From Candidatus Baldrarchaeota archaeon (GTDB lineage Archaea; Asgardarchaeota; Baldrarchaeia; Baldrarchaeales; DXJG01): a stretch of 64,000 bases of DNA. Within the stretch, counting starts at the first letter, position 1; each line of letters starts with the position of its first letter. A model generated the notes under the pieces. The model was not told the origin of the DNA. It did no database searches and saw nothing but the letters and a program-made list of their open reading frames with translations. Shown piece after piece: positions 1-64,000 of this stretch. Both the position numbers and the translations under genes were made by a program. Where the stretch lies: assembly GCA_019056805.1 (NCBI GenBank), contig DXJG01000009.1:239473-303472 (forward strand). Reading direction: 5' to 3'.

Positions 1-618
1 ACACCAGAACACCTAGGAGAAGCAGGAATAGTTGAAGAAGTAAAAATCGGAGAAGACAAAATTGTTTATGTAAAAGAATGCAAGCATCCAAAAGCCGTAA
101 GCGTTGTAATTAGAGGTGGTAGCGAACACGTTGTTGACGAAGCGGAAAGAGCATTACACGACGCACTCTGCGTAGTTCGAGACGTTCTAGAAGATGGAAA
201 ATACGTTGCTGGTGGTGGAGCACCAGAAATTGAGGTTGCAAGAAAACTAAGAGAATATGCCCAACAAGTCGGTGGAAGAGAACAACTTGCTATTGAAGCT
301 TTCGCAGATGCCATAGAAGTTATTCCAAAAACATTGGCAGAGAACGCAGGTCATGACCCATTAGACATCATAGTCCAGCTCAGAGAGAAACACGCCAAAC
401 CTGACGGCGTATGGTATGGTATTGATGTATTCGAAGGAAAAGTCAGTAATATGCTTGAACTCGGCATTCTAGAACCACTCAGAGTGAAAAAGCAAGCTAT
501 CAGATCAGCAAGTGAAGCAGCTCAAATGATTCTAAGAATCGACGACATCATAGCAGCAAAACCAACGGAACCAAAGGGCAAAGGTCCGGGAGTCGGCGAA
601 GGTATGCCAGAATACTAA
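1..618 (+). CDS. Thermosome (group II chaperonin) subunit, C-terminal part, truncated by window start
   Basis: Frame 1 is open from base 1: [27 protein letters not shown]...[21 protein letters not shown]...[20 protein letters not shown]...[16 protein letters not shown]...; hallmark thermosome motifs. The 334..618 ORF is its tail. Confidence 0.97.
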
Positions 619-679
619 GCTACCCCCTCCAACACTTTTTCTCTAAATTCTACATCTTTATGATACTGGAGGTTAATCT

Positions 680-1195
680 ATGCGAAGGGGACTTTTTATT
701 GGGCGATTCCAACCTTTTCATAAAGGACATTTATATGTCATTAAACTTGCCTTAAACGAAGTTGATGAAATAATTGTTGGTGTAGGAAGCACACAACTTA
801 ATTATGAGGTAGATAACCCATTTACGTGCAGCGAACGGCTTCAAATGATTAGAGAAGCATTAAAAGAAGAAAATATTTCCCCGGACAGATACTGGCTTAT
901 CCCTATTCCCGATATATACAATAATTATGTTTGGGTTTCTCATGTAGAATCTTTATGTCCACCATTTCACCTAGTTTACGGTGGAAATCTACATACATTA
1001 AAACTCTTTGAAGACGCTGGTTACCAGGTTAAAAAAGTTGAAATATACGGTTCAGGCGAATTTTCAGGAACAGAAATAAGGAAAAAAATGTTAAATGGAG
1101 AACCTTGGGAAGAATATGTTCCACCCGCGGTGGCAAATTTTATTAAGAAAATTAAAGGAGTAGAACGACTATTAACCATAGCAAAATCAAAATAA
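680..1195 (+). CDS. Nicotinamide-nucleotide adenylyltransferase (archaeal NMNAT)
   Basis: MRRGLFIGRFQPFHKGHL with GRFQPxHxGH nucleotidyltransferase motif, GSGEFSGTEIRKKM near the C-terminus. Confidence 0.95.
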   Translation: MRRGLFIGRFQPFHKGHLYVIKLALNEVDEIIVGVGSTQLNYEVDNPFTCSERLQMIREALKEENISPDRYWLIPIPDIYNNYVWVSHVESLCPPFHLVYGGNLHTLKLFEDAGYQVKKVEIYGSGEFSGTEIRKKMLNGEPWEEYVPPAVANFIKKIKGVERLLTIAKSK

Positions 1196-1738
1196 AGAAT
1201 ATTCCTGAATATCCACATATTTCCTATCAACTCTAGAACGACCTAAATTCGCTTTCAACTTAAAAGACCTAACATGAAGTTTACCAAAATAATAATCTTT
1301 ATACTTTTCAATAATTGTCTTTAATCCTTCAAAGCTAAAAATTCTCCTTATACGTGCAACGGTAATATGAGGTATATTTTCTTCGCAGTGACCTAAAATA
1401 ATTTTATTTATTTCCTCCATTAAACTATAGAGCTTTGAACTTTCAACGTTTACCCAAAGAATTCTGATAGGTAGTTTCTCTGAAGGAAAATACTCAACAC
1501 CTTGGAGGGTAACATAAAAAGACTTCATACGAATTCTTTCTAAATCAGCTTTTATCCTATTTACATCTTTCCATTTCAGTTTACCTAAAAAGCTAAGTGT
1601 GATATGATAATCGTCAATTAACTGGATTTCGGCAACTCTTTCTTTTAACAACTCTTTCTGAAACCCAGTTATTTGATTAATAACCTCCTTATCAGATATA
1701 TCTATTGCAACGAAGAAAGATCGGGCCGACCTAATCAT
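1187..1738 (-). CDS. thpR: RNA 2',3'-cyclic phosphodiesterase (ThpR/LigT, 2H phosphoesterase family)
   Basis: FVAIDISDKE, two HxTx motifs (YHITLSFLG and HITVARI). Converges with and overlaps the NMNAT 3' end by 9 nt. Confidence 0.9.
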   Translation of the reverse strand: MIRSARSFFVAIDISDKEVINQITGFQKELLKERVAEIQLIDDYHITLSFLGKLKWKDVNRIKADLERIRMKSFYVTLQGVEYFPSEKLPIRILWVNVESSKLYSLMEEINKIILGHCEENIPHITVARIRRIFSFEGLKTIIEKYKDYYFGKLHVRSFKLKANLGRSRVDRKYVDIQEYSLF

Positions 1739-1888
1739 TTTAATACCCTTCCATGGATGTTTTACAATTTTACTAATTTAAAAATTAGAGTTGACATATA
1801 TAACTCTAATATAGAGCGACCTAGACATACGGGCAATTTTTGCCAAGACCATATATTATGAGGGACTAGTCAAAATATATTAAAAAGG

Positions 1889-1896
1889 TTTATATA
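1889..1896 (+). promoter_or_regulatory. Putative archaeal TATA box (TTTATATA)
   Basis: TTTATATA in an AT-rich region; expected TSS about 1918-1922, just before the structured segment at 1936-2038. Confidence 0.45.
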
Positions 1897-1919
1897 GGAT
1901 GAAAAGAGAATTCATACGA

Positions 1920-2045
1920 AAGATTTAAAAGTGTATCGCGCATGATCACTGCCTCGCACTGTACCTTTGGAGTGAATGGGGGGTGACTAAGTTTTAAAAT
2001 GACCATAAGAGATAGTTAGCGTCACCCCCGATGCGCGAAGCCGAA
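1920..2045 (+). ncRNA. Candidate structured RNA (three-way-junction-like) or long TFB leader
   Basis: TCGCGCAT (1936-1943) is an exact reverse complement of ATGCGCGA (2031-2038). Nested inside, GGGGGTGAC (1979-1987) pairs with GTCACCCCC (2021-2029), and CACT...AGTG forms a small hairpin at about 1957-1974. GC-rich in an AT-rich context. Confidence 0.45.
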
Positions 2046-2099
2046 AAATAAAGACAAAACTCTCGATCATTAAAACAGAACTCACGAATAAAAACACCA

Positions 2100-2134
2100 T
2101 TGGGAAATTCACCTCCTTAGAGAGGTGAACCCAA
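2100..2134 (+). promoter_or_regulatory. Stem-loop upstream of TFB (terminator or leader element)
   Basis: TTGGG/CCCAA (2100-2104/2130-2134) plus TTCACCTC/GAGGTGAA (2108-2115/2122-2129), with an AAA bulge and a 6-nt loop. Confidence 0.4.
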
Positions 2135-2158
2135 CACAATAATTGAATATAATATATT

Positions 2159-3097
2159 ATGGGGGATAAAACCATGACAGAAAATCTTGCTAATAAGAAA
2201 GAAGGAACCACTGTATGTCCCGAATGTGGTAGCACAACCATATTATTTGATCCTACTAGGGGAGAGCATGTTTGCGCATCTTGTGGATTAGTTCTATCTG
2301 AACATGCTGTAGATACTGGCCCTGAATGGAGAGCCTTTACTCATGAAGAATTAGAGAAAAGGAGCCGAACCGGGGCTCCTACAAGTTATAGATTTGCTGA
2401 TAAAGGTTTAAGTACAACTATTAGTTGGTCTGATCGTGACGCTCACGGTAGAAAACTTTCTCCATCTCGTAGAGCCCAAATATATAGACTTAGAAGATGG
2501 AATATTAGAACAACTGTTAGGAGAAGTCTTGCAGACGGCCTTATTGAACTAAGTCGAATAGCAAGCCAAATGGGAATACCTAACGATGTAAGTGAAACAG
2601 CAGCCCTCCTATATAGGAGAGCAGTAGAAAAACGACTAACCAGAGGACACCCTGTAAGCGCAATGGCAGCTGCTGCAGTTTACCTAGCATGTAGAATACA
2701 TAGAATACCTAGACCATTAGATGAAGTAGTTGCCCAAGCAAAATCAGACAGAAAAGATGTTTCAAAATGTGTTCGTGTTCTAATAAGAAGATTAAGTCAA
2801 GATTTCCCAAGACCGACAGCAATAAACTTCATACCAAGATTCGCAGCTGAACTAGGCTTATCAACAAAAACTCAGCGAAGAGCAATAGAAATCATGAAAA
2901 AAGCTCAAGAAACAGGAATAACCGCTGGAAAAGATCCTTCAGGACTTGCTGCGGCAACGATATACATCGCCAGTATCCTTGAAGGAGAAAGAAGAACACA
3001 AAGACAAATAGCTGAAGTAGCACACGTAACTGAAGTAACAGTTCGAAACCGATACAAAGAACTCTGTAAGAAACTAGGAATAAAAATAAAGGTCTAA
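2159..3097 (+). CDS. tfb: Transcription initiation factor IIB (TFB)
   Basis: N-terminal zinc ribbon CPECGSTTILFDPTRGEHVCASCGLV, two cyclin-like repeats, C-terminal HTH (EVTVRNRYKELCKKL). ATG at 2174 with SD-like GGGGGAT is a likely alternative start. Confidence 0.97.
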   Translation: MGDKTMTENLANKKEGTTVCPECGSTTILFDPTRGEHVCASCGLVLSEHAVDTGPEWRAFTHEELEKRSRTGAPTSYRFADKGLSTTISWSDRDAHGRKLSPSRRAQIYRLRRWNIRTTVRRSLADGLIELSRIASQMGIPNDVSETAALLYRRAVEKRLTRGHPVSAMAAAAVYLACRIHRIPRPLDEVVAQAKSDRKDVSKCVRVLIRRLSQDFPRPTAINFIPRFAAELGLSTKTQRRAIEIMKKAQETGITAGKDPSGLAAATIYIASILEGERRTQRQIAEVAHVTEVTVRNRYKELCKKLGIKIKV

Positions 3098-3191
3098 AGC
3101 TCTCCCCTCTATTTTTTACTTAAAACATTAACTAAAATATTTATTTTCTTTTCCGCTAGTTTTAAATGCATCAAACATTGCTAGATTTCTT

Positions 3192-4439
3192 TTATTCTAT
3201 GTTCGCATGTCCAAGTTTCATGTCTTCCTCTTTTATACCGATGTATGAAGCAAGACCCGCAAATACGCCGTCGAGAAAGGCAGCTACTGACACTTCAAAT
3301 TCGGTGCCTTCTGGAGCAAAGGGACTTCTCCATCCTTTCCACTGACGGATATCCCAGTCATATATTTTATCTGTATCTTTTCTTCCAGGAACTATTATTT
3401 TAACGTCAGAAATCTCCCAAAGAGCATTCTCGAAAGAAGTGATACCAACGATCATACTTCCCATGTCCTTGGCTATTTTTGCAATTCCATAAGCGGCACC
3501 ACTACCACTCACAGTAAATGTAATCTGACCTTTCCGCACAGGCCTATTCAAAGGTTCAAAATCTATAATACTTGTAACAAAAGCATGTGGAATTTGGTCT
3601 AATCGCATTTTGAATGGACCTACAGCCATATTAAATGTCTTTCCTCGAGCACAAAAATGAACAGTTTGTTGACTATAATACTTTAAAAGGAAGTTGGCGA
3701 GTAAAGCAACTATCTCCTCTTCCCTACTATAAGCGACACTCAAATTTTTTCTTGCCCTATTTAAAAGCTCATAAGCCGTTTCTTTAGCCTTCCTAAAAGC
3801 GTTATCAATACTTTCATTATTTACAACAACTTCCATTAATCCTCTACTCATAGACTCGGAAAAAATTAACTGCGTATATTCTGAAGTTGTTCCAAGTGGA
3901 GTAAAAGGCATTGCATCCCTATCAAATTTCGACAATAACTTTTCACGATTACAATCATGCTTTAAAAATATTACAGGAAAACTAGCTAACTTAGCTAAAG
4001 GAGAATTCAACGAACCCGTTATAACAATAATTTCGCATCCAATTTCTCTTCCAAATTTAGCTTTCTTTACAACCTTGGTAGTACGTCCCGAAGTGCTAAA
4101 ACAAATTATAATATCTCCTTTTTCCAAAATGGCACTAGGATCGTAAACAACATATTGTTCCAAAGTAGGATAAGCAGTATCAAAATTCAATTGTGTAAGC
4201 CTATCAGCAAAAGTCCTAGCACCTAAAAGAAGACTCCTACCTCTAGCTGCAAAATGAACCCTTTTATCCTTAATATTGGAAAGAAACTCCAAAAACCTAA
4301 CTAAAACATCCTCTTCTTCCGTAAAAAGAAAATTAATATTCTCTTCAGCTTGATCAATAAGATAGAAAGAAGTACTTTTACAAATATGCAAAGATCTCTC
4401 AATATCATTCTCCCTAATTGGAACATGAACCCTTAACAT
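3192..4439 (-). CDS. Tandem SIS-domain protein (6-phospho-3-hexuloisomerase/sugar isomerase-like)
   Basis: Two similar halves: VHFAARGRSLLLGARTFADRL...CFSTSGRTTKVV...VITG and VHFCARGKTFNMAVGPFKMRL...TVSGSGAAYGIA...GITS. Confidence 0.75.
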   Translation of the reverse strand: MLRVHVPIRENDIERSLHICKSTSFYLIDQAEENINFLFTEEEDVLVRFLEFLSNIKDKRVHFAARGRSLLLGARTFADRLTQLNFDTAYPTLEQYVVYDPSAILEKGDIIICFSTSGRTTKVVKKAKFGREIGCEIIVITGSLNSPLAKLASFPVIFLKHDCNREKLLSKFDRDAMPFTPLGTTSEYTQLIFSESMSRGLMEVVVNNESIDNAFRKAKETAYELLNRARKNLSVAYSREEEIVALLANFLLKYYSQQTVHFCARGKTFNMAVGPFKMRLDQIPHAFVTSIIDFEPLNRPVRKGQITFTVSGSGAAYGIAKIAKDMGSMIVGITSFENALWEISDVKIIVPGRKDTDKIYDWDIRQWKGWRSPFAPEGTEFEVSVAAFLDGVFAGLASYIGIKEEDMKLGHANIE

Positions 4440-4775
4440 ACCGTTCCCTCATGTTAGACATTATCCATAGGTACTTATTATAATGTCTATTTTAGGCTTC
4501 CCCTTCAATATCCCCTAATCCATAAAACTATAAACAACTTACAAAAACTATCAAAAAAGCAAAAACAACAACCTCCTATAATAATGCTGCACATAAAAAT
4601 TTTAACCATCTTTTAACAAAAATAAAACACATTCCTATCTTCAAATAAGTCATTAAACTTAACACCTATTCCCGCATTGAAAAATATACTAAAATCTCAT
4701 ACCAAACTTTAAAAGATCTACTAACAACTGAACTGAGAGGCTACTCTCCTCTAAGAACTCAATTTACAAATAAAA

Positions 4776-5570
4776 TTAAGGCATCTCTAATTCTTTCTTT
4801 TCTTTAGCCTTAAGTACTCGCTCCGTAACTTGTCTAGGTAAACGAACATCTTCAACCCTGTACTCCGTAGGACTTTTCAAAACCATACCCACACCATCAA
4901 TAATTTCAATCTCCCACATCCTTAAATCATGAGCAGTCAACCTACACTTCTCAACTAACAAAAATCTTCTAAGAACTCCACCTCTAACATATTTTCTAAA
5001 ACGAAAAATAGCATCACCAATATGCTCTAAACCAAACCCAAAAGCTTCCCCAGTAGTAATAGCATACTCACTAACAGCATAAGTAGTAAAATTCCAGGGA
5101 TGCAATACCTTCTTAATAATATAACTTTCCCTACGAGCCATGGCAGGAGCATGAAGCCAAAAAGCACTCAAAGAATCAATAACAAGCCTTCCATGTCCAT
5201 ACCCAAGTTCTTTCTTTGCATCAATTACCTTTTGAAGCAGCTCCTGAGTATCAAGTGACATTAACACCCAAGGATCTTCCTTCCTTTTCAACAAAGCATC
5301 AATAATAATAAGTTGATTTTCATCAATAGCTTTCTCAAAATTAAAACCAAACAAAGAAGCAGCAGCAATAATACTCTCCCTACTCTCCTCAGTAGTACAA
5401 TAAACACACTTATCTCCTTCCTTAATACCCTCAGCAATAAAATGAATCGAAGCAATAGTCTTACCAGTACCAGGCTCACCAACCAAAGCAACAAGAAAAC
5501 CCCGAGGAACACCACCCTGCAAAATATTATCCAACGAAGGAATCCCAGTAGAAATCCTCTCAATCTTCAA
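4776..5570 (-). CDS. KaiC/RadA-like RecA-superfamily ATPase
   Basis: ISTGIPSLDNILQGGVPRGFLVALVGEPGTGKTIASIHFIAEG (Walker A GEPGTGKT), CTTEES, RLVIDSLSAFW (Walker B). Confidence 0.9.
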   Translation of the reverse strand: MKIERISTGIPSLDNILQGGVPRGFLVALVGEPGTGKTIASIHFIAEGIKEGDKCVYCTTEESRESIIAAASLFGFNFEKAIDENQLIIIDALLKRKEDPWVLMSLDTQELLQKVIDAKKELGYGHGRLVIDSLSAFWLHAPAMARRESYIIKKVLHPWNFTTYAVSEYAITTGEAFGFGLEHIGDAIFRFRKYVRGGVLRRFLLVEKCRLTAHDLRMWEIEIIDGVGMVLKSPTEYRVEDVRLPRQVTERVLKAKEKKELEMP

Positions 5571-5765
5571 AACCTAAACCTCCATAACATCAGAAATACA
5601 AACACCAAAAACATATTTATAATTGACTTCTTCCTCTTTCAATTTCTCGTAAATATTAGACTGTAAGTCTACCATTGCTTAATTTTTATTTTAACCACGA
5701 AAAGTCCTGAAAAGAAGTAACTGCAATATCTAAAGTTTTATGTTATTAAAAACGAATTGTTTTCG

Positions 5766-6224
5766 TTAATAAATTGCAATGTAATATACTAATGGTATAG
5801 ATAGCAAAGCTACGTTTCTCCCTTTTTTGGTAAGCGTGTAAAATGTTCTGAAAGGAGGTCCTGGATCCACCTCACGTTTTATATAACCCTGTTTTACAAG
5901 TTCTTTCAACTTGAGAGAAAGACTTCGAGAATTCACATCAAGAACTCTCTTAAGTTCGTTAAAACTCATAGATTCCCTGAGTAACAGTGAATACAATGTT
6001 TCCAAAATCCACTTCTGCGAAAGAAGTTTAAAACTTAAATCTAACCCCCTTAATATATCCCTTAGAACATCAAACGTTATTTTCTCTTTTTCAAGAACAT
6101 TTCTAAGCGTCTCTTCTATACCTTGGAGAGTATGTTTAATCTTAATCTCTATAACCGAACTAATCTCCTCACTAAGCTTCACAGATTTCAAACTTTTCAC
6201 CAAGTATAATATTAGATACTTCAT
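5766..6224 (-). CDS. Winged-helix transcriptional regulator (HxlR/ArsR-like)
   Basis: ILETLYSLLLRESMSFNELKRVLDVNSRSLSLKLKELVKQGYIKREVDPGPPFRTFYTLTKKGR. Confidence 0.8.
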   Translation of the reverse strand: MKYLILYLVKSLKSVKLSEEISSVIEIKIKHTLQGIEETLRNVLEKEKITFDVLRDILRGLDLSFKLLSQKWILETLYSLLLRESMSFNELKRVLDVNSRSLSLKLKELVKQGYIKREVDPGPPFRTFYTLTKKGRNVALLSIPLVYYIAIY

Positions 6225-6280
6225 GATTTATAAAGTTTAAAAACTACTCTAAGTAAAAAAAGTAAACTGAGGTAAAACTC

Positions 6281-7636
6281 ATGCCCCAAAACTATGATAT
6301 CATAATTGTTGGAGCTGGCACCTCCGGTTCTTTTGCTGCATATCACCTCTCAAAAATGGGTTTTAGGACAGCTATTATTGAACGTAAACCAGAAGAAGAA
6401 ATTGGTAACAAAGTTTGCGGTGACGGCATAGGTAGCCATCACTTTGATCAAATTAAGTTAGAAAAACCAAAGTTGGGATATGATGCAGAAACCGTTTTCA
6501 AAGGCATTAAAGTGTACGGTCCCAACGAAAAGAGCTACATCATTGCTAGTGGAGAAGGTTACGCCTTAAATAGATATAATTTCGGTCAAAGACTCTTAAA
6601 AATGGCTTTAGACTCTGGAGCTGAATTATACGATATGCATCAAGTTTTACAACCCATAATAGAAGGATCTTGGGTTAAAGGCGTAATAGCAACAAATCTA
6701 AAGACTAGAGAGAAAACAGAGTTTCAAGCAAAAGTCGTGGTTGACGCTTCAGGAGCCATACCTGCAGTAAGATCAAAACTTCCAGAAGAGTGGTGGGTAT
6801 CTGAGAAGATTTCGCGAGAAGACTACGATATATGTTACCGAGAAATTATAGAACTCGACAAGGAAGTAGAAACAGAATATGCAGCAGTATACCTTAATAC
6901 AGAGATAGCTCCTGGTGGATACTGGTGGTGGTTTCCCAAAAACAAAAACATTGTGAATGTAGGGCTTGGAGTACAGTGGACTAAGGAAGCACCAAATCCT
7001 AAAGACCAATTTGAAAAATACATCCGGCCTAGAATCAAAAATCACATTGTTAAAATTATAAATCGTGGTGGGGGCATAGTACCAGCCCGTAGGACGATAT
7101 CCTGCATGGTATGGAACGGCTTTATCACAGTAGGAGATGCTGCATGTACAGCAAATCCTATTCACGGAGGCGGTATAGGGCCTTCACTATTAAGCGCACT
7201 TAAAGCAGCAGAAACCATAGAAGAAGCTTTAGAAACAAATAAACCTTCAATAGAAAACTTATGGAGCTATCATCACAAATATCTAGAAATATACGGTGCT
7301 AAACAAGCATCACTAAACATTTTAAGAATCTACCTACAAAATCTCTCAAACAATGACTTCAACCTCATATTGGAAAGAAACATAGTAAGCAATCAAGATT
7401 TTCTCAACGTAGTTTACAATGGAGAAATAAGAATGAACATACTTACAAAATTCGGAATAGCAATAAAACTTCTTACGAACCCTTCACTTCTCCTAAAAAT
7501 AAAAACCGTAAAAAACTACATGGAAGAAGCACGAAAACTCTACTTAAACTATCCTAAAAAAGTAACAGAATTTGAATCTTGGCAAAAAAGAGCTAAAAAC
7601 CTATTCAACGAGTTTACAGAAAAACTGAGACACTAA
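6281..7636 (+). CDS. Geranylgeranyl reductase family FAD-dependent protein
   Basis: N-terminal Rossmann GAGTSGSFAAYHLSKMG, NKVCGDGIGSHHF, GDAACTANPIHGGGIGPSL. Confidence 0.9.
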   Translation: MPQNYDIIIVGAGTSGSFAAYHLSKMGFRTAIIERKPEEEIGNKVCGDGIGSHHFDQIKLEKPKLGYDAETVFKGIKVYGPNEKSYIIASGEGYALNRYNFGQRLLKMALDSGAELYDMHQVLQPIIEGSWVKGVIATNLKTREKTEFQAKVVVDASGAIPAVRSKLPEEWWVSEKISREDYDICYREIIELDKEVETEYAAVYLNTEIAPGGYWWWFPKNKNIVNVGLGVQWTKEAPNPKDQFEKYIRPRIKNHIVKIINRGGGIVPARRTISCMVWNGFITVGDAACTANPIHGGGIGPSLLSALKAAETIEEALETNKPSIENLWSYHHKYLEIYGAKQASLNILRIYLQNLSNNDFNLILERNIVSNQDFLNVVYNGEIRMNILTKFGIAIKLLTNPSLLLKIKTVKNYMEEARKLYLNYPKKVTEFESWQKRAKNLFNEFTEKLRH

Positions 7637-7708
7637 CCTTTCAACATTGAAACCAATATACAGATAACTATAAACATTTTTCAAGAAATCAGAAAAATAG
7701 CATAAAAG

Positions 7709-7797
7709 TGGAGCCGGGGCGGGGATTTGAACCCCGGTAAAGTGGCTCTGCAGGCCACCGCCTAGCCATTGCCGCAATTTGTCTCGGCCACCCCGGC
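7709..7797 (-). tRNA. tRNA-Cys (GCA), with about 14 extra nt in the D-loop; CCA encoded
   Basis: Minus strand: GCCGGGG TG GCCGAG-acaaattgcggcaat-GGCTAGGC G GTGGC CTGCAGA GCCAC TTTAC CGGGGTTCAAATCCCCG CCCCGGC T CCA. Acceptor, anticodon and T stems fully paired; anticodon GCA. Confidence 0.93.
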
Positions 7798-7830
7798 TTA
7801 TACATTTTATTTTATTACATGTCCTTATTT

Positions 7831-7870
7831 GACACTCTCCCCGCTAAAGCAGGGAGATTCTCGCTTGTAG
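7831..7870 (-). repeat. IS605-type right-end-like hairpin relic A
   Basis: Minus strand: CTACAAGCGAGAATCTCCCTGCTTTAGCGGGGAGAGTGTC. Same layout as the TnpB right end at about 28921-28953 (AACTCCCGTCTTAAGACGGGAGAGGCTGACACC) and similar to relic B at about 9375-9410. Confidence 0.4.
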
Positions 7871-8064
7871 CTTATCAAAATTAAATAAGAAATTCAAAAT
7901 ATTTAAGTTTAGCGGCAATCTTCGCCGCAATTATGTAATTTAATGATTAGTTTTTATATGATTTATTATGGTGATTAAATGAATCCATGCTTGTATAAAA
8001 GTTATAAAATTGTAGCTTTTATTTTTCGTTTTTCAAGGTGGAGTACAGAAAAGTGTAAGAATGT

Positions 8065-9282
8065 TTAAGGCCCTATATGACCCATTGTTGTTTGTACGAT
8101 GACTGTTTTTAGTCCTGCAATTTCAAGGGTCTTTTTCACCTGTAACATTTCTTGTGTGGTGGGTTGTTTAATGTCTCTTCGTCTAAATTCAGGTCTATAG
8201 TCTAATACACAAACTTGGATCTCTGGATCTATTTCAGCTATTTTCAAACCCATTTTATATATTTCATCCATCGTAGGGTGGAAAAACTTGTTATATGGGA
8301 TACCGATCCCCATGAAAATCTTCTCTGGATAATAGTTGTCCGCTATATATTTTACAGCTTCCCAAGACGTTTTCAAATATTTCATTGCAAGTTCTTTATC
8401 ATCAATGCCAGTAATTAGCTGAAAAGTTTCTAGGTTAAGCGCCTTAAGATCCGGGCCGATATCTGTAATTCCTATTTCAATAAGCTCATCAATATAGTCT
8501 TTTGTTAAGATAGTAGTGTTCGTGTCAAGGTGAAATCTGGCTTTTTCATCTTTATTCATTTTTCTAAGTTCTTTAAAAAACTCCAGCAGCCATCTACGGT
8601 TGATTGTAGGTTCACCGCCACTAATAGCCATCCTGTTAACTCTATATTTTCTTCTTAAAGAAGTGAGTTTTAAAGCAGCCTCTCGCGGTGTAAGAGGAAC
8701 ACTAACACTATCATAAGTTACAAAATAGTTTTGACAAGTTTTACAACGCAAGTTACAACCTGCAGCAAAACAAGCAACCTCAATATAATGTCCAATACCT
8801 TTCAGATAATATGGAGTTCCAACACCTCCAACAGTATGAGGAGTAAATCCCTCTATAATTCTACGCGGAGTTACATTCGTTACATCAGTCTTTATGATCA
8901 TTCCATCTTCAATTCTTGTATGACAAGAAGGTCTAAGTTCACCATTAATTAAAACAGCACAACTATAACATCCGCCAGTTCCACAAGGAACAAACAGAGC
9001 ATCTTTTTCTGGAAAACGAGTAAATCTATAACCTACAATTTCTAAAACTGTTTTAACAGTTAAATATTCCGGAACTTCATACTGTTCACCGTCAATCGTA
9101 ACTTTGATGGTTTTCCGAGCCTCAAAATCCTCCGTAGGAACAACCGCTTCATATGGACAACCCAAATAACATGCTTCACAACCAATACAACGTTCCGGGC
9201 TAGGGCATCTTATAACATTCGAACAAAAACCACAGTCTACACACTTCGATTTATCTTTCATGTACCTCTGATACATCACCAT
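8065..9282 (-). CDS. Radical SAM protein with N-terminal 4Fe-4S ferredoxin-like and 2Fe-2S-like domains
   Basis: CVDCGFC..CPSPERCIGCEACYLGCP; CGTGGCYSCAVLINGELRPSC (2Fe-2S plant-type-like loop); CNLRCKTC radical SAM motif; SGGEPTINR. Confidence 0.88.
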   Translation of the reverse strand: MVMYQRYMKDKSKCVDCGFCSNVIRCPSPERCIGCEACYLGCPYEAVVPTEDFEARKTIKVTIDGEQYEVPEYLTVKTVLEIVGYRFTRFPEKDALFVPCGTGGCYSCAVLINGELRPSCHTRIEDGMIIKTDVTNVTPRRIIEGFTPHTVGGVGTPYYLKGIGHYIEVACFAAGCNLRCKTCQNYFVTYDSVSVPLTPREAALKLTSLRRKYRVNRMAISGGEPTINRRWLLEFFKELRKMNKDEKARFHLDTNTTILTKDYIDELIEIGITDIGPDLKALNLETFQLITGIDDKELAMKYLKTSWEAVKYIADNYYPEKIFMGIGIPYNKFFHPTMDEIYKMGLKIAEIDPEIQVCVLDYRPEFRRRDIKQPTTQEMLQVKKTLEIAGLKTVIVQTTMGHIGP

Positions 9283-9374
9283 TCACAACGCAAATTATGA
9301 TCTCTACCTATTAATGATGAAACAACTAGGTAGATTTATTTGTGTTGTTTTTGAGTATATTTCTATTTAATTTA

Positions 9375-9410
9375 CTTTCTCCCGCTAAGTGGAGAGATTC
9401 TTGCTTAAGG
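9375..9410 (-). repeat. IS605-type right-end-like hairpin relic B (or MFS-gene terminator hairpin)
   Basis: Minus strand: CCTTAAGCAAGAATCTCTCCACTTAGCGGGAGAAAG. Direct-orientation relative of relic A, with GAATCTC and GCTTWAGCGGG-like core shared. Begins at the MFS stop codon. Confidence 0.35.
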
Positions 9411-10589
9411 TTCATGTCTTTGCTGCTTCAAAGTTTCTTTTAATTTTAGTAGTGAGATTATTCCTCCAATGATGTTTAGGAGAGATGCTATGTAGAGGTT
9501 TTTGATTAATCCTATTATTTCGCCAGTTACTCCGCCGAGAATCGCACCAAAACTTCTTCCTAAATTCATAGAACTGTTTATTATCGACATTCCTCTCCCC
9601 CTTTCTTTCTCCGAAGTTAAATCCGAAGTAATGACTACAGATCCAACGTATACACCTGCGTACAAGGGAATTGTCCATATAGCTGCTACAACGTACGGGT
9701 TTTGTATTTGTGAAAGAATTAGAAAGAGTACACTATATCCGAAAGCACTGTACAAAATAACCCATTTTCTACCTAATCTATCAGCAATCTTGCCAAGTAA
9801 AAGCGAAGCCGCTATACCAGTTAGTGTTGCTACAGCATTTGAAACACCTAGGAGAATATAAGTTCCCTTTACATCCTCGATAAAATATATGGAAAAATAC
9901 GTGGAAAAAACACTAGTTCCGAAAGAGATAAAAAACACGATTAAAACCAAAACAAGAATTTGAGTTCTAACAAGAATCTGCCAAAAAGTAACTCTTTCTA
10001 CTTTCTCTGTTTCATAACTACGTTCAATCCTAGTCTCCTTTAAACCTACCAAAATAATGAAAGTCCCCATCAAGGATAGTAGGAAACCGATGAAAAAAAC
10101 AAACCCAAGTCCAATAGTTTCGGCGCCAAATCCTCCAACTAAACTACCAGCAAACCATCCAATAGACATATAAGCTTCATATTTCCCAACACCTTCTCCC
10201 TTCATTTCCACTCTCTCACTAAGAAATGCGTAGCCAGTCGGGATTGAAGCCGTGTTAAAAATCATTATAAGCACGGTTGCTATTAGAAAGTGAAGAGGAT
10301 TTTGTAGTATAGCGTAAAGTAGAGATAGAAGACCTGAAGTGAATAAACCTAAAATTATAAATGGTTTCCGTTTACCAATTTTATCTGATAAATGCCCCCA
10401 AAAGGGAGAAGTGATCATAGAGACCAGCGAAGGAATAGAACAAACAACGCCAATTAAAATGAGAGATGCACCCTTTGTGAAAACATGAATTGGCATGAAA
10501 GCCCAAATTAAACTCCAAGTAAATGCATCAAAAGTGAAACCAGCATATAAAGGCATCATCTTTTCTGTTTCATTTTTCAATATTCTCAC
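9405..10589 (-). CDS. MFS transporter
   Basis: Polytopic; FWGHLSDKIGKRKPFIILG and LLLGKIADRLGRKWVILY MFS loop motifs. Confidence 0.88.
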   Translation of the reverse strand: MRILKNETEKMMPLYAGFTFDAFTWSLIWAFMPIHVFTKGASLILIGVVCSIPSLVSMITSPFWGHLSDKIGKRKPFIILGLFTSGLLSLLYAILQNPLHFLIATVLIMIFNTASIPTGYAFLSERVEMKGEGVGKYEAYMSIGWFAGSLVGGFGAETIGLGFVFFIGFLLSLMGTFIILVGLKETRIERSYETEKVERVTFWQILVRTQILVLVLIVFFISFGTSVFSTYFSIYFIEDVKGTYILLGVSNAVATLTGIAASLLLGKIADRLGRKWVILYSAFGYSVLFLILSQIQNPYVVAAIWTIPLYAGVYVGSVVITSDLTSEKERGRGMSIINSSMNLGRSFGAILGGVTGEIIGLIKNLYIASLLNIIGGIISLLKLKETLKQQRHEP

Positions 10590-10592
10590 CTT

Positions 10593-11342
10593 TCAAAGAT
10601 CCTTTAAACAACTCTCAATGTCTATTTTCTGCTTCTTTGTAATCTCTTGCAAAATTGTGTTGAAAATATGTGGTTTCTCCTTTGTATTCTTGTATTCTTT
10701 TAACAAGTTGAAGAGTAGAGATAAATCGTCTTCAGATAGATTGAAAGTTTCTAACACTTTTCTCCTAACAACCGATTTAGGGTTTAAAAAGAAAAATTGA
10801 ATAAGTTGAGTGAGATTTTTTCCCTTCTTCGAAAAAACACCTTTATCAAAATCCAAAAAACGCGGTCCACTACTTGTAACAATAATGTGACGTTTAGGTA
10901 AATGTAACTGGCCATGAGCTACACCAATTTCATCCATTTTAAAGGCTTTCACAAGACTCTTCAAAACTACATCCATAATTTTTCTAGAATCTTCTTCTTT
11001 CAACAGGTAATCTATGATGAACTCCCCCTCTAAAAACTCCTCTATCAAAAATCTCTTCTGTTCATCATAAAAAATAAGTTTGGGACCTAGCCCATACTTA
11101 TTTAAATAACTTAGGAAATAAGCTTCCTTTCTAGCAGCATTTTTAGCACATGGATCATCTTTCTCTATCTTCACCACCATTTTACTACCATTTTGCTCTA
11201 AAAGCAGTGTAACAAAATTTGTACCTTTCCCTAAATAGGAAAGTTTCCCTCTTCTAGCTACTTCCGATAAAATCTCCCTTGCCCTAGTTTCCTCCACCTT
11301 ACTGACAACTAATATATCAAGTAATTCTTCCAACACCTTCAC
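10593..11342 (-). CDS. RIO/COG2112-like atypical serine/threonine kinase
   Basis: LGKGTNFVTLLLEQNGSKMVVKIEKDDP, KEAYFL, IGVAHGQLHLPKRHIIV, PRFLDFDKGVF (catalytic and DFD-like loops). Confidence 0.65.
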   Translation of the reverse strand: MKVLEELLDILVVSKVEETRAREILSEVARRGKLSYLGKGTNFVTLLLEQNGSKMVVKIEKDDPCAKNAARKEAYFLSYLNKYGLGPKLIFYDEQKRFLIEEFLEGEFIIDYLLKEEDSRKIMDVVLKSLVKAFKMDEIGVAHGQLHLPKRHIIVTSSGPRFLDFDKGVFSKKGKNLTQLIQFFFLNPKSVVRRKVLETFNLSEDDLSLLFNLLKEYKNTKEKPHIFNTILQEITKKQKIDIESCLKDL

Positions 11343-11356
11343 CCATGTTTCTTAGC

Positions 11357-11638
11357 TTACGGGTTTAATTTCATCTCTCTTATTAGAAAACTTCTAATAA
11401 TTTCATACAGAAATCCCGCTTCACTAGGAAGACCAACAAAGACTTTTCTCCCTTCTATCAACAACACAGGAAAATAATCATAAGATGAAACTGTTTCAAC
11501 ATTTTTCTCCCATTTTATTTCTACCCTGATATTAAAATCTTCTTCAATTAAATCCTTTATTTCTAAAAGCCATAAATAACATGTATAACTCGTATAGTCT
11601 TCTTCAGGACCCACAACCTCAATTTTAATCTTTTTCAT
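11357..11638 (-). CDS. Small thioredoxin-fold-like hypothetical protein
   Basis: 93-aa ORF: KIKIEVVGPEEDYTSYTCYLWLLEIKDLIEED...FPVLLIEGRKVFVGLPSEAGFLYEII. Glutaredoxin-like layout (beta-alpha-beta, cis-Pro-like FPVLLIEG); operonic with the kinase. Confidence 0.5.
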   Translation of the reverse strand: MKKIKIEVVGPEEDYTSYTCYLWLLEIKDLIEEDFNIRVEIKWEKNVETVSSYDYFPVLLIEGRKVFVGLPSEAGFLYEIIRSFLIREMKLNP

Positions 11639-11689
11639 ACAATCTCCCTTTCGAAATATTTTTCAACTTCCTTCTCAATTTTTAACGTT

Positions 11690-12265
11690 GTGATAAATAT
11701 GGAGGTCAAAACTATATATTTTGAACGTCCAGGTCCTGAAAACACCGATAAAACAATTGGAATAGCAAAGAAAAGAGCTCAGGATCTGGGCATTAAATAC
11801 GTTGTAGTTGCAACAACCTCTGGGGAGACTGGAGCAAAAGTAGCAGAAGCATTTCAAGGAACAAATATAGAAGTAATTGTTGTAGCACATCAATATGGTT
11901 TCCGTGAACCTGGAAAAATAGCGTTGAAAAAGGAATTTGAAGAGAAAATTAAAAACTTAGGAGCAAAACTCTTAGTAGGAACAGATGTCTTAACCATGGT
12001 ACCTAGAGCCTTTAGAGATAGATTAGGAGGAAATCCTCTAGACATCGTAAGCGCAACGTTAAGAATGTTTTGTCAAGGCATAAAAGTCTGCGTTGAAATT
12101 GCAGTTATGGCAGCAGATGCAGGACTTGTCCCAATAGATCAAGACATAATAGCAATAGCTGGCACTGGTTCAGGAGCAGACACAGCAATAGTATTAAAAC
12201 CAGCAGATATTTCAAGAATGTTCACCGATCTTAAAATCAGAGAAATCATAGCAAAACCAAGATAA
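11690..12265 (+). CDS. Pyruvate kinase C-terminal (alpha/beta) domain-like protein (COG1751 type)
   Basis: YFERPGPENTDKTIGIAKKRAQDLGIKYVVVATTSGETGAKVAEAF...GAKLLVGTDVLT...CQGIKVCVEIAVMAADAGLVP...IAGTGSGADTAIVLKPA. ATG at 11699 may be the start. Confidence 0.85.
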   Translation: MINMEVKTIYFERPGPENTDKTIGIAKKRAQDLGIKYVVVATTSGETGAKVAEAFQGTNIEVIVVAHQYGFREPGKIALKKEFEEKIKNLGAKLLVGTDVLTMVPRAFRDRLGGNPLDIVSATLRMFCQGIKVCVEIAVMAADAGLVPIDQDIIAIAGTGSGADTAIVLKPADISRMFTDLKIREIIAKPR

Positions 12266-12304
12266 CCTAACCTCTCCAATATTTTCATCCTTTTATTTCA
12301 AATA

Positions 12305-14587
12305 CTAAGTCGACTCTAAATAAATTACCGTTACATCATCCGAATTAAGCTTTAAAACAAGCTTCCTCTCAGTTACTTCCCTTGGCACTTCAATTTGACC
12401 AAGTGAAGCCAAACAGCTAACCCTATACTTCTCTTCCCGAAATACGTCAGGATCAAATCCAATTTCTACATGTTTTTCTCTTCCTCTATTAAAAATGAAA
12501 AGTAAATAACTGTCCTTAGTTTTTCTCACAACAATTTCACCGTTACCTTCTACCATTCTAACTACTCGTCTGACTCCAATCAACGTGTTCAATGCAATTC
12601 TAATGGACTTTAATTCCTTTGGTGTGAGCTCATAGTAATAAGGGGTGTCATAGTGAGCTAAAAGATTCGTACCTATTACAACGCTAGTTCCTTTACCATG
12701 TTCTACAACGTATCCAAAAGGTACATCATCTCTAAACATTAAGGGTCTAATGTTATCTCTAGGTTTAGGTTGAAGATTAACATGTTTGCAATATCCTTTA
12801 ACAAAAACACCGCTAATCATATAGTCTTTAGCTGTTTTCATAAGAAGTGACATAGAATTATTAATGATATAGTTACTCCAAAGTGTTTGTTCACTCCATT
12901 TATGCAAATATTTCCTCTTCTCCTTCTTCCATTTGAGTTTCCAAGCTAAAAACCTTAACAACACCTTTTTATCCGAAGGCTTATCAATTTTCTTAATTTT
13001 AAACGGATAAATAGGAGACTCAACATTTTCTAACCGTTCATTCATATATACTGGAAATGGGAAAGTTATTAGCTTTCCTCCCTCCTCAACAAATTTCTCT
13101 AACTTTTCAAGGATTTTCATATATAAAAATCCCAATGTATGAAAAACCAATACGTTGTACTTCTGAAGGTCTTCTAAACTGGCATCTTCTAGATCCACGA
13201 AACCATAATTCCACTGATTATCAGCAACAGCTCCCATAAATGATTTAGCACTTTTAGATTCCAAAATTACATCAATAGGAGAAAATAAATGCTTAATATT
13301 ATAGTTTTCATAGTGCGCATAAGCAACTTTATCGTAAATTTCTTCCGAGTTTAAAATTAAATCTTTATACTCCTCTACAAAACTACCTATTTTCTCATGT
13401 ATTTTAAATCTCTCAGTTGGATCACCATGTTCGTCAAAAGCACTTCTATATGCATAAGGTGTACCATCAGCTTCAATACAATCATGAATAACATACCAAA
13501 CCAAACCTTTCAAACCATGAGAAATAAGAGACATAGCAAGCTGCCATGTCTCATTAATAGAAACATGAGTATAAGGATCAAGATACCCGCTTTGAACTTC
13601 AGCAGCCCAACTTCTCTTACCATGTTTTTCAGCATAGTAATTCACATATTTTGCATCAAAAACAGGAGTAAAAGGAAAATCAAAACAGTACTGCCAATTC
13701 GGAAAAACCTTAACATAAATATCTAACCCAAGATTACCAACCTTAAACTTCTCCTTACTTCTAACCGGATGCAACATAAGAATAGAATCATTCAAAACAA
13801 CAGGAACCTTAAACCCTACCCGCTCCACCATGTCCTTCAAATCCCTTAAATACTCCACAATATAAAACTGGTAAAATTTAAGCCAATCCAACCATTGAAC
13901 CCCATGTTCACGTACAATTCTTCCTCTCGGCGGGTTAACACGGTCAAAATCACTAAAACTAGATCTACACGTCTTATTTAATTCATTTATATCTCCATAT
14001 TTCTCTTTCAGCCACGATCTAAACCTAGACACGATGTAAGGATTATAATCCACCTTGTTTAAAACTTCCCCAGCCAAAAATAAACCAGTTTCGTTATCAA
14101 GTTGAATGGCAATTATAGTGCCGTCATCCACAAATTCTTTAACAACCTTGTAAAGAGCTGAATACCATTTCTCTACAAGCTTCATAAGCTTTGGGTGACC
14201 ATAAGAAACATGAGACCCTCTCCTACCTTTCTCATCAACAATTAAACATTCAGGATATTTCTCTCGAACCCATAAAGGAACACCATAACCATTATACTCC
14301 GCGTAAATATAAGGTCCAGGTCGAATAATAAACCTTAAACCGCTTTCACGAACCAAAGAAAGAAAACGAATTAAATCTCTCATAGGATGAGTTTCACCAA
14401 CAAAATCAAAACGTCCTTCTTCTAACTCGTGCCATATCCACGGAACATAAGAAGAAACCACATTGATTTTCATTTCCTTAAGCTTTGGCAGATTTTTTCC
14501 CCAAAGCACAGGTTCGATCCTAAAATATTGAAACTCACCACCATGCAAAAACTCATTCTTCTGTATAAAATCCCTCTCCTCAACCAT
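12305..14587 (-). CDS. Glycoside hydrolase, GH35/GH42-like beta-galactosidase
   Basis: FLHGGEFQYFRIEPVLWGKNLPKLKEMKINVVSSYVPWIWHELEEGRFDF, FIIRPGPYIYAEYNGYGVPLWV, IAIQLDNETG: GH35 TIM-barrel motifs. Confidence 0.88.
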   Translation of the reverse strand: MVEERDFIQKNEFLHGGEFQYFRIEPVLWGKNLPKLKEMKINVVSSYVPWIWHELEEGRFDFVGETHPMRDLIRFLSLVRESGLRFIIRPGPYIYAEYNGYGVPLWVREKYPECLIVDEKGRRGSHVSYGHPKLMKLVEKWYSALYKVVKEFVDDGTIIAIQLDNETGLFLAGEVLNKVDYNPYIVSRFRSWLKEKYGDINELNKTCRSSFSDFDRVNPPRGRIVREHGVQWLDWLKFYQFYIVEYLRDLKDMVERVGFKVPVVLNDSILMLHPVRSKEKFKVGNLGLDIYVKVFPNWQYCFDFPFTPVFDAKYVNYYAEKHGKRSWAAEVQSGYLDPYTHVSINETWQLAMSLISHGLKGLVWYVIHDCIEADGTPYAYRSAFDEHGDPTERFKIHEKIGSFVEEYKDLILNSEEIYDKVAYAHYENYNIKHLFSPIDVILESKSAKSFMGAVADNQWNYGFVDLEDASLEDLQKYNVLVFHTLGFLYMKILEKLEKFVEEGGKLITFPFPVYMNERLENVESPIYPFKIKKIDKPSDKKVLLRFLAWKLKWKKEKRKYLHKWSEQTLWSNYIINNSMSLLMKTAKDYMISGVFVKGYCKHVNLQPKPRDNIRPLMFRDDVPFGYVVEHGKGTSVVIGTNLLAHYDTPYYYELTPKELKSIRIALNTLIGVRRVVRMVEGNGEIVVRKTKDSYLLFIFNRGREKHVEIGFDPDVFREEKYRVSCLASLGQIEVPREVTERKLVLKLNSDDVTVIYLEST

Positions 14588-14806
14588 TTATTTCACCAAC
14601 ATCATAAAATGAATCCACCACTATACTATTAAATCTAATTCACTTACCAAAACAAGCAATCAGAAATTTGACCTACTATTTACCAATTAAAACGACTAAA
14701 CATTCAAACTAATGTAATTTTATGGTCCTATTTGTCAAATTATTTTTGAGATACTTCCCACTAACTATTTATTTCTGGTAGCGTAAGTGAATCTGGTGTA
14801 CCTGAG

Positions 14807-15772
14807 TTGTCAATAACCGAAGTTACTTTAAACGTAGTTAGGGTACGAGGAGATTACAAACCCTCGATAGGATACCCCTCATGTTACATTTTCTTCGGAG
14901 ACAACGAAATTGCAATAATCGATACAGGAACAATAGATTTTCCTCGCAGAGAAGTATTAAGAGCAATCGAAAAACGTGGCCATGACATTCAAAAACACGT
15001 TAAAATGATTATAGTCACTCATCCTCATCCTGATCACATAGGAACATTAAAATGGCTGAGAAACAAGACAAAAGCCGAAGTTGCTGCCTTTGAAGGCCTC
15101 GAAGAACTTCTCAAAAAACCATCAAAAATTTTCGAAAATAACTTCAAAGTCGGTAAACTCAGCAAACTGAAATTGAAAACTATGAATCCCACTTTTGACT
15201 ATGAAGAATTAAAAGGCGTAGACGTGGACCATCCGCTTGAACAAGGAGAAACAATAACCCTAGGAAATTATAAACTAAAAGTTTACCACACCGGAGGACA
15301 TTGCTTCGGACACATAGTTTTATATGAACTTTCAAATGAAATGCTCTTTGCTGGAGATGAGGTTTTATGTCACCCACAAAGCCCACTTAAATTCTTCATA
15401 GATCTAACCGGAAGCGCCGAAAAACGGGAACATGCACTTATGGTTCTTAACAAACTAAGCCCCAAATATCTGCTACCTACCCATGACGAGCCAAGAATAG
15501 ATGAAAAAGCCAAAATTGCGCTAGAAACAGCATTAGACGCCCATAACATATGGAAAGAAACAGTTTTAGACGCTGTAAAAGTCTCAAAAAGGGGAACGCT
15601 ACCAGCAATCGGAGAATATGTTAGAAAACTCTTAAACATAAAATGGGTAGGAGGAATGGACATACTTGTAAACAATTTAACAACCTTAGCTTTCCTAAAA
15701 CAATTTGAAAAACAAGGCAAAATAGAAAGAATAGAAAATAAAAAAGAAACAATTTGGAAAATAAATGAATAG
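14807..15772 (+). CDS. MBL-fold metallohydrolase (TTG start)
   Basis: MIIVTHPHPDHIGTLKWL (HxHxDH), HTGGHCFGHIVLY, FAGDEVL, LPTHDEPR. Confidence 0.9.
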   Translation: MSITEVTLNVVRVRGDYKPSIGYPSCYIFFGDNEIAIIDTGTIDFPRREVLRAIEKRGHDIQKHVKMIIVTHPHPDHIGTLKWLRNKTKAEVAAFEGLEELLKKPSKIFENNFKVGKLSKLKLKTMNPTFDYEELKGVDVDHPLEQGETITLGNYKLKVYHTGGHCFGHIVLYELSNEMLFAGDEVLCHPQSPLKFFIDLTGSAEKREHALMVLNKLSPKYLLPTHDEPRIDEKAKIALETALDAHNIWKETVLDAVKVSKRGTLPAIGEYVRKLLNIKWVGGMDILVNNLTTLAFLKQFEKQGKIERIENKKETIWKINE

Positions 15773-15785
15773 AAAAGCATAAAAT

Positions 15786-16616
15786 TTACGTTTTAATTTT
15801 AGACTTGTATTCAGCCAACAAACTCCTTATTTTCTTCGCTCGAGTTTTACCAAATTCCGGAAGCAAATTCTTTATTCGTTCCATAACATCCTCGATCAAT
15901 TCTGTGTCATTAGCTTCCAGATATTTATCTATTGCCTTAAAATAGTAATCAACTGCCTTAGCGTATTTTCCATGTTCTTCCCATGCCTCAGCCATGGTTA
16001 CCAAAGTATCAGCGACACTTAAATCATCTTCTTTCTCCTGTATGATACTTAAAGCCTTTTGAAAATATCTTTCAGCCCTTTGAATATCATTCATAGCTAA
16101 ATAGCTACTACCTAAATCTAAATAAGCACTTATAGTTCCATCCGTAACTTTCAACTTTTGATAAAGTTTGATTGCTTTTTGCAGAAAATTAATAGCATTT
16201 TCAAATTGTCCTAAGTTCAAATATGCTACCGCTAGTCCATAGTAAGCATCAGCTAATCCTTCTTCCTCTTTGAGTTTCTCATAAATCTGTAAAGCCCTAT
16301 TACAATAAGGAATAGCATCTTCGGATCTTTCCATACTACTAAAGGCCACACAGAGATTATAAGAAGTATCTGCTATACCTTTTTCATCACCAAGTTTCTC
16401 ATAGTTCTTTAAAGCACGTAAACAATAATCTACAGCTTTCTCACAGTCGCCCTGCTCAAGTAAAATTAACGCCGCTTGGTTAAATACTTGAGCAGCGTCT
16501 TGAAGCTTACCATCTTTTTCAAATTTTTCTCCCTTCAAAACAAGTTCATTGACAGTTTCAAATTTTTCTCCCACATTTTCGCTAAATTCTCCACCGTCTT
16601 TGCACACTTTTTTCAC
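15786..16616 (-). CDS. Tetratricopeptide-repeat protein
   Basis: Repeated about 40-aa units: ADTSYNLCVAFSSMERSEDAIPYCNRALQIYEKLKEEEGLADAYYGLAVAYLNLGQFENAINFLQKAIKLYQKL... Confidence 0.9.
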   Translation of the reverse strand: MKKVCKDGGEFSENVGEKFETVNELVLKGEKFEKDGKLQDAAQVFNQAALILLEQGDCEKAVDYCLRALKNYEKLGDEKGIADTSYNLCVAFSSMERSEDAIPYCNRALQIYEKLKEEEGLADAYYGLAVAYLNLGQFENAINFLQKAIKLYQKLKVTDGTISAYLDLGSSYLAMNDIQRAERYFQKALSIIQEKEDDLSVADTLVTMAEAWEEHGKYAKAVDYYFKAIDKYLEANDTELIEDVMERIKNLLPEFGKTRAKKIRSLLAEYKSKIKT

Positions 16617-16712
16617 CTTTACTATCTAATTCATTGTTTCATTTCTAATTTTGCCTAGTGCAAAATAAATTAATTAAATTTTAAAAGTTTTGATTACAAC
16701 GAACTATCAAAT

Positions 16713-17954
16713 TCAACCAAAAACACTGGAAATCGCTGAACTCACCTTTGGAATATTAAGTTTATTTAGGTTACTCAAAACAATTTTTACTCTGGCTTTT
16801 CCCTCAACTAAATCTAGTATAGACTTTAAAAATTCATCAATAACAATATCATATATCTTCCTAAACCCGATTTTCTCAATAGTCCATCCATAATATTTTT
16901 TCCACGAAGGTCGTGGTAACAGTTTCTCAACGGTGTAATATGGATTCAAAGAAATAGAGAGTGTCGTGAGAAAATCTAAAAACTTGCTTTCACTTTCAAC
17001 GGGCAAGAGTTTAAATCTCTGCTTAAAAATCTTCAAACTTTCATATTGTGCCTGCGCCGTTTCAATTGATTCCACTATACTCTCCCTAAAAGCTCTCCTA
17101 GGTTTAGTACCTTTGAGATTGGGCGTATACGCCATAGCACCCCTTTCACCAATAATTATAATATCCTCTTCTGCCTTACCAAGCGAAAAACCAACCTCCT
17201 CCTTTGCAACATTCAGGTCTACCGAGGCCCAGTCAGGAGACAAAGTTACCAAACCATAAATTTCTCTAATATTCTCATGCATGCTTAGAGGGTCAGAACT
17301 TATAATATGCGTAAAGTGTCTAGTGTCGCTTAGAGCAATTTTAGCATCTTCCTGAGCATCAAAAGTATATAAACTATAAATAACGGCATCTCTAAGTTTT
17401 TCAAAAAACTCTTCAAAATCTAATTTACCAAAGAAAGGAGAATCAATAACAATATCTTCACCATTAGCAAACCTAATTAAAGTATCCACTGTAAATTTGC
17501 CTTGGAGAGCAGATTTTAAATGGAGAATACACGAACCAAACGGAAAAATCTTTACTTCAACATTTCCTCTAATCGGAAAATCTAATACACCCTCAATCGA
17601 AATATTCTTCTGAGACTTAGCTACCAAAGGTACTACATGCCTTACTGGAAACTTAATAGCCTTCGATATTTTTAGAAGCTCATGATGCGTGGGACGCCAA
17701 GAACCGTGAACATCAATTCTTAAAAGACCTATGTTCTCTATATAGTCAATTGTTCTTTTCTCAGCATTCTTTTCTGCTGCTTTGCACTTCCTTAAAAGAT
17801 GTTCAGAATTTCCAAGAAATCTAAATCTTTCCTTCAATTTGTTTGGCTTCTCTATAACGTAGATTAGCGGGAAAACCCTATAGATATCTATGGAAACAAC
17901 ATTAAGATTTGCTAATTTCAATTTCCTTCCCTCTCTACCGTGATGATGCCGCAA
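16713..17954 (-). CDS. Hypothetical protein, no recognised family
   Basis: Long ORF (413 aa), archaeal codon pattern; probable start is TTG at LKLANLNVVSIDIYRVFPLIYVI, after an SD-like GAGAGGG. Confidence 0.7.
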   Translation of the reverse strand: MRHHHGREGRKLKLANLNVVSIDIYRVFPLIYVIEKPNKLKERFRFLGNSEHLLRKCKAAEKNAEKRTIDYIENIGLLRIDVHGSWRPTHHELLKISKAIKFPVRHVVPLVAKSQKNISIEGVLDFPIRGNVEVKIFPFGSCILHLKSALQGKFTVDTLIRFANGEDIVIDSPFFGKLDFEEFFEKLRDAVIYSLYTFDAQEDAKIALSDTRHFTHIISSDPLSMHENIREIYGLVTLSPDWASVDLNVAKEEVGFSLGKAEEDIIIIGERGAMAYTPNLKGTKPRRAFRESIVESIETAQAQYESLKIFKQRFKLLPVESESKFLDFLTTLSISLNPYYTVEKLLPRPSWKKYYGWTIEKIGFRKIYDIVIDEFLKSILDLVEGKARVKIVLSNLNKLNIPKVSSAISSVFG

Positions 17955-17994
17955 GTAAACGTATATTAGTTTCGTTAGTTAATAATTCCTAGTA

Positions 17995-19458
17995 TTACTC
18001 CTTGCTTCTTTGTCCAACACTTTTAACGATAAGAGTTAATCCCTCCACACCAATCACTTTAATTTTGTCACCAGTTGCTATAAATTCTTCGTCCGTTTTT
18101 GCAGACCACTCTTCACCTTCCACGTAAACAATACCCTTTAAGTCAGATGTTATATCAGTTTTTGCATATCCAACTTTCCCTATTAACAAATCTATGTCAA
18201 ACTCTTTCCTTAAACGCTTCGCTTCCAGCCCCTTATAAATTATAAAACCAAAGAGTGCCGAGGTAAGCCCAGTTATACCAAGTGCCAAAATTCTGAAAGT
18301 CGTATAAAATGCAGCAGGCACATACCATCCTCTATATTCAAATGGAGCGAAAGGAGGAATTATTAGCAATATTCCAATAAGAATACATATACTTCCACCC
18401 ACAGCAAAAGCGCCAACGTTCGTCTTTAACTCTGCTATAAAGAGTGATACACCAATGAGAAGAAACATAATTGAAGCAACGCTAACACCAATAACCCCTA
18501 AACCCACTAAGCTAAGAAGTAAACATATGCTTCCAACAAGTTCAGCACCTACACCAGGAGTTACAAGACCAAAGATAAGTGAATAAATCCCTATTGTCAA
18601 AAGTATAGATACTATCAACGGATCACTAAGCATTTGCAACAATGCATAGCGGGTCCCCTTCATATATATTACAACATCTTTATTGCTTATCCCTGCGAAA
18701 GAATACTTCTTAATTATTTTTTCTTCTTCTAAAACAGCATTTTTATCAACAATTTTCCAAACAGGCGTAACATTTCCAAGAACTTCTTCTTCAACTTCTA
18801 TCAGAACTTTGTCTTCAAGCTTCAAAAACAGTTCATTTAACGCTGTAGTAATATCTGCAGTAGAGTATACCACAAATTCTATTACGCCATATTCTAAGGC
18901 TTCTTCAGCAATTAAATTAAGATTGCTTAGAATAAACTCAACAGCAGCTGTTTCATTCCTTGAATGATGAATCGCAAGACTCCTCATTTTTGCAACGAGG
19001 AAATTTATAACTTTATCATCAGTTACTGGGTATCCATATTGGTCAACAGGTCGACAAGAACCTATAGTTGAGCCAGCAGACATAACAGCTATATGGCTAG
19101 CCATCAATATGTATGTTCCACCACTTACAGCTGTAGCTCCTTTCGGATAAACAAAAACTGCAACTGGAACTTTCGAGTTTGAAAACAAAGTCATAATATC
19201 ATCTATTGCTCCAAGCTCCCCACCTAAAGTATTAATCATAAAAACCGTCAAATTTGCATTCGTTTCCTCAGCTGTCTCTATAACATCTTTAAACATTTCA
19301 TAAGTTGCTGAAGTGATTTGCCCATCAAAATTAACTACAAGAACGCTACCAGACGCTTCCGTTATTCCTTCATCTACCAAACCTACTATGGAAACCAACC
19401 ACAATAATACAAAAATTACACCCACAAGTATTCTTCTCTTCTTCATGGATTTCCCCAT
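17995..19458 (-). CDS. NfeD-family membrane-bound ClpP-class serine protease
   Basis: N-terminal TM, SGGTYILMASHIAVMSAGSTIGSCRPV (ClpP-class), polytopic centre, C-terminal OB-like NfeD domain (GKVGYAKTDITSDLKGIVYVEGEEWSAKTDEEFIATGDKIKVIGVEGLTLIVK). Confidence 0.93.
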   Translation of the reverse strand: MGKSMKKRRILVGVIFVLLWLVSIVGLVDEGITEASGSVLVVNFDGQITSATYEMFKDVIETAEETNANLTVFMINTLGGELGAIDDIMTLFSNSKVPVAVFVYPKGATAVSGGTYILMASHIAVMSAGSTIGSCRPVDQYGYPVTDDKVINFLVAKMRSLAIHHSRNETAAVEFILSNLNLIAEEALEYGVIEFVVYSTADITTALNELFLKLEDKVLIEVEEEVLGNVTPVWKIVDKNAVLEEEKIIKKYSFAGISNKDVVIYMKGTRYALLQMLSDPLIVSILLTIGIYSLIFGLVTPGVGAELVGSICLLLSLVGLGVIGVSVASIMFLLIGVSLFIAELKTNVGAFAVGGSICILIGILLIIPPFAPFEYRGWYVPAAFYTTFRILALGITGLTSALFGFIIYKGLEAKRLRKEFDIDLLIGKVGYAKTDITSDLKGIVYVEGEEWSAKTDEEFIATGDKIKVIGVEGLTLIVKSVGQRSKE

Positions 19459-19550
19459 GTAAAATAAAGATTCCTAGGGATTTTAAACTTATTGTCAGCT
19501 TCTACTAAATAATACCTTAATAATTTAAAAATTAGTGTGAACAAAGAGGC

Positions 19551-19928
19551 TCAAGTTTGTGATACGGAGTATATAACAACTTTTCCACGTTCAAGTTTAA
19601 AATCGATGGTATATCTTTTTCCCTCTAAGGTTCCCTCCAAAGTATACCCAATTCTATATTTTGGAACAGGGGAACCTGGATAATTCACTACATATCTATA
19701 CGTGGAAAGTTTGACCTTTTTTCCTTTAAGTTTCAAAAAGATCTCTTTAATTTCTTCTTTTGACAATTTTACATCTTCGGCTTTGCTTTTAGCTAAATTT
19801 ATTTTTCCTTCTCTCACCATTTTAAGTATCTCTGTTTTCAGCGACATCATAACCACCCTTACATCGTTTATCAAAATTACATTTTTATTCATTTCATGAG
19901 TAACTACTAAACTTATAAGTATTTTCAA
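19551..19928 (-). CDS. Small hypothetical protein
   Basis: 125-aa ORF; likely starts at internal MSLKTEILKMVREGKINLAKSKAEDVKLSKEEIKEIF. Confidence 0.5.
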   Translation of the reverse strand: MKILISLVVTHEMNKNVILINDVRVVMMSLKTEILKMVREGKINLAKSKAEDVKLSKEEIKEIFLKLKGKKVKLSTYRYVVNYPGSPVPKYRIGYTLEGTLEGKRYTIDFKLERGKVVIYSVSQT

Positions 19929-20059
19929 CTTAAACGATTTAAATAACGTCCTAAGGTTTCACACTGCAAACTAATCTAAACACATTTACTCATATCGGAA
20001 CTTTTTGCCAAGAGGAGGCTGTAAACTGTTAATTTAGGCTTACGAGACAGATTACTTAC

Positions 20060-21448
20060 CTAACTTATCATTTTGATTTTTTCTAATCTTATATGTGGTG
20101 AGATAAGTGATCCAGAAGCGCTATCAGGAACCACCATGTCAACATCTATTCCAACCTCATCTATCTTTTTTAATATTTCAAATGCATTTCCTTGAATGGA
20201 GGCTTTCCTTATTGCACCACTAATTTCTCCTTTCTCAACTATATAACCGTGCATAACTGGTAAACTAAAGTCCCCTGACGGGCTCATAGTAAATCCCGAG
20301 AAAACGTTAAGCAAATAAACTCCCTTATTAACCTCGCTGATAAGATCATCTAATTTTTTAGAACCTGGCTCAATGACCAAGTTTGATATCCAAACACGTG
20401 GACGACAACTGAAGGATCTAGCGAAAAACATATCCCATGTAGGAGGTTCCCATCTTACACAGTTCCCAGTACTCTCAACATTATCGATGTTTGCCGTAAT
20501 ACTATCATAAAGAAAGCCCTTCAACACTCCCCTTTCTATGAGTAGTGTCCTTTGCGTAGGAACGCCTTCATCGTCAAATTTCGTGGTATAAAGTCCTCCT
20601 TCGTAGGTACCATCATCATATAGTGTTAATTTTTCTGAAGCAACAGTTTCTCCAATTTTTCCTTCAAACATGGATAGTTTTGCCTGAACTTGATCAGCAC
20701 AAAGAGACGTTGCAAAAGAATAGCTCAAAAGTTCAACCAGTACTTTTGGCGATAAAACTGCTTCGTAATCCCCTGTTTCGATATCCTTTTTCTCTGTTAA
20801 TCTTAAAACCTCATTTGCGGCAGTTTCTCCCAGTTTTTCCAAATTAAGATTACTAATGCTTCTCCTTGATACATTGAGTGAATATGTAACTTTCTCTTCG
20901 TTCTTTACGGACAAAGTTGTACTTATCCCTGCATATGTACCTTTGTCTTCGACCTCAACTCCGGATGTGTTCGCTATTGCAGTATTTATGGTACAGTGAT
21001 GTAAAGAGGACTCCAAAATAAGTATATCTTCATTTACACTTTTTATGAAGTTTTCAAGCGAGTCGATTAACTTCATTGCTTCTTCAACGCTTAAATCAGC
21101 AGTTTTATTATCATACGTTCCCTTCACATCACTAATAGTTTTTGGCGATGTAAATCCTTCAAACCCTCGTGTTTCCTCGGCCACGCTAAGAGCACTCCTA
21201 ACAGTAGATTTTAAAGCTTCTTTGCTAAAATCTGAACTATAGGCGAAACCTAACCTATTATCTTTAACTACTCGAATAGCCATTCCCTTTATAGTAGAGG
21301 AAATTCCACTAAAAGTCTTTTTATCAGCTTCAATGCCGAATATATAATCAGTTTTACTCTTGTTCATCACATAAACTTCACAATGATCTACTTTCTCTTC
21401 TTCAGCAATTTTAAGAACAATCTTAGCGATGGAAAGAAGTTCAGACAT
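20060..21448 (-). CDS. TldD/PmbA-family protein (TldE/PmbA-like)
   Basis: VYVMNKSKTDYIFGIEADKKTFSGISSTIKGMAIRVVKDNRLGFAYSSDF, ISEVNKGVYLLNVFSGFTMSPSGDFSLPVMHGYIVEKGEISGAIRKASIQGN. Confidence 0.9.
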   Translation of the reverse strand: MSELLSIAKIVLKIAEEEKVDHCEVYVMNKSKTDYIFGIEADKKTFSGISSTIKGMAIRVVKDNRLGFAYSSDFSKEALKSTVRSALSVAEETRGFEGFTSPKTISDVKGTYDNKTADLSVEEAMKLIDSLENFIKSVNEDILILESSLHHCTINTAIANTSGVEVEDKGTYAGISTTLSVKNEEKVTYSLNVSRRSISNLNLEKLGETAANEVLRLTEKKDIETGDYEAVLSPKVLVELLSYSFATSLCADQVQAKLSMFEGKIGETVASEKLTLYDDGTYEGGLYTTKFDDEGVPTQRTLLIERGVLKGFLYDSITANIDNVESTGNCVRWEPPTWDMFFARSFSCRPRVWISNLVIEPGSKKLDDLISEVNKGVYLLNVFSGFTMSPSGDFSLPVMHGYIVEKGEISGAIRKASIQGNAFEILKKIDEVGIDVDMVVPDSASGSLISPHIRLEKIKMIS

Positions 21449-21451
21449 CTT

Positions 21452-22831
21452 TTACCCTCCAATCTTTAGTTCTTTAAATCTTATATGAGGACCGCCTCCA
21501 GAAACCGGGTAAAATCTATCACCTTCAATTAAACGTAATGGTAGTATGTCAAAGTCGTTTGCAACCGCGTCAATATTAAATAAGTCTTTGCTTGCATCCA
21601 CAACAAAAGTGGCTCCTCTAAGCGGCTCACCAAGTTCTCCATCAACTATACGATAACCCATCATGGTTTTACATTGAATAATTCTCCCAATCGTAGCACC
21701 AACAACGCCGCGAAGATAAACACCTTCCCTAATATTTTCAATTAACTCTTCAAATGATAAGTCACTAGATTTGATAATTGCATTTGAAACTATGGGTTTC
21801 GGCTGAAACAAAGCATTCGGAGCTCTAGAATGTCCCAATGGTTCTGTTTCAAATCTGTATGCAGTTTCCCTAGAGTGGATATAGGTCCTTAACACACCGT
21901 TTTCAATTACATTTACAGGCCTAGCTGGAACACCTTCTTCATCATAATGAAAGACGACAGGTAATCCCGAAGAAGTAGGGTCATCAGTCAATGTTATAAC
22001 CTCAGAACAAACTTTTTGACCGAGTTTCCCAGCAAAAGCTCCAAGTTCACTTTCAGGCATTGAGGCAAACTGAGCAGAGGTCATTAAACCAGTAGATAAA
22101 GCAATTAAACCAGTTATACCATTATCAACCACAACAGGATATTTACCAGGAGAAGGACTTTTAGCTGAGAGTAGCTTAACAGTATCTCGAGCAAGTCTTT
22201 CAGAAACTTCAAGCGGATCAGCATATGCCATTAGTTCTTGACCTGCACTAGCAGCGATCCTACCAATGGTTTGTTGAATCACCTCTCCTTCTCTTGCCAC
22301 CACAACTATACGAAGCTCGGTAAAAGGTATAATTTCTTCAATATATGACCCTTCACTATTACAAAAATACTTCTCTGTAACGTTATCGCTATAACTATAA
22401 TCTGTTCTTATAATTCTAGTATCAACCGATCTAGCTGCATTGTCACATTCAAGTATAATCTCCATTTTTTCCTCTATTGGAACCTCCCTAGGATCTTGAA
22501 TTTCACCTAGCTTAACCTTATCCTCAACAGGTTTTACTTCTTTTATCTTAATTGTCTCGGGAATTCTTTCCGCCCCAGTTTTAGCCATTTTAAAGGCTTT
22601 ATTAACAGCTCCAAGTAAATCGTCTTCCGATATTGAAGTCAAAGATGAAATACCCCAAACACCCTTCAGAACCCTGATACTTGCAGTTAACTCGACACTA
22701 GGAATAGTTCTCTCAATCCTGCCATTAACTATTCTAATGGTATTACTGTAAATTCTTTGTATCCTTACATCAGCATACTCCGCTCCTAATCCAACCGCAT
22801 TTTCAATTATTTTTTCTAAAAGATCTTTCAA
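21452..22831 (-). CDS. TldD-family metalloprotease
   Basis: VVDNGITGLIALSTG, VFHYDEEGVPARPVNVIENGVLRTYIHSRETA, GHSRAPNALFQPKPIVSNAII, FVVDASKDLFNIDAVANDFD. Confidence 0.9.
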   Translation of the reverse strand: MKDLLEKIIENAVGLGAEYADVRIQRIYSNTIRIVNGRIERTIPSVELTASIRVLKGVWGISSLTSISEDDLLGAVNKAFKMAKTGAERIPETIKIKEVKPVEDKVKLGEIQDPREVPIEEKMEIILECDNAARSVDTRIIRTDYSYSDNVTEKYFCNSEGSYIEEIIPFTELRIVVVAREGEVIQQTIGRIAASAGQELMAYADPLEVSERLARDTVKLLSAKSPSPGKYPVVVDNGITGLIALSTGLMTSAQFASMPESELGAFAGKLGQKVCSEVITLTDDPTSSGLPVVFHYDEEGVPARPVNVIENGVLRTYIHSRETAYRFETEPLGHSRAPNALFQPKPIVSNAIIKSSDLSFEELIENIREGVYLRGVVGATIGRIIQCKTMMGYRIVDGELGEPLRGATFVVDASKDLFNIDAVANDFDILPLRLIEGDRFYPVSGGGPHIRFKELKIGG

Positions 22832-23223
22832 ATGGAGGTTCCCCCAAACATTTTTACAAGATTTTCAGCAACTCTTCTTACCCTTATAAGTAAAAGAGCC
22901 AAGTTTGCTCTCATATCTGCAAAAGCAAAGACAATAATATTTTCCAAGTGTTCTATGACAGTCATGTTTTCACGTCCCCGAAAAATTATGTTGCGCACTT
23001 GATCACCGCCAGCTAACCTAACGAATTCCACAGCACGATCCAACATATCTTTGATGGTTCTCTCACTTAATCGAAATCTCCTCCGGTCAGCGTCTGTTCT
23101 ATGCCAACTATATACTCCTTTCCCTTCACTATTTAATATTACGATACTATTTACGCCGTAAAGAGAGGACAAATCTTTAACAACTCTAGCAATCTCTTCA
23201 CTCACTCCTAACACCTCTACCAA
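22828..23223 (-). CDS. Roadblock/LC7-like protein (tentative), coupled to tldD
   Basis: VVKDLSSLYGVNSIVILNSEGKGVYSW...; 4-nt overlap with tldD (ATGA coupling). Confidence 0.5.
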   Translation of the reverse strand: MVEVLGVSEEIARVVKDLSSLYGVNSIVILNSEGKGVYSWHRTDADRRRFRLSERTIKDMLDRAVEFVRLAGGDQVRNIIFRGRENMTVIEHLENIIVFAFADMRANLALLLIRVRRVAENLVKMFGGTSI

Positions 23224-23388
23224 AATAATAAATGCTTACCATAACTTTTACCTACAAGTTAAATAAGAAAAATTATATTACTTACTGTTGCATATTAAAT
23301 AATTACAACGTTAATTTCCACGATGTAAAATGTCTGCTTTCAACAATATTTAAACAATGACAAATACAACAATTGGAGGTGTCTCTAG

Positions 23389-23679
23389 TTGGCACAAACA
23401 AAAAGAGAAGAGAACGTGATATTAGTAGGTAAAAAACCCCCAATGAACTATGTTCTAGCAGTTGTAATGCAATTCAATAGCGGGGCAAACGAAGTAGTAA
23501 TAAAGGCGAGAGGAAGAGCCATAAGTAAAGCCGTTGATGTAGCGGAAATCGTTAGACAAAGATTCCTACCTGAAATGGTAGAAGTAAAAGACGTAAAAAT
23601 CGGGAGTGAAGAAGTAGGAGAAGAACAAAATAAAAGAACAGTATCGACAATAGATATAACCTTAAGAAGAGTAAGTTAA
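23389..23679 (+). CDS. albA: DNA/RNA-binding protein Alba (TTG start)
   Basis: [67 protein letters not shown]. Confidence 0.96.
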
Positions 23680-23971
23680 AACTACTTTTACCTAGTATCT
23701 TTTTAATATCTCCATATACTTTCATCCTTTTATTTTATAATGCTAATATTCAATTAGAACAATCTTCAGCATTGAATCAAAAGAAAATACAATTTAGATT
23801 TAACAAGCATCAAATTAAAATATTAAATTAATCTTTTAAATGAAACAACAACACTTCTTTCCCTTTTAAACTGTTATTTTTTACCGTGCAAGAACAAATT
23901 TACTGCATAATAACAAAATATTTTTACACTTTAAAACAAATATATTTACAGGCTAATTTGCGGAGGGATTA

Positions 23972-24133
23972 ATAGCGAAGAAAGACCTTATTTTAATTGA
24001 ACGAAAAGAGTCAGATGGCACTTCCTGCGGAAATTGCGGTTACCCCTTAACTGTAGAGGTATACTGGAAAGCTGGAAAAATAATTAAACGAATATTTTGT
24101 GAAAACTGTGGAATGGAAGCATGGAGAACGTAA
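23972..24133 (+). CDS. Small zinc-ribbon-like protein, apparent non-canonical (AUA) start
   Basis: In-frame IAKKDLILIERKESDGTSCGNCGYPLTVEVYWKAGKIIKRIFCENCGMEAWRT*: two CxxC pairs. SD-like GGAGGG at about 23962-23967; no in-frame ATG/GTG/TTG. Absent from the supplied ORF track. Confidence 0.55.
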   Translation: MAKKDLILIERKESDGTSCGNCGYPLTVEVYWKAGKIIKRIFCENCGMEAWRT

Positions 24134-24368
24134 AAGTTTTTCTCAGGCATTTCTTCGCAACTTTTTCCAGATTTTACAAAAAACTAGAACCAGACGCATA
24201 TATTTTTAAAATCGATAGCAACGGAATATTAAAAGAAGAATTTAAAGACTGTAGCCTCCAGAGAATAGGGGTTTTTAAGCGATATCTTAAAAAGGTTTTC
24301 CTTTTAAAGTAAGGTGATTTTACAAATGTTACTTAATGTCAAAATTTGATAGAATGGAGGAATCATAG

Positions 24369-24923
24369 ATGAGTGACGAGAAAATATATTACCGTGTGGA
24401 GAATATAGTGGCTAGCGTGGTTCTGGAGGACAGAATAGATCTGGAAAAAGTAGCTAACGCCTATCATAATGTCGAATACGATCCAGAACAATTCCCAGGA
24501 CTAGTATTCAGACTTCAAAACCCTAAAGCCGCGGTTCTCGTATTTAACACAGGAAAAATGGTTGTGACAGGATTAAAAAGAGAAGAAGAAGCAGAAGTAG
24601 TAGTCAACAAAGTAATAGAGAAAATAAGAAAAGCAGGAGTACCGATTAAAAGCAAACCACAAATACAAATACAAAACATAGTTTCTTCAGGAAGCATAGG
24701 CGCCGAAATTGATCTTGAATTAGCTTCAATAACCCTCGACGACTCCCTTTACGAACCAGAACAATTCCCAGGGTTAATATATAGAATGAAAGATCCAAAT
24801 GTAGTTTTCCTACTTTTCAGCAGCGGCAAAATAGTATGTACAGGCGCCAAAAAGGAGACAGATGTTGCAAGAGCAGTAAAGAAGCTTGCAAAAGAACTAA
24901 GAGAACTGGGTCTAGTCACCTAA
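24369..24923 (+). CDS. tbp: TATA-box-binding protein (TBP)
   Basis: Two direct repeats: VENIVASVVLEDRIDLEKVANAYHNVEYDPEQFPGLVFRLQNPKAAVLVFNTGKMVVTGLK and IQNIVSSGSIGAEIDLELAS...EPEQFPGLIYRMKDPNVVFLLFSSGKIVCTGAK. Confidence 0.98.
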   Translation: MSDEKIYYRVENIVASVVLEDRIDLEKVANAYHNVEYDPEQFPGLVFRLQNPKAAVLVFNTGKMVVTGLKREEEAEVVVNKVIEKIRKAGVPIKSKPQIQIQNIVSSGSIGAEIDLELASITLDDSLYEPEQFPGLIYRMKDPNVVFLLFSSGKIVCTGAKKETDVARAVKKLAKELRELGLVT

Positions 24924-25026
24924 CGCGACATAAGTCAACTTTACCTTTTTATATTCAATTAAACTTAATTTAACATTAGACTAAGACTTGAATTTTAGTC
25001 AAACTTATTAGTTGGGGGAAAGATAA

Positions 25027-25611
25027 CTGAAATTTAAATGCTTAATGTGTGGTGAATGTTGCCGAGATAAAAAAATGATCGTAACAATCACCCATATCGA
25101 CATAAGTAGAATAGCTTCCCATCTAAATCTGGATGCTCAAGGCATCTTAAAACACGTAGCATTTTACCAAGTAGTAGGAAGAGGTTATGAAAAACTCGTA
25201 ACACCCCCTGTTACAACAACAAGAGGCATAGCTTATCTAGGCCTTTTAAAACTACAAGATGGTTCTTGCATTTTTCTCTCAAAAGATAATAAATGTTCTA
25301 TATATCCTGCTAGACCTTCTTCATGCCGCAACTTTCCTTTTACTTTTCAGTTGAAAAACAGATGGCTATATCAAGGTATATCGGTAAGAGCAAAGGAATA
25401 TTGTAAAGGTCTCGGAAAGGGTAGAAAAATAAGTGAAAAGGAATTAGAGAAGCAAGGCATTAAAACAATTAAAGAACTTAAGGAATATGAAAATCTAGTC
25501 TCAAAATGGAACGACCTAGCATTAAAAGGACAAATAAACCCTACCCCACAACTATTTATCGAATATTTACTTTCAAGAGGATTTCTAAACCTAAGCTTTT
25601 CTTTTCTTTAA
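25027..25611 (+). CDS. YkgJ-type cysteine-cluster protein, apparent CUG start
   Basis: LKFKCLMCGECCRDKK...CIFLSKDNKCSIYPARPSSCRNFPFTFQ. The N-terminal CxxCxxxCC motif begins upstream of the track's ATG (25045). TAA at 25024-25026 is followed immediately by CTG at 25027, with SD-like GGGGGAAA upstream. Confidence 0.75.
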   Translation: MKFKCLMCGECCRDKKMIVTITHIDISRIASHLNLDAQGILKHVAFYQVVGRGYEKLVTPPVTTTRGIAYLGLLKLQDGSCIFLSKDNKCSIYPARPSSCRNFPFTFQLKNRWLYQGISVRAKEYCKGLGKGRKISEKELEKQGIKTIKELKEYENLVSKWNDLALKGQINPTPQLFIEYLLSRGFLNLSFSFL

Positions 25612-25825
25612 TAATTATTTTGAACTCCTAAGTATTGTTTCAAAACAACTTAAAGGATACTTTGAAAATCCTATTTTTTTAAAATCAAATTGTAGAAATT
25701 ATAAGAAGATAATAAACATGGAAAAACGTAATTTTATATGTAATGTACACATCTGCTTTGAATTTTCAAACGGTTGTGTTGGCGCCCCGCACATACCGAA
25801 ATTTGAAGTGAAACATTACAATTAG

Positions 25826-26434
25826 TTGAATAATCACATTAAACCAAAAAATATATGTGTATCGGAGAGGTATACAAAAGTAATATCTCATTATTGTGGG
25901 GGGTACCACGTGCGTCTTATGGAGATGACGAAGCGTGCTGTCGAGATTCTCCAGAAAGCCGGTGAACAAGGCTGTCTGAACATAGAATTAGCGTGGAAAC
26001 TCGGCGTGTCAAGAAGAAGAATATATGATATTATCGCTGTACTGAGGGCAGTGGATTTAATAAAAACAGTCAAAGAAAGAAGAGGAACAAGAATAATATG
26101 GAAAACGCCACTGCATTTCCAAGAGGAAAAGGAAAGACTTCTCCAAGAATATAGAAAATTAAAGAAAGAAAAATATTCTCTTGAAAAACAAATTACAATA
26201 TTAGAAGAACAGCTTGAAGCCTTAAAAGAAAAGAAAGTTGTACAAATATCTGAAACTGTAAAATTTAACGTAAGAAAAATAAGAATAAAGAGCGAATCTG
26301 GTTTTTTGAGAATTTCAGGTAGAGGTATGGAAGCCATAGTAGAATCTTCAAGCCCTGGCATAATCGTTCAACCCTTACCCATCTACATTCCAGTTAACTC
26401 AACAAAACCGATGGAAAAAACTAAGGAAAGATAA
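25826..26434 (+). CDS. E2F/DP-like winged-helix protein with coiled coil
   Basis: RAVEILQKAGEQGCLNIELAWKLGVSRRRIYDIIAVLRAVDLIKTVKERRGTRIIWKTP, then a charged heptad region. Real start probably GTG near 25910 after GGGGGT. Confidence 0.7.
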   Translation: MNNHIKPKNICVSERYTKVISHYCGGYHVRLMEMTKRAVEILQKAGEQGCLNIELAWKLGVSRRRIYDIIAVLRAVDLIKTVKERRGTRIIWKTPLHFQEEKERLLQEYRKLKKEKYSLEKQITILEEQLEALKEKKVVQISETVKFNVRKIRIKSESGFLRISGRGMEAIVESSSPGIIVQPLPIYIPVNSTKPMEKTKER

Positions 26435-26561
26435 CCAAAAATCGCGATAATAATCCACTAACACCAAAATTAGCTTTTCTAAAAGTAGTATTAAAACATA
26501 TCATATTCTTGACGCAAAGAGAAAGTATTTTTTTGGATGTAACCAGTTTGAAAGACAACCG

Positions 26562-26969
26562 TTATTCTTCTAATTTTAAAACTTTCACAATTTCCCCTCT
26601 TTTAATTTCTCTAAGTACATCTAAGTTATCGATAACTTTACCCACTACATTCACTTCTGAATACGGCTCAATTTTCTCATAAAAAATACATAATGCATCT
26701 CCCATCGGCCAATACGCTATATCCCCAGGTTCAATATTCTTTGTTGCTTTTTCTTTACCCATATTTATTCCAACATTAAAATATATTTCTCCAGGATTAT
26801 CTGGAGGCCATATCAGAACTCTAGCAGTTAATGGAAGTTTCATTAAAAGTTTCTCCACAGTCCTAGGTGCCTTTATCCTTACAAGTTCACCTAAAACTTC
26901 TTTCCCACTTTCAAAAACAAACTTAACCTTAAACCTACTAAGTTCACTCATTTCTTTCACCAAATCCAT
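26562..26969 (-). CDS. Cyclophilin-like-fold protein (DUF369/TM1367-like)
   Basis: KVLGELVRIKAPRTVEKLLMKLPLTARVLIWPPDNPGEIYFNVGINMGKEKATKNIEPGDIAYWPMGDALCIFYE. Confidence 0.7.
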   Translation of the reverse strand: MDLVKEMSELSRFKVKFVFESGKEVLGELVRIKAPRTVEKLLMKLPLTARVLIWPPDNPGEIYFNVGINMGKEKATKNIEPGDIAYWPMGDALCIFYEKIEPYSEVNVVGKVIDNLDVLREIKRGEIVKVLKLEE

Positions 26970-26979
26970 ATTTCCCTTC

Positions 26980-27560
26980 TCAAATATTCACACCCTCACC
27001 GCCAAGGAAGCCCCATGGTTTTAAATCATACTTTCTTCCATGTTTATAGTTGATATAGACTGGGACTTTCTCTACGTTAGCTATAGTTATAGGTACTAAA
27101 TAATACTCTTTTAAATTTAGTTTTACAAAGAATATCAAAACTTCTTCTATGTTGAAATACTTTAGAAAACTCAATATGATAGTTAAATAAGGTTTTATTA
27201 ATACTTGTAGTTACATCAATAGCAAATACTTTGTCATCTTTACGAGCAAGAGCATCAAAGTAGAAATTCTTTGAAGGTCTAAAGATATCAGTAAATCCCA
27301 TTTTTGGTAATACATTACTTATAACCAATCTCTCAGCCATAGTTGAGCAATTCTCTACTCCTTCCTCCTTCCATTGCTTCATCTTTTCTAAATATTTTTG
27401 TTTTCTATACGTTCTTACCTTCTCTAGATGCTTACTTCCCTATTTTCTTTTGTATTCCTTAACTTTATCTGGATTTTTCTTCTGCCACTCTCTAGACTCT
27501 CTTATTCTCCTATCTCTATGCTTTCTGTAGTACTTTTGGTCATAGCTTAACTCCCTACCA
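26980..27560 (-). pseudogene. Decayed nuclease/homing-endonuclease-like gene
   Basis: Minus strand reads SNKYGRELSYDQKYYRKHRDRRIRESREWQKKNPDKVKEYKRK*GSKHLEKVRTYRKQKYLEKMKQWKEEGVENCSTMAERLVISNVLPKMGFTDIFRPSKNFYFDALARKDDKVFAIDVTTSINK with an internal TAG, then a frameshift into FVKLNLKEYYLVPITIANVEKVPVYINYKHGRKYDLKPWGFLGG. Confidence 0.65.
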
Positions 27561-27596
27561 TATTTGTTACTATGTTCTTATTCTTCATAAGTTTTT

Positions 27597-28934
27597 TTGG
27601 GAAGAGTTGGCGGAAAGTTATTTATAGTTTCGGCTACAACACTATATCGGGTGCTGAGAGTGGATAGAGTCGTTGTTAAGGCTCTGAAGCTCAATCTACT
27701 CCCTCTGTCAAAGATGAAAGAACACTTGTTAGCTGAATTATTCAACTCCGTCCTTCGCTGCTGTAACGATGTTTTAGCAATTGCCAAATCTAAATCTCCT
27801 AAAAACTTCGCCATTCTACATAACACTTCCTATCCTATTATTAAGCAAAAATATGACTTACATTCTCAAATCCTCGTTGACTGCATCCACCAAGCTTGGG
27901 AAAATCGAAAGACAAATCCGGATAAGTTCAAGCAAATTCCTGTCAGATTCAACGTCCCTCGTAGTGGAAAATTTGGTGAAACTAAGCGTGGTAATCCTGT
28001 TGTGATTATTGCATCGTTTAACGGAAATGGAAGAATTGCCCTTCCAATCAAGCAAGATGGAGCCTATAAGAGATTTGTTAAACACATTAAAAATGGCTGG
28101 AAATGCACCCAATTTAGACTGCACAAGCAGAATGACAATTATGTCGTTATCGCTAATCTGAGAAAGAAGTTTAGGGTTAAACAAAAGTATAAGACTGTTG
28201 TAGGGGTTGATGTTAACAGCGGTAGTTTCGCTGTCACAGTTTTGAGAGGTGACAGGAGAGTTTTGAAGCAACTTTATCTGGGACAAGACATCTGGCACAA
28301 ACAATGGAAGTTCATGAAGAGAAGAAGCAAACTTCAAAGTTACGCAGACAAGGGGAGTAAGAGGGCACGGCGTGCCCTCAAAAGAATGAAGCACGATGAG
28401 AGAAACTTCGTCAATACGAGAATATGGCAAGTAAGCCATGAAATTGTTGAAATAGCTTTGAGATACGATGCTGTAATTGCTATTGAGAGGCTTAAGAACC
28501 TCAGAAAGAGGAATGGAAAGGGCAGAAAACCTAAGACTGCAAACAGAAAGATTCATCGCATTCCATTCGCCAAGTTCAGAATGACAATACGATCTGTTGC
28601 GTGGCAGAATGGAATTGAAGTTATTGAAGTTCGAGCTACAAAGACTTCGCAGAGATGTCCAAAGTGTGGTTATACGAGTAAGAAAAACTGGGTCTTCTTC
28701 AATGGAAAGCGCAAGTTGTTCAAATGCAGGAAATGCGGTTATGAGGCAAATGTGGATAGGACTGCCTCCCGAAACATTGCAACTCTGGCTCTGGAGCGGG
28801 GTTTGACTTCTTTTGAAACCACTCTCAGCACCCAGCCCCAGAGTTCCAGAGCCGGCGGGGATGTCAGCCCCCGTGTCCGGCTCGATGACGGAAGATGGTA
28901 TCCTCAACCCTCCGAGAGCAAACTCCCGTCTTAA
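27597..28934 (+). CDS. tnpB: TnpB (IS605 OrfB family RNA-guided nuclease)
   Basis: VVGVDVNSG (RuvC Asp), AVIAIERLKNL (Glu), CPKCGYTSKKN...CRKCGYEANVDRTASRNIA (Zn finger plus Asp). All three catalytic acidic residues present. True start probably near LRVDRVVVKALKL. Confidence 0.94.
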   Translation: MGRVGGKLFIVSATTLYRVLRVDRVVVKALKLNLLPLSKMKEHLLAELFNSVLRCCNDVLAIAKSKSPKNFAILHNTSYPIIKQKYDLHSQILVDCIHQAWENRKTNPDKFKQIPVRFNVPRSGKFGETKRGNPVVIIASFNGNGRIALPIKQDGAYKRFVKHIKNGWKCTQFRLHKQNDNYVVIANLRKKFRVKQKYKTVVGVDVNSGSFAVTVLRGDRRVLKQLYLGQDIWHKQWKFMKRRSKLQSYADKGSKRARRALKRMKHDERNFVNTRIWQVSHEIVEIALRYDAVIAIERLKNLRKRNGKGRKPKTANRKIHRIPFAKFRMTIRSVAWQNGIEVIEVRATKTSQRCPKCGYTSKKNWVFFNGKRKLFKCRKCGYEANVDRTASRNIATLALERGLTSFETTLSTQPQSSRAGGDVSPRVRLDDGRWYPQPSESKLPS

Positions 28935-28952
28935 GACGGGAGAGGCTGACAC
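28800..28952 (+). ncRNA. Predicted TnpB omegaRNA/reRNA overlapping the tnpB 3' end and right end
   Basis: Position and family knowledge (omegaRNA derives from the 3' end of tnpB); structured GC-rich tail ending in a hairpin. Confidence 0.45.
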
Positions 28953-28984
28953 CTAGTTCCATAGCTTTATTAACATTTCTGTTT

Positions 28985-29866
28985 TTATAATATTAGATGT
29001 GAACCGTCACAGCTGGGAGCGGTTTGAAGTTTAGGAAATCCTTCTCTACATGTAGCAAAACTCAACCTATATTTCATAGCTATCCTTCTAACTTTTTCCA
29101 TCAACTCTCTTCTAACTGATAAAGGAAGATAGCGAGATGACCCTACTTTCCCGCCCAACTTAAAATAGTAGTTGTATAGTTTATCTGCAATTTTTGGAAA
29201 CGCTTTTTTAAAACGCTTCCAGCTATCAAATTTAGGTTTAAAAGTGGAAGTAACAATATGAAGTGCGCCAGCATCCGCTACAGCAGAAATAACATCCTCA
29301 ATACTTTTCTCACTATCATTTAAATATGGTATAATGGGATCTAATCTTACGGAAACCCTTATTCCCCTGCTCGCAAGTTTTTCAATAGCATTAACCCTTT
29401 TCCATGGACTTGGAGCAAAAGGCTCCAACTTAGATGCAATATCCTCATCCATAGTAGTTATTGTAAAACTAACGGAGCTACGCATAGATGAAAGAATATC
29501 CACATCCCTAACCACAAGGTCGGATTTAGTTATAATTAAAACTCTTAAACCATAATCCCTAAAAGTCCTCAAAACCTTTCTTGTTAACCCTAAATCCCTT
29601 TCGATAGAAGGATAAGGATCCGAACTATTAGACATAGAAATAACAACGTTCCTATCTATTTTCCTTATATCCTTCCTAATTTTCGCCAAAAGATTCTCCT
29701 TCGGTCTACAATTGAAAGCATTAGGAATATAAGACGTAATATAACAGTAGATACAACAATGAGAACATCCAGTATAAGGATTAAGAGTATATTTTCGAGG
29801 ACATGTACAAAGAGGGCCTTTCCAAGGATCAAAAGGACGAATTACCTGCATAACACTTCCCAGCAT
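28985..29866 (-). CDS. Radical SAM protein, spore-photoproduct-lyase-like
   Basis: KYTLNPYTGCSHCCIYCYITSYIP (CxxxCxxC), MSNSSDPYPSIERDLGLTRKVLRTFRDYGLRVLIITKSDLVVRDVDIL. Confidence 0.9.
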   Translation of the reverse strand: MLGSVMQVIRPFDPWKGPLCTCPRKYTLNPYTGCSHCCIYCYITSYIPNAFNCRPKENLLAKIRKDIRKIDRNVVISMSNSSDPYPSIERDLGLTRKVLRTFRDYGLRVLIITKSDLVVRDVDILSSMRSSVSFTITTMDEDIASKLEPFAPSPWKRVNAIEKLASRGIRVSVRLDPIIPYLNDSEKSIEDVISAVADAGALHIVTSTFKPKFDSWKRFKKAFPKIADKLYNYYFKLGGKVGSSRYLPLSVRRELMEKVRRIAMKYRLSFATCREGFPKLQTAPSCDGSHLIL

Positions 29867-30031
29867 AGTATTAACCTACAAATTCTAAAATATAGCGATA
29901 AACCATCTGTTTCAACAACATAATTTCTAATCGGACAAAGGTTATAGAGTATAGAATCTTAATACTTATGATTTGAATATCGCAAAAGTTAATTTAGTAT
30001 TTAGGGTGATTGAATTTAGGTTGGTGATTAG

Positions 30032-30676
30032 ATGAAACCATGGTTACTAAATATTTTAGCATGTCCAATATGTAAACATCATCCTCTTGACGCCTACTTC
30101 TATAGCTGGGAGAGTTCCAGTGAGGAGATAAAGGAGGCTTGTGAAAAAGCAGGTGAACCAGTAGAGGAGCGTATGGAAGATTATAAAATGATGATGAAAG
30201 ATTTTGTTGATGGCATAATTAGTCCACCAGCTATCGAAAAGATAAAAGATGAAACAGAAAACGAATTGACAATAAAAACCTTAGAAAAAGTAAAACAAAC
30301 AATTTCAGAGCTCTTAGAAAAAGAAGACATAAAAGAAACAATGGAAAAATTCAAAAAACTCGAAGAGGAAGTGGAAAGTAAAGGAAGAGAAACTATAGAG
30401 AAAGAAAAAGAGAAAATTGTTGAAGATATAGCTAAAAAATATGTAAAAGAGCTAAGTATCCTTTACAATTATATGATGCTTTTAGAAGTAAAAGAAGCCC
30501 TACTATATTGTCCAAATTGTAACAGGTGGTATCCAGTAGGAAATCAAGTAGAAGGAATCCCTGAAATGTTACCTGACGAACTTAGAGAAAAACACGTAGA
30601 CCTAAAATTCTTCGAAAAATGGAAAGAAAAAATACCCCAAAATATACTTAAAGAAGGAAAACCCTTCACGCTATAA
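30032..30676 (+). CDS. Trm112-like zinc-ribbon protein with long coiled-coil insertion
   Basis: MKPWLLNILACPICKHHPL ... about 110 charged residues ... EALLYCPNCNRWYPVGNQVEGIPEMLPDELREK. Confidence 0.8.
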   Translation: MKPWLLNILACPICKHHPLDAYFYSWESSSEEIKEACEKAGEPVEERMEDYKMMMKDFVDGIISPPAIEKIKDETENELTIKTLEKVKQTISELLEKEDIKETMEKFKKLEEEVESKGRETIEKEKEKIVEDIAKKYVKELSILYNYMMLLEVKEALLYCPNCNRWYPVGNQVEGIPEMLPDELREKHVDLKFFEKWKEKIPQNILKEGKPFTL

Positions 30677-32966
30677 ACCTACGCACTCCTTTTACTTCCT
30701 CTAAAAACAACAATCGTTCATCCTTAACAATAAATAACAAAGCAACCTCAAATTGTTCAACATTTTCCCCCACAAATTTTTCTATCTTAACTAATATTTC
30801 TAGCTGAAAATGACCAAAAGAAACAGATATATAATTTTCATCTTTCTCCGATTCATTTACTACTTCAATATTAATGTTTTTTGTTGATGATTGAAGTAAG
30901 ACCGTACTTTCACTTATAGTAATATTAAAGGTAACTGTAGTTCGTATCCATATGTGAAAAGTGAAATTTAAGCATAGAGAGTTGTAAAATTCCTTAGAAA
31001 TATTAAAATAAACAACATATATACCTGCTTGAAAATCTTGCGGAATACACCACACATAAACAACATTTCCCGAATCATTAGTCAACTCTTCAAAAATAAC
31101 AATTGTATTGTTCAATGTAGCTATAATCGCAACATTAGAAATCGGATTACCATTAAAAAGATCCAAAGTAAGTATATCGAAGCTACAATTTTCACCTCTA
31201 CAAACTTCTAACGAAGAAATATCTATGGAAACATCAAATAAAGACTTCACAACTATTGTCACATTATAAAAACTACCATCATAATTATCACGACTGAATA
31301 TTGCACTTAAAATGTGGAGACCAACGTCTTCATCAATTGAAATATTCAAAAGGAAGATGAAAGAACCGTTAAGCAAGGAACCATTAAACAACCCTTTATT
31401 ATCCCAATAAACTTCAACAGTACCATTTAATGGAATTCCATCATCGGAACAAACACAAACCTCAACCACAACACTATTTCCTCTCATAACTTCAAAACTA
31501 TCAACAACTACCGTAGTTAAAGAAACTTCTCTAAACCACTGACCCCAAATAACCGAAGAATTCTCATAAACCACCAAATCTCTAGCATCTACACACCAAC
31601 CTACTACATATCGATATCCCGGTAAAGTATCTCCATAGATAGCAGGAATCTCCACCTGAAATTCACTATACCCACTATCATTTGTAATTTTGAAGCCCTT
31701 AAACGGCAACTGCATAGGCCATTCACCATAAAGAGAAACATTAACACCTGAAACACCTAAACCAGTAAAATTATCAACCACCCTAAACAAAACTGAATAA
31801 TTCTCACCCACGTAAACAACACTAGGAAATCCTCTAATAACCTCGATTCTAACAGGTCTAGGCAAAAACTCCGGTAATGTAAGCGTATTATTAGAAGAAT
31901 TAAAGGTTTCATTACCTAAAAACTCAGCATACACAAAGAAATCTCCAGCATAAGGTGGAGAAAAGACAAACTCAAAAATCCCACTGCCATTAGTTACACC
32001 AGTCACATTAAACACCGTAACATTTCTCCAATCAAAAACAGAAACAACAATATCTCCACCTGAAATTGGAGAATCTGTAACATTATCAAAAAGACTTACA
32101 AACATCTTAACAGGTTCAAAAGCATAAGAAACCTCCTGCATCTCCCTTATAGTAGTATTTCCAGCAAAAACATAACTTAATTCAACACGTGTAGGCTTAG
32201 AAAGATTAGATGAACTTGAAAGAACCTTTACAACAAATGTAAACCGACCACTCTCATAATCTTCATTTTCAAAACTAAAAATCTCAATAGTATAATTACC
32301 AGAAACTCCATCAGGATTAAACTCGACTACAAATTCTCCGTTTAAATTCGTTATCACAGAACCATTCAAAATAGAAGTTCCATTAGGAGAAAGAACATTA
32401 AAACTAACACTATTATTTACAACAGGAAAACTAGCATTATGTTCATTAAACAATCTAAAAGACAAAGTAACATTTAAATTTTCAACCGGAGGGTCAGGAT
32501 AAATATTTTCCAAAGAACAGTTTTGACCAGCCCTGACAACAGTGAAAAAGACTGTTTCAGAATCACTAGCATAAGGAGTACTGCTCGAATCCAAAGGAGA
32601 GTCAACAGCCTCCACAAACACCTCAGCCCAACCACTAGTACCATTAACTCCCGGACTCCAATTAGAAGGATTAAGATAAAACACTACTACACGGGTAACA
32701 GAACCATAATCTGGAAAACTCTTTTCTTCCACCGCAGAAGAATTAAAACCAATACTAAAAGTAGCAAGAGTAGAAGAACTACCCTCCAAAAAATAACTAC
32801 TATTTACAAAAACAGGCTCACCAACCTCATAAACCAATTTATCAACCTCAACATAATAAACCACAGCCGTAGCCGGATTAGCAATCGCAACCTCAGCTAA
32901 ACACAAAAAACCTAACATCACAACAAAAGACAAAGCAGCAATAACATACTTACTTACACATCTCAA
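30666..32966 (-). CDS. Large secreted protein with repeated Ig-like/macroglobulin-like domains
   Basis: Signal peptide-like N-terminus; many NxS/T sequons; repeated blocks such as PVRIEVIRGFPSVVYVGENYSVLFRVVDNFTGLGVSGVNVSLYG and TRVELSYVFAGNTTIREMQEVSYAFEPVKMFVSLFDNVTDSPISGGDIVVSV. Confidence 0.8.
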   Translation of the reverse strand: MRCVSKYVIAALSFVVMLGFLCLAEVAIANPATAVVYYVEVDKLVYEVGEPVFVNSSYFLEGSSSTLATFSIGFNSSAVEEKSFPDYGSVTRVVVFYLNPSNWSPGVNGTSGWAEVFVEAVDSPLDSSSTPYASDSETVFFTVVRAGQNCSLENIYPDPPVENLNVTLSFRLFNEHNASFPVVNNSVSFNVLSPNGTSILNGSVITNLNGEFVVEFNPDGVSGNYTIEIFSFENEDYESGRFTFVVKVLSSSSNLSKPTRVELSYVFAGNTTIREMQEVSYAFEPVKMFVSLFDNVTDSPISGGDIVVSVFDWRNVTVFNVTGVTNGSGIFEFVFSPPYAGDFFVYAEFLGNETFNSSNNTLTLPEFLPRPVRIEVIRGFPSVVYVGENYSVLFRVVDNFTGLGVSGVNVSLYGEWPMQLPFKGFKITNDSGYSEFQVEIPAIYGDTLPGYRYVVGWCVDARDLVVYENSSVIWGQWFREVSLTTVVVDSFEVMRGNSVVVEVCVCSDDGIPLNGTVEVYWDNKGLFNGSLLNGSFIFLLNISIDEDVGLHILSAIFSRDNYDGSFYNVTIVVKSLFDVSIDISSLEVCRGENCSFDILTLDLFNGNPISNVAIIATLNNTIVIFEELTNDSGNVVYVWCIPQDFQAGIYVVYFNISKEFYNSLCLNFTFHIWIRTTVTFNITISESTVLLQSSTKNINIEVVNESEKDENYISVSFGHFQLEILVKIEKFVGENVEQFEVALLFIVKDERLLFLEEVKGVRRFIA

Positions 32967-33019
32967 ATTTCAACCCTTAAATAATATCCCAAAAACTAAT
33001 ATAAAGAACAATAAAGCAA

Positions 33020-33799
33020 CTATTTTTCCAAAAGAAAGCCTAACTTCTCATCAACTAACCCATTATCCAACTTCTCATACCTTTCAGTACTACCGACATC
33101 GTACCAGAAGCAGTCGGTTACGTAGCCGTAAACGGGTTGACCACGTTCAATTAAAGTTGGAATGACATCGCCAGAGAGGTCAATATCATTTTTATCACGA
33201 GCTAACTCCTCTAAAAGACCAAGAACTTTTCCCTCTAAAACTAAAATACCAATATTAACAGGTTTTTCAAGCTCAGGCTTCTCGATAAAACCCCTAATTT
33301 TACCGTCACCATTTAAATCGGCAACACCAACACGGACAGTAAACTTCCTAGCAAGACCAACAGTTGCAACACTACCCTTCTCCCTATGAAAACGCAACAT
33401 ATCAGACAAATCAATATTAGACAAAATATCTCCATAATAAACTACCAAAGTATCATCCTTACTTAAAACCCCTTGTTTAAAAGCATTCAAAACAGACCCA
33501 CCAGTACCCTTCAAACTTGGATCATCCATAACATATTGAATATGAACACCAAAACGACTACCATCATCAAAATAATTCCTAATCTGCTCAGCCTTATAAT
33601 TAACAAGCAAAACAATATCCTTAACACCATGATAACTCAAAAGCCTAACAACATACTCCAACAAAGGCTTCTGCTTACCACCAACAGGAACCATAACCTT
33701 CTGAAAATAATACGTCAAAGGGCGAAGCCGCTTACCTTCACCACCACACAAAACAACACCAACAACCATCCAATTAACCCCCAAACTCCGCAAATTCAA
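33020..33799 (-). CDS. Sugar-phosphate nucleotidyltransferase
   Basis: VVGVVLCGGEGKRLRPLTYYFQKVMVPVGGKQKPLLEYVVRLL, YYGDILSNIDL, GFIEKP. Confidence 0.93.
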   Translation of the reverse strand: MNLRSLGVNWMVVGVVLCGGEGKRLRPLTYYFQKVMVPVGGKQKPLLEYVVRLLSYHGVKDIVLLVNYKAEQIRNYFDDGSRFGVHIQYVMDDPSLKGTGGSVLNAFKQGVLSKDDTLVVYYGDILSNIDLSDMLRFHREKGSVATVGLARKFTVRVGVADLNGDGKIRGFIEKPELEKPVNIGILVLEGKVLGLLEELARDKNDIDLSGDVIPTLIERGQPVYGYVTDCFWYDVGSTERYEKLDNGLVDEKLGFLLEK

Positions 33800-33854
33800 A
33801 TGTAGTCTATTATTTAATCAATCTAAAACTAACCTATAACTCTTACTATCAACA

Positions 33855-34625
33855 CTAAGCCATCGGTAGATGCCAATCTTCAGGCACCTCACCAATTTTC
33901 CTAGCTGGAACACCTGCGACAATAACCTTTGGAGGAACATCCTTAGTAACAACCGCTCCAGCACCAACCACAGCTTCGACTCCGATCTCAACACCAGGCA
34001 AAACTGTAGCATTAGCGCCAACACTAGCACCCCTACGAATAACAGGTCCCTTCAACTCGTAATCAACTCTCATCAAATATTTATCATTAGTAAGAACAAC
34101 ATTAGGGCCCAAGAAAACATGATCCTCAATCACCGTATTAAGCGGAATATAAACATTAGATTGAATAGAAACCCGCCTACCAACCTTAGAAAAGCCATCA
34201 ATCACAGTATTAGTCCCAACTTTCGTACCCTCACCAATCTCAGTTTTCTCACGAACCAAAACATGATGCCCAAACTCCACCCTATCTCCAATTCTCACAT
34301 CCTCATAAACAACACAACCAGAACGCAAAATAACCTCACTACCAACTTCAACCAAACTCTTATCCACGTCAATTTCACAACTCAAATTATCCAAGGCACT
34401 TAACAATTTTCTCTTACAAGGAAAACCAAGAATAACACCATCACCAACAAAACACTTAGCACCAAGTCTTACAGGACCCAGAATCGTAACATTACGTCCA
34501 ATCCAAACACCATTACCAACTTCAACCTCACCTAAAATCACACTATGCTCACCAACAAAACACTTACCCAAAAACCTAACACGCTTGTCAACACAAACAC
34601 CCTCACCAAACCTAACATTCAACAT
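33855..34625 (-). CDS. Hexapeptide-repeat N-acetyltransferase (WbpD-like)
   Basis: Left-handed beta-helix repeats: [32 protein letters not shown]..., [52 protein letters not shown]. Confidence 0.9.
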
Positions 34626-34656
34626 AAACCACCTCCTTAGAGTTCAAAATGTAACT

Positions 34657-35778
34657 TTACACCTCGGTTAATACCTTCTTAACTTTCTCAACAACATAAT
34701 TAACATCCTCTTCACTAAGAGCAGGATGAACAGGAAGAGAAAAAACCTCCTTAGCAACTTTCTCAGCTACAGGAAAACTACCTTCAACAAAATCAAACTC
34801 CCTGTAACTAGGCTGAAAAGGTATAGGAACAGGATAATAAACCCTCGCCTGCACACCCTCCTTATTTAAACCCTCAACAATGGAATCCCTCTTCTTCGCA
34901 TCAACCCTAACAGTATAAATATGATACGAATGTTTAGCATACTCTGGTTCAAAAGGCAAAACAAGATCTAAACTCTCAAACTCCTCACCATAAATCTTAG
35001 CAATTTCTCTTCTTTTCTCAACAAACCTATCCAATTTTTTAAGTTGAGCAAGACCAATGGCAGCCTGAATTTCAGGCATCAACAAATTATAGCCAAGAAT
35101 AACATGTCTATAATCACGAACCTCACCATTAAAACGCAAAAGCCTAGCCCTCTCAGCAACCTCCTCATCACTAGTAACAATAATACCTCCACCACCAGTA
35201 GTCATATTCTTAGTAGGCCAAAAACTAAAACACCCAACATGACCAAGACCACCAACCTTACGACCCTTATACTCGGCGCCATGAGCTTGAGCAGCATCTT
35301 CCAGAACAAACAAACCATACTTCTCAGCAACTTCAAAAATAACATCCATATCCACAGGAAGACCATAAAGATGAACAATCACGATACCCTTAGTTCTCTC
35401 AGTAACAACATCTTCAATTTTATTAACATCTAAATTATAAGTTCGAGAATCAATATCTACAAAAACAGGCTTAGCGCCCACAAGACGAATACAATCGGCG
35501 GAGGCAACAAAACTAAAAGGAGTAGTAATAACTTCATCCCCAGAACCGACACCCAACGCAAGAAGAGCTATATGAAGAGCAGAAGTACCACTATTAACAG
35601 CAACACCAAACCTAGCACCACAATACTCAGCAAATCGCTTTTCAAACTCCCTAACTTTAGGACCATTCATTAACCAACCACTTTCCAAAACCTCACGAAC
35701 AACCTCAAACTCCTCATGATCTAAAACAGGCCTAGCAATAGGAACAACCTTACCACTCAACCAAACCAACTCCACCAA
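34657..35778 (-). CDS. DegT/DnrJ/EryC1/StrS-family aminotransferase (WbpE-like)
   Basis: GSGDEVITTPFSFVASADCIRLVGAKPVFVDID, VLEDAAQAHGAEYKGRKVGGLGHVGCFSFWPTKNMTTGGGG (PLP Lys). Confidence 0.95.
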   Translation of the reverse strand: MVELVWLSGKVVPIARPVLDHEEFEVVREVLESGWLMNGPKVREFEKRFAEYCGARFGVAVNSGTSALHIALLALGVGSGDEVITTPFSFVASADCIRLVGAKPVFVDIDSRTYNLDVNKIEDVVTERTKGIVIVHLYGLPVDMDVIFEVAEKYGLFVLEDAAQAHGAEYKGRKVGGLGHVGCFSFWPTKNMTTGGGGIIVTSDEEVAERARLLRFNGEVRDYRHVILGYNLLMPEIQAAIGLAQLKKLDRFVEKRREIAKIYGEEFESLDLVLPFEPEYAKHSYHIYTVRVDAKKRDSIVEGLNKEGVQARVYYPVPIPFQPSYREFDFVEGSFPVAEKVAKEVFSLPVHPALSEEDVNYVVEKVKKVLTEV

Positions 35779-35923
35779 AACAATTCAACAACATACAACC
35801 ATACCAAACCAAATATACATTCACAAATTTTCCTTAAAAATAATATCACAAGTGGACAAAAATATTGAAACTGAAACTATCCAGAGACAAAAATCAATAC
35901 AAATGAAAAATAAAACGATAATT

Positions 35924-36436
35924 TTATTCTTTTCCACTCATGCTCCAGGTAAAAATCCCAGAAATCAAGCTAATTGCAGCCAACACCAGATGAGTAACAA
36001 AACGTCTAAAAACAACCAAACCCAAAACAACTAGAAAAACACCAAAAACGATGCCAATTAAAGCATACAATTGTTGCCTAGAAAAACTCTTAACGCTCAA
36101 AATTTTAGCCAACATAAAACTACCAAACCTAAACACCATATTTTTCAAACCTACCCAAAACATCAAAAACCTATACACAAACCTATTCAAAAACGACCCA
36201 CTAATAACAATCGGCCTCTCAAATATTTTAGAAGAACGTAAACACACCCCAGCAGCACCGCAATTTTCACACTTCAAAAGCAAAAATATGCCCTTCTCAC
36301 AACTCCTCACATCAACTCGCCCTTCCCAACCACACTCTCCACACTTTACAACACACTGCGTTTCCCTAACCATATCCATTACACAAACCTCTAAGATAAA
36401 TTTGATTATCAGATATTTAAACCAACCGCTTACCAT
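35924..36436 (-). CDS. Small zinc-ribbon membrane protein
   Basis: CVVKCGECGWEGRVDVRSCEKGIFLLLKCENCGAAGVCL plus two C-terminal hydrophobic segments. Confidence 0.6.
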   Translation of the reverse strand: MVSGWFKYLIIKFILEVCVMDMVRETQCVVKCGECGWEGRVDVRSCEKGIFLLLKCENCGAAGVCLRSSKIFERPIVISGSFLNRFVYRFLMFWVGLKNMVFRFGSFMLAKILSVKSFSRQQLYALIGIVFGVFLVVLGLVVFRRFVTHLVLAAISLISGIFTWSMSGKE

Positions 36437-36747
36437 TCAAACACCATCTAACGGCGTGTTCCAAACAAAGTAAGTTCTTAAAAACTAAAAACAGACAAAT
36501 ACAACCCACAAAATCCCAAAACACTACAAGATCAGACAAATAAACAAAAAACAAATTTCATAAACTTCTGATACACCACACCGATAAATAAACCCAAAAA
36601 CCCAACACTACTGCACATAGAAACCTCTCCAAAAAGAATTGTAAACATATCGTCATATCTAAAATCTAATCAATGTAAAACCAAAAATCCTCTCTTCCTA
36701 TCAAATCATTATTTAAACTATGACATTATTAAGAAAAAGATCATAGT

Positions 36748-37173
36748 CTAACTTGATACTAACAGCCATATTGCAACACATCCTAAAGCTATACCCAACA
36801 GTTTCTTAGAGCTCATAGATTCACCAAGAAAAACCCAAGAAAACAACACAAGAAAAATAAACATTAAAACAGACATAATAGCCTTAGCACGACTAACCTC
36901 AATATAACTCAAAGGAATACTATAAAGAAGAGTATTTACAAACCCAATAGCAAAAGCAAAACCAACACAAAGAGTAAAAACAGCAAAAACAGTAAACCTA
37001 AAATGCAAAATATCAAACAAACCAGTCCTTAAAGCCTTAAACAAACTCTCAACCTCCAACTCACCAATCTTCGAAACACCCCACTTATAAACAACATCAC
37101 CAACAGCATAACCCAAAGAAAGCAAACACAAAAACAAATAAACAAACCTCAACTCCACAGCAAATCCCTCCAA
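36748..37173 (-). CDS. EamA/DMT-superfamily small transporter
   Basis: Four hydrophobic helices; SYIEVSRAKAIMSVLMFIFLVLFSWVFLGESMSSKKLLGIALGCVAIWLL. Likely starts at GTG (ELRFVYLFL) about 37158. Confidence 0.7.
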   Translation of the reverse strand: MEGFAVELRFVYLFLCLLSLGYAVGDVVYKWGVSKIGELEVESLFKALRTGLFDILHFRFTVFAVFTLCVGFAFAIGFVNTLLYSIPLSYIEVSRAKAIMSVLMFIFLVLFSWVFLGESMSSKKLLGIALGCVAIWLLVSS

Positions 37174-37189
37174 CCTTTTTTAACTTTAA

Positions 37190-37432
37190 CGACAGGAAAT
37201 TCCCCTTCTGAGGGGATGAAAGCCGATATACTTATATATTCCCTACCAAATATATTTTGTGTTGAGTCTCCTAGGGCTGGGACGGCCCGAAGTAACGCCT
37301 GTGCGTGGTCGATGATTAAAGGAGACCCGACATCCGGCACCCCTACCTAGGTTAGCCGAAAGGGCTGCCGATGAAGGCAAGTGCCGATGGATGAAGCAGG
37401 AAGCCCCACGCGTAGGCGAAGGGCAGTTCACC
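37190..37432 (+). mobile_element. Short IS605-derived palindrome-flanked element (PATE-like), no intact ORF
   Basis: Left palindrome TCCCCTTCTGAGGGGA (37201-37216); right end GGAAGCCCCACGCGTAGGCGAAGGGCAGTTCACC; internal remnant RAGTARSNACAW matching TnpB C-terminal tails. Confidence 0.55.
37260..37432 (+). ncRNA. Orphan omegaRNA-like structured RNA with its own TATA box
   Basis: TATA-like CTTATATATT at 37231-37240; GTCTCCT (37266-37272)/AGGAGAC (37320-37326) enclose GGGC/GCCC and ACGC/GCGT hairpins; downstream GGCA/TGCC and AGCC-GAAAG-GGCT; ends GGGCAGTTCACC. Confidence 0.5.
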
Positions 37433-37496
37433 AACAAAACAACCTAATAAACCTTAATACACACAACATCCAAAACTTAATATAACCACCCGAATT

Positions 37497-38468
37497 TTAA
37501 CCATGTGCTTTTCTAGATTTTTCTTTAAACCACTTTATAGTCCTTAACAACCCTTCCTTTAACTCTACCTTAGGTTTAAAACCTAAAACTTCCCTGGTTC
37601 TACTAATATCAGCGCAACTATATCTAATGTCCCCGGGACGGAGATCAGAATAAACAGGTTCAACATTAACACCTATCAACTCAATAAGAGTTTTAGCAAG
37701 CTCATTAATACTCGTACACCTACCACTACCAACATTAAAAACACCATCAACAGCATTCTTCGAAAACATAGCCAACATAGTAGCTTCAACAACATCTTCT
37801 ACAAAAACAAAATCCCTCACCTGATTACCATCACCAAAAATAACCGGAGGCTCACCCCTAAGTAACCTATTAATAAAAATAGAAATAACACCACTATAAG
37901 GACCATAAACCTGTCTAGGACCATAAACATTAAAATAACGCAGAACAACAGCCTCCAAACCATAAACACGATAAAAAACCCTACAATAAAACTCTCCAGC
38001 CAACTTAGAAACAGCATAAGGAGAAATAGGATCCAAAACATCATCTTCACACCTAGGAACACCGCGGCCCTCACCATAAACAGCACAAGAACCAGCAAAA
38101 ACAAAACGCCTAACACCCGCATCAACACAAGCTTTCAAAACATTCAAAGTACCACCAACATTAACATCCTCCACCAAAACAGGGTCCTCAACAGAAAGAG
38201 GAACACTAACCACAGCAGCCAAATGAAAAACAACATCAACCCCCTCAACCGCCTTCCTGACAACATCAAAATCTCTCACATCACCATGAATCAAAACAAA
38301 ATCATCACGACCTAAATGATGTTTTAAATTTTCCATTTTACCAGAAGAAAAATCATCTAAAACAATAATCTCAAAACCCTCAGAAACTAACCTATCAACC
38401 AAATGACTCCCAATAAACCCGGCACCACCAGTAACCAAAACCCTAACGCAACCACACAATTCCATCAC
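37497..38468 (-). CDS. NAD-dependent sugar-nucleotide epimerase/dehydratase (GalE-like)
   Basis: VLVTGGAGFIGSHLVDRL, YAVSKLAGEFYCRVF (YxxxK), RYFNVYGPRQ. Confidence 0.94.
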   Translation of the reverse strand: MMELCGCVRVLVTGGAGFIGSHLVDRLVSEGFEIIVLDDFSSGKMENLKHHLGRDDFVLIHGDVRDFDVVRKAVEGVDVVFHLAAVVSVPLSVEDPVLVEDVNVGGTLNVLKACVDAGVRRFVFAGSCAVYGEGRGVPRCEDDVLDPISPYAVSKLAGEFYCRVFYRVYGLEAVVLRYFNVYGPRQVYGPYSGVISIFINRLLRGEPPVIFGDGNQVRDFVFVEDVVEATMLAMFSKNAVDGVFNVGSGRCTSINELAKTLIELIGVNVEPVYSDLRPGDIRYSCADISRTREVLGFKPKVELKEGLLRTIKWFKEKSRKAHG

Positions 38469-38799
38469 TCTCTCTGTTGATGATCCCTTTTACTGAACAA
38501 GCGGCATATATAAATGTTTTAAATTTCGCGTTCTAAGTGTCAATAAAACAAATTAAAAGTAAACTATTAGGGTTTTCTATTTCACTTCTTTCTTCTACTA
38601 GAAATAAAATCAGTTAAAATTTAACTATTTTTTTGAGTTCTAATAGTCGAAGGAAACCTAGATATGGCTCGACATTCTTTAAGACCATTTATAAAGTTGG
38701 TATTTTTCAATAAAAAAATAGGATAGATGATTGATGAATATTAAAAGAAATTTTCTCAGAATTTTGTTTAACTCAATGAACAGAAAAGTAAACTAGTAC

Positions 38800-39612
38800 T
38801 TACAATGCATCTTTAGATTTGAATGTTAATATTTCTAAGTAAAGGTCCCTTAATTTTTTTACAACTTGTTCCGGTTTATGATTATCAGGAAGTTCGTTTA
38901 GTATCTTCCCATCCCACTCTATTACTTTAAGACCACATGCTAGAGCTTCTAGTGCCGTTTTGCTCAAGTTTTTCAATAGATTTCCATTTTTATCTCTTCT
39001 AGTATCAATGTACCATGAGAATTCATTTAGAAATTTAGACATTTGTGAGTAGGGAATAGGATCACTGCTTCTATCGTGAATGGTTAGTTTTAGACCATAT
39101 TTCTCCGCATAGAATTCCGCAAGGTCTCTTGCATTATATTCTATGTATAATGCAGTATTATCGTTATGTAGTCTAAGGGGTTTGAAAAGATCAGTATCAA
39201 TGGGACTAGGGAGGTATATCGCATGCTTTGGTGCTCTCTCTAGAAGGTCTGGAGTTGAAACAAGTAGTAGATCTGCTTTACTCCAACGATTGCTTTTTTC
39301 TTTCCATAAGTTTCTAATATCAGTACCGTGATAATGAAGAACTACAGGTTTTTTCCGATATATTTTTTTAAGTAGAGGAACGATTTCATCGAGAGAATGA
39401 ACATGAATAATGTCATATTTTCTTGAAAGTAAAAGAATTTTGGCTTTAAATACCTTTGCTAACGTATTCCAAGTTTCGCCGTATATAGTAAGACCAAATT
39501 TGTCAAAGTTTTTTCTCGTAACTACCCATGTATCCCATCCAAAAAGCTTCTTCTGCCACTTAGCGAGTGTACTTGCAACACCAGCGGTATTCCATATGTG
39601 AAGGACTCTCAT
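38800..39612 (-). CDS. Glycosyltransferase (GT-B/GT4-like)
   Basis: MRVLHIWNTAGVASTLAKWQKKLFGWDTWVV, YDIIHVHSLDEIVPLLKK, PVVLHYHGTDIR, LSKTALEALACGLKVIEW. Confidence 0.85.
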   Translation of the reverse strand: MRVLHIWNTAGVASTLAKWQKKLFGWDTWVVTRKNFDKFGLTIYGETWNTLAKVFKAKILLLSRKYDIIHVHSLDEIVPLLKKIYRKKPVVLHYHGTDIRNLWKEKSNRWSKADLLLVSTPDLLERAPKHAIYLPSPIDTDLFKPLRLHNDNTALYIEYNARDLAEFYAEKYGLKLTIHDRSSDPIPYSQMSKFLNEFSWYIDTRRDKNGNLLKNLSKTALEALACGLKVIEWDGKILNELPDNHKPEQVVKKLRDLYLEILTFKSKDAL

Positions 39613-39960
39613 AACAATCCCAGGTTTTATTTTAGTGCGAATTTTTAAATTAAATGCCTCAACTTTTGAAGTTTGTTCTGATATTAGTTTGTTTCGCCAA
39701 ACATATTATTAACTTTATCCTCTTGATGCAATCTTTTGTTTTGTAAACATTAATGCTTGATTAGAACTTGTTGCGGCTATTCTCGGAATTCAAATGATAC
39801 AAGTAAGTTGCCAGTTAACAACCGAGGACCAAAATGTAGTTATCAATATGATTTCTCAGTTCTATATATATAAAAACCTTATTTTGTTGATGTGAGACCA
39901 TATAATAACATTAATTTACATCATTATCATTTTACAATTAAGTTTGTTAGGTAAGTATAT

Positions 39961-41052
39961 TTGGAGGATGTATTCTTGAGAGTTCTACATGTTAGTCATG
40001 AGGGATTACCCGATGTACGTGTAGAGAAGGAAGTTATTTCATTAACTAAAGTGGGTGTAAAATGTTATTTTGCAGGTAGCTATGTCCAAACCTCATCATT
40101 TGGTTACAATGTCTTTGAAAAGACATACAACCTACCTTTTAATAGAATGGCAAACATCGGACTTCAGCCATGGTGGTATAAACTAAGAAAAGCATTCAGT
40201 AAAGTGTTAGCAGAGTGTAAGCCAGATTTAATACATGCCCATAATGTAATTGCAGCCCGTCTTTCCATGGAATTTAACATTCCCTTTATTTATGATGATC
40301 ATGAATACTGGTCAAAAAGTAGTTGGAGTAGGATGGGGATAAAACCATCTCATATCTATCGCTCTATTGTATGGAGGAGGTGGGAAAGAGAGGTTTTACG
40401 TGAAGCAACAGCAGTTATAACTGTGAGTGACGAAATTGCTGAGGAACATAGATTATTTAATCGATGTGTTTGGGTTGTGCCTAATGTCCCACTTTGGAAC
40501 GAGGTCAAGGATATTATGAGGTTTGATAACGTTAGGAAGAGGCTTTCATCCGTGTATGTTGGTTCTCTCTCCAGACCTCAACCTCCATTTAGAGATGTGA
40601 AAGGCTTCCTTGAGTTATTCCTGAAAAATAACATCGGAGATTTAACTGTGATTGGAGATAAGAGACTCAGAACACGTCCCCCCATTTACTCACTAGGTTT
40701 TTTACGGCACGATACAATGATGAAAGAGTTAACAAAACATCATGTAGGTATAATTCCATGGAAAAGACACCCATTTCACAAATATTCTAATCCAAATAAG
40801 GCATACGAATATGCCCATGCAGGTCTCGTAGTAATAGTACCAGATGATTTGAAACCAGTTATTAGAGTCCTTCACCCCTTCTGTGAAACCTTTAAGGATT
40901 ATGATGAACTTGTCTCATTACTAAAATATTACATGAGTAATATAGGTGAAGCTATAGAGAAAGGAATAAAGACTATGCATCTTGTTCGTAAAACTTTTAT
41001 ATGGGAGAAGTTCGAAGAACGACTCTTTAAAATATATGATATAGCTTCATAG
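39961..41052 (+). CDS. Glycosyltransferase family 4
   Basis: LRVLHVSHEGLPDVRVEKEVISL, KPDLIHAHNVIAARLSMEFNIPFIYDDHEYW, NPNKAYEYAHAGLVVIVPD. Likely TTG start at 39976 after GGAGGAT. Confidence 0.88.
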   Translation: MEDVFLRVLHVSHEGLPDVRVEKEVISLTKVGVKCYFAGSYVQTSSFGYNVFEKTYNLPFNRMANIGLQPWWYKLRKAFSKVLAECKPDLIHAHNVIAARLSMEFNIPFIYDDHEYWSKSSWSRMGIKPSHIYRSIVWRRWEREVLREATAVITVSDEIAEEHRLFNRCVWVVPNVPLWNEVKDIMRFDNVRKRLSSVYVGSLSRPQPPFRDVKGFLELFLKNNIGDLTVIGDKRLRTRPPIYSLGFLRHDTMMKELTKHHVGIIPWKRHPFHKYSNPNKAYEYAHAGLVVIVPDDLKPVIRVLHPFCETFKDYDELVSLLKYYMSNIGEAIEKGIKTMHLVRKTFIWEKFEERLFKIYDIAS

Positions 41053-41230
41053 GATGTTTGATTAGCGAAATAGCTAATAATAGCATAAAATTAAGTTAAT
41101 AAATAAAAGTTTCATCGTAACGGTGTTAAATACCTTTAACTTTAGTTAAGTTAATATGCGTGAATTCTTTTTGTAAAAATTCTAAGAATTATGTTTGTTG
41201 TATCGAAGATTTTGCCGAGAAAAGTAGAAG

Positions 41231-42064
41231 CTATAGGGCTAAGGTCCGTTCTATCATTTTGTAGAAGTCTGTGATTTTCTTTGGGGTGAAAACTGGTTTT
41301 ATATTTGTGCTGTAGAAGCTACGAGGTACATGCATTCCCCTTTTCATCCCATGATCAGATACTATAAGTATGAATGCTGAGTCATCCAACCTTTTTTTAA
41401 CTTCTCCCGCGAATTTATCCATTTCTTTATATATTTGAACAAGTTTTCGATATCTATTATAGTATAGGTGTCCAGCTACATCAGTTAGATAAACATGTGT
41501 CATCAATAGATCCCAGTTATCATTTAACCTTTTCAATACTATTTCTTTTTGTTTAAGAAAAATTTTTCTCCACTCATTAATTACCTTTTTTGTTAAAATA
41601 GGATTTCCAACGGCGTTAACAATTGAATATTTAAATTTTAGTTCTTCTGACTCTTTCCATTCATTGTACATAATTACGTTTATTGGCAGAGGATTTTTAG
41701 CTAGATCAAAAAAAGTGGGTAATTTTAAATCTTCACGCCTTGGAACTCTACGCTTTATTCCCATTAACTTTAAAAACGGCTCAAAGAGTTTTCCTATTCG
41801 TCTTATTGTGTAATATTTAACATTATGTTCAAAGAGAGTTCTTCTTATACCTTCTATGAATCTGTTACCTGTCGTCGTAAAAAAGTACATTTTGTGTTCC
41901 TCAGGTGGTTTCCCTGTGAGAAACGAGGACCATATCATTGGTGTGGCAACTTTAAAATAAGAAACATCGATGGTACCGTGGTAGTTTTGTAACAAGCTTT
42001 TAAGTTTTTCCTTTTGAACAATTTCTGCTTCCAGCCCATCAAACGCAAGTATAACAACCTTCAT
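41231..42064 (-). CDS. Alkaline-phosphatase-superfamily phosphodiesterase
   Basis: MKVVILAFDGLEAEIV, ATPMIWSSFLTGKPPEEHKMYFF, FILIVSDHGMKRG. Confidence 0.85.
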   Translation of the reverse strand: MKVVILAFDGLEAEIVQKEKLKSLLQNYHGTIDVSYFKVATPMIWSSFLTGKPPEEHKMYFFTTTGNRFIEGIRRTLFEHNVKYYTIRRIGKLFEPFLKLMGIKRRVPRREDLKLPTFFDLAKNPLPINVIMYNEWKESEELKFKYSIVNAVGNPILTKKVINEWRKIFLKQKEIVLKRLNDNWDLLMTHVYLTDVAGHLYYNRYRKLVQIYKEMDKFAGEVKKRLDDSAFILIVSDHGMKRGMHVPRSFYSTNIKPVFTPKKITDFYKMIERTLAL

Positions 42065-42304
42065 CGATTCTCCTCCGTGGTAATCATTACTACATCTCCG
42101 ATTTTTCTAGAGAAAAGGTAGATATTTTATGTTAAAGGTTACTGAAATAGTTATTAAAATTATTTATTTAACCTTAACCTAGAATATTTGAAAGTTAAGA
42201 ATAATTGTTTACCGAAGTAAAAACTTAGGTTGCATTGTTAACTTACTTGTAGGAAATAAAAGTTAAGTATATGTGGAACCAAACTAGAAAAGAATGCAGG
42301 AGGA

Positions 42305-43273
42305 TTGTATTTATTGGCTAATAAGATTGTTATTGTGGCTAGTGGCGGTGGACATACAGGATACGCTGTTGCGTTAGCTCAAAGACTTATGAATCGGGCT
42401 AAAATGATATTTATCGTACCTGAGGGTGACTTATGGACTAAATCTAAGGTTGAAATGTACGGATCCATTGTGTATGTGAGGAAAGCTAGGGGACCTAGGG
42501 ATAATCTCATTAAAGCGGTGCCTGGATTGATTAAAGCTGGAATAGAAAGTTTTCATATGGTGTCTAAAAATTACGATGCACTTGTAAGTAGTGGTAGCAA
42601 TCATAGTGTTCCACCAGCAATAGTTGGTAAATTAAAAGGGTTAAAGCTGATTAATATTGAAAGTAGTGTTAGGTTTACTAGACCGTCAATGAGTGCACGA
42701 TTTTTAGAACCTTTATCTGATCTTACAGCACTTCAATGGCCTGAACAAAAAAGGATACTTCCCAGTGGCAAATTAGTGGGACCTATATACGAGAAACCTC
42801 TTTATAAGCCGCATGATGAAGGTTACATATTAGTTACTGGAGGTACTTATGGACACAAAATTCTCTTTGATATAATCGATAAACTTGATCTAGATAGAAT
42901 TGTTCTTCAAACAGGTAGAATAAATCCTGAGCCTTATAAGAAAAAACATAAAGATTGGATTGTGTTTGATTTTGACCCTGATTTTGGTAAATGGATCGCA
43001 GGAGCATCGGTAGTAGTTTCTCATCTTGGAAAAACGGTTTTAGATGCTGCTCTTACTTATCAAAAACCAGTTATTATAGCTTTGAATCCTGAATGGAGAT
43101 ATACAGCAGGCCGGGAAGATGCGGCGATTCTAGCGAAAAAACTTAATGCGGTACTAGTTGAAGAAATAACTCGAAAAAATATACTTAATGCTTTAAAAGA
43201 AGCAGAAAAACATGTACCTCCAAAATATCCCGATGGGGCACAAAAACTTGCTAATGAAATTCTTAAGATATAA
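42305..43273 (+). CDS. Alg14-Alg13-like fused UDP-GlcNAc transferase
   Basis: N half: KIVIVASGGGHTGYAVALAQRL...YDALVSSGSNHSVPPAIVGKLKGLKLINIES (Alg14-like). C half: YILVTGGTYGHKILFDIIDKLD...VVSHLGKTVLDAALTYQKPVIIALNPEW (Alg13/MurG-like). Confidence 0.78.
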   Translation: MYLLANKIVIVASGGGHTGYAVALAQRLMNRAKMIFIVPEGDLWTKSKVEMYGSIVYVRKARGPRDNLIKAVPGLIKAGIESFHMVSKNYDALVSSGSNHSVPPAIVGKLKGLKLINIESSVRFTRPSMSARFLEPLSDLTALQWPEQKRILPSGKLVGPIYEKPLYKPHDEGYILVTGGTYGHKILFDIIDKLDLDRIVLQTGRINPEPYKKKHKDWIVFDFDPDFGKWIAGASVVVSHLGKTVLDAALTYQKPVIIALNPEWRYTAGREDAAILAKKLNAVLVEEITRKNILNALKEAEKHVPPKYPDGAQKLANEILKI

Positions 43274-43274
43274 A

Positions 43275-44300
43275 TTACCCAAATTTCAAAAGATCTTCCA
43301 AGGCTTTTTCTATAACTGGTTCACAGTATTTTTCCCATGTAAGTTTTGGTGGGTTAGGTAGCTCTATTTCACCTCGTACAACTTTTGCTGTGATTTCGCC
43401 TAATTTATGAGGATCTACTACTAAGTAGTATTTTGATGGAGCTATTCCAGAAGCTATAACTGGTTTTCCAAAGAGAAAATACTCGGCTATTTTTTGTATT
43501 CCTTCATACGTATAGTATCTTCTATATGGGTTAGGTACGGGGTTTCGAGGTACTATTCCTATATCAGAGGCAGCCAAGTAGTTAGGTATTTCTTTGTATT
43601 GAACCCAACCGAACCATTTAACGGTTTTTGGGTATTTTTTAATGATTTTTTCAACTATGGTGTTTTCTGGACCATCGCCGACTATCCATAGTTCAGCATT
43701 TTCTTTATGTAGGGCTTTAGCTACTTGAGGTAGGAGATTTGCCCCTTCAACTATGCTAAGTTTACCTATGAATAATACTATTTTTTTCGATGGCAATATA
43801 TTTTGTTCCTCTCTTATGTTTCTGTTTACGTAATTAAGCAAGTTGGCATCTGGGTAGTTGGGTAATATGTAAACTGGTTTTTTGAATTTTCTTGCATCCT
43901 TAGCAAGTTCTTTGGAGACACATATTATTGATGATGCATATTTCATGACTAATCTTTCAATAATCTCTGTTAACTTATAGTATACTCTATTGTTGGTTTC
44001 CGTATAAACTTCAAGGGCCCAAGGGCTTCTTCTATCATAAATATACTTTTTTCGTAGTAGTATTAGTGGAATGTAAATTATATCTGGTATATTTTCAATC
44101 CAAAAAAGGTCTGCTTTACATATTGCTATAGAAAACATTGATACAAGATATCTAATGACTGCTCTCAGAAGTCTGTTACGTATTTTTACTTGGGGTGCTG
44201 CCCATAGTCTAACATTGTGACCCTTTTTAACTAGGGTCTTGGCTATTTTTACTGCTCTAGGGTGCTTCCAAGCTTCCATAGAAGCTACAACTATCTTCAT
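43275..44300 (-). CDS. Glycosyltransferase family 4
   Basis: KIVLFIGKLSIVEGANLLPQVAKALHKENAELWIVGDGPENTIVEKII, YLAASDIGIVPRNP, LFGKPVIASG. Confidence 0.9.
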   Translation of the reverse strand: MKIVVASMEAWKHPRAVKIAKTLVKKGHNVRLWAAPQVKIRNRLLRAVIRYLVSMFSIAICKADLFWIENIPDIIYIPLILLRKKYIYDRRSPWALEVYTETNNRVYYKLTEIIERLVMKYASSIICVSKELAKDARKFKKPVYILPNYPDANLLNYVNRNIREEQNILPSKKIVLFIGKLSIVEGANLLPQVAKALHKENAELWIVGDGPENTIVEKIIKKYPKTVKWFGWVQYKEIPNYLAASDIGIVPRNPVPNPYRRYYTYEGIQKIAEYFLFGKPVIASGIAPSKYYLVVDPHKLGEITAKVVRGEIELPNPPKLTWEKYCEPVIEKALEDLLKFG

Positions 44301-44302
44301 AA

Positions 44303-44608
44303 CTATTCATCACCAAGATTTGGAAGTTTTTTTAGTTTAAATATCACTGTACCTCCACTTGTGTAGGGTGGCCCAGGGTCTGGACACTGTACGTATCCTT
44401 CGTCATCTTTTGATCCTATGCCTAGTTTTTTAGCGGAATATCCTCTTGCTAATGCTTGTAGAAAAGTCTGTATTGCTATGAACGCGTGCACACATACCTT
44501 GGTTTCTGGTTTTACTACGAGTTTGGGCATTTCAACTAAGAAACTATCACCTACCTCGTACACTGGACATTTTCCTCGCACTTCCACTATCTCTACCCGT
44601 ATTCTCAC
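44303..44608 (-). CDS. TIGR04076-family protein
   Basis: EIVEVRGKCPVYEVGDSFLVEMP...VCVHAFIAIQTFLQALARGYSAKKLGIGSKDDEGYVQCPDPGPPYTSGGTVIFKLKK. Confidence 0.75.
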   Translation of the reverse strand: MRIRVEIVEVRGKCPVYEVGDSFLVEMPKLVVKPETKVCVHAFIAIQTFLQALARGYSAKKLGIGSKDDEGYVQCPDPGPPYTSGGTVIFKLKKLPNLGDE

Positions 44609-44610
44609 TT

Positions 44611-45717
44611 TTACTCAACTCCAATTTGTTCAAGAAACTTCTTAGTTATGTTCGTTATTCTTTGTGATGCTTTTCCATCACCATAGAGAGTTACTGCATT
44701 GACAGGTTCAGGTTTATTGTCTAAAAATTTCCTTATACCATTTAGGATTTTTTCTTTGTTACAGTTCGTGATTATGTTCCAGCCGCATTTGACAGTTTCA
44801 ATCCACTCTGTTGTTCTTCTCATGGTCACTACAGGTGTGCCAAGAACAAATGCTTCTTTTTGGAGACCACCACTATCAGTTAAAACTATAGCTGCATCCT
44901 TTGCCAATTTAAGACTCTCAAAGTAGCTTAAAGGTTTAATAAGATACACATCTTGATGTTCAGTGAGTTTTTCTAGTAAATTGTATTCTGATAATCTTTT
45001 CTTTGTTCTAGGGTGTAAGGGAAGGACAACTTTAAGACCATACTTTTCAGGTATGAGTCTAAGTGCTTCAACTATTTCCTTAAGTTTTTCAGGATAATCT
45101 ACATTTTCAGCTCTATGGGTTGTCGTGTAGATGTAGTTGTTGGATTCAACCTCTACTGGTAACTCTGTTTTATCTATTTTATTCTTATACTGGATTATGT
45201 TGTCAATCATAACGTCTCCCGTTAGATATGCACGATTTTTGTCTATTCCTTCGTGAAGTAAATTTTGGTAGGCGGTTTCTGTGGGGGCGAAGAGTAGACT
45301 GCTCATATGATCCACTAGGACACGATTAATTTCCTCAGCCATGAAAGGTAATCTAGATCTGAGGCCAGCTTCAACGTGAAATACGTGGATGCCTAATTTA
45401 ACAGCTGCTAATGCACCAGCTAACGCGCTATTAGTATCACCAGGTACAATGACAACTTTGGGTTTAATTTCGAAATAAGCTTTTTCAAGTCTCTCAAGCA
45501 TTAAACCAGTTTGTTCACCATGACTACCGCTACCAACGCCAAGATGCATAATAGGTTCTGGTAAATTAAGTTCTTCAAAAAATACACGATCCATTTCATA
45601 ATCGTAGTGCTGACCAGTATGAATTATTTGAAACTTTAAATCTTCATCTTTAAACGTTTTCACAAGTACAGCCAATTTAATGAATTGCGGCCTAGTACCA
45701 ACTACTATAGTGATCAA
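44611..45717 (-). CDS. wecB: UDP-N-acetylglucosamine 2-epimerase (non-hydrolysing)
   Basis: VVGTRPQFIKLAVLVKTF, IIHTGQHYDYEMDRVFFEELNLPEP, VPGDTNSALAGALAAVKLGIHVFHVEAGLRS, LTDSGGLQKEAFVLGTPVVTMRRTTEWIETV. Confidence 0.96.
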   Translation of the reverse strand: MITIVVGTRPQFIKLAVLVKTFKDEDLKFQIIHTGQHYDYEMDRVFFEELNLPEPIMHLGVGSGSHGEQTGLMLERLEKAYFEIKPKVVIVPGDTNSALAGALAAVKLGIHVFHVEAGLRSRLPFMAEEINRVLVDHMSSLLFAPTETAYQNLLHEGIDKNRAYLTGDVMIDNIIQYKNKIDKTELPVEVESNNYIYTTTHRAENVDYPEKLKEIVEALRLIPEKYGLKVVLPLHPRTKKRLSEYNLLEKLTEHQDVYLIKPLSYFESLKLAKDAAIVLTDSGGLQKEAFVLGTPVVTMRRTTEWIETVKCGWNIITNCNKEKILNGIRKFLDNKPEPVNAVTLYGDGKASQRITNITKKFLEQIGVE

Positions 45718-46074
45718 CGTTAACGCCTCGGGTCATAACGGCTTTATATGTAAATTTAAATATTTCCAGACATATTCCTATTTAATCTGTTCAATAAATA
45801 TAAATAATTAAAGCTACACTTGCTAGTTTTTAAGTTCGTTGTTCGATGAATTAAATAATTTTGTCAGTATGCTTATTTTTGGTTCCAAAAAATAACTTTT
45901 ATATGATACTGTTATCAAAGAACAAAGCTAAACAGATACTAGTTCATATAGTTTTATATCTAAAAATACAATAATAAGAGGTTCGATGTCACAGTACAAA
46001 CAAAATAAAATATATATTGTCACTTCTATCTATCGGAAAAGATTTCACTAAAAATATATAGTTGTGGACACGGT

Positions 46075-47685
46075 TTGGTGATAGTCTTGGATGATGAAAT
46101 TTTAAAGAGTGCAAAGATAACAGTGAGAAGTGGAGCGTTTTTGACCGTGGGCCGTATAATTTCTACGTTAATATCTTTTACAACAATGATTTTTGTCATT
46201 AGACTTCTAGGTGAAGAACAATATGGACTTTACGGATTAGTACTTGTTCCAATTTCTATGATTATGCTTTTTCGTGATTGGGGAATCCCCCCAGCATTAA
46301 CAAAATACGTTGCATGGTTTAAGACAAGAAATCGTATTTATGAAATTAAAAAACTTATTATTTTATCTCTTTTTTTCACCACTTCTATCGGTATAATATT
46401 AACTATTATTACATCCACTTTAGCCACGTCAATTGCTGTATTTTATCGAAAACCTGAAGTTGCTCCATTAATTAGAATTGTATCCTTAGTTCTGCTTGCG
46501 GGAGCAATTTACAATGTTGCCTGGAACGTATTTTTAGGATTTGAGGATACAAAATATAACGCAGCTATGCTAGTAATCAATGCTATTATGAAGGGCGGTC
46601 TTGCACTTGTTTTAGTCTTGTTGGGTTATGGTGTTTTAGGAGCAATCATAGGTTATGTAATAGGTTTCTTTGCTTCTGCAATACTTGGAATACTCTTTAT
46701 TCCTGGAGAAATTTCAAAATACAGAGGAAACAAAAGCAACAAAACCCCTACGTTGAATCAAGATTTAGGTTGGTGGGATGTACTAAGGGTTCTTTTGGGT
46801 TTCGGTTTTCCATTGGCAGTTGCGAGTATAATTGCTGGTTTTGGTAAGCAATTTTATAGTTTTATAGCTGGTAGATATTGTAGCAAATGGGATTTTGGTA
46901 ATTACAGTGCTGCAACTACTTTGTTAACTCCGTTACCCATTTTAGCCATGCCCATTTCAACCGTATTGTTTCCGGCGTATTCCAAAATTAATGGCGTAAA
47001 AGAACGTAAACTTCTTGACTCCGCGTTCAGATTAGCTGTAAAATATGTCTCATTGTTAATAGTTCCAGTAGCCGCACTTATTATGGGGCTTTCAGAACCT
47101 TTAAAGGAGGTGCTTTTTGGTAAAAGTTTCCCTGATGCTTCATTTTACTTAGTGCTTTTAGCAGCTGTATATTTATATACCACAATTGGTTATCTTAACC
47201 TTGGTCCGTTATTGTCAGGGCAGGGATATACGAAAACTGTAATGATCGCCAACTTATTAGGACTATTGGTGGGTATTCCGGTAAGTTTTTTGGTTATACC
47301 TTTGTTAGGTATTGTTGGTTTGATTTTAACGAATATTGTGGTGGCAAGCATATTAACAGCGTTTTTCCTTGTTTTTATTAAAAAGAAATTGGGAATTACT
47401 GTTGAGTGGGAATGTTCTATTAAAATTTTGTTAGCTGGTTGTCTTAGTGGTTTTGTTGCATATTTTTTGCGGATGTGGATTAACGGTCATCCCATTGTTG
47501 AGTTGCTGATTGGAGGATTCGTGGGTCTTGGTGTATATATTTTCATTGTTCTGATTACTCGTGCTTTAACTATGGAGGATATTCGTAATCTTAAAGTTAT
47601 TTTTGGTAGTATTCACCCTCTTAAACGTGTTTTGAAACCACATGCAAGGAAAATAGAGGAAATTTTAAAGAAAATACTTGAATAA
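46075..47685 (+). CDS. Oligosaccharide flippase / polysaccharide biosynthesis protein (MATE/Wzx superfamily)
   Basis: About 14 hydrophobic segments; VRSGAFLTVGRIISTLISFTTMIFVIRLLGEEQYGLYGLV, KYVSLLIVPVAALIMGLSEPLKEVLFGKSFPDAS. Confidence 0.92.
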   Translation: MVIVLDDEILKSAKITVRSGAFLTVGRIISTLISFTTMIFVIRLLGEEQYGLYGLVLVPISMIMLFRDWGIPPALTKYVAWFKTRNRIYEIKKLIILSLFFTTSIGIILTIITSTLATSIAVFYRKPEVAPLIRIVSLVLLAGAIYNVAWNVFLGFEDTKYNAAMLVINAIMKGGLALVLVLLGYGVLGAIIGYVIGFFASAILGILFIPGEISKYRGNKSNKTPTLNQDLGWWDVLRVLLGFGFPLAVASIIAGFGKQFYSFIAGRYCSKWDFGNYSAATTLLTPLPILAMPISTVLFPAYSKINGVKERKLLDSAFRLAVKYVSLLIVPVAALIMGLSEPLKEVLFGKSFPDASFYLVLLAAVYLYTTIGYLNLGPLLSGQGYTKTVMIANLLGLLVGIPVSFLVIPLLGIVGLILTNIVVASILTAFFLVFIKKKLGITVEWECSIKILLAGCLSGFVAYFLRMWINGHPIVELLIGGFVGLGVYIFIVLITRALTMEDIRNLKVIFGSIHPLKRVLKPHARKIEEILKKILE

Positions 47686-47809
47686 TAGTTATAAGATATA
47701 AATTTATCAACAATGTGAAAAACCATAAGTTTAATTTAGTTTCAAATTTGCTACTCACCCTAAAAATATTACAATATCAAGAAATTGCTCAATTTCACTT
47801 CAAATATTA

Positions 47810-49147
47810 TTGTGGGGGCTTGTCTTGAATTTAGATAAAATAGCGGTCTATGGTCTTGGTGGTATTGGTTTAGGTATTTGTGCTGCTTGGATCAGAGCTG
47901 GATATAAAATTATCGGCGTCGATATAGATAGCAATAAGATTAGGGATATCAATCAAGGAATTGTTAGACATCCCGATCCTCTAGTTATCGAAACTGTCTC
48001 AAAAGCTGTTAAGGAAAAACATTTTCACGGGACCGTAGATGGCGTTGAAGCTTCCAAGTTAAGTAAAATTAAGATCGTCGCTGTACCTCTATTTATTAAG
48101 GGAAGAGACCCAGATTTTACGGCCATAGATGATGCCGTTAATAAAATTGCTAAAGGACTTAAGAAGGACGATATTGTCATAGTAGAAACTAGTCTTCCAC
48201 CTGGAACCACCATGAAAAGAATAAAACCAATACTTGAATCAATAAGCGGATTAAAAGCTGAAGAAGACTTCTTTCTCGCACACTCCCCTGAAAGAGTTAT
48301 GATTGAACATGTTGTTAAAGATATCGAAGAATCCTATCCGAAAATTATAGGCGGTGTTGGACCAAAGTCCACCGAAATTGTAGCTCAATTATATACAAAA
48401 ATAGCGAAAAAGGGAGTCATCAAGGTAATGAATGCCACAGCCGCAGAGTTTGAAAAACTCATCGAAGGCGTCTACCGTGACGTCAACATAGCACTTGCAA
48501 ACGAGCTAGCTAAGCTTGCCAAGGCACTAGGGATAGACTTTGAAGAAACTAGAATAGCAGCCAATAGTCAACCCTATTCACACGTCCATAAGCCTGGACC
48601 AGGTGTCGGAGGAATATGCATACCAGTATACCCATATCTATTAACGTGGGTTGCGAAAAACTTTGGCATCAAACTTGAATTAACATCATTAGCCAGAAAA
48701 ATTAACGAAGAGAGGCCTAGAGAGGTTGTTAAGCTTGTCGAAGAAGCAATAAACCGATTAAATAACAGTAAACCCGTTATAGTCATTTTAGGTATAGCCT
48801 TTCGTGGTGGCACTAACGATACGAGAAATTCTCCTTCCTTGGAGATAGCAAAAACATTGGCAAAAAAATACAGAGTTAAAGTTTTTGATCCATATATAAA
48901 ACCCTCAATACTTCAAAATTTAGGTTTTGAAACCGCGTCTAGTCTCGAAGAATTGTTAACAGGAGTAGACATTGTTATTATAGCTACAGATCACCCTGAA
49001 TTTAAAAATATAAATCTCCATGAAATTAAAAAATTAAGTGGCAAGGATAAAATGGCAATAGTCGACGCCAGAGATTTAATTGAACTTAAAGATCTTCCAT
49101 CCAACATAATATACACAGGAATCGGAAGACCTTGGATAGAGACATAA
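47810..49147 (+). CDS. UDP-N-acetyl-D-mannosaminuronate dehydrogenase family (WecC-like)
   Basis: VYGLGGIGLGICAAWIRAGYKIIGVDID, SLPPGTTMKRI, HSPERV, AEFEKLIEGVYRDVNIALANELA, GPGVGGICIPVYPY (Cys), FRGGTNDTRNSPSLEIAK. Confidence 0.95.
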   Translation: MWGLVLNLDKIAVYGLGGIGLGICAAWIRAGYKIIGVDIDSNKIRDINQGIVRHPDPLVIETVSKAVKEKHFHGTVDGVEASKLSKIKIVAVPLFIKGRDPDFTAIDDAVNKIAKGLKKDDIVIVETSLPPGTTMKRIKPILESISGLKAEEDFFLAHSPERVMIEHVVKDIEESYPKIIGGVGPKSTEIVAQLYTKIAKKGVIKVMNATAAEFEKLIEGVYRDVNIALANELAKLAKALGIDFEETRIAANSQPYSHVHKPGPGVGGICIPVYPYLLTWVAKNFGIKLELTSLARKINEERPREVVKLVEEAINRLNNSKPVIVILGIAFRGGTNDTRNSPSLEIAKTLAKKYRVKVFDPYIKPSILQNLGFETASSLEELLTGVDIVIIATDHPEFKNINLHEIKKLSGKDKMAIVDARDLIELKDLPSNIIYTGIGRPWIET

Positions 49148-49669
49148 GTTCATCAAAAGAAATAGAATTCCTATATTTTTGCTTAAAATAATAAATTATA
49201 ATAATGCTAATACTAAAATATCCATTTTCTATAATTTATGATGTTCTTCTAACAAAGATAAAAATTCATAAAGATCATTGTAAGTGTCTGATTTAAGTTA
49301 GGCGGTTTTAGGTAAAATATGAAATAAAGACCAGACACAAGAGGAATGTATAGTACAAGGATTTCTAGTATTTTATTTGCAGAAACAGCTAATCTACGAG
49401 GTAAATAAACAATTTGTGATCCAGCTAAGCTTTTGAAAATATTTTAGAAACTTCTTATCGATTTAATCAATAATTAAGTTTTTTATGAGGATAAAGCAGA
49501 AGACTGAGAAAACATGAAGCCTCATGTAATTCGCAGTTACAAAGTAGTTTTAAGCTCGAAGATTTTATAAAGAGATATTTTTAAGCATTTGAGGGATAGC
49601 GTTAGACTTGCTTTAATACGTTATGAGAATCGCTGCTAGAAACTTAGCTAAAGGGGGCTAGATTAATAG

Positions 49670-50950
49670 ATGCATGAAGGTAAGTCTCATGGTTTTCTTA
49701 GGAGGTTTTCTTTTATTCGTGGAAATGTTCTTGTTGTAGCTGTTACTGTTGGGTTTTGGTCTTTTGGTATGAGAATGACTCAGTCCTATGCTTCTTTATA
49801 CATTCTTGCTCTTGGCGCTTCTCCATTTATTTTGGGCATCATTAGTGCTGTTTCAACTTTTGTTTTAGCTTTTATACGTATTCCTGGAGGATATATTGCC
49901 GATCGATGGGGTAGAAAAAGAGTTATTTATTCTTTAACTTTCTTTGTTGCTTTAACTTATTTTATTTATGCTTTTGCGATCGATTGGACATGGATTTTAG
50001 TTGCTGCAATCCTTTCAAGCTTAAGTTTACTGTACCAACCTGCTCTGCAAGCTATTGTTGCTGACAGTCTTCCCCCTGAAAGTAGAGGCATTGGATACAG
50101 CATCATACGTCTTCTACCCGTAATTGTGGGGATTCCCGGGTCTATCATTGCTTTGATTCTTGTGAAAAATATGGGTCTAGTCCCAGGTATGCGAATAGCT
50201 TATGTCATTGCTGCTGTTATGGGAATTATGGCTGCTTTATTTAGATGGCTTTTCCTAAAAGAAACTTTAACTAGGCATGATGATTTTAAGGCTAATGATG
50301 TTGGAGAAATCTCTAAGGAAGTTTTCTCCAAGCTTTTTGAAGCTATGAAAAAGGTTAGAAAAGATTTCTTGAAGCTTCTCTTTATTTATTGTATGTTTAG
50401 CTTTGCGGCTTCCTTTATTCTTTCAGGTAGAGGTGCTGGGGAAGTTGCTGGAGCTGGTCTTTGGATGGTTTTTGCGATAGATGTTTTAAAGCTTAGTGAA
50501 GTTGATTGGGGATGGATTGTTACTTTTGCTAGAATTGTAACTGCCTTCTGTATTATTCCCATAGGTCTCCTTGTAGACACGATTGGCAGGAAAAAATCTC
50601 TTATAATTTTTCTTTTGTTAGCATCTATTTCCGCGTACTTGTTTATTTATCCGCCTAGTTTTTACATGATTTTCCTTGCATATTCTATTTATGTAATTGC
50701 ACAATTTGGCCTTATGACGGCTTATCAATCAATGAGAGCAGACCTAGTTCCACTAGAAATGAGAGGAAGAGTTATAAGTGGATCTGCATTAATAGTTAGC
50801 CTTGTTTCAGTTCCAGCAAGTATTCTTGGAGGATACTTCTACAATTATGTAGATCCCCGAATACCATTTACAATTTTCGCAATAGTAACCTTGATATGTG
50901 CTATAATTACAGCAATTAGCCTCAGAGAACCAGAAACAAGGGAAAAATAA
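49670..50950 (+). CDS. MFS transporter (putative sugar-acid transporter by context)
   Basis: GGYIADRWGRKRVIYSLTFF, IGLLVDTIGRKKSLIIF; 12 hydrophobic segments. Confidence 0.85.
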   Translation: MHEGKSHGFLRRFSFIRGNVLVVAVTVGFWSFGMRMTQSYASLYILALGASPFILGIISAVSTFVLAFIRIPGGYIADRWGRKRVIYSLTFFVALTYFIYAFAIDWTWILVAAILSSLSLLYQPALQAIVADSLPPESRGIGYSIIRLLPVIVGIPGSIIALILVKNMGLVPGMRIAYVIAAVMGIMAALFRWLFLKETLTRHDDFKANDVGEISKEVFSKLFEAMKKVRKDFLKLLFIYCMFSFAASFILSGRGAGEVAGAGLWMVFAIDVLKLSEVDWGWIVTFARIVTAFCIIPIGLLVDTIGRKKSLIIFLLLASISAYLFIYPPSFYMIFLAYSIYVIAQFGLMTAYQSMRADLVPLEMRGRVISGSALIVSLVSVPASILGGYFYNYVDPRIPFTIFAIVTLICAIITAISLREPETREK

Positions 50951-50962
50951 ACACTAAATATG

Positions 50963-52267
50963 TTATTTATTTTTAAGATAGCTATATAAGTTTATTAAGG
51001 TATTTTCGTCTCCAAATCCTCCTGCTTTCGTTATTAAAAACAGTTCCTTACCTCTATTAAGTTTAACATTGCAGAGAGGTATTCCTGGGAGTACCTCGTC
51101 AACTATGTCTACATGTTTTGCTTTTATACTTTCTAAAAACGCGTAAGCGGTATCGCCTCCAGTTACTATAATTTTTGTTAAATGAGGAACCATGTTTAGA
51201 ATATTATTAGCTATATTGGTTAATGTTTCAAGAATAATATTTCTAAGGTTTGCTTTACTCATATTTTTCTTTGCTGCCAATGTTAGAACTTCATCCACTT
51301 CATTTCGATTATCTGCAGTTCTTATTACAACGTCTACACCATTTTTTAGTTTTGAAACAATCTTCTTAACATATGCATTGTACGGATAGGGTTTTGTGGG
51401 TTCCAGGATTAAAGGTTCTATATCTATCTTGATGTACGGTATCTGAGTTGTGGAAATGAGTTTTTCTACTTGTCTTATAGATATTTCATTTACAGAAGCA
51501 GCAATTATCATTACTAGAGATCTTTTCTTATCCTCTTTCAGTAGTTTTGCTAGAGGGGAAGCCAGCCCTGCGGATCCGCTTGCAACAAGTTTGAAATCGT
51601 CTTTTCTTAATTTTATGTATGCGATAGCTATATTTTCCAAGTGCTGAGTTGTTGCAGCATCAAAAGTTAGTATTTTATACCCAGATTTTATGGCATCTAT
51701 GATTTTTCGCTCTATTTCCAAGCTTCCTTTGGCAACAGTTTCTATGTCTATATGTTTAATGTTATATTTGGACTGAGAGGCAATTATTGTGGGTAAATAG
51801 GATTCTGCGATAGGAGTATGTGGATCTTTTGAAAAAGATGTTTGTGATAAGGGAATGCCTCGAACAAGTTCATATCCACCTACTACCATTCTTCCCTGTT
51901 CCATAAAAGCTGGAGTTAGAAGCACAGCATCTAAATCAAGTATATCTATAAGCGCATCTATTTCTGATCCTATATTACCACGCAAGGTAGAATCTATCTT
52001 TTTATAAATAATATCATAGCCGAGATTAGTTACTAATTTAGATGTTTCTGCTATTTTTTCATACGCTTTTGATGAAGATAACGCTCTAGTTTCTGTATCA
52101 AGTACCAACACATTTATTTCATCATTATCCAAAATAGTTGGTAATGTTAACGGGTCATCTACGATAACGGTACGAGTTTTCAGACCTGCAACTGTGAATT
52201 TCACACCTGTGTCGAGAGCCCCTGTTAAATCGTCAGCTAAAATACATAGTTTTCTGTTCTCTCCCAT
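50963..52267 (-). CDS. Four-carbon acid sugar kinase family (DUF1537/OtnK-DtnK-like)
   Basis: LCILADDLTGALDTGVKFTVAGLKTRTVI, YKKIDSTLRGNIGSEIDALID, IIVTGGDTAYAFL, KAGGFGDENTL. Confidence 0.93.
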   Translation of the reverse strand: MGENRKLCILADDLTGALDTGVKFTVAGLKTRTVIVDDPLTLPTILDNDEINVLVLDTETRALSSSKAYEKIAETSKLVTNLGYDIIYKKIDSTLRGNIGSEIDALIDILDLDAVLLTPAFMEQGRMVVGGYELVRGIPLSQTSFSKDPHTPIAESYLPTIIASQSKYNIKHIDIETVAKGSLEIERKIIDAIKSGYKILTFDAATTQHLENIAIAYIKLRKDDFKLVASGSAGLASPLAKLLKEDKKRSLVMIIAASVNEISIRQVEKLISTTQIPYIKIDIEPLILEPTKPYPYNAYVKKIVSKLKNGVDVVIRTADNRNEVDEVLTLAAKKNMSKANLRNIILETLTNIANNILNMVPHLTKIIVTGGDTAYAFLESIKAKHVDIVDEVLPGIPLCNVKLNRGKELFLITKAGGFGDENTLINLYSYLKNK

Positions 52268-52345
52268 TTAACTATCCCTGCCTATAGTTAGAGAGTATTC
52301 TTATATTTTGTTGATAGATATTTTGTTAAAGAGTTTAATATAACT

Positions 52346-53656
52346 ATGTTCCATGATTTTAGAGTAGGAGAAATTGTTATGGGAATAAAAACTATTGAAT
52401 TAAACTGCGGAGTTAGTAAAATTCATTTTGATATAGATGAGAGGAACATTTTAGAGATACTGACGCCAAACAGAATTTCTGTAACTAAAAATATTGAGGA
52501 TATTATTGTGGATGCTTTGAAGAAACCTATAAGTACCGCTTCTTTGGAAGAAATTGTTAAAGGTAAGAGAAATATTGTTGTGGTGGTTGATGATTACACC
52601 AGGTTAACACCAGTAGATAAGATAATACCAGTTATTCTGGAGAAGTTTAATGATGCGGGAATAGATGATTCGATGATAAAAATAGTTGTGGCTTTAGGTA
52701 CTCATAGACCAATGACCAAAGATGAGATAGTTTCTAAGTTCGGTAAAGAAATTACTAAGAGGGTTGAAATAGTAAATCATGAGTTTAGAAATCCTGATGC
52801 TTTAATTGATCTAGGTGTTACCGAGAATGATACGCCAGTTCATGTAAATAAGCTAGTTGTAAATGCTGATTTTAAAATCGGTATAGGTAACATTGTCCCT
52901 CATCACATATGTGGTTTTTCAGGTGGAGCTAAAATAGTGGTGCCAGGTGTTTCTGGTGAGACTACAATAGGTGCGGTACATTTACTTAGCACTACAACTA
53001 GACGTAATTATCTTGGAATTGTAGATAATATTGTTAGACATGAAATGGAGAATGTAGCACGAAGAATAAACTTTAATGTCATTGTCAATGTTGTTTTAGA
53101 CCCATTTGGTAACGTTGTGAATGCTGTTTATGGTGATCTGGTTAAAGCTCATAGAACTGGAGTAAAAATCTCTCAACAAATATATGGTGTAAAAACGGTC
53201 AGTGTTAAACCCGATATTGTTATAGCAAATTCTTATCCAGCTATTTTAGATTGGTGGCAAGCTCATAAGGCTCTGTTCCCAGCTGATATGCTTGTTAAAG
53301 ATGGAGGAACGATAATTGTGGTTGCCCCTTGTCCAGAAGGAGTGTCGAAAACTCATCCAGAGTTATTAGAATATGCATGGAAAGATGCGCAAGAAATAAT
53401 TGAGATGGTTAGGAGAGGCGTTGTAAAGGATAAGGTTGCTGCTTCTCTTCTCATTACATGGGCTAAAATACGTGAAAGAGCTGAAGTTTTACTTGTTTCG
53501 CAAGGTCTTTCGCCAGATGAAGTAGAAAAATTAGGTTTTAGATATTTTGAAAATATTGAAAAAGCTCTTGATTACGCGTTTAAGAAGCATGGTAATAATT
53601 CTAAGGTAAGTATTTTGACCCATGCAGCTGAAACTCTACCTGTTGGTGGTGATTAG
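52346..53656 (+). CDS. LarA-like (DUF2088) nickel-pincer-cofactor racemase-family protein
   Basis: NIVVVVDDYTRLTPVDKIIPVIL, ALGTHRPMTKDEI, NIVPHHICGFSGGAKIVVPGVSGETTI. Likely start ATG 52379 after GGAG. Confidence 0.92.
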   Translation: MFHDFRVGEIVMGIKTIELNCGVSKIHFDIDERNILEILTPNRISVTKNIEDIIVDALKKPISTASLEEIVKGKRNIVVVVDDYTRLTPVDKIIPVILEKFNDAGIDDSMIKIVVALGTHRPMTKDEIVSKFGKEITKRVEIVNHEFRNPDALIDLGVTENDTPVHVNKLVVNADFKIGIGNIVPHHICGFSGGAKIVVPGVSGETTIGAVHLLSTTTRRNYLGIVDNIVRHEMENVARRINFNVIVNVVLDPFGNVVNAVYGDLVKAHRTGVKISQQIYGVKTVSVKPDIVIANSYPAILDWWQAHKALFPADMLVKDGGTIIVVAPCPEGVSKTHPELLEYAWKDAQEIIEMVRRGVVKDKVAASLLITWAKIRERAEVLLVSQGLSPDEVEKLGFRYFENIEKALDYAFKKHGNNSKVSILTHAAETLPVGGD

Positions 53657-54686
53657 GTTGTTTAAGCCTTTGATAGCTGTGACTATGGGTGATGCAGCAG
53701 GTTCAGGCCCCGAAATAATTGTAAAAGTCTTACAGAAAAGAGGTGTTCAAGAATTTTGTAAGCCAATTATTATTGGAGATGTAAAAGTATTTAAGAAAGC
53801 TATTAAGATCATTGGAGCTCAAAATATGAATGTAAACGTAGTAGAGAGGGTTGAGGACGCTGTTGATGAATCTAATACGATGAATATTTTGGATCTAGGT
53901 AACGTAGATGTTGAAAAATTGGTTTACGGTAAACCTTCAACAATGACCGGGAAAGCAGCTGCCGAATGTATAATAAAGGCCGTAGAACTTGCAGTGTCAG
54001 GCAGGGTACATGCGATTGCAACCGCGCCAATTAGTAAGGAAGGACTACATATGGCTGGTTATCCCTACTTAGGACACACAGAGTTTCTTGCTGATCTAAC
54101 TAGAACCAAAAATTATGTGATGATGCTTGTGGTCGGAAATTTGAGGGTTTCTCACGTTACTACACATGTACCACTTAGAAAAGCCATCGAGTTAATAAGA
54201 AAGGATAGAATATTGAAGGTGATTAAGCTTACATATAATGCTTTGGTTAATTGGTTTAACATATCTAATCCAAGACTAGCTGTTGCAGGACTTAATCCAC
54301 ATGCAGGGGAAGGAGGACTACTTGGTGATGAGGAAATAAAAGAAATAAGATTGGCCATAGAAGAGGCTAAATCTAAGGGAATAGAAGCTTCAGGACCTTA
54401 TCCTCCTGATTCAATATTTTACAGAGCTTACTATGGAAAAGAATTTGATGCTGTTGTAGCAATGTACCATGATCAAGGCCATATAGCTGTAAAAATGGTG
54501 GGATTTATGGAAGGTGTAAATGTAACACTCGGCTTACCCATAATAAGAACATCGCCAGACCACGGTACTGCATGGGATAAAGCTGGTAAAGGAACAACTG
54601 ATGAAACATCCATGTATAATGCGATAAAGTTAGCAGCAATATTAGCTCAAAACAAATATAGGCAAGCCCGTTCAAATATCCGCTAA
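53622..54686 (+). CDS. PdxA-family 4-phosphate dehydrogenase (PdxA2-like)
   Basis: AVTMGDAAGSGPEIIVK, TAPISKEGLHMAGYPYLGHTEFLADLT, AGLNPHAGEGGLLGDEE, GPYPPDSIFYRA, MYHDQGHIAVKM, RTSPDHGTAWDKAGKG. Start probably GTG about 53649, overlapping larA-like 3' end. Confidence 0.95.
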   Translation: MQLKLYLLVVIRLFKPLIAVTMGDAAGSGPEIIVKVLQKRGVQEFCKPIIIGDVKVFKKAIKIIGAQNMNVNVVERVEDAVDESNTMNILDLGNVDVEKLVYGKPSTMTGKAAAECIIKAVELAVSGRVHAIATAPISKEGLHMAGYPYLGHTEFLADLTRTKNYVMMLVVGNLRVSHVTTHVPLRKAIELIRKDRILKVIKLTYNALVNWFNISNPRLAVAGLNPHAGEGGLLGDEEIKEIRLAIEEAKSKGIEASGPYPPDSIFYRAYYGKEFDAVVAMYHDQGHIAVKMVGFMEGVNVTLGLPIIRTSPDHGTAWDKAGKGTTDETSMYNAIKLAAILAQNKYRQARSNIR

Positions 54687-54749
54687 AATAACTAAAATGT
54701 AAAAAATATCTTGGAGAATTTAAGCACTTTAAATCTTTGGTGATTAGTA

Positions 54750-55745
54750 GTGTCTGAGATTCTAGATTTGTGCAGCACTTTTCTGAAGTTGTTTGCCCGT
54801 GGTGGTATTAAGGTTAGATCAGCTTTACTTGTTGTTGTGATTTTTACTAGTTGCATTGTTGGTTTATTTTCCATATTTTCTTCTTATAGTAGCGAATTAA
54901 GCTTAGTTTTTGAAACTTGGGCTTCTAATGAGAACTTGTACGTTTCTGGCGAGTTTTTTAAGGGGTCTATTAATGTGACTGTTTATTATGTGGATTTTGA
55001 AGGTGCTGAGGGTCTTTTGGTTCTTGTTGATGACATTGAAGGTTATATTGATTTGCATGGTTGCCGTGTTGAAGGTAGATTACCTTCTGTTGAGAATGAA
55101 GTTGTTGCTGGCTTTAGACTTGGTTTTCAAGTTGGTGATAACCTAACAATTATCAATACGAATTTAACAATTGTTGGTATCATTTTTTGTGATGACTATG
55201 TTTCCTATTCTGTTGTTGGTTCCTCCTCTTTGAACATCAGCTTGGAAAACGGGTTCAAATTTTATGAAGGACGTATAACTAAGGAAAAAGATCAGAACGG
55301 TGTCTTTGCTCCTTCCATCACTTCTCTTTTCTCTTCTGTTTTACTAGAAGTTTGGCGTTCCTTCTCCATAATATTAGCCGTTTTAACCATCTGTCTTGTT
55401 ATTGGCGTCTTTTACGCTGGTTATGCTCTTGTTTTAGAATCAAAAGATGTTTTTGAAAAGTTAAGACATCTTTCTCCCTCTTTAAGAAAACTTATAATCG
55501 CTTTGTTTTTTGCTTCACTTATTGTTTGTTTATGTGGTGTTTTAATGGGGGTTGCTCTTGGTTTTTTGGGCTCATCCATTTTTTCAGTTACTATTTCTTT
55601 GGTTTTCGGTTTTCCTTATGTTCGACCTGTTTTTCCACAGAGTTTACTTCCCTTTAGCATGGCTATATTAGTGGCTTCTTGGGCATCTTTTAGTATCAGT
55701 TTGGTTTTCTGTTTTGTTCGCAACATTAGGGAAAAGGGTTCATGA
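54750..55745 (+). CDS. FtsX/MacB-type ABC transporter permease (short subunit)
   Basis: N-terminal TM, about 150-aa extracellular domain, then three C-terminal TMs. Confidence 0.65.
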   Translation: MSEILDLCSTFLKLFARGGIKVRSALLVVVIFTSCIVGLFSIFSSYSSELSLVFETWASNENLYVSGEFFKGSINVTVYYVDFEGAEGLLVLVDDIEGYIDLHGCRVEGRLPSVENEVVAGFRLGFQVGDNLTIINTNLTIVGIIFCDDYVSYSVVGSSSLNISLENGFKFYEGRITKEKDQNGVFAPSITSLFSSVLLEVWRSFSIILAVLTICLVIGVFYAGYALVLESKDVFEKLRHLSPSLRKLIIALFFASLIVCLCGVLMGVALGFLGSSIFSVTISLVFGFPYVRPVFPQSLLPFSMAILVASWASFSISLVFCFVRNIREKGS

Positions 55746-55805
55746 GATTTATATGTTAATGAATCATTAAAATTATGTTAGGTGTAGGAGTAGGGGTGCG
55801 TTTTA

Positions 55806-57617
55806 GTGAAGAGTTTATGGATGGTTGGTTTTAGAGTTTTCGGTTTTCGTAGGTTTGTTTTGCTTTTTGTTGGTGTTTTTGTTTTTTCTTTTTGTGTTTC
55901 TCTTGTTGTTTCTCATACAATGGTTTATGTCTTTGGTGTTAGGCGTGTTTTGGGTGGCGTTATTTCTAAGGATTGTGTTTTGGTCGTTGGTGAAGGTTCT
56001 AGAAGTGTTTTTACTGCTTGGACTCCTGCCTTTTATGCAGATATTTTATCTAGTGTTTTTAATACCTCTGTTTACCCTATTACTTTCACTCCTACCGTTG
56101 TTAATGGTAATTCTATCGTTGTAAGAGGAATTGATGAAAGGGGTTTAGAGAACTATCTTGATGCTATCATTGAGAATTCAAATAAAATTGATGTTGATGA
56201 TCTTTGGGTTTTGGTTGGTGTAGAAGCCGCTGAGAAATTTCATTTAAAAGTTGGTGATTTTGTTGTTGTTCCTAGCCCCTTAAATGATAATATTTTTGTT
56301 TTGATTGTTCGTGGAATTTATAGTTTTGGTGATTTTAGAGATTATGAGCTTGTTGTTCCTCTTTGGATCGGCCGTAAACTTAATGGCATGGGCGAAGACA
56401 TGGCTTCTGCTGTTGTTATAGAACAAGTTAGTTTAGAGGAGGTTAATGATGCTCTTAAACCTAGGAATTTAACTATTGATTACGGTTTTCCCTTTGATGG
56501 TTGGCTTCTTGTTGAATGTAATGGTAGACCGATTGCTTCTAGTAAGGTTATAGCAGGTAATGGTTCTGTTGAGTTTAGATTACCTCGTGGGGTCTACGAA
56601 ATTGTTTATCAAGCTGCCAATGTTACCTATGGTTTAGGTCGTATCGACTTAGCGAGTGATTTGAGAGTTGAGTTTTTTGAAGAAGTTGGGCTTATTGAAG
56701 TTAAAATTAAGGTAGATTTAGATTCCTCTATTTATCTTATTTCCTCTAATGGTACTAAGTTTGAAGGTATTCGAATCAATGAATATATTGTTTTTAAGGT
56801 CCCCCCTGGTGGTTACGTTTTGGAAGTTGATGGCAACGAGTATAAGATTTATGTTTTTAGAAGCGTTTCAATCGATCTTAGTTTCATTTCTAGCGAGGGT
56901 TTTGAGGTTATTTTTGAGGTTTTGAGTTTTGATGGTAATCCGGTTGAAGATTTTGGTTTTACAATTGAGTCTGATGGTTTTCTTGTTTATTCTGGTTGGA
57001 GTGAGTCTTCACAGTTTTATGCTAGATTACCTGCTGGCGAATATGATTTAACCGTTTTTAAGCCTCCTTCATTATATGTGAAAACAAGTTTTAGGATTGA
57101 GAGGTCAAAAAAGATTGTTGTAAAGCTTCCTAATGTTGTTAGTAATCCTGAAAGAATTGGTGGCCCTGTTTTGAAAACTGTGGTTAGGGCTCTAGGGTCT
57201 GAAGAAGCTTCTGAGCTTGCTTTTAGAAGATTTGTTGGTTTAACCGGGGCTGTTATAGTCGCCACAGCTATTTTTTTAGCTTCTCTTCTCCTTATTGCTG
57301 CTGTAATGGTTGAGAAACAGGCTTTTACATCTGTCTCATATGCTATAGATGTATTTCTCAGCCTTAGAGCTAGTTATATTCTTTTATTCGAAATTTTTGG
57401 TTTTCCTTCTCTCTTAGTTTCTATCTTTGCTTGTATCTGCGGTTCTTCCTTTGCAATATTATTAACTTCTCTCTTTGAATATGTTTTTTACCCTTCTTTT
57501 CTTGGGTATGTTATTCCTCTAGGCGTTTCGTATCTTTTTGTTTTCCCTGCAGTTTATACTTTGCTGGCTTGGCTTATTGGTTTTGTTTATCCTCTTAGAA
57601 GGAGGTATGCTGAATGA
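55806..57617 (+). CDS. FtsX-type ABC permease with PEGA/carboxypeptidase-regulatory-like extracellular repeats
   Basis: N-terminal TM, MacB-PCD-like region (VGVEAAEKFHLKVGDFVVVP), repeats ending FRLPRGVYEIVY / FKVPPGGYVLEVDG / ARLPAGEYDLTVF, three C-terminal TMs. Confidence 0.72.
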   Translation: MKSLWMVGFRVFGFRRFVLLFVGVFVFSFCVSLVVSHTMVYVFGVRRVLGGVISKDCVLVVGEGSRSVFTAWTPAFYADILSSVFNTSVYPITFTPTVVNGNSIVVRGIDERGLENYLDAIIENSNKIDVDDLWVLVGVEAAEKFHLKVGDFVVVPSPLNDNIFVLIVRGIYSFGDFRDYELVVPLWIGRKLNGMGEDMASAVVIEQVSLEEVNDALKPRNLTIDYGFPFDGWLLVECNGRPIASSKVIAGNGSVEFRLPRGVYEIVYQAANVTYGLGRIDLASDLRVEFFEEVGLIEVKIKVDLDSSIYLISSNGTKFEGIRINEYIVFKVPPGGYVLEVDGNEYKIYVFRSVSIDLSFISSEGFEVIFEVLSFDGNPVEDFGFTIESDGFLVYSGWSESSQFYARLPAGEYDLTVFKPPSLYVKTSFRIERSKKIVVKLPNVVSNPERIGGPVLKTVVRALGSEEASELAFRRFVGLTGAVIVATAIFLASLLLIAAVMVEKQAFTSVSYAIDVFLSLRASYILLFEIFGFPSLLVSIFACICGSSFAILLTSLFEYVFYPSFLGYVIPLGVSYLFVFPAVYTLLAWLIGFVYPLRRRYAE

Positions 57618-59200
57618 AGAGGGTCTCAGGTTTATTCCTAGTTTTTTTCATTAGCTTTTTAGCGCCTCTTTTACCCTTTCTTATTCATGGAGCTCCCTTT
57701 ATTTCTGATTGTTGGATACATATGAAGATTGCTTTTGATGCTATTTCCTCTGGAATTTTACCTCTAGAATACAATTATTCTGGTTTGACTTATAATGCTC
57801 AGTGGCCTCTCATAAATGCTCTTTTTACATTTATTATTTTGATTTGTGGTTTTAATGTGTTATATGTCTCTCAGTTTGTCCCTTTACTAGCTGGGCTTTC
57901 CGCTATTCCTCTATATTTAGTTGTTAAAGGAATTTCTAAAAATGTTAAAATTTCTATTTTTGCTACCCTGCTTTATAGTCTTGAAGGATTTCATGTAGTT
58001 TTTACTTCAAGTGTTATGAAAGAGACAGCAACACTCTACGTTTTGATTACGTTTGTTTTTGTTTATTTTTTATTTTTCTCTGGCAGAACGAGTTGGAAAC
58101 ATTTAGCGGTTTTACTACTTTTGTCTTGTGGGTTATTGCTCGGTCACCATTATTTGTCTCTGTTTGCACTTGTTTTCGTTTGTTTTGCCACCTGTCTTTC
58201 CGCTTGGAGTTATTTACAGCCCAGAGAACATGATGATACTTTTCCTTGGCTCGTTCTATCTGCTCTCATATTTATCTCTGTTTTTACTCTAAGAGCTATA
58301 TTTCTATGGGAAGGATTTATCACAATTTATGATATTGCTTATATTTTTGTTCCTTTGCTGTTTTCATCCTTTATCATTACTCTATGGGTTAGTCGTTGCT
58401 GTGTTCGAAAATCTCATGTCAGTAGGTTTCCAAAGTTTTCTCCTCTTCTAGTTATCATTGCTTTTATTTTGAGTTACTTTGTTATCTCTGGTAGAGTTTA
58501 CTTTGTCGTCTCTCCGCCTTCTCGTTCGGCTTTATTTTTTATTCCAGGTTACTTTTTAATCGGTTTTCTTAGTGTCTTGGGGTTTTCTAGAGCTTCTGGT
58601 TGTAATTCTGAAATGGTTTATGTGAGAACTTACTTTTCTTCTTTTGTTTGTGTCATTTTTGCTTCTTTTCTCTGGGGATTTGATGAAATCGGTATTTGGC
58701 TTGTTGTTAAGGCTTCTCATCACTTTGCTCCTGTCATGGCCCTTGCTTCAACAATTTTACTAGCTAGAACTTCAGAAAGAATTAAAAGGGTTTTTTGTTT
58801 GCTTCTAATTTTAGGCACTTTGGTCTCCTTTGGTGCTGGGATTCGCTGCATTGTTTTCAAGGATCCTGAGCTTGGTGGAATTGCAGCTTATTATAGTGGT
58901 GAGATTTTTGAGATTGGAAGCCTGTCTAGGTTTATGGACGGGTCTTCGAAGATTTATGGAGGCGTTCAATGTAGGACTCTTCTCATGTTTTATGGTGTTT
59001 CAGATGTTTCTGGTTTACAGCCTTTTGGTTTTGATTCTGGTTTTTATGTGGTTTTGCGGAGTAATTGGGAGGGTGGATTTTTTGTGGGTGGGGGATATCA
59101 ATGGGTAAGTGGTGAATTTGTGCTTAATGAACTTAATGTGGATAGTTGCGGAGTTGTTTTTAGTGGAGGTTATGTTCAAGTATTTTGGAAGTTTGAATAA
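57614..59200 (+). CDS. Polytopic membrane protein, oligosaccharyltransferase/GT39-like fold
   Basis: About 10-12 TMs; early acidic loop HGAPFISDCWIHMKIAFDAI resembling GT-C DxD-type first loop; 4-nt overlap with the upstream permease. Confidence 0.55.
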   Translation: MKRVSGLFLVFFISFLAPLLPFLIHGAPFISDCWIHMKIAFDAISSGILPLEYNYSGLTYNAQWPLINALFTFIILICGFNVLYVSQFVPLLAGLSAIPLYLVVKGISKNVKISIFATLLYSLEGFHVVFTSSVMKETATLYVLITFVFVYFLFFSGRTSWKHLAVLLLLSCGLLLGHHYLSLFALVFVCFATCLSAWSYLQPREHDDTFPWLVLSALIFISVFTLRAIFLWEGFITIYDIAYIFVPLLFSSFIITLWVSRCCVRKSHVSRFPKFSPLLVIIAFILSYFVISGRVYFVVSPPSRSALFFIPGYFLIGFLSVLGFSRASGCNSEMVYVRTYFSSFVCVIFASFLWGFDEIGIWLVVKASHHFAPVMALASTILLARTSERIKRVFCLLLILGTLVSFGAGIRCIVFKDPELGGIAAYYSGEIFEIGSLSRFMDGSSKIYGGVQCRTLLMFYGVSDVSGLQPFGFDSGFYVVLRSNWEGGFFVGGGYQWVSGEFVLNELNVDSCGVVFSGGYVQVFWKFE

Positions 59201-59241
59201 CTTATGGAGATTGGAGTCAGCTAGTTTACAGGTGGGATAAG

Positions 59242-59919
59242 ATGGAATATGCTCTTCAACTCTATAGTGTTTATAAGAGTTATTTTATTGATTTATTGGA
59301 AATCAAGGTTTTGAAGGATATTAATTTAGATCTTAAGCTAGGCGATGTGTTGTGTGTTATGGGTCCAACAGGCAGTGGTAAGACTACTCTTTTGAAAGTT
59401 GCTTCTGGGTTTTTGAAACCTGATAAGGGTAAAGTTAAGTTACTTGGTGTCGATATTTATGGTCTTTCTCAAAAAGATAGAATTAGGTTTTTGAGGAAAA
59501 ATGTTAGTTTTATGCCTCAAGAAGACGTTTTAATTTGGGAACTTACTTTGTTTGAGAATGTTGAGTTACCTCTACTCATTTCTGGTGTACCTAAAAAGAA
59601 GAGGTGGCGAATAGTTGAAGATGCTTTGAGTCTTGTTGAGTTGGACGGTTTGGAGAATAGGCTGCCTAGTGAGGTTAGTGGTGGAGAAAGGAGAAGAATT
59701 TTACTTGCTAGGAGCCTTGTTTTTATGCCTAAGATTCTTTTTGCTGATGAACCCACAAGTAATCTGGACTCTAAGACCGCTTTAAGAATTGTTGACAAAC
59801 TTTTAGAACTTAACAAAGAACATGGGTTAACTTTGCTTGTTTCAACTCATGATCCTCTAGTTGCTGAAAAACTAGGTAAAACTATTTTGATTAGAGATGG
59901 AAAACTAGTGGAAAAATAG
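59242..59919 (+). CDS. ABC transporter ATP-binding protein (LolD/MacB-type)
   Basis: GPTGSGKTTLLKVASG (Walker A), LPSEVSGGERRRILLARSL (signature), PKILFADEPTSNLD (Walker B). Confidence 0.95.
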   Translation: MEYALQLYSVYKSYFIDLLEIKVLKDINLDLKLGDVLCVMGPTGSGKTTLLKVASGFLKPDKGKVKLLGVDIYGLSQKDRIRFLRKNVSFMPQEDVLIWELTLFENVELPLLISGVPKKKRWRIVEDALSLVELDGLENRLPSEVSGGERRRILLARSLVFMPKILFADEPTSNLDSKTALRIVDKLLELNKEHGLTLLVSTHDPLVAEKLGKTILIRDGKLVEK

Positions 59920-59942
59920 AAAAATGAAGATTATATTTTGTG

Positions 59943-60527
59943 TTAAGCTTTTATTAAGAGTTTATGGTAAGAGTATTTTCTTGTTACGGCTGTTATTGAT
60001 AGTGCTGTGGTTAGTATAGCTAGGGCTGTAAATATTGGTGTTAGTCTAATGCCCCATGGAGTATAGTTTAAAATTAATCCTACTAGAGGCACTAAAGCTA
60101 AGCTTAATCCTATAGATAAAGCCAATCTCTCTAAAGGTTCCAAGTCTTCCTCTTTTGGATATAAAGTTTCTATCAAGGTGTGTCCCGGTAAGTATAGAAT
60201 GAAAAGGGATCCTAAAACATATCTAAGGTATATGTAGGGTGGATCCTGTGGAAGTAGATAAATCGCTGTAGCAGTTAAAGTTATTAAGATTACTATTGTC
60301 CAAAACCATGCCCCATATATAGAGAAAACATAACGCGGTAATGTTTTTGGAGGATTAGGATCTTCTATCTCCACTTCTCCCTTTTTCCATAAATCATGAA
60401 TATACTTTGCAGCTTCATGCTTCTTTATATGTAGTCTTTCAGCTACCTCTTCCACCATTTCTTTAAGTGTTAGGGTTCTTGTGTGTCGAATTACATTGAG
60501 AACCCTTTTTTCCATTTCTTTTTCCAT
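59943..60527 (-). CDS. wHTH plus DUF1616 N-terminal-like membrane protein
   Basis: RVLNVIRHTRTLTLKEMVEEVAERLHIKKHEAAKYIHDLWKKGEVEIEDPNPP then four TMs with LRYVLGSLFILYLPGHTLIETLYPKEEDLEPLERLALSIGLSLALVPLVGLILNYTPWGI. Confidence 0.75.
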   Translation of the reverse strand: MEKEMEKRVLNVIRHTRTLTLKEMVEEVAERLHIKKHEAAKYIHDLWKKGEVEIEDPNPPKTLPRYVFSIYGAWFWTIVILITLTATAIYLLPQDPPYIYLRYVLGSLFILYLPGHTLIETLYPKEEDLEPLERLALSIGLSLALVPLVGLILNYTPWGIRLTPIFTALAILTTALSITAVTRKYSYHKLLIKA

Positions 60528-60658
60528 AAACTCACCTACAAATAATCGGAATTTGCAAGGTTGTTGATTACATTTTTGTATTATGTGTTATTTTTATATG
60601 GTAATAGTAGATTTATGTGTTTATATGCAACGTTGTTGAGAAAGATGGGTGAGGAGAC

Positions 60659-61681
60659 TTGGATAAAATTATGAGACGTTTATTTGTTGTAACAATTTTA
60701 TTTTTCATGTTGACGTTTCAAATTGTTTCTATTATGGCTTTATGTTTACCCCCAAGTTCGCTAAGTAGTGAAAATATATCTAAAGTTGATAATGTCGTTG
60801 ATGAGGCTAGAGAAAAGGTTTATGAAGCCTATCGTGCTGTCGTGGATGCTGAAGCTAGTGGTGGTAATGTAACTGGTCTCGTTGATCGTATTAATGAAGC
60901 CATCGATCTTGTTAGAAGGGCGGAGAAGATTTCTAAAGATGATCCAGAACAGGCTGCTATTTTAGCTGAAAGAGCTATTAATATTGCTAATGAAGTTTTA
61001 GACGAAGTGGGAATTGTCAAGGAAGAAGGGTTAGCTTTGAGAAGGTTCCGTCTTTTTCTAGGGATTTCTTCTGGCGTCTTATTTGTTTTTTCAGGGTTTT
61101 TGATCTATTTTTATGGTCCTAGAGTTTTTTGGGGTCTCTGGGTTAGGATTAAGGGTGACTGGAAAGTTAGGAAGAGTAGCAGAAGGCCTAGAAAGGGATG
61201 GCTTGTTGATGAAGAAGTTTTTGCTGTCGTTTTAGCCATACTTGTTGTTGTTAGTGTTTTTGCTGTTGCACAAACGTTTTTTGCAGGTAGGGTTGTCGAA
61301 CCCTTTTCTGAACTAGGCGTTCTAGGCCCTTACATGAAAATCGGAGATTATCCAAGGGAAGTTCACATTGGCGAGAAATTTAAGCTCTATATATACGTTG
61401 GGAATCATATGGGTCGTGTCATGTATTACATCGTTTATATAAAGCTAGGAAATCAAAGTATTCCACTCAATTTTACTTATCCTTATCCTGCTCCTATAAT
61501 TGTGGGTTATGAGAGGATTATAATGCATAACGAGTCCTGGATATTTCCTATATACCTATCAATTAATGAAACAGGGATCAATTATAGACTTGTATTTGAA
61601 CTATGGATTTACAACGAGACAACAATGAGTGAACAATTTCATCAAAGAACTTGCCAGCTTTGGCTAAATGTCACAGAATAA
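60659..61681 (+). CDS. Secreted/membrane protein with DUF1616 C-terminal-like extracellular domain
   Basis: FSELGVLGPYMKIGDYPREVHIGEKFKLYIYVGNHMGRVMYYIVYIKLGNQS, NETGINYRLVFELWIYNE; N-terminal signal and helical region. Confidence 0.7.
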   Translation: MDKIMRRLFVVTILFFMLTFQIVSIMALCLPPSSLSSENISKVDNVVDEAREKVYEAYRAVVDAEASGGNVTGLVDRINEAIDLVRRAEKISKDDPEQAAILAERAINIANEVLDEVGIVKEEGLALRRFRLFLGISSGVLFVFSGFLIYFYGPRVFWGLWVRIKGDWKVRKSSRRPRKGWLVDEEVFAVVLAILVVVSVFAVAQTFFAGRVVEPFSELGVLGPYMKIGDYPREVHIGEKFKLYIYVGNHMGRVMYYIVYIKLGNQSIPLNFTYPYPAPIIVGYERIIMHNESWIFPIYLSINETGINYRLVFELWIYNETTMSEQFHQRTCQLWLNVTE

Positions 61682-61923
61682 CATAATAATATAATTTCTC
61701 TACTATTTTAGGGAAAGATGTACCGATTTATGTTATAATCAAAAAATTAGAAACTTTGAATGTTGCTGTAAAATTAAGAATTTCTTTAGATTTGTTGAAA
61801 ATTGCTGTTCTTAACGTTGAAAAGTTAAAAGATTTTATTGGAGAATGTTTATGAAAAAATATGACATTTTGGAAGCTTGTTTCTATTTAGTAAGTTTTAT
61901 TTGTAAGGTTTACTTGTGTTGGT

Positions 61924-63483
61924 ATGGTGAGTTGTTTGAAGGTTATTTTAGTTGGGGTGGATGGCGCTACATCTTGGATTATCGAAGAGTTACTTTTCGG
62001 GCTTAGCGGTTTTAATAGGTTAGCAAAAGATGGAATTCTTTGTAATTTGAAAACTACTTTACCGCCTTTGAGTAGTTGTGCTTGGGCTAGTATTTATACA
62101 GGTGTTAAGCCTAGTAGGCATGGTATGTTTGATTTTGTTGGTGTTGAGCACGATTATAACGTTAGAGGCTTAGGCTTTGTTAACGGTTTAAAATTTCCTG
62201 TTTTTTGGAGTTTGCTTGGAAAATTCGGGTTTAAAAGTGTTGTTGTGAATCCTCCAATGGTCTATCCAGCCTTTAAAGTTAATGGTGTTTTGGTTTCAGG
62301 TTGGCCTTCTCCTAGAGTATCTGTTTATCCTGATAGGTTTAGAAGAGTTTTGAAAGAAGTTGGATATAAGATTGATGTTGATGGTTTAGAAGGTCGTTTT
62401 AGGAAAGATCCAGATGCTACTGTTGACGATTTAGTTGAAACTGCTAAAACTCGTGGTGAGGCATGTTTAAGACTTGCTGAGGAGGTTGGAGACTGGAACT
62501 TGTTGTTTCCTGTTTTTACCGTTTGTGATCGGATTCAGCATTTTGCCTTGGGGCGTAAAGAATGGAAAAAATGGGTTTTAAAGGCTTATAGAGTTGTTGA
62601 TGAATTTATTCAGCAAGCTTTGAATTTGTTAAAGGAAGAAGAAGGTCTGTTATTCGTTGTTTCTGATCATGGTTTTCAACCAATTAGAAAATCTTTTCTT
62701 ATAAATTCTTGGCTTGTAAAAACGGGTTTCGCTAAATTGAGATATAGTCGTTTTCGTTCTTTAATTAGAGAATACATTGTTAATAATATTAATTTGAGAA
62801 CTATTTATTGGGGAGCTTCCAACCGAAGACTCGCTACCCTAGTTGGAAAGATTGGTAGTTTGTTTTTGGGCGGGGCTCCTTTACATGGAAGGTTTAGTGT
62901 AAATGATTTCATTTTAAGGAAGACTTTAGCTTTTGCCTCTGGTACTATTAGTCCTACTACTTTCATTTGGATTAATGATGAAAGGTTTAAACAATTTGCT
63001 GTTGAAAAATCGAAGAAATCTGATATAAGAGAAAAAATTGTGGACGGTCTTTTTAAAGTTAAGGATCAGAGTGGTATAGCGATAGTTAGAGATGTTGTGG
63101 AGGTTGAAAATCTTTATACTGGTAATGGTAAAGGAGATATGGTTTCTCCTGATTTAATGGTTGTTGCTAACGACGGATATACTATTGATCCTTGGTATGT
63201 TAGTTCAGGCTATGTGGTTAATCCTAGTGTTTATAGACATGGAGACCATAGTTTTGAAGGAGTTTTTGCCGCCTTAGGGCCATCTCTTAACGATATGAAA
63301 AACTTTAACACTTGCGGCGTCGTTGATATAGCTCCCACGATTTTAAGTCTCTTTAAGATCCCTATTCCCTCTTGGATGAGCGGAGAACCCCTAACTAGAA
63401 TTAACTCGCATTCTGAAGCAAATTTAAAGAATAGATTAAAGCTTAAAGCAAAAATTGTCGAGAAAAAACTTTATGGCTGCTAA
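61924..63483 (+). CDS. Alkaline-phosphatase-superfamily (type I phosphodiesterase) protein
   Basis: LKVILVGVDGATSWIIEELL, TTLPPLSSCAWASIYTGVKPSRHGMFDFVG, LLFVVSDHGFQPIRKSFLINSWL, YRHGDHSFEGVFAALGP, VVDIAPTILSLFKIPIP. Confidence 0.92.
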   Translation: MVSCLKVILVGVDGATSWIIEELLFGLSGFNRLAKDGILCNLKTTLPPLSSCAWASIYTGVKPSRHGMFDFVGVEHDYNVRGLGFVNGLKFPVFWSLLGKFGFKSVVVNPPMVYPAFKVNGVLVSGWPSPRVSVYPDRFRRVLKEVGYKIDVDGLEGRFRKDPDATVDDLVETAKTRGEACLRLAEEVGDWNLLFPVFTVCDRIQHFALGRKEWKKWVLKAYRVVDEFIQQALNLLKEEEGLLFVVSDHGFQPIRKSFLINSWLVKTGFAKLRYSRFRSLIREYIVNNINLRTIYWGASNRRLATLVGKIGSLFLGGAPLHGRFSVNDFILRKTLAFASGTISPTTFIWINDERFKQFAVEKSKKSDIREKIVDGLFKVKDQSGIAIVRDVVEVENLYTGNGKGDMVSPDLMVVANDGYTIDPWYVSSGYVVNPSVYRHGDHSFEGVFAALGPSLNDMKNFNTCGVVDIAPTILSLFKIPIPSWMSGEPLTRINSHSEANLKNRLKLKAKIVEKKLYGC

Positions 63484-63551
63484 CCGAGAAACTTATAATC
63501 CATTATACCTCACAATATTTCATGTAAATTTAGGAATTCAGGTTTGGGAGG

Positions 63552-63779
63552 TTGATTGTTTTGTCAGAAGATAAGGTCGCTGTTTATATCTCTAAAGATC
63601 TATATGAGGAAATTAAGAAACGTGTTGACTCAAGCGGTGGAGAATTCAAAAGCGTCGAAGAATACGTGGAATTTGTTTTGAGCGAGATCGTAAAGGAGGA
63701 AGAAGAGGAAGAATTTGAATATAGCCCCGAAGAAGAAGAAAAAATAAAGGAAAGGTTACGAGGACTAGGATACCTTTAA
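63552..63779 (+). CDS. Small acidic CopG-like hypothetical protein
   Basis: KVAVYISKDLYEEIKKRVDSSGGEFKSVEEYVEFVLSEIVKEEEEEEFEYSPEEEEKIKERLRGLGYL; GGAGG-like SD. Confidence 0.7.
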   Translation: MIVLSEDKVAVYISKDLYEEIKKRVDSSGGEFKSVEEYVEFVLSEIVKEEEEEEFEYSPEEEEKIKERLRGLGYL

Positions 63780-63803
63780 CATAATAATCAAAATGAACGT
63801 ACA

Positions 63804-64000
63804 CTACACATATTTTAATTCTGTTAATTTTTCCAAAATTTTTTGAACACATTGCTCTGGTGTATCATTTTCCGTATCAACTATTACCTCTGGATTTTCA
63901 GGTTCCTCATATGGATCCGATATTCCTGTGAAGTTTTTTATTTCTCCTTGTATGGCTTTTTTGTAAAGGCCTTTTGGATCCCTTTGGATACATGTTTCCA
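63804..64000 (-). CDS. cysC: Adenylylsulfate (APS) kinase, C-terminal part, truncated by window end
   Basis: Minus strand: [64 protein letters not shown], a characteristic APS kinase tail. Confidence 0.9.

Follow-up and report, generated by a model that had tools for sequence, protein, structure and literature searches.

Within the 64 kb window (the whole stretch of DNA that was analysed), a GC-rich element is set in AT-rich intergenic sequence and has an opposite-strand gene on either side, an EamA-like transporter ORF on its left and an NAD-dependent epimerase, outside the element, on its right (Table 1). The original prediction had placed an element at 37190-37432. The element itself stands, and its exact boundaries are corrected to 37184-37431, with TTTAA directly ahead. 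As had been predicted, it lacks a nuclease: no such ORF overlaps the element, and neither a TnpB ORF nor a PF07282 match lies nearby.

Table 1. Features of the miniature element and its surroundings, in window coordinates.
Feature	Position	Strand	Basis or remark
TnpB 8 kb away, not likely partner	27597..28934	+	Pfam Cas12f1-like_TNB; visual comparison of the 3' end
EamA-like transporter ORF, next to the left end	36748..37173	-	Pfam EamA; G001 and G002 lack it at the syntenic locus
TTTAA target-site/TAM motif, directly left of the element	37179..37183	+	Read from the sequence
Whole miniature IS200/IS605-type element	37184..37431	+	248 bases, without nuclease ORF
Left-end hairpin TTCCCC...GGGGATGAA	37198..37217	+	Sequence; motif ATGAAAGCCGA common to L201
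TATA box TTATATAT	37232..37239	+	23 nt from the end of TTATAT to the predicted RNA start
Predicted omegaRNA scaffold	37261..37431	+	5' end inferred from TATA; covariance model (37271-37431) and fold
Outer stem, 5' arm GTTGAGTCTCCT, 3' arm AGGAGACCCGAC	37261..37272 with 37320-37331	+	Single-sequence prediction
Hairpin 1, GGGCTG-GGA-CGGCCC (GGGCTGGGACGGCCC)	37274..37288	+	Same as L021 TnpB omegaRNA hairpin; covaries
Pseudoknot, CCTG with CAGG	37298..37301 with 37397-37400	+	Pair kept in 13/13 sequences
Long stem ATCCGGCAC / GTGCC(GAT)GGAT, variable insert inside	37332..37392	+	Fold; place matches stem 3 of relatives
CAGG, right-end hairpin GCCCC...GGGC, terminal AGTTCAC	37397..37431	+	Aligns to the right ends of TnpB elements
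Putative guide, flanking DNA CAACAAAACAACCTAATAAA	37432..37451	+	Placed by analogy with TnpB omegaRNAs (PMC8612924, PMC10278001)
NAD-dependent epimerase	37497..38468	-	Pfam; 83% identical orthologues in congeners

The left palindrome and the TATA box of the original prediction are both present, as is the right end GAAGCCCC...GGGCAGTTCAC. A relative, L201, has a TTTAACTTT start, as does the window element. IS605 elements of Sulfolobus islandicus have TTTAA and TTTAT as their LE-associated TAMs (PMC10640517). The left ends of the window element and L201 align with a score of 18, against at most 15 in 2000 mononucleotide shuffles, and on this alignment we take them to be homologous. By BLAST, the right end shares 77-84% identity with TnpB loci of this genome and its genus, at their 3' ends. 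Near-terminal hairpins and a conserved right terminus, together with the absence of terminal inverted repeats, characterise the element as a non-autonomous member of the IS200/IS605 group, as in the palindrome-associated transposable elements (PATEs). For the TATA box, a TATA-like hexamer at the distance seen ahead of the predicted RNA start occurs at about 1% of window positions.

The highly paired core that had been proposed holds in part: GTTGAGTCTCCT and AGGAGACCCGAC do enclose the hairpin GGGCTGGGACGGCCC, whereas the second enclosed hairpin is weak. The single-sequence fold has moderate stability (z -2.15, with 4 of 200 shuffles equally good). The outer stem and the long insert of the window copy have no counterpart in relatives, and the 5' arm of the outer stem lies upstream of the TnpB-homologous segment and is not derived from TnpB. 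That segment, previously described as a TnpB C-terminal signature, does align with L021, an intact TnpB of the same genome, at its 3' end, but it had been read in the wrong frame. RAGTARSNACAW is to be replaced by GLGRPEVTPV, where the matching DNA in L021 reads GLGRPLAPVE.

A covariance model (R2) was built from 12 sequences, the window copy excluded. Searched against the 64 kb window, it retrieved the window copy at 37271-37431 (+) with 45.6 bits and E 9.3e-9, the sole significant match; the runner-up had E 8.3. When the window copy is added to give 13 sequences, hairpin 1 and the right-end stem covary, with four of the six pairs of hairpin 1 altered on both sides, and the covariation score of the whole structure is 0.382 against 0.111 for shuffled alignments (0 of 500 as high). 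In the CCTG/CAGG pseudoknot, the 23 Hermodarchaeota copies show a single compensatory change. The scaffold and its structure are thus homologous to the omegaRNA of an intact TnpB, and the pseudoknot and right-end hairpin lie ahead of the putative guide as in TnpB omegaRNAs. What differs is that the RNA is neither encoded with nor overlaps a tnpB gene, the nearest cognate TnpB being 35 kb off.

In a search of the window against Rfam, only chance matches were obtained and no family was found; RAGATH-18 (RF03064) did not match, its gathering score not being reached. Relatives of the element match RAGATH-18 at 26-29 bits (best 29.4), below the cutoff of 44.9. The absence of an Rfam family from the window would be expected if an unrelated structured RNA merely happened to be placed between transposon ends. 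We consider this extremely unlikely, given that direct alignment and the covariance model tie the window copy to TnpB 3' ends and that its relatives match the TnpB-associated RAGATH-18, albeit below threshold.

The window belongs to an Asgard archaeal genome (G000), which contains seven TnpB (PF07282) matches. When the scaffold is compared with the intact TnpBs of this genome, L021 (401 aa, C17:310645-311850, outside the window and 35 kb from the element) proves to have hairpin GGGCTGGGACGGCCC and right-end words identical to those of the element. L021 keeps the catalytic motifs GID, IED and DRD, as judged by eye, and the shared words make it the likely partner of the window omegaRNA. Use in trans by a TnpB, such as the one 8 kb away, had been suggested; trans use is plausible, but the 8-kb TnpB is not the likely partner, its 3' end being unrelated. 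This TnpB (window 27597-28934) and the one at G000:C11:45251 are related and have in common a different 3' end, with a CCCGTCTTAAGACGGG-type right hairpin, which presumably represents another omegaRNA class within the genome.

No Y1 TnpA (PF01797) was detected in G000, which is 91% complete, and none was found in the Hermodarchaeota genomes, which are incomplete; PF01797 was matched in G009, G012, G024, G038 and G081. Two Hermodarchaeota genomes, G046 and G019, have 13-32 TnpB matches and many stand-alone RNAs with Y1 TnpA undetected, which their incompleteness may explain.

At the syntenic locus of two congeners (G001 and G002) the element is absent. There, about 194 bp stand in place of the window interval 36451-37526 (about 1.07 kb, with the element and the EamA ORF) in both genomes. 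Either the insertion is specific to this lineage or both congeners have lost it, which counts against an old domestication. The EamA ORF may have arrived with the element or earlier. Neither congener shows a clean empty site that corresponds to the window copy; the right flank has a 25-nt match to G002 (92%) in A/C-rich sequence. The 20-nt guide yields one self-match and one match with 3 mismatches in its own genome; with the reversed-pattern control, 3 matches were obtained. The guide thus has no second chromosomal match beyond chance.

The position of the element between two opposite-strand genes, with transcription directed toward the 3' end of the epimerase gene, could suggest a domesticated regulator of its transporter and epimerase neighbours, or a TldR-like guide RNA for a dead TnpB. 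We regard either role as very improbable. Both congeners do without the element, the candidate TnpB has the catalytic residues D, E and D (by eye), and the guide lacks a second genomic match above chance. The regulatory role put forward in the original prediction thus finds no support.

The design recurs in other Asgard genomes, and there is good support for an orphan omegaRNA that retains promoter, structure and right end. A first model, which included the window copy, gave at least about 150 matches in 34 of the 227 genomes of the phylum that were searched, with up to 15 candidates scored in each genome. In eight genomes we positioned the omegaRNA matches against PF07282 matches: at least 57 were found, of which 39 have no TnpB within the cut-off of 600 bp, 16 are joined to a TnpB and 2 are situated at the edge of a contig. 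Among the 39 there may be decayed relics comparable to L124. This second omegaRNA-like match without TnpB in the window's genome (G000:C18:39361-39489, -) has a degenerate hairpin and right end and looks like a decayed relic.

Three further nuclease-free families have a common layout of left hairpin, TATA box, constant spacer, RNA and right end, the distance from TATA box to RNA being 22-24 nt in most copies. From this layout we interpret the elements as PATE/MITE-like IS605 elements with a promoter-driven omegaRNA, which is probably used in trans by TnpB. In a separate observation, left-end-like and right-end-like segments of L202 (1373-1448, 1664-1705 and 2869-3056) have dozens of short matches in G038, G017 and G031, which suggests large IS605-type or PATE families in that genus. 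Viral contigs gave no match to the two patterns searched.

Family A, from Hermodarchaeota, was aligned from 23 stand-alone copies. Mean pairwise identity is highest in the last 7 nt (1.0), the TATA box (0.87) and the RNA (0.82), and lower in the right hairpin (0.63) and the left end (0.56); the spacer, though constant in length, falls to 0.36, and the 5' and 3' flanks to 0.26 and 0.25. The TATA box lies 22-24 nt ahead of the RNA in most copies; in a few, the simple regular expression chose another A/T-rich hexamer as TATA. A conserved box at a constant distance across an unconserved spacer looks like a promoter. The structure measures are mostly above all 500 shuffles and collapse once the arms are slid; as related sequences may beat shuffles without any structure, the sliding and the pairs changed on both sides weigh more. 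For the 5' stem two models fit, a hairpin with outer stem and a long-range helix. Hairpin 1 of family A differs from that of the TnpB omegaRNAs in the same genomes, and no orthologous copy is shared by two Hermodarchaeota genomes among the loci compared. Taken from this alignment, the pattern speaks for purifying selection on the RNA in relatives of the same layout.

Family B (G009, G031) comprises stand-alone copies with another 5' domain, in which TTTAAA lies 23 nt ahead of GAATTGAGC, as counted on the sequence. G009 also encodes an intact 393-aa TnpB (C96) whose scaffold is nearly identical to those of its stand-alone copies, and this makes family B in G009 the strongest case for a putative use in trans. 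In G031 (C102), a degenerate, TATA-bearing stand-alone GGGCTGGGACGGTCC copy (L029 2281-2360, +) adjoins another stand-alone element, in divergent orientation to it.

Family C (G024, G038, G009, G012) has nine copies across three families of the phylum. These have a larger 5' domain and no overlapping TnpB, with the TATA box 22-23 nt upstream (20 in one). In ten pairs of their consensus fold both sides have changed and the pairing is kept; one divergent sequence accounts for most of this. Here, a filled site in G024, TTTTCAGGAAGTTAT|element|TAACCCAATTTATATCC, can be set against an empty site in G038, TTTTCAGGAAATTCTTAACCCAATTTATATCC. The element lies 3' of a short motif, the junction falls exactly after TTCAC and there is no target duplication, a junction that reads as that of IS200/IS605 transposition. 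In the empty allele the guide directly follows the target motif, with one base different (TTCT for TTAT). An archaeal TnpB tolerates many TAM changes (PMC10640517).

The anatomy of these elements, their homology, recurrence and structural conservation, and the mobility of relatives are established; for the window copy itself, this applies to anatomy and homology. The window copy occurs once and lacks an orthologue. This would also suit a plain decayed relic, in which an internal deletion of a TnpB element kept the ends and the 3' RNA region by chance and left them inert. Part of the TnpB tail persists, the genome has another decayed relic at C18:39361, and the Haloquadratum PATEs include such deletions (PMC3119063). 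However, hairpin and pseudoknot are intact, as are both ends and the spacing of the promoter; the 5' arm of the outer stem has no TnpB origin, and relatives of the same layout are under purifying selection. We thus consider an inert remnant rather unlikely, and the selection seen on the RNA of relatives makes "relic", the term first applied to the element, too weak a word. The window element is in our judgement probably a non-autonomous, PATE-like miniature IS200/IS605 element that has lost tnpB and kept a complete omegaRNA gene with its own archaeal promoter.

If the window copy is such a miniature element, transcription would start near 37261 and cross the scaffold into the flank, the flanking part becoming the guide. 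A TnpB acting in trans, most likely L021, would bind the RNA and cut a site with TAM and guide from which the element had been excised or was absent. For the window locus, this element-free allele would be TTTAA joined straight to CAACAAAAC. Cutting of element-free sites would favour retention of the element, while its mobilisation would require a Y1 TnpA in trans. TnpB has been described as a homing-like nuclease that prevents element loss, with an RNA guide that ends in the flanking DNA (PMC8612924, PMC10278001). An element without tnpB that keeps its RNA would retain this benefit if a TnpB is available in trans, and RNA and promoter would consequently be better conserved than the left-end hairpin.

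These findings suggest that selection on IS605-type elements may maintain the guide RNA as its unit, and not only the nuclease. If so, they would offer a direct test of the separation of guide RNA and nuclease gene on the path from TnpB to Cas12. They also supply omegaRNA scaffolds that are supported by covariation and have a dedicated promoter, and empty sites provide a simple genomic test for TnpB-driven retention in trans. Tentatively, and with somewhat less than even confidence, we propose that Asgard archaea harbour several families of mini-transposons that have no nuclease and conserve, as their cargo, a TnpB guide RNA that is driven by a promoter, acts in trans and has additional 5' domains. 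One TnpB would then serve many independently targeted guides, and the elements would be either a selfish parasite of TnpA and TnpB or a natural forerunner, with multiple guides, of a CRISPR-like arrangement.

Among known systems, stand-alone, trans-acting omegaRNAs of IscB were reportedly described by Altae-Tran et al. in 2021. They resemble the Asgard elements in that the guide RNA is encoded apart from the nuclease, and differ in belonging to IscB, not TnpB. For TnpB, we found no stand-alone omegaRNAs described in the literature searched, which gave partial coverage and left most subscription journals outside. The omegaRNAs or reRNAs of TnpB and the archaeal sotRNAs likewise have a scaffold that ends at the right end and a guide taken from the flank; in contrast to the RNAs described here, they overlap tnpB at its 3' end, and processing of the tnpB mRNA can give rise to them (PMC8612924, PMC10278001, PMC12558985). 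TAMs of the TTTAA/TTTAT type are a further likeness to TnpB omegaRNAs (PMC10640517), while the missing tnpB, the dedicated TATA box and the new 5' domains set the Asgard elements apart. RAGATH-18 is also a family of TnpB guide RNAs but belongs to IS607 instead of IS605; 64% of its RNAs adjoin an IS607 TnpB and about a third do not (PMC11061315). The closest known kind are the PATEs of Haloquadratum, which are likewise short, IS605-derived and transposase-less, have near-terminal palindromes, and lack terminal inverted repeats and target duplication (PMC3119063). One of them, HqIRS71, even retains part of the C-terminal coding region of the transposase (PMC3119063). Unlike the Asgard elements, in which RNA and TATA box are best conserved, PATEs are described in that study without mention of a conserved, promoter-driven omegaRNA (PMC3119063). 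Judged from their sequences, the Asgard elements thus add to the PATE kind an omegaRNA cargo that is promoter-driven and conserved in structure and that has 5' domains specific to each lineage.
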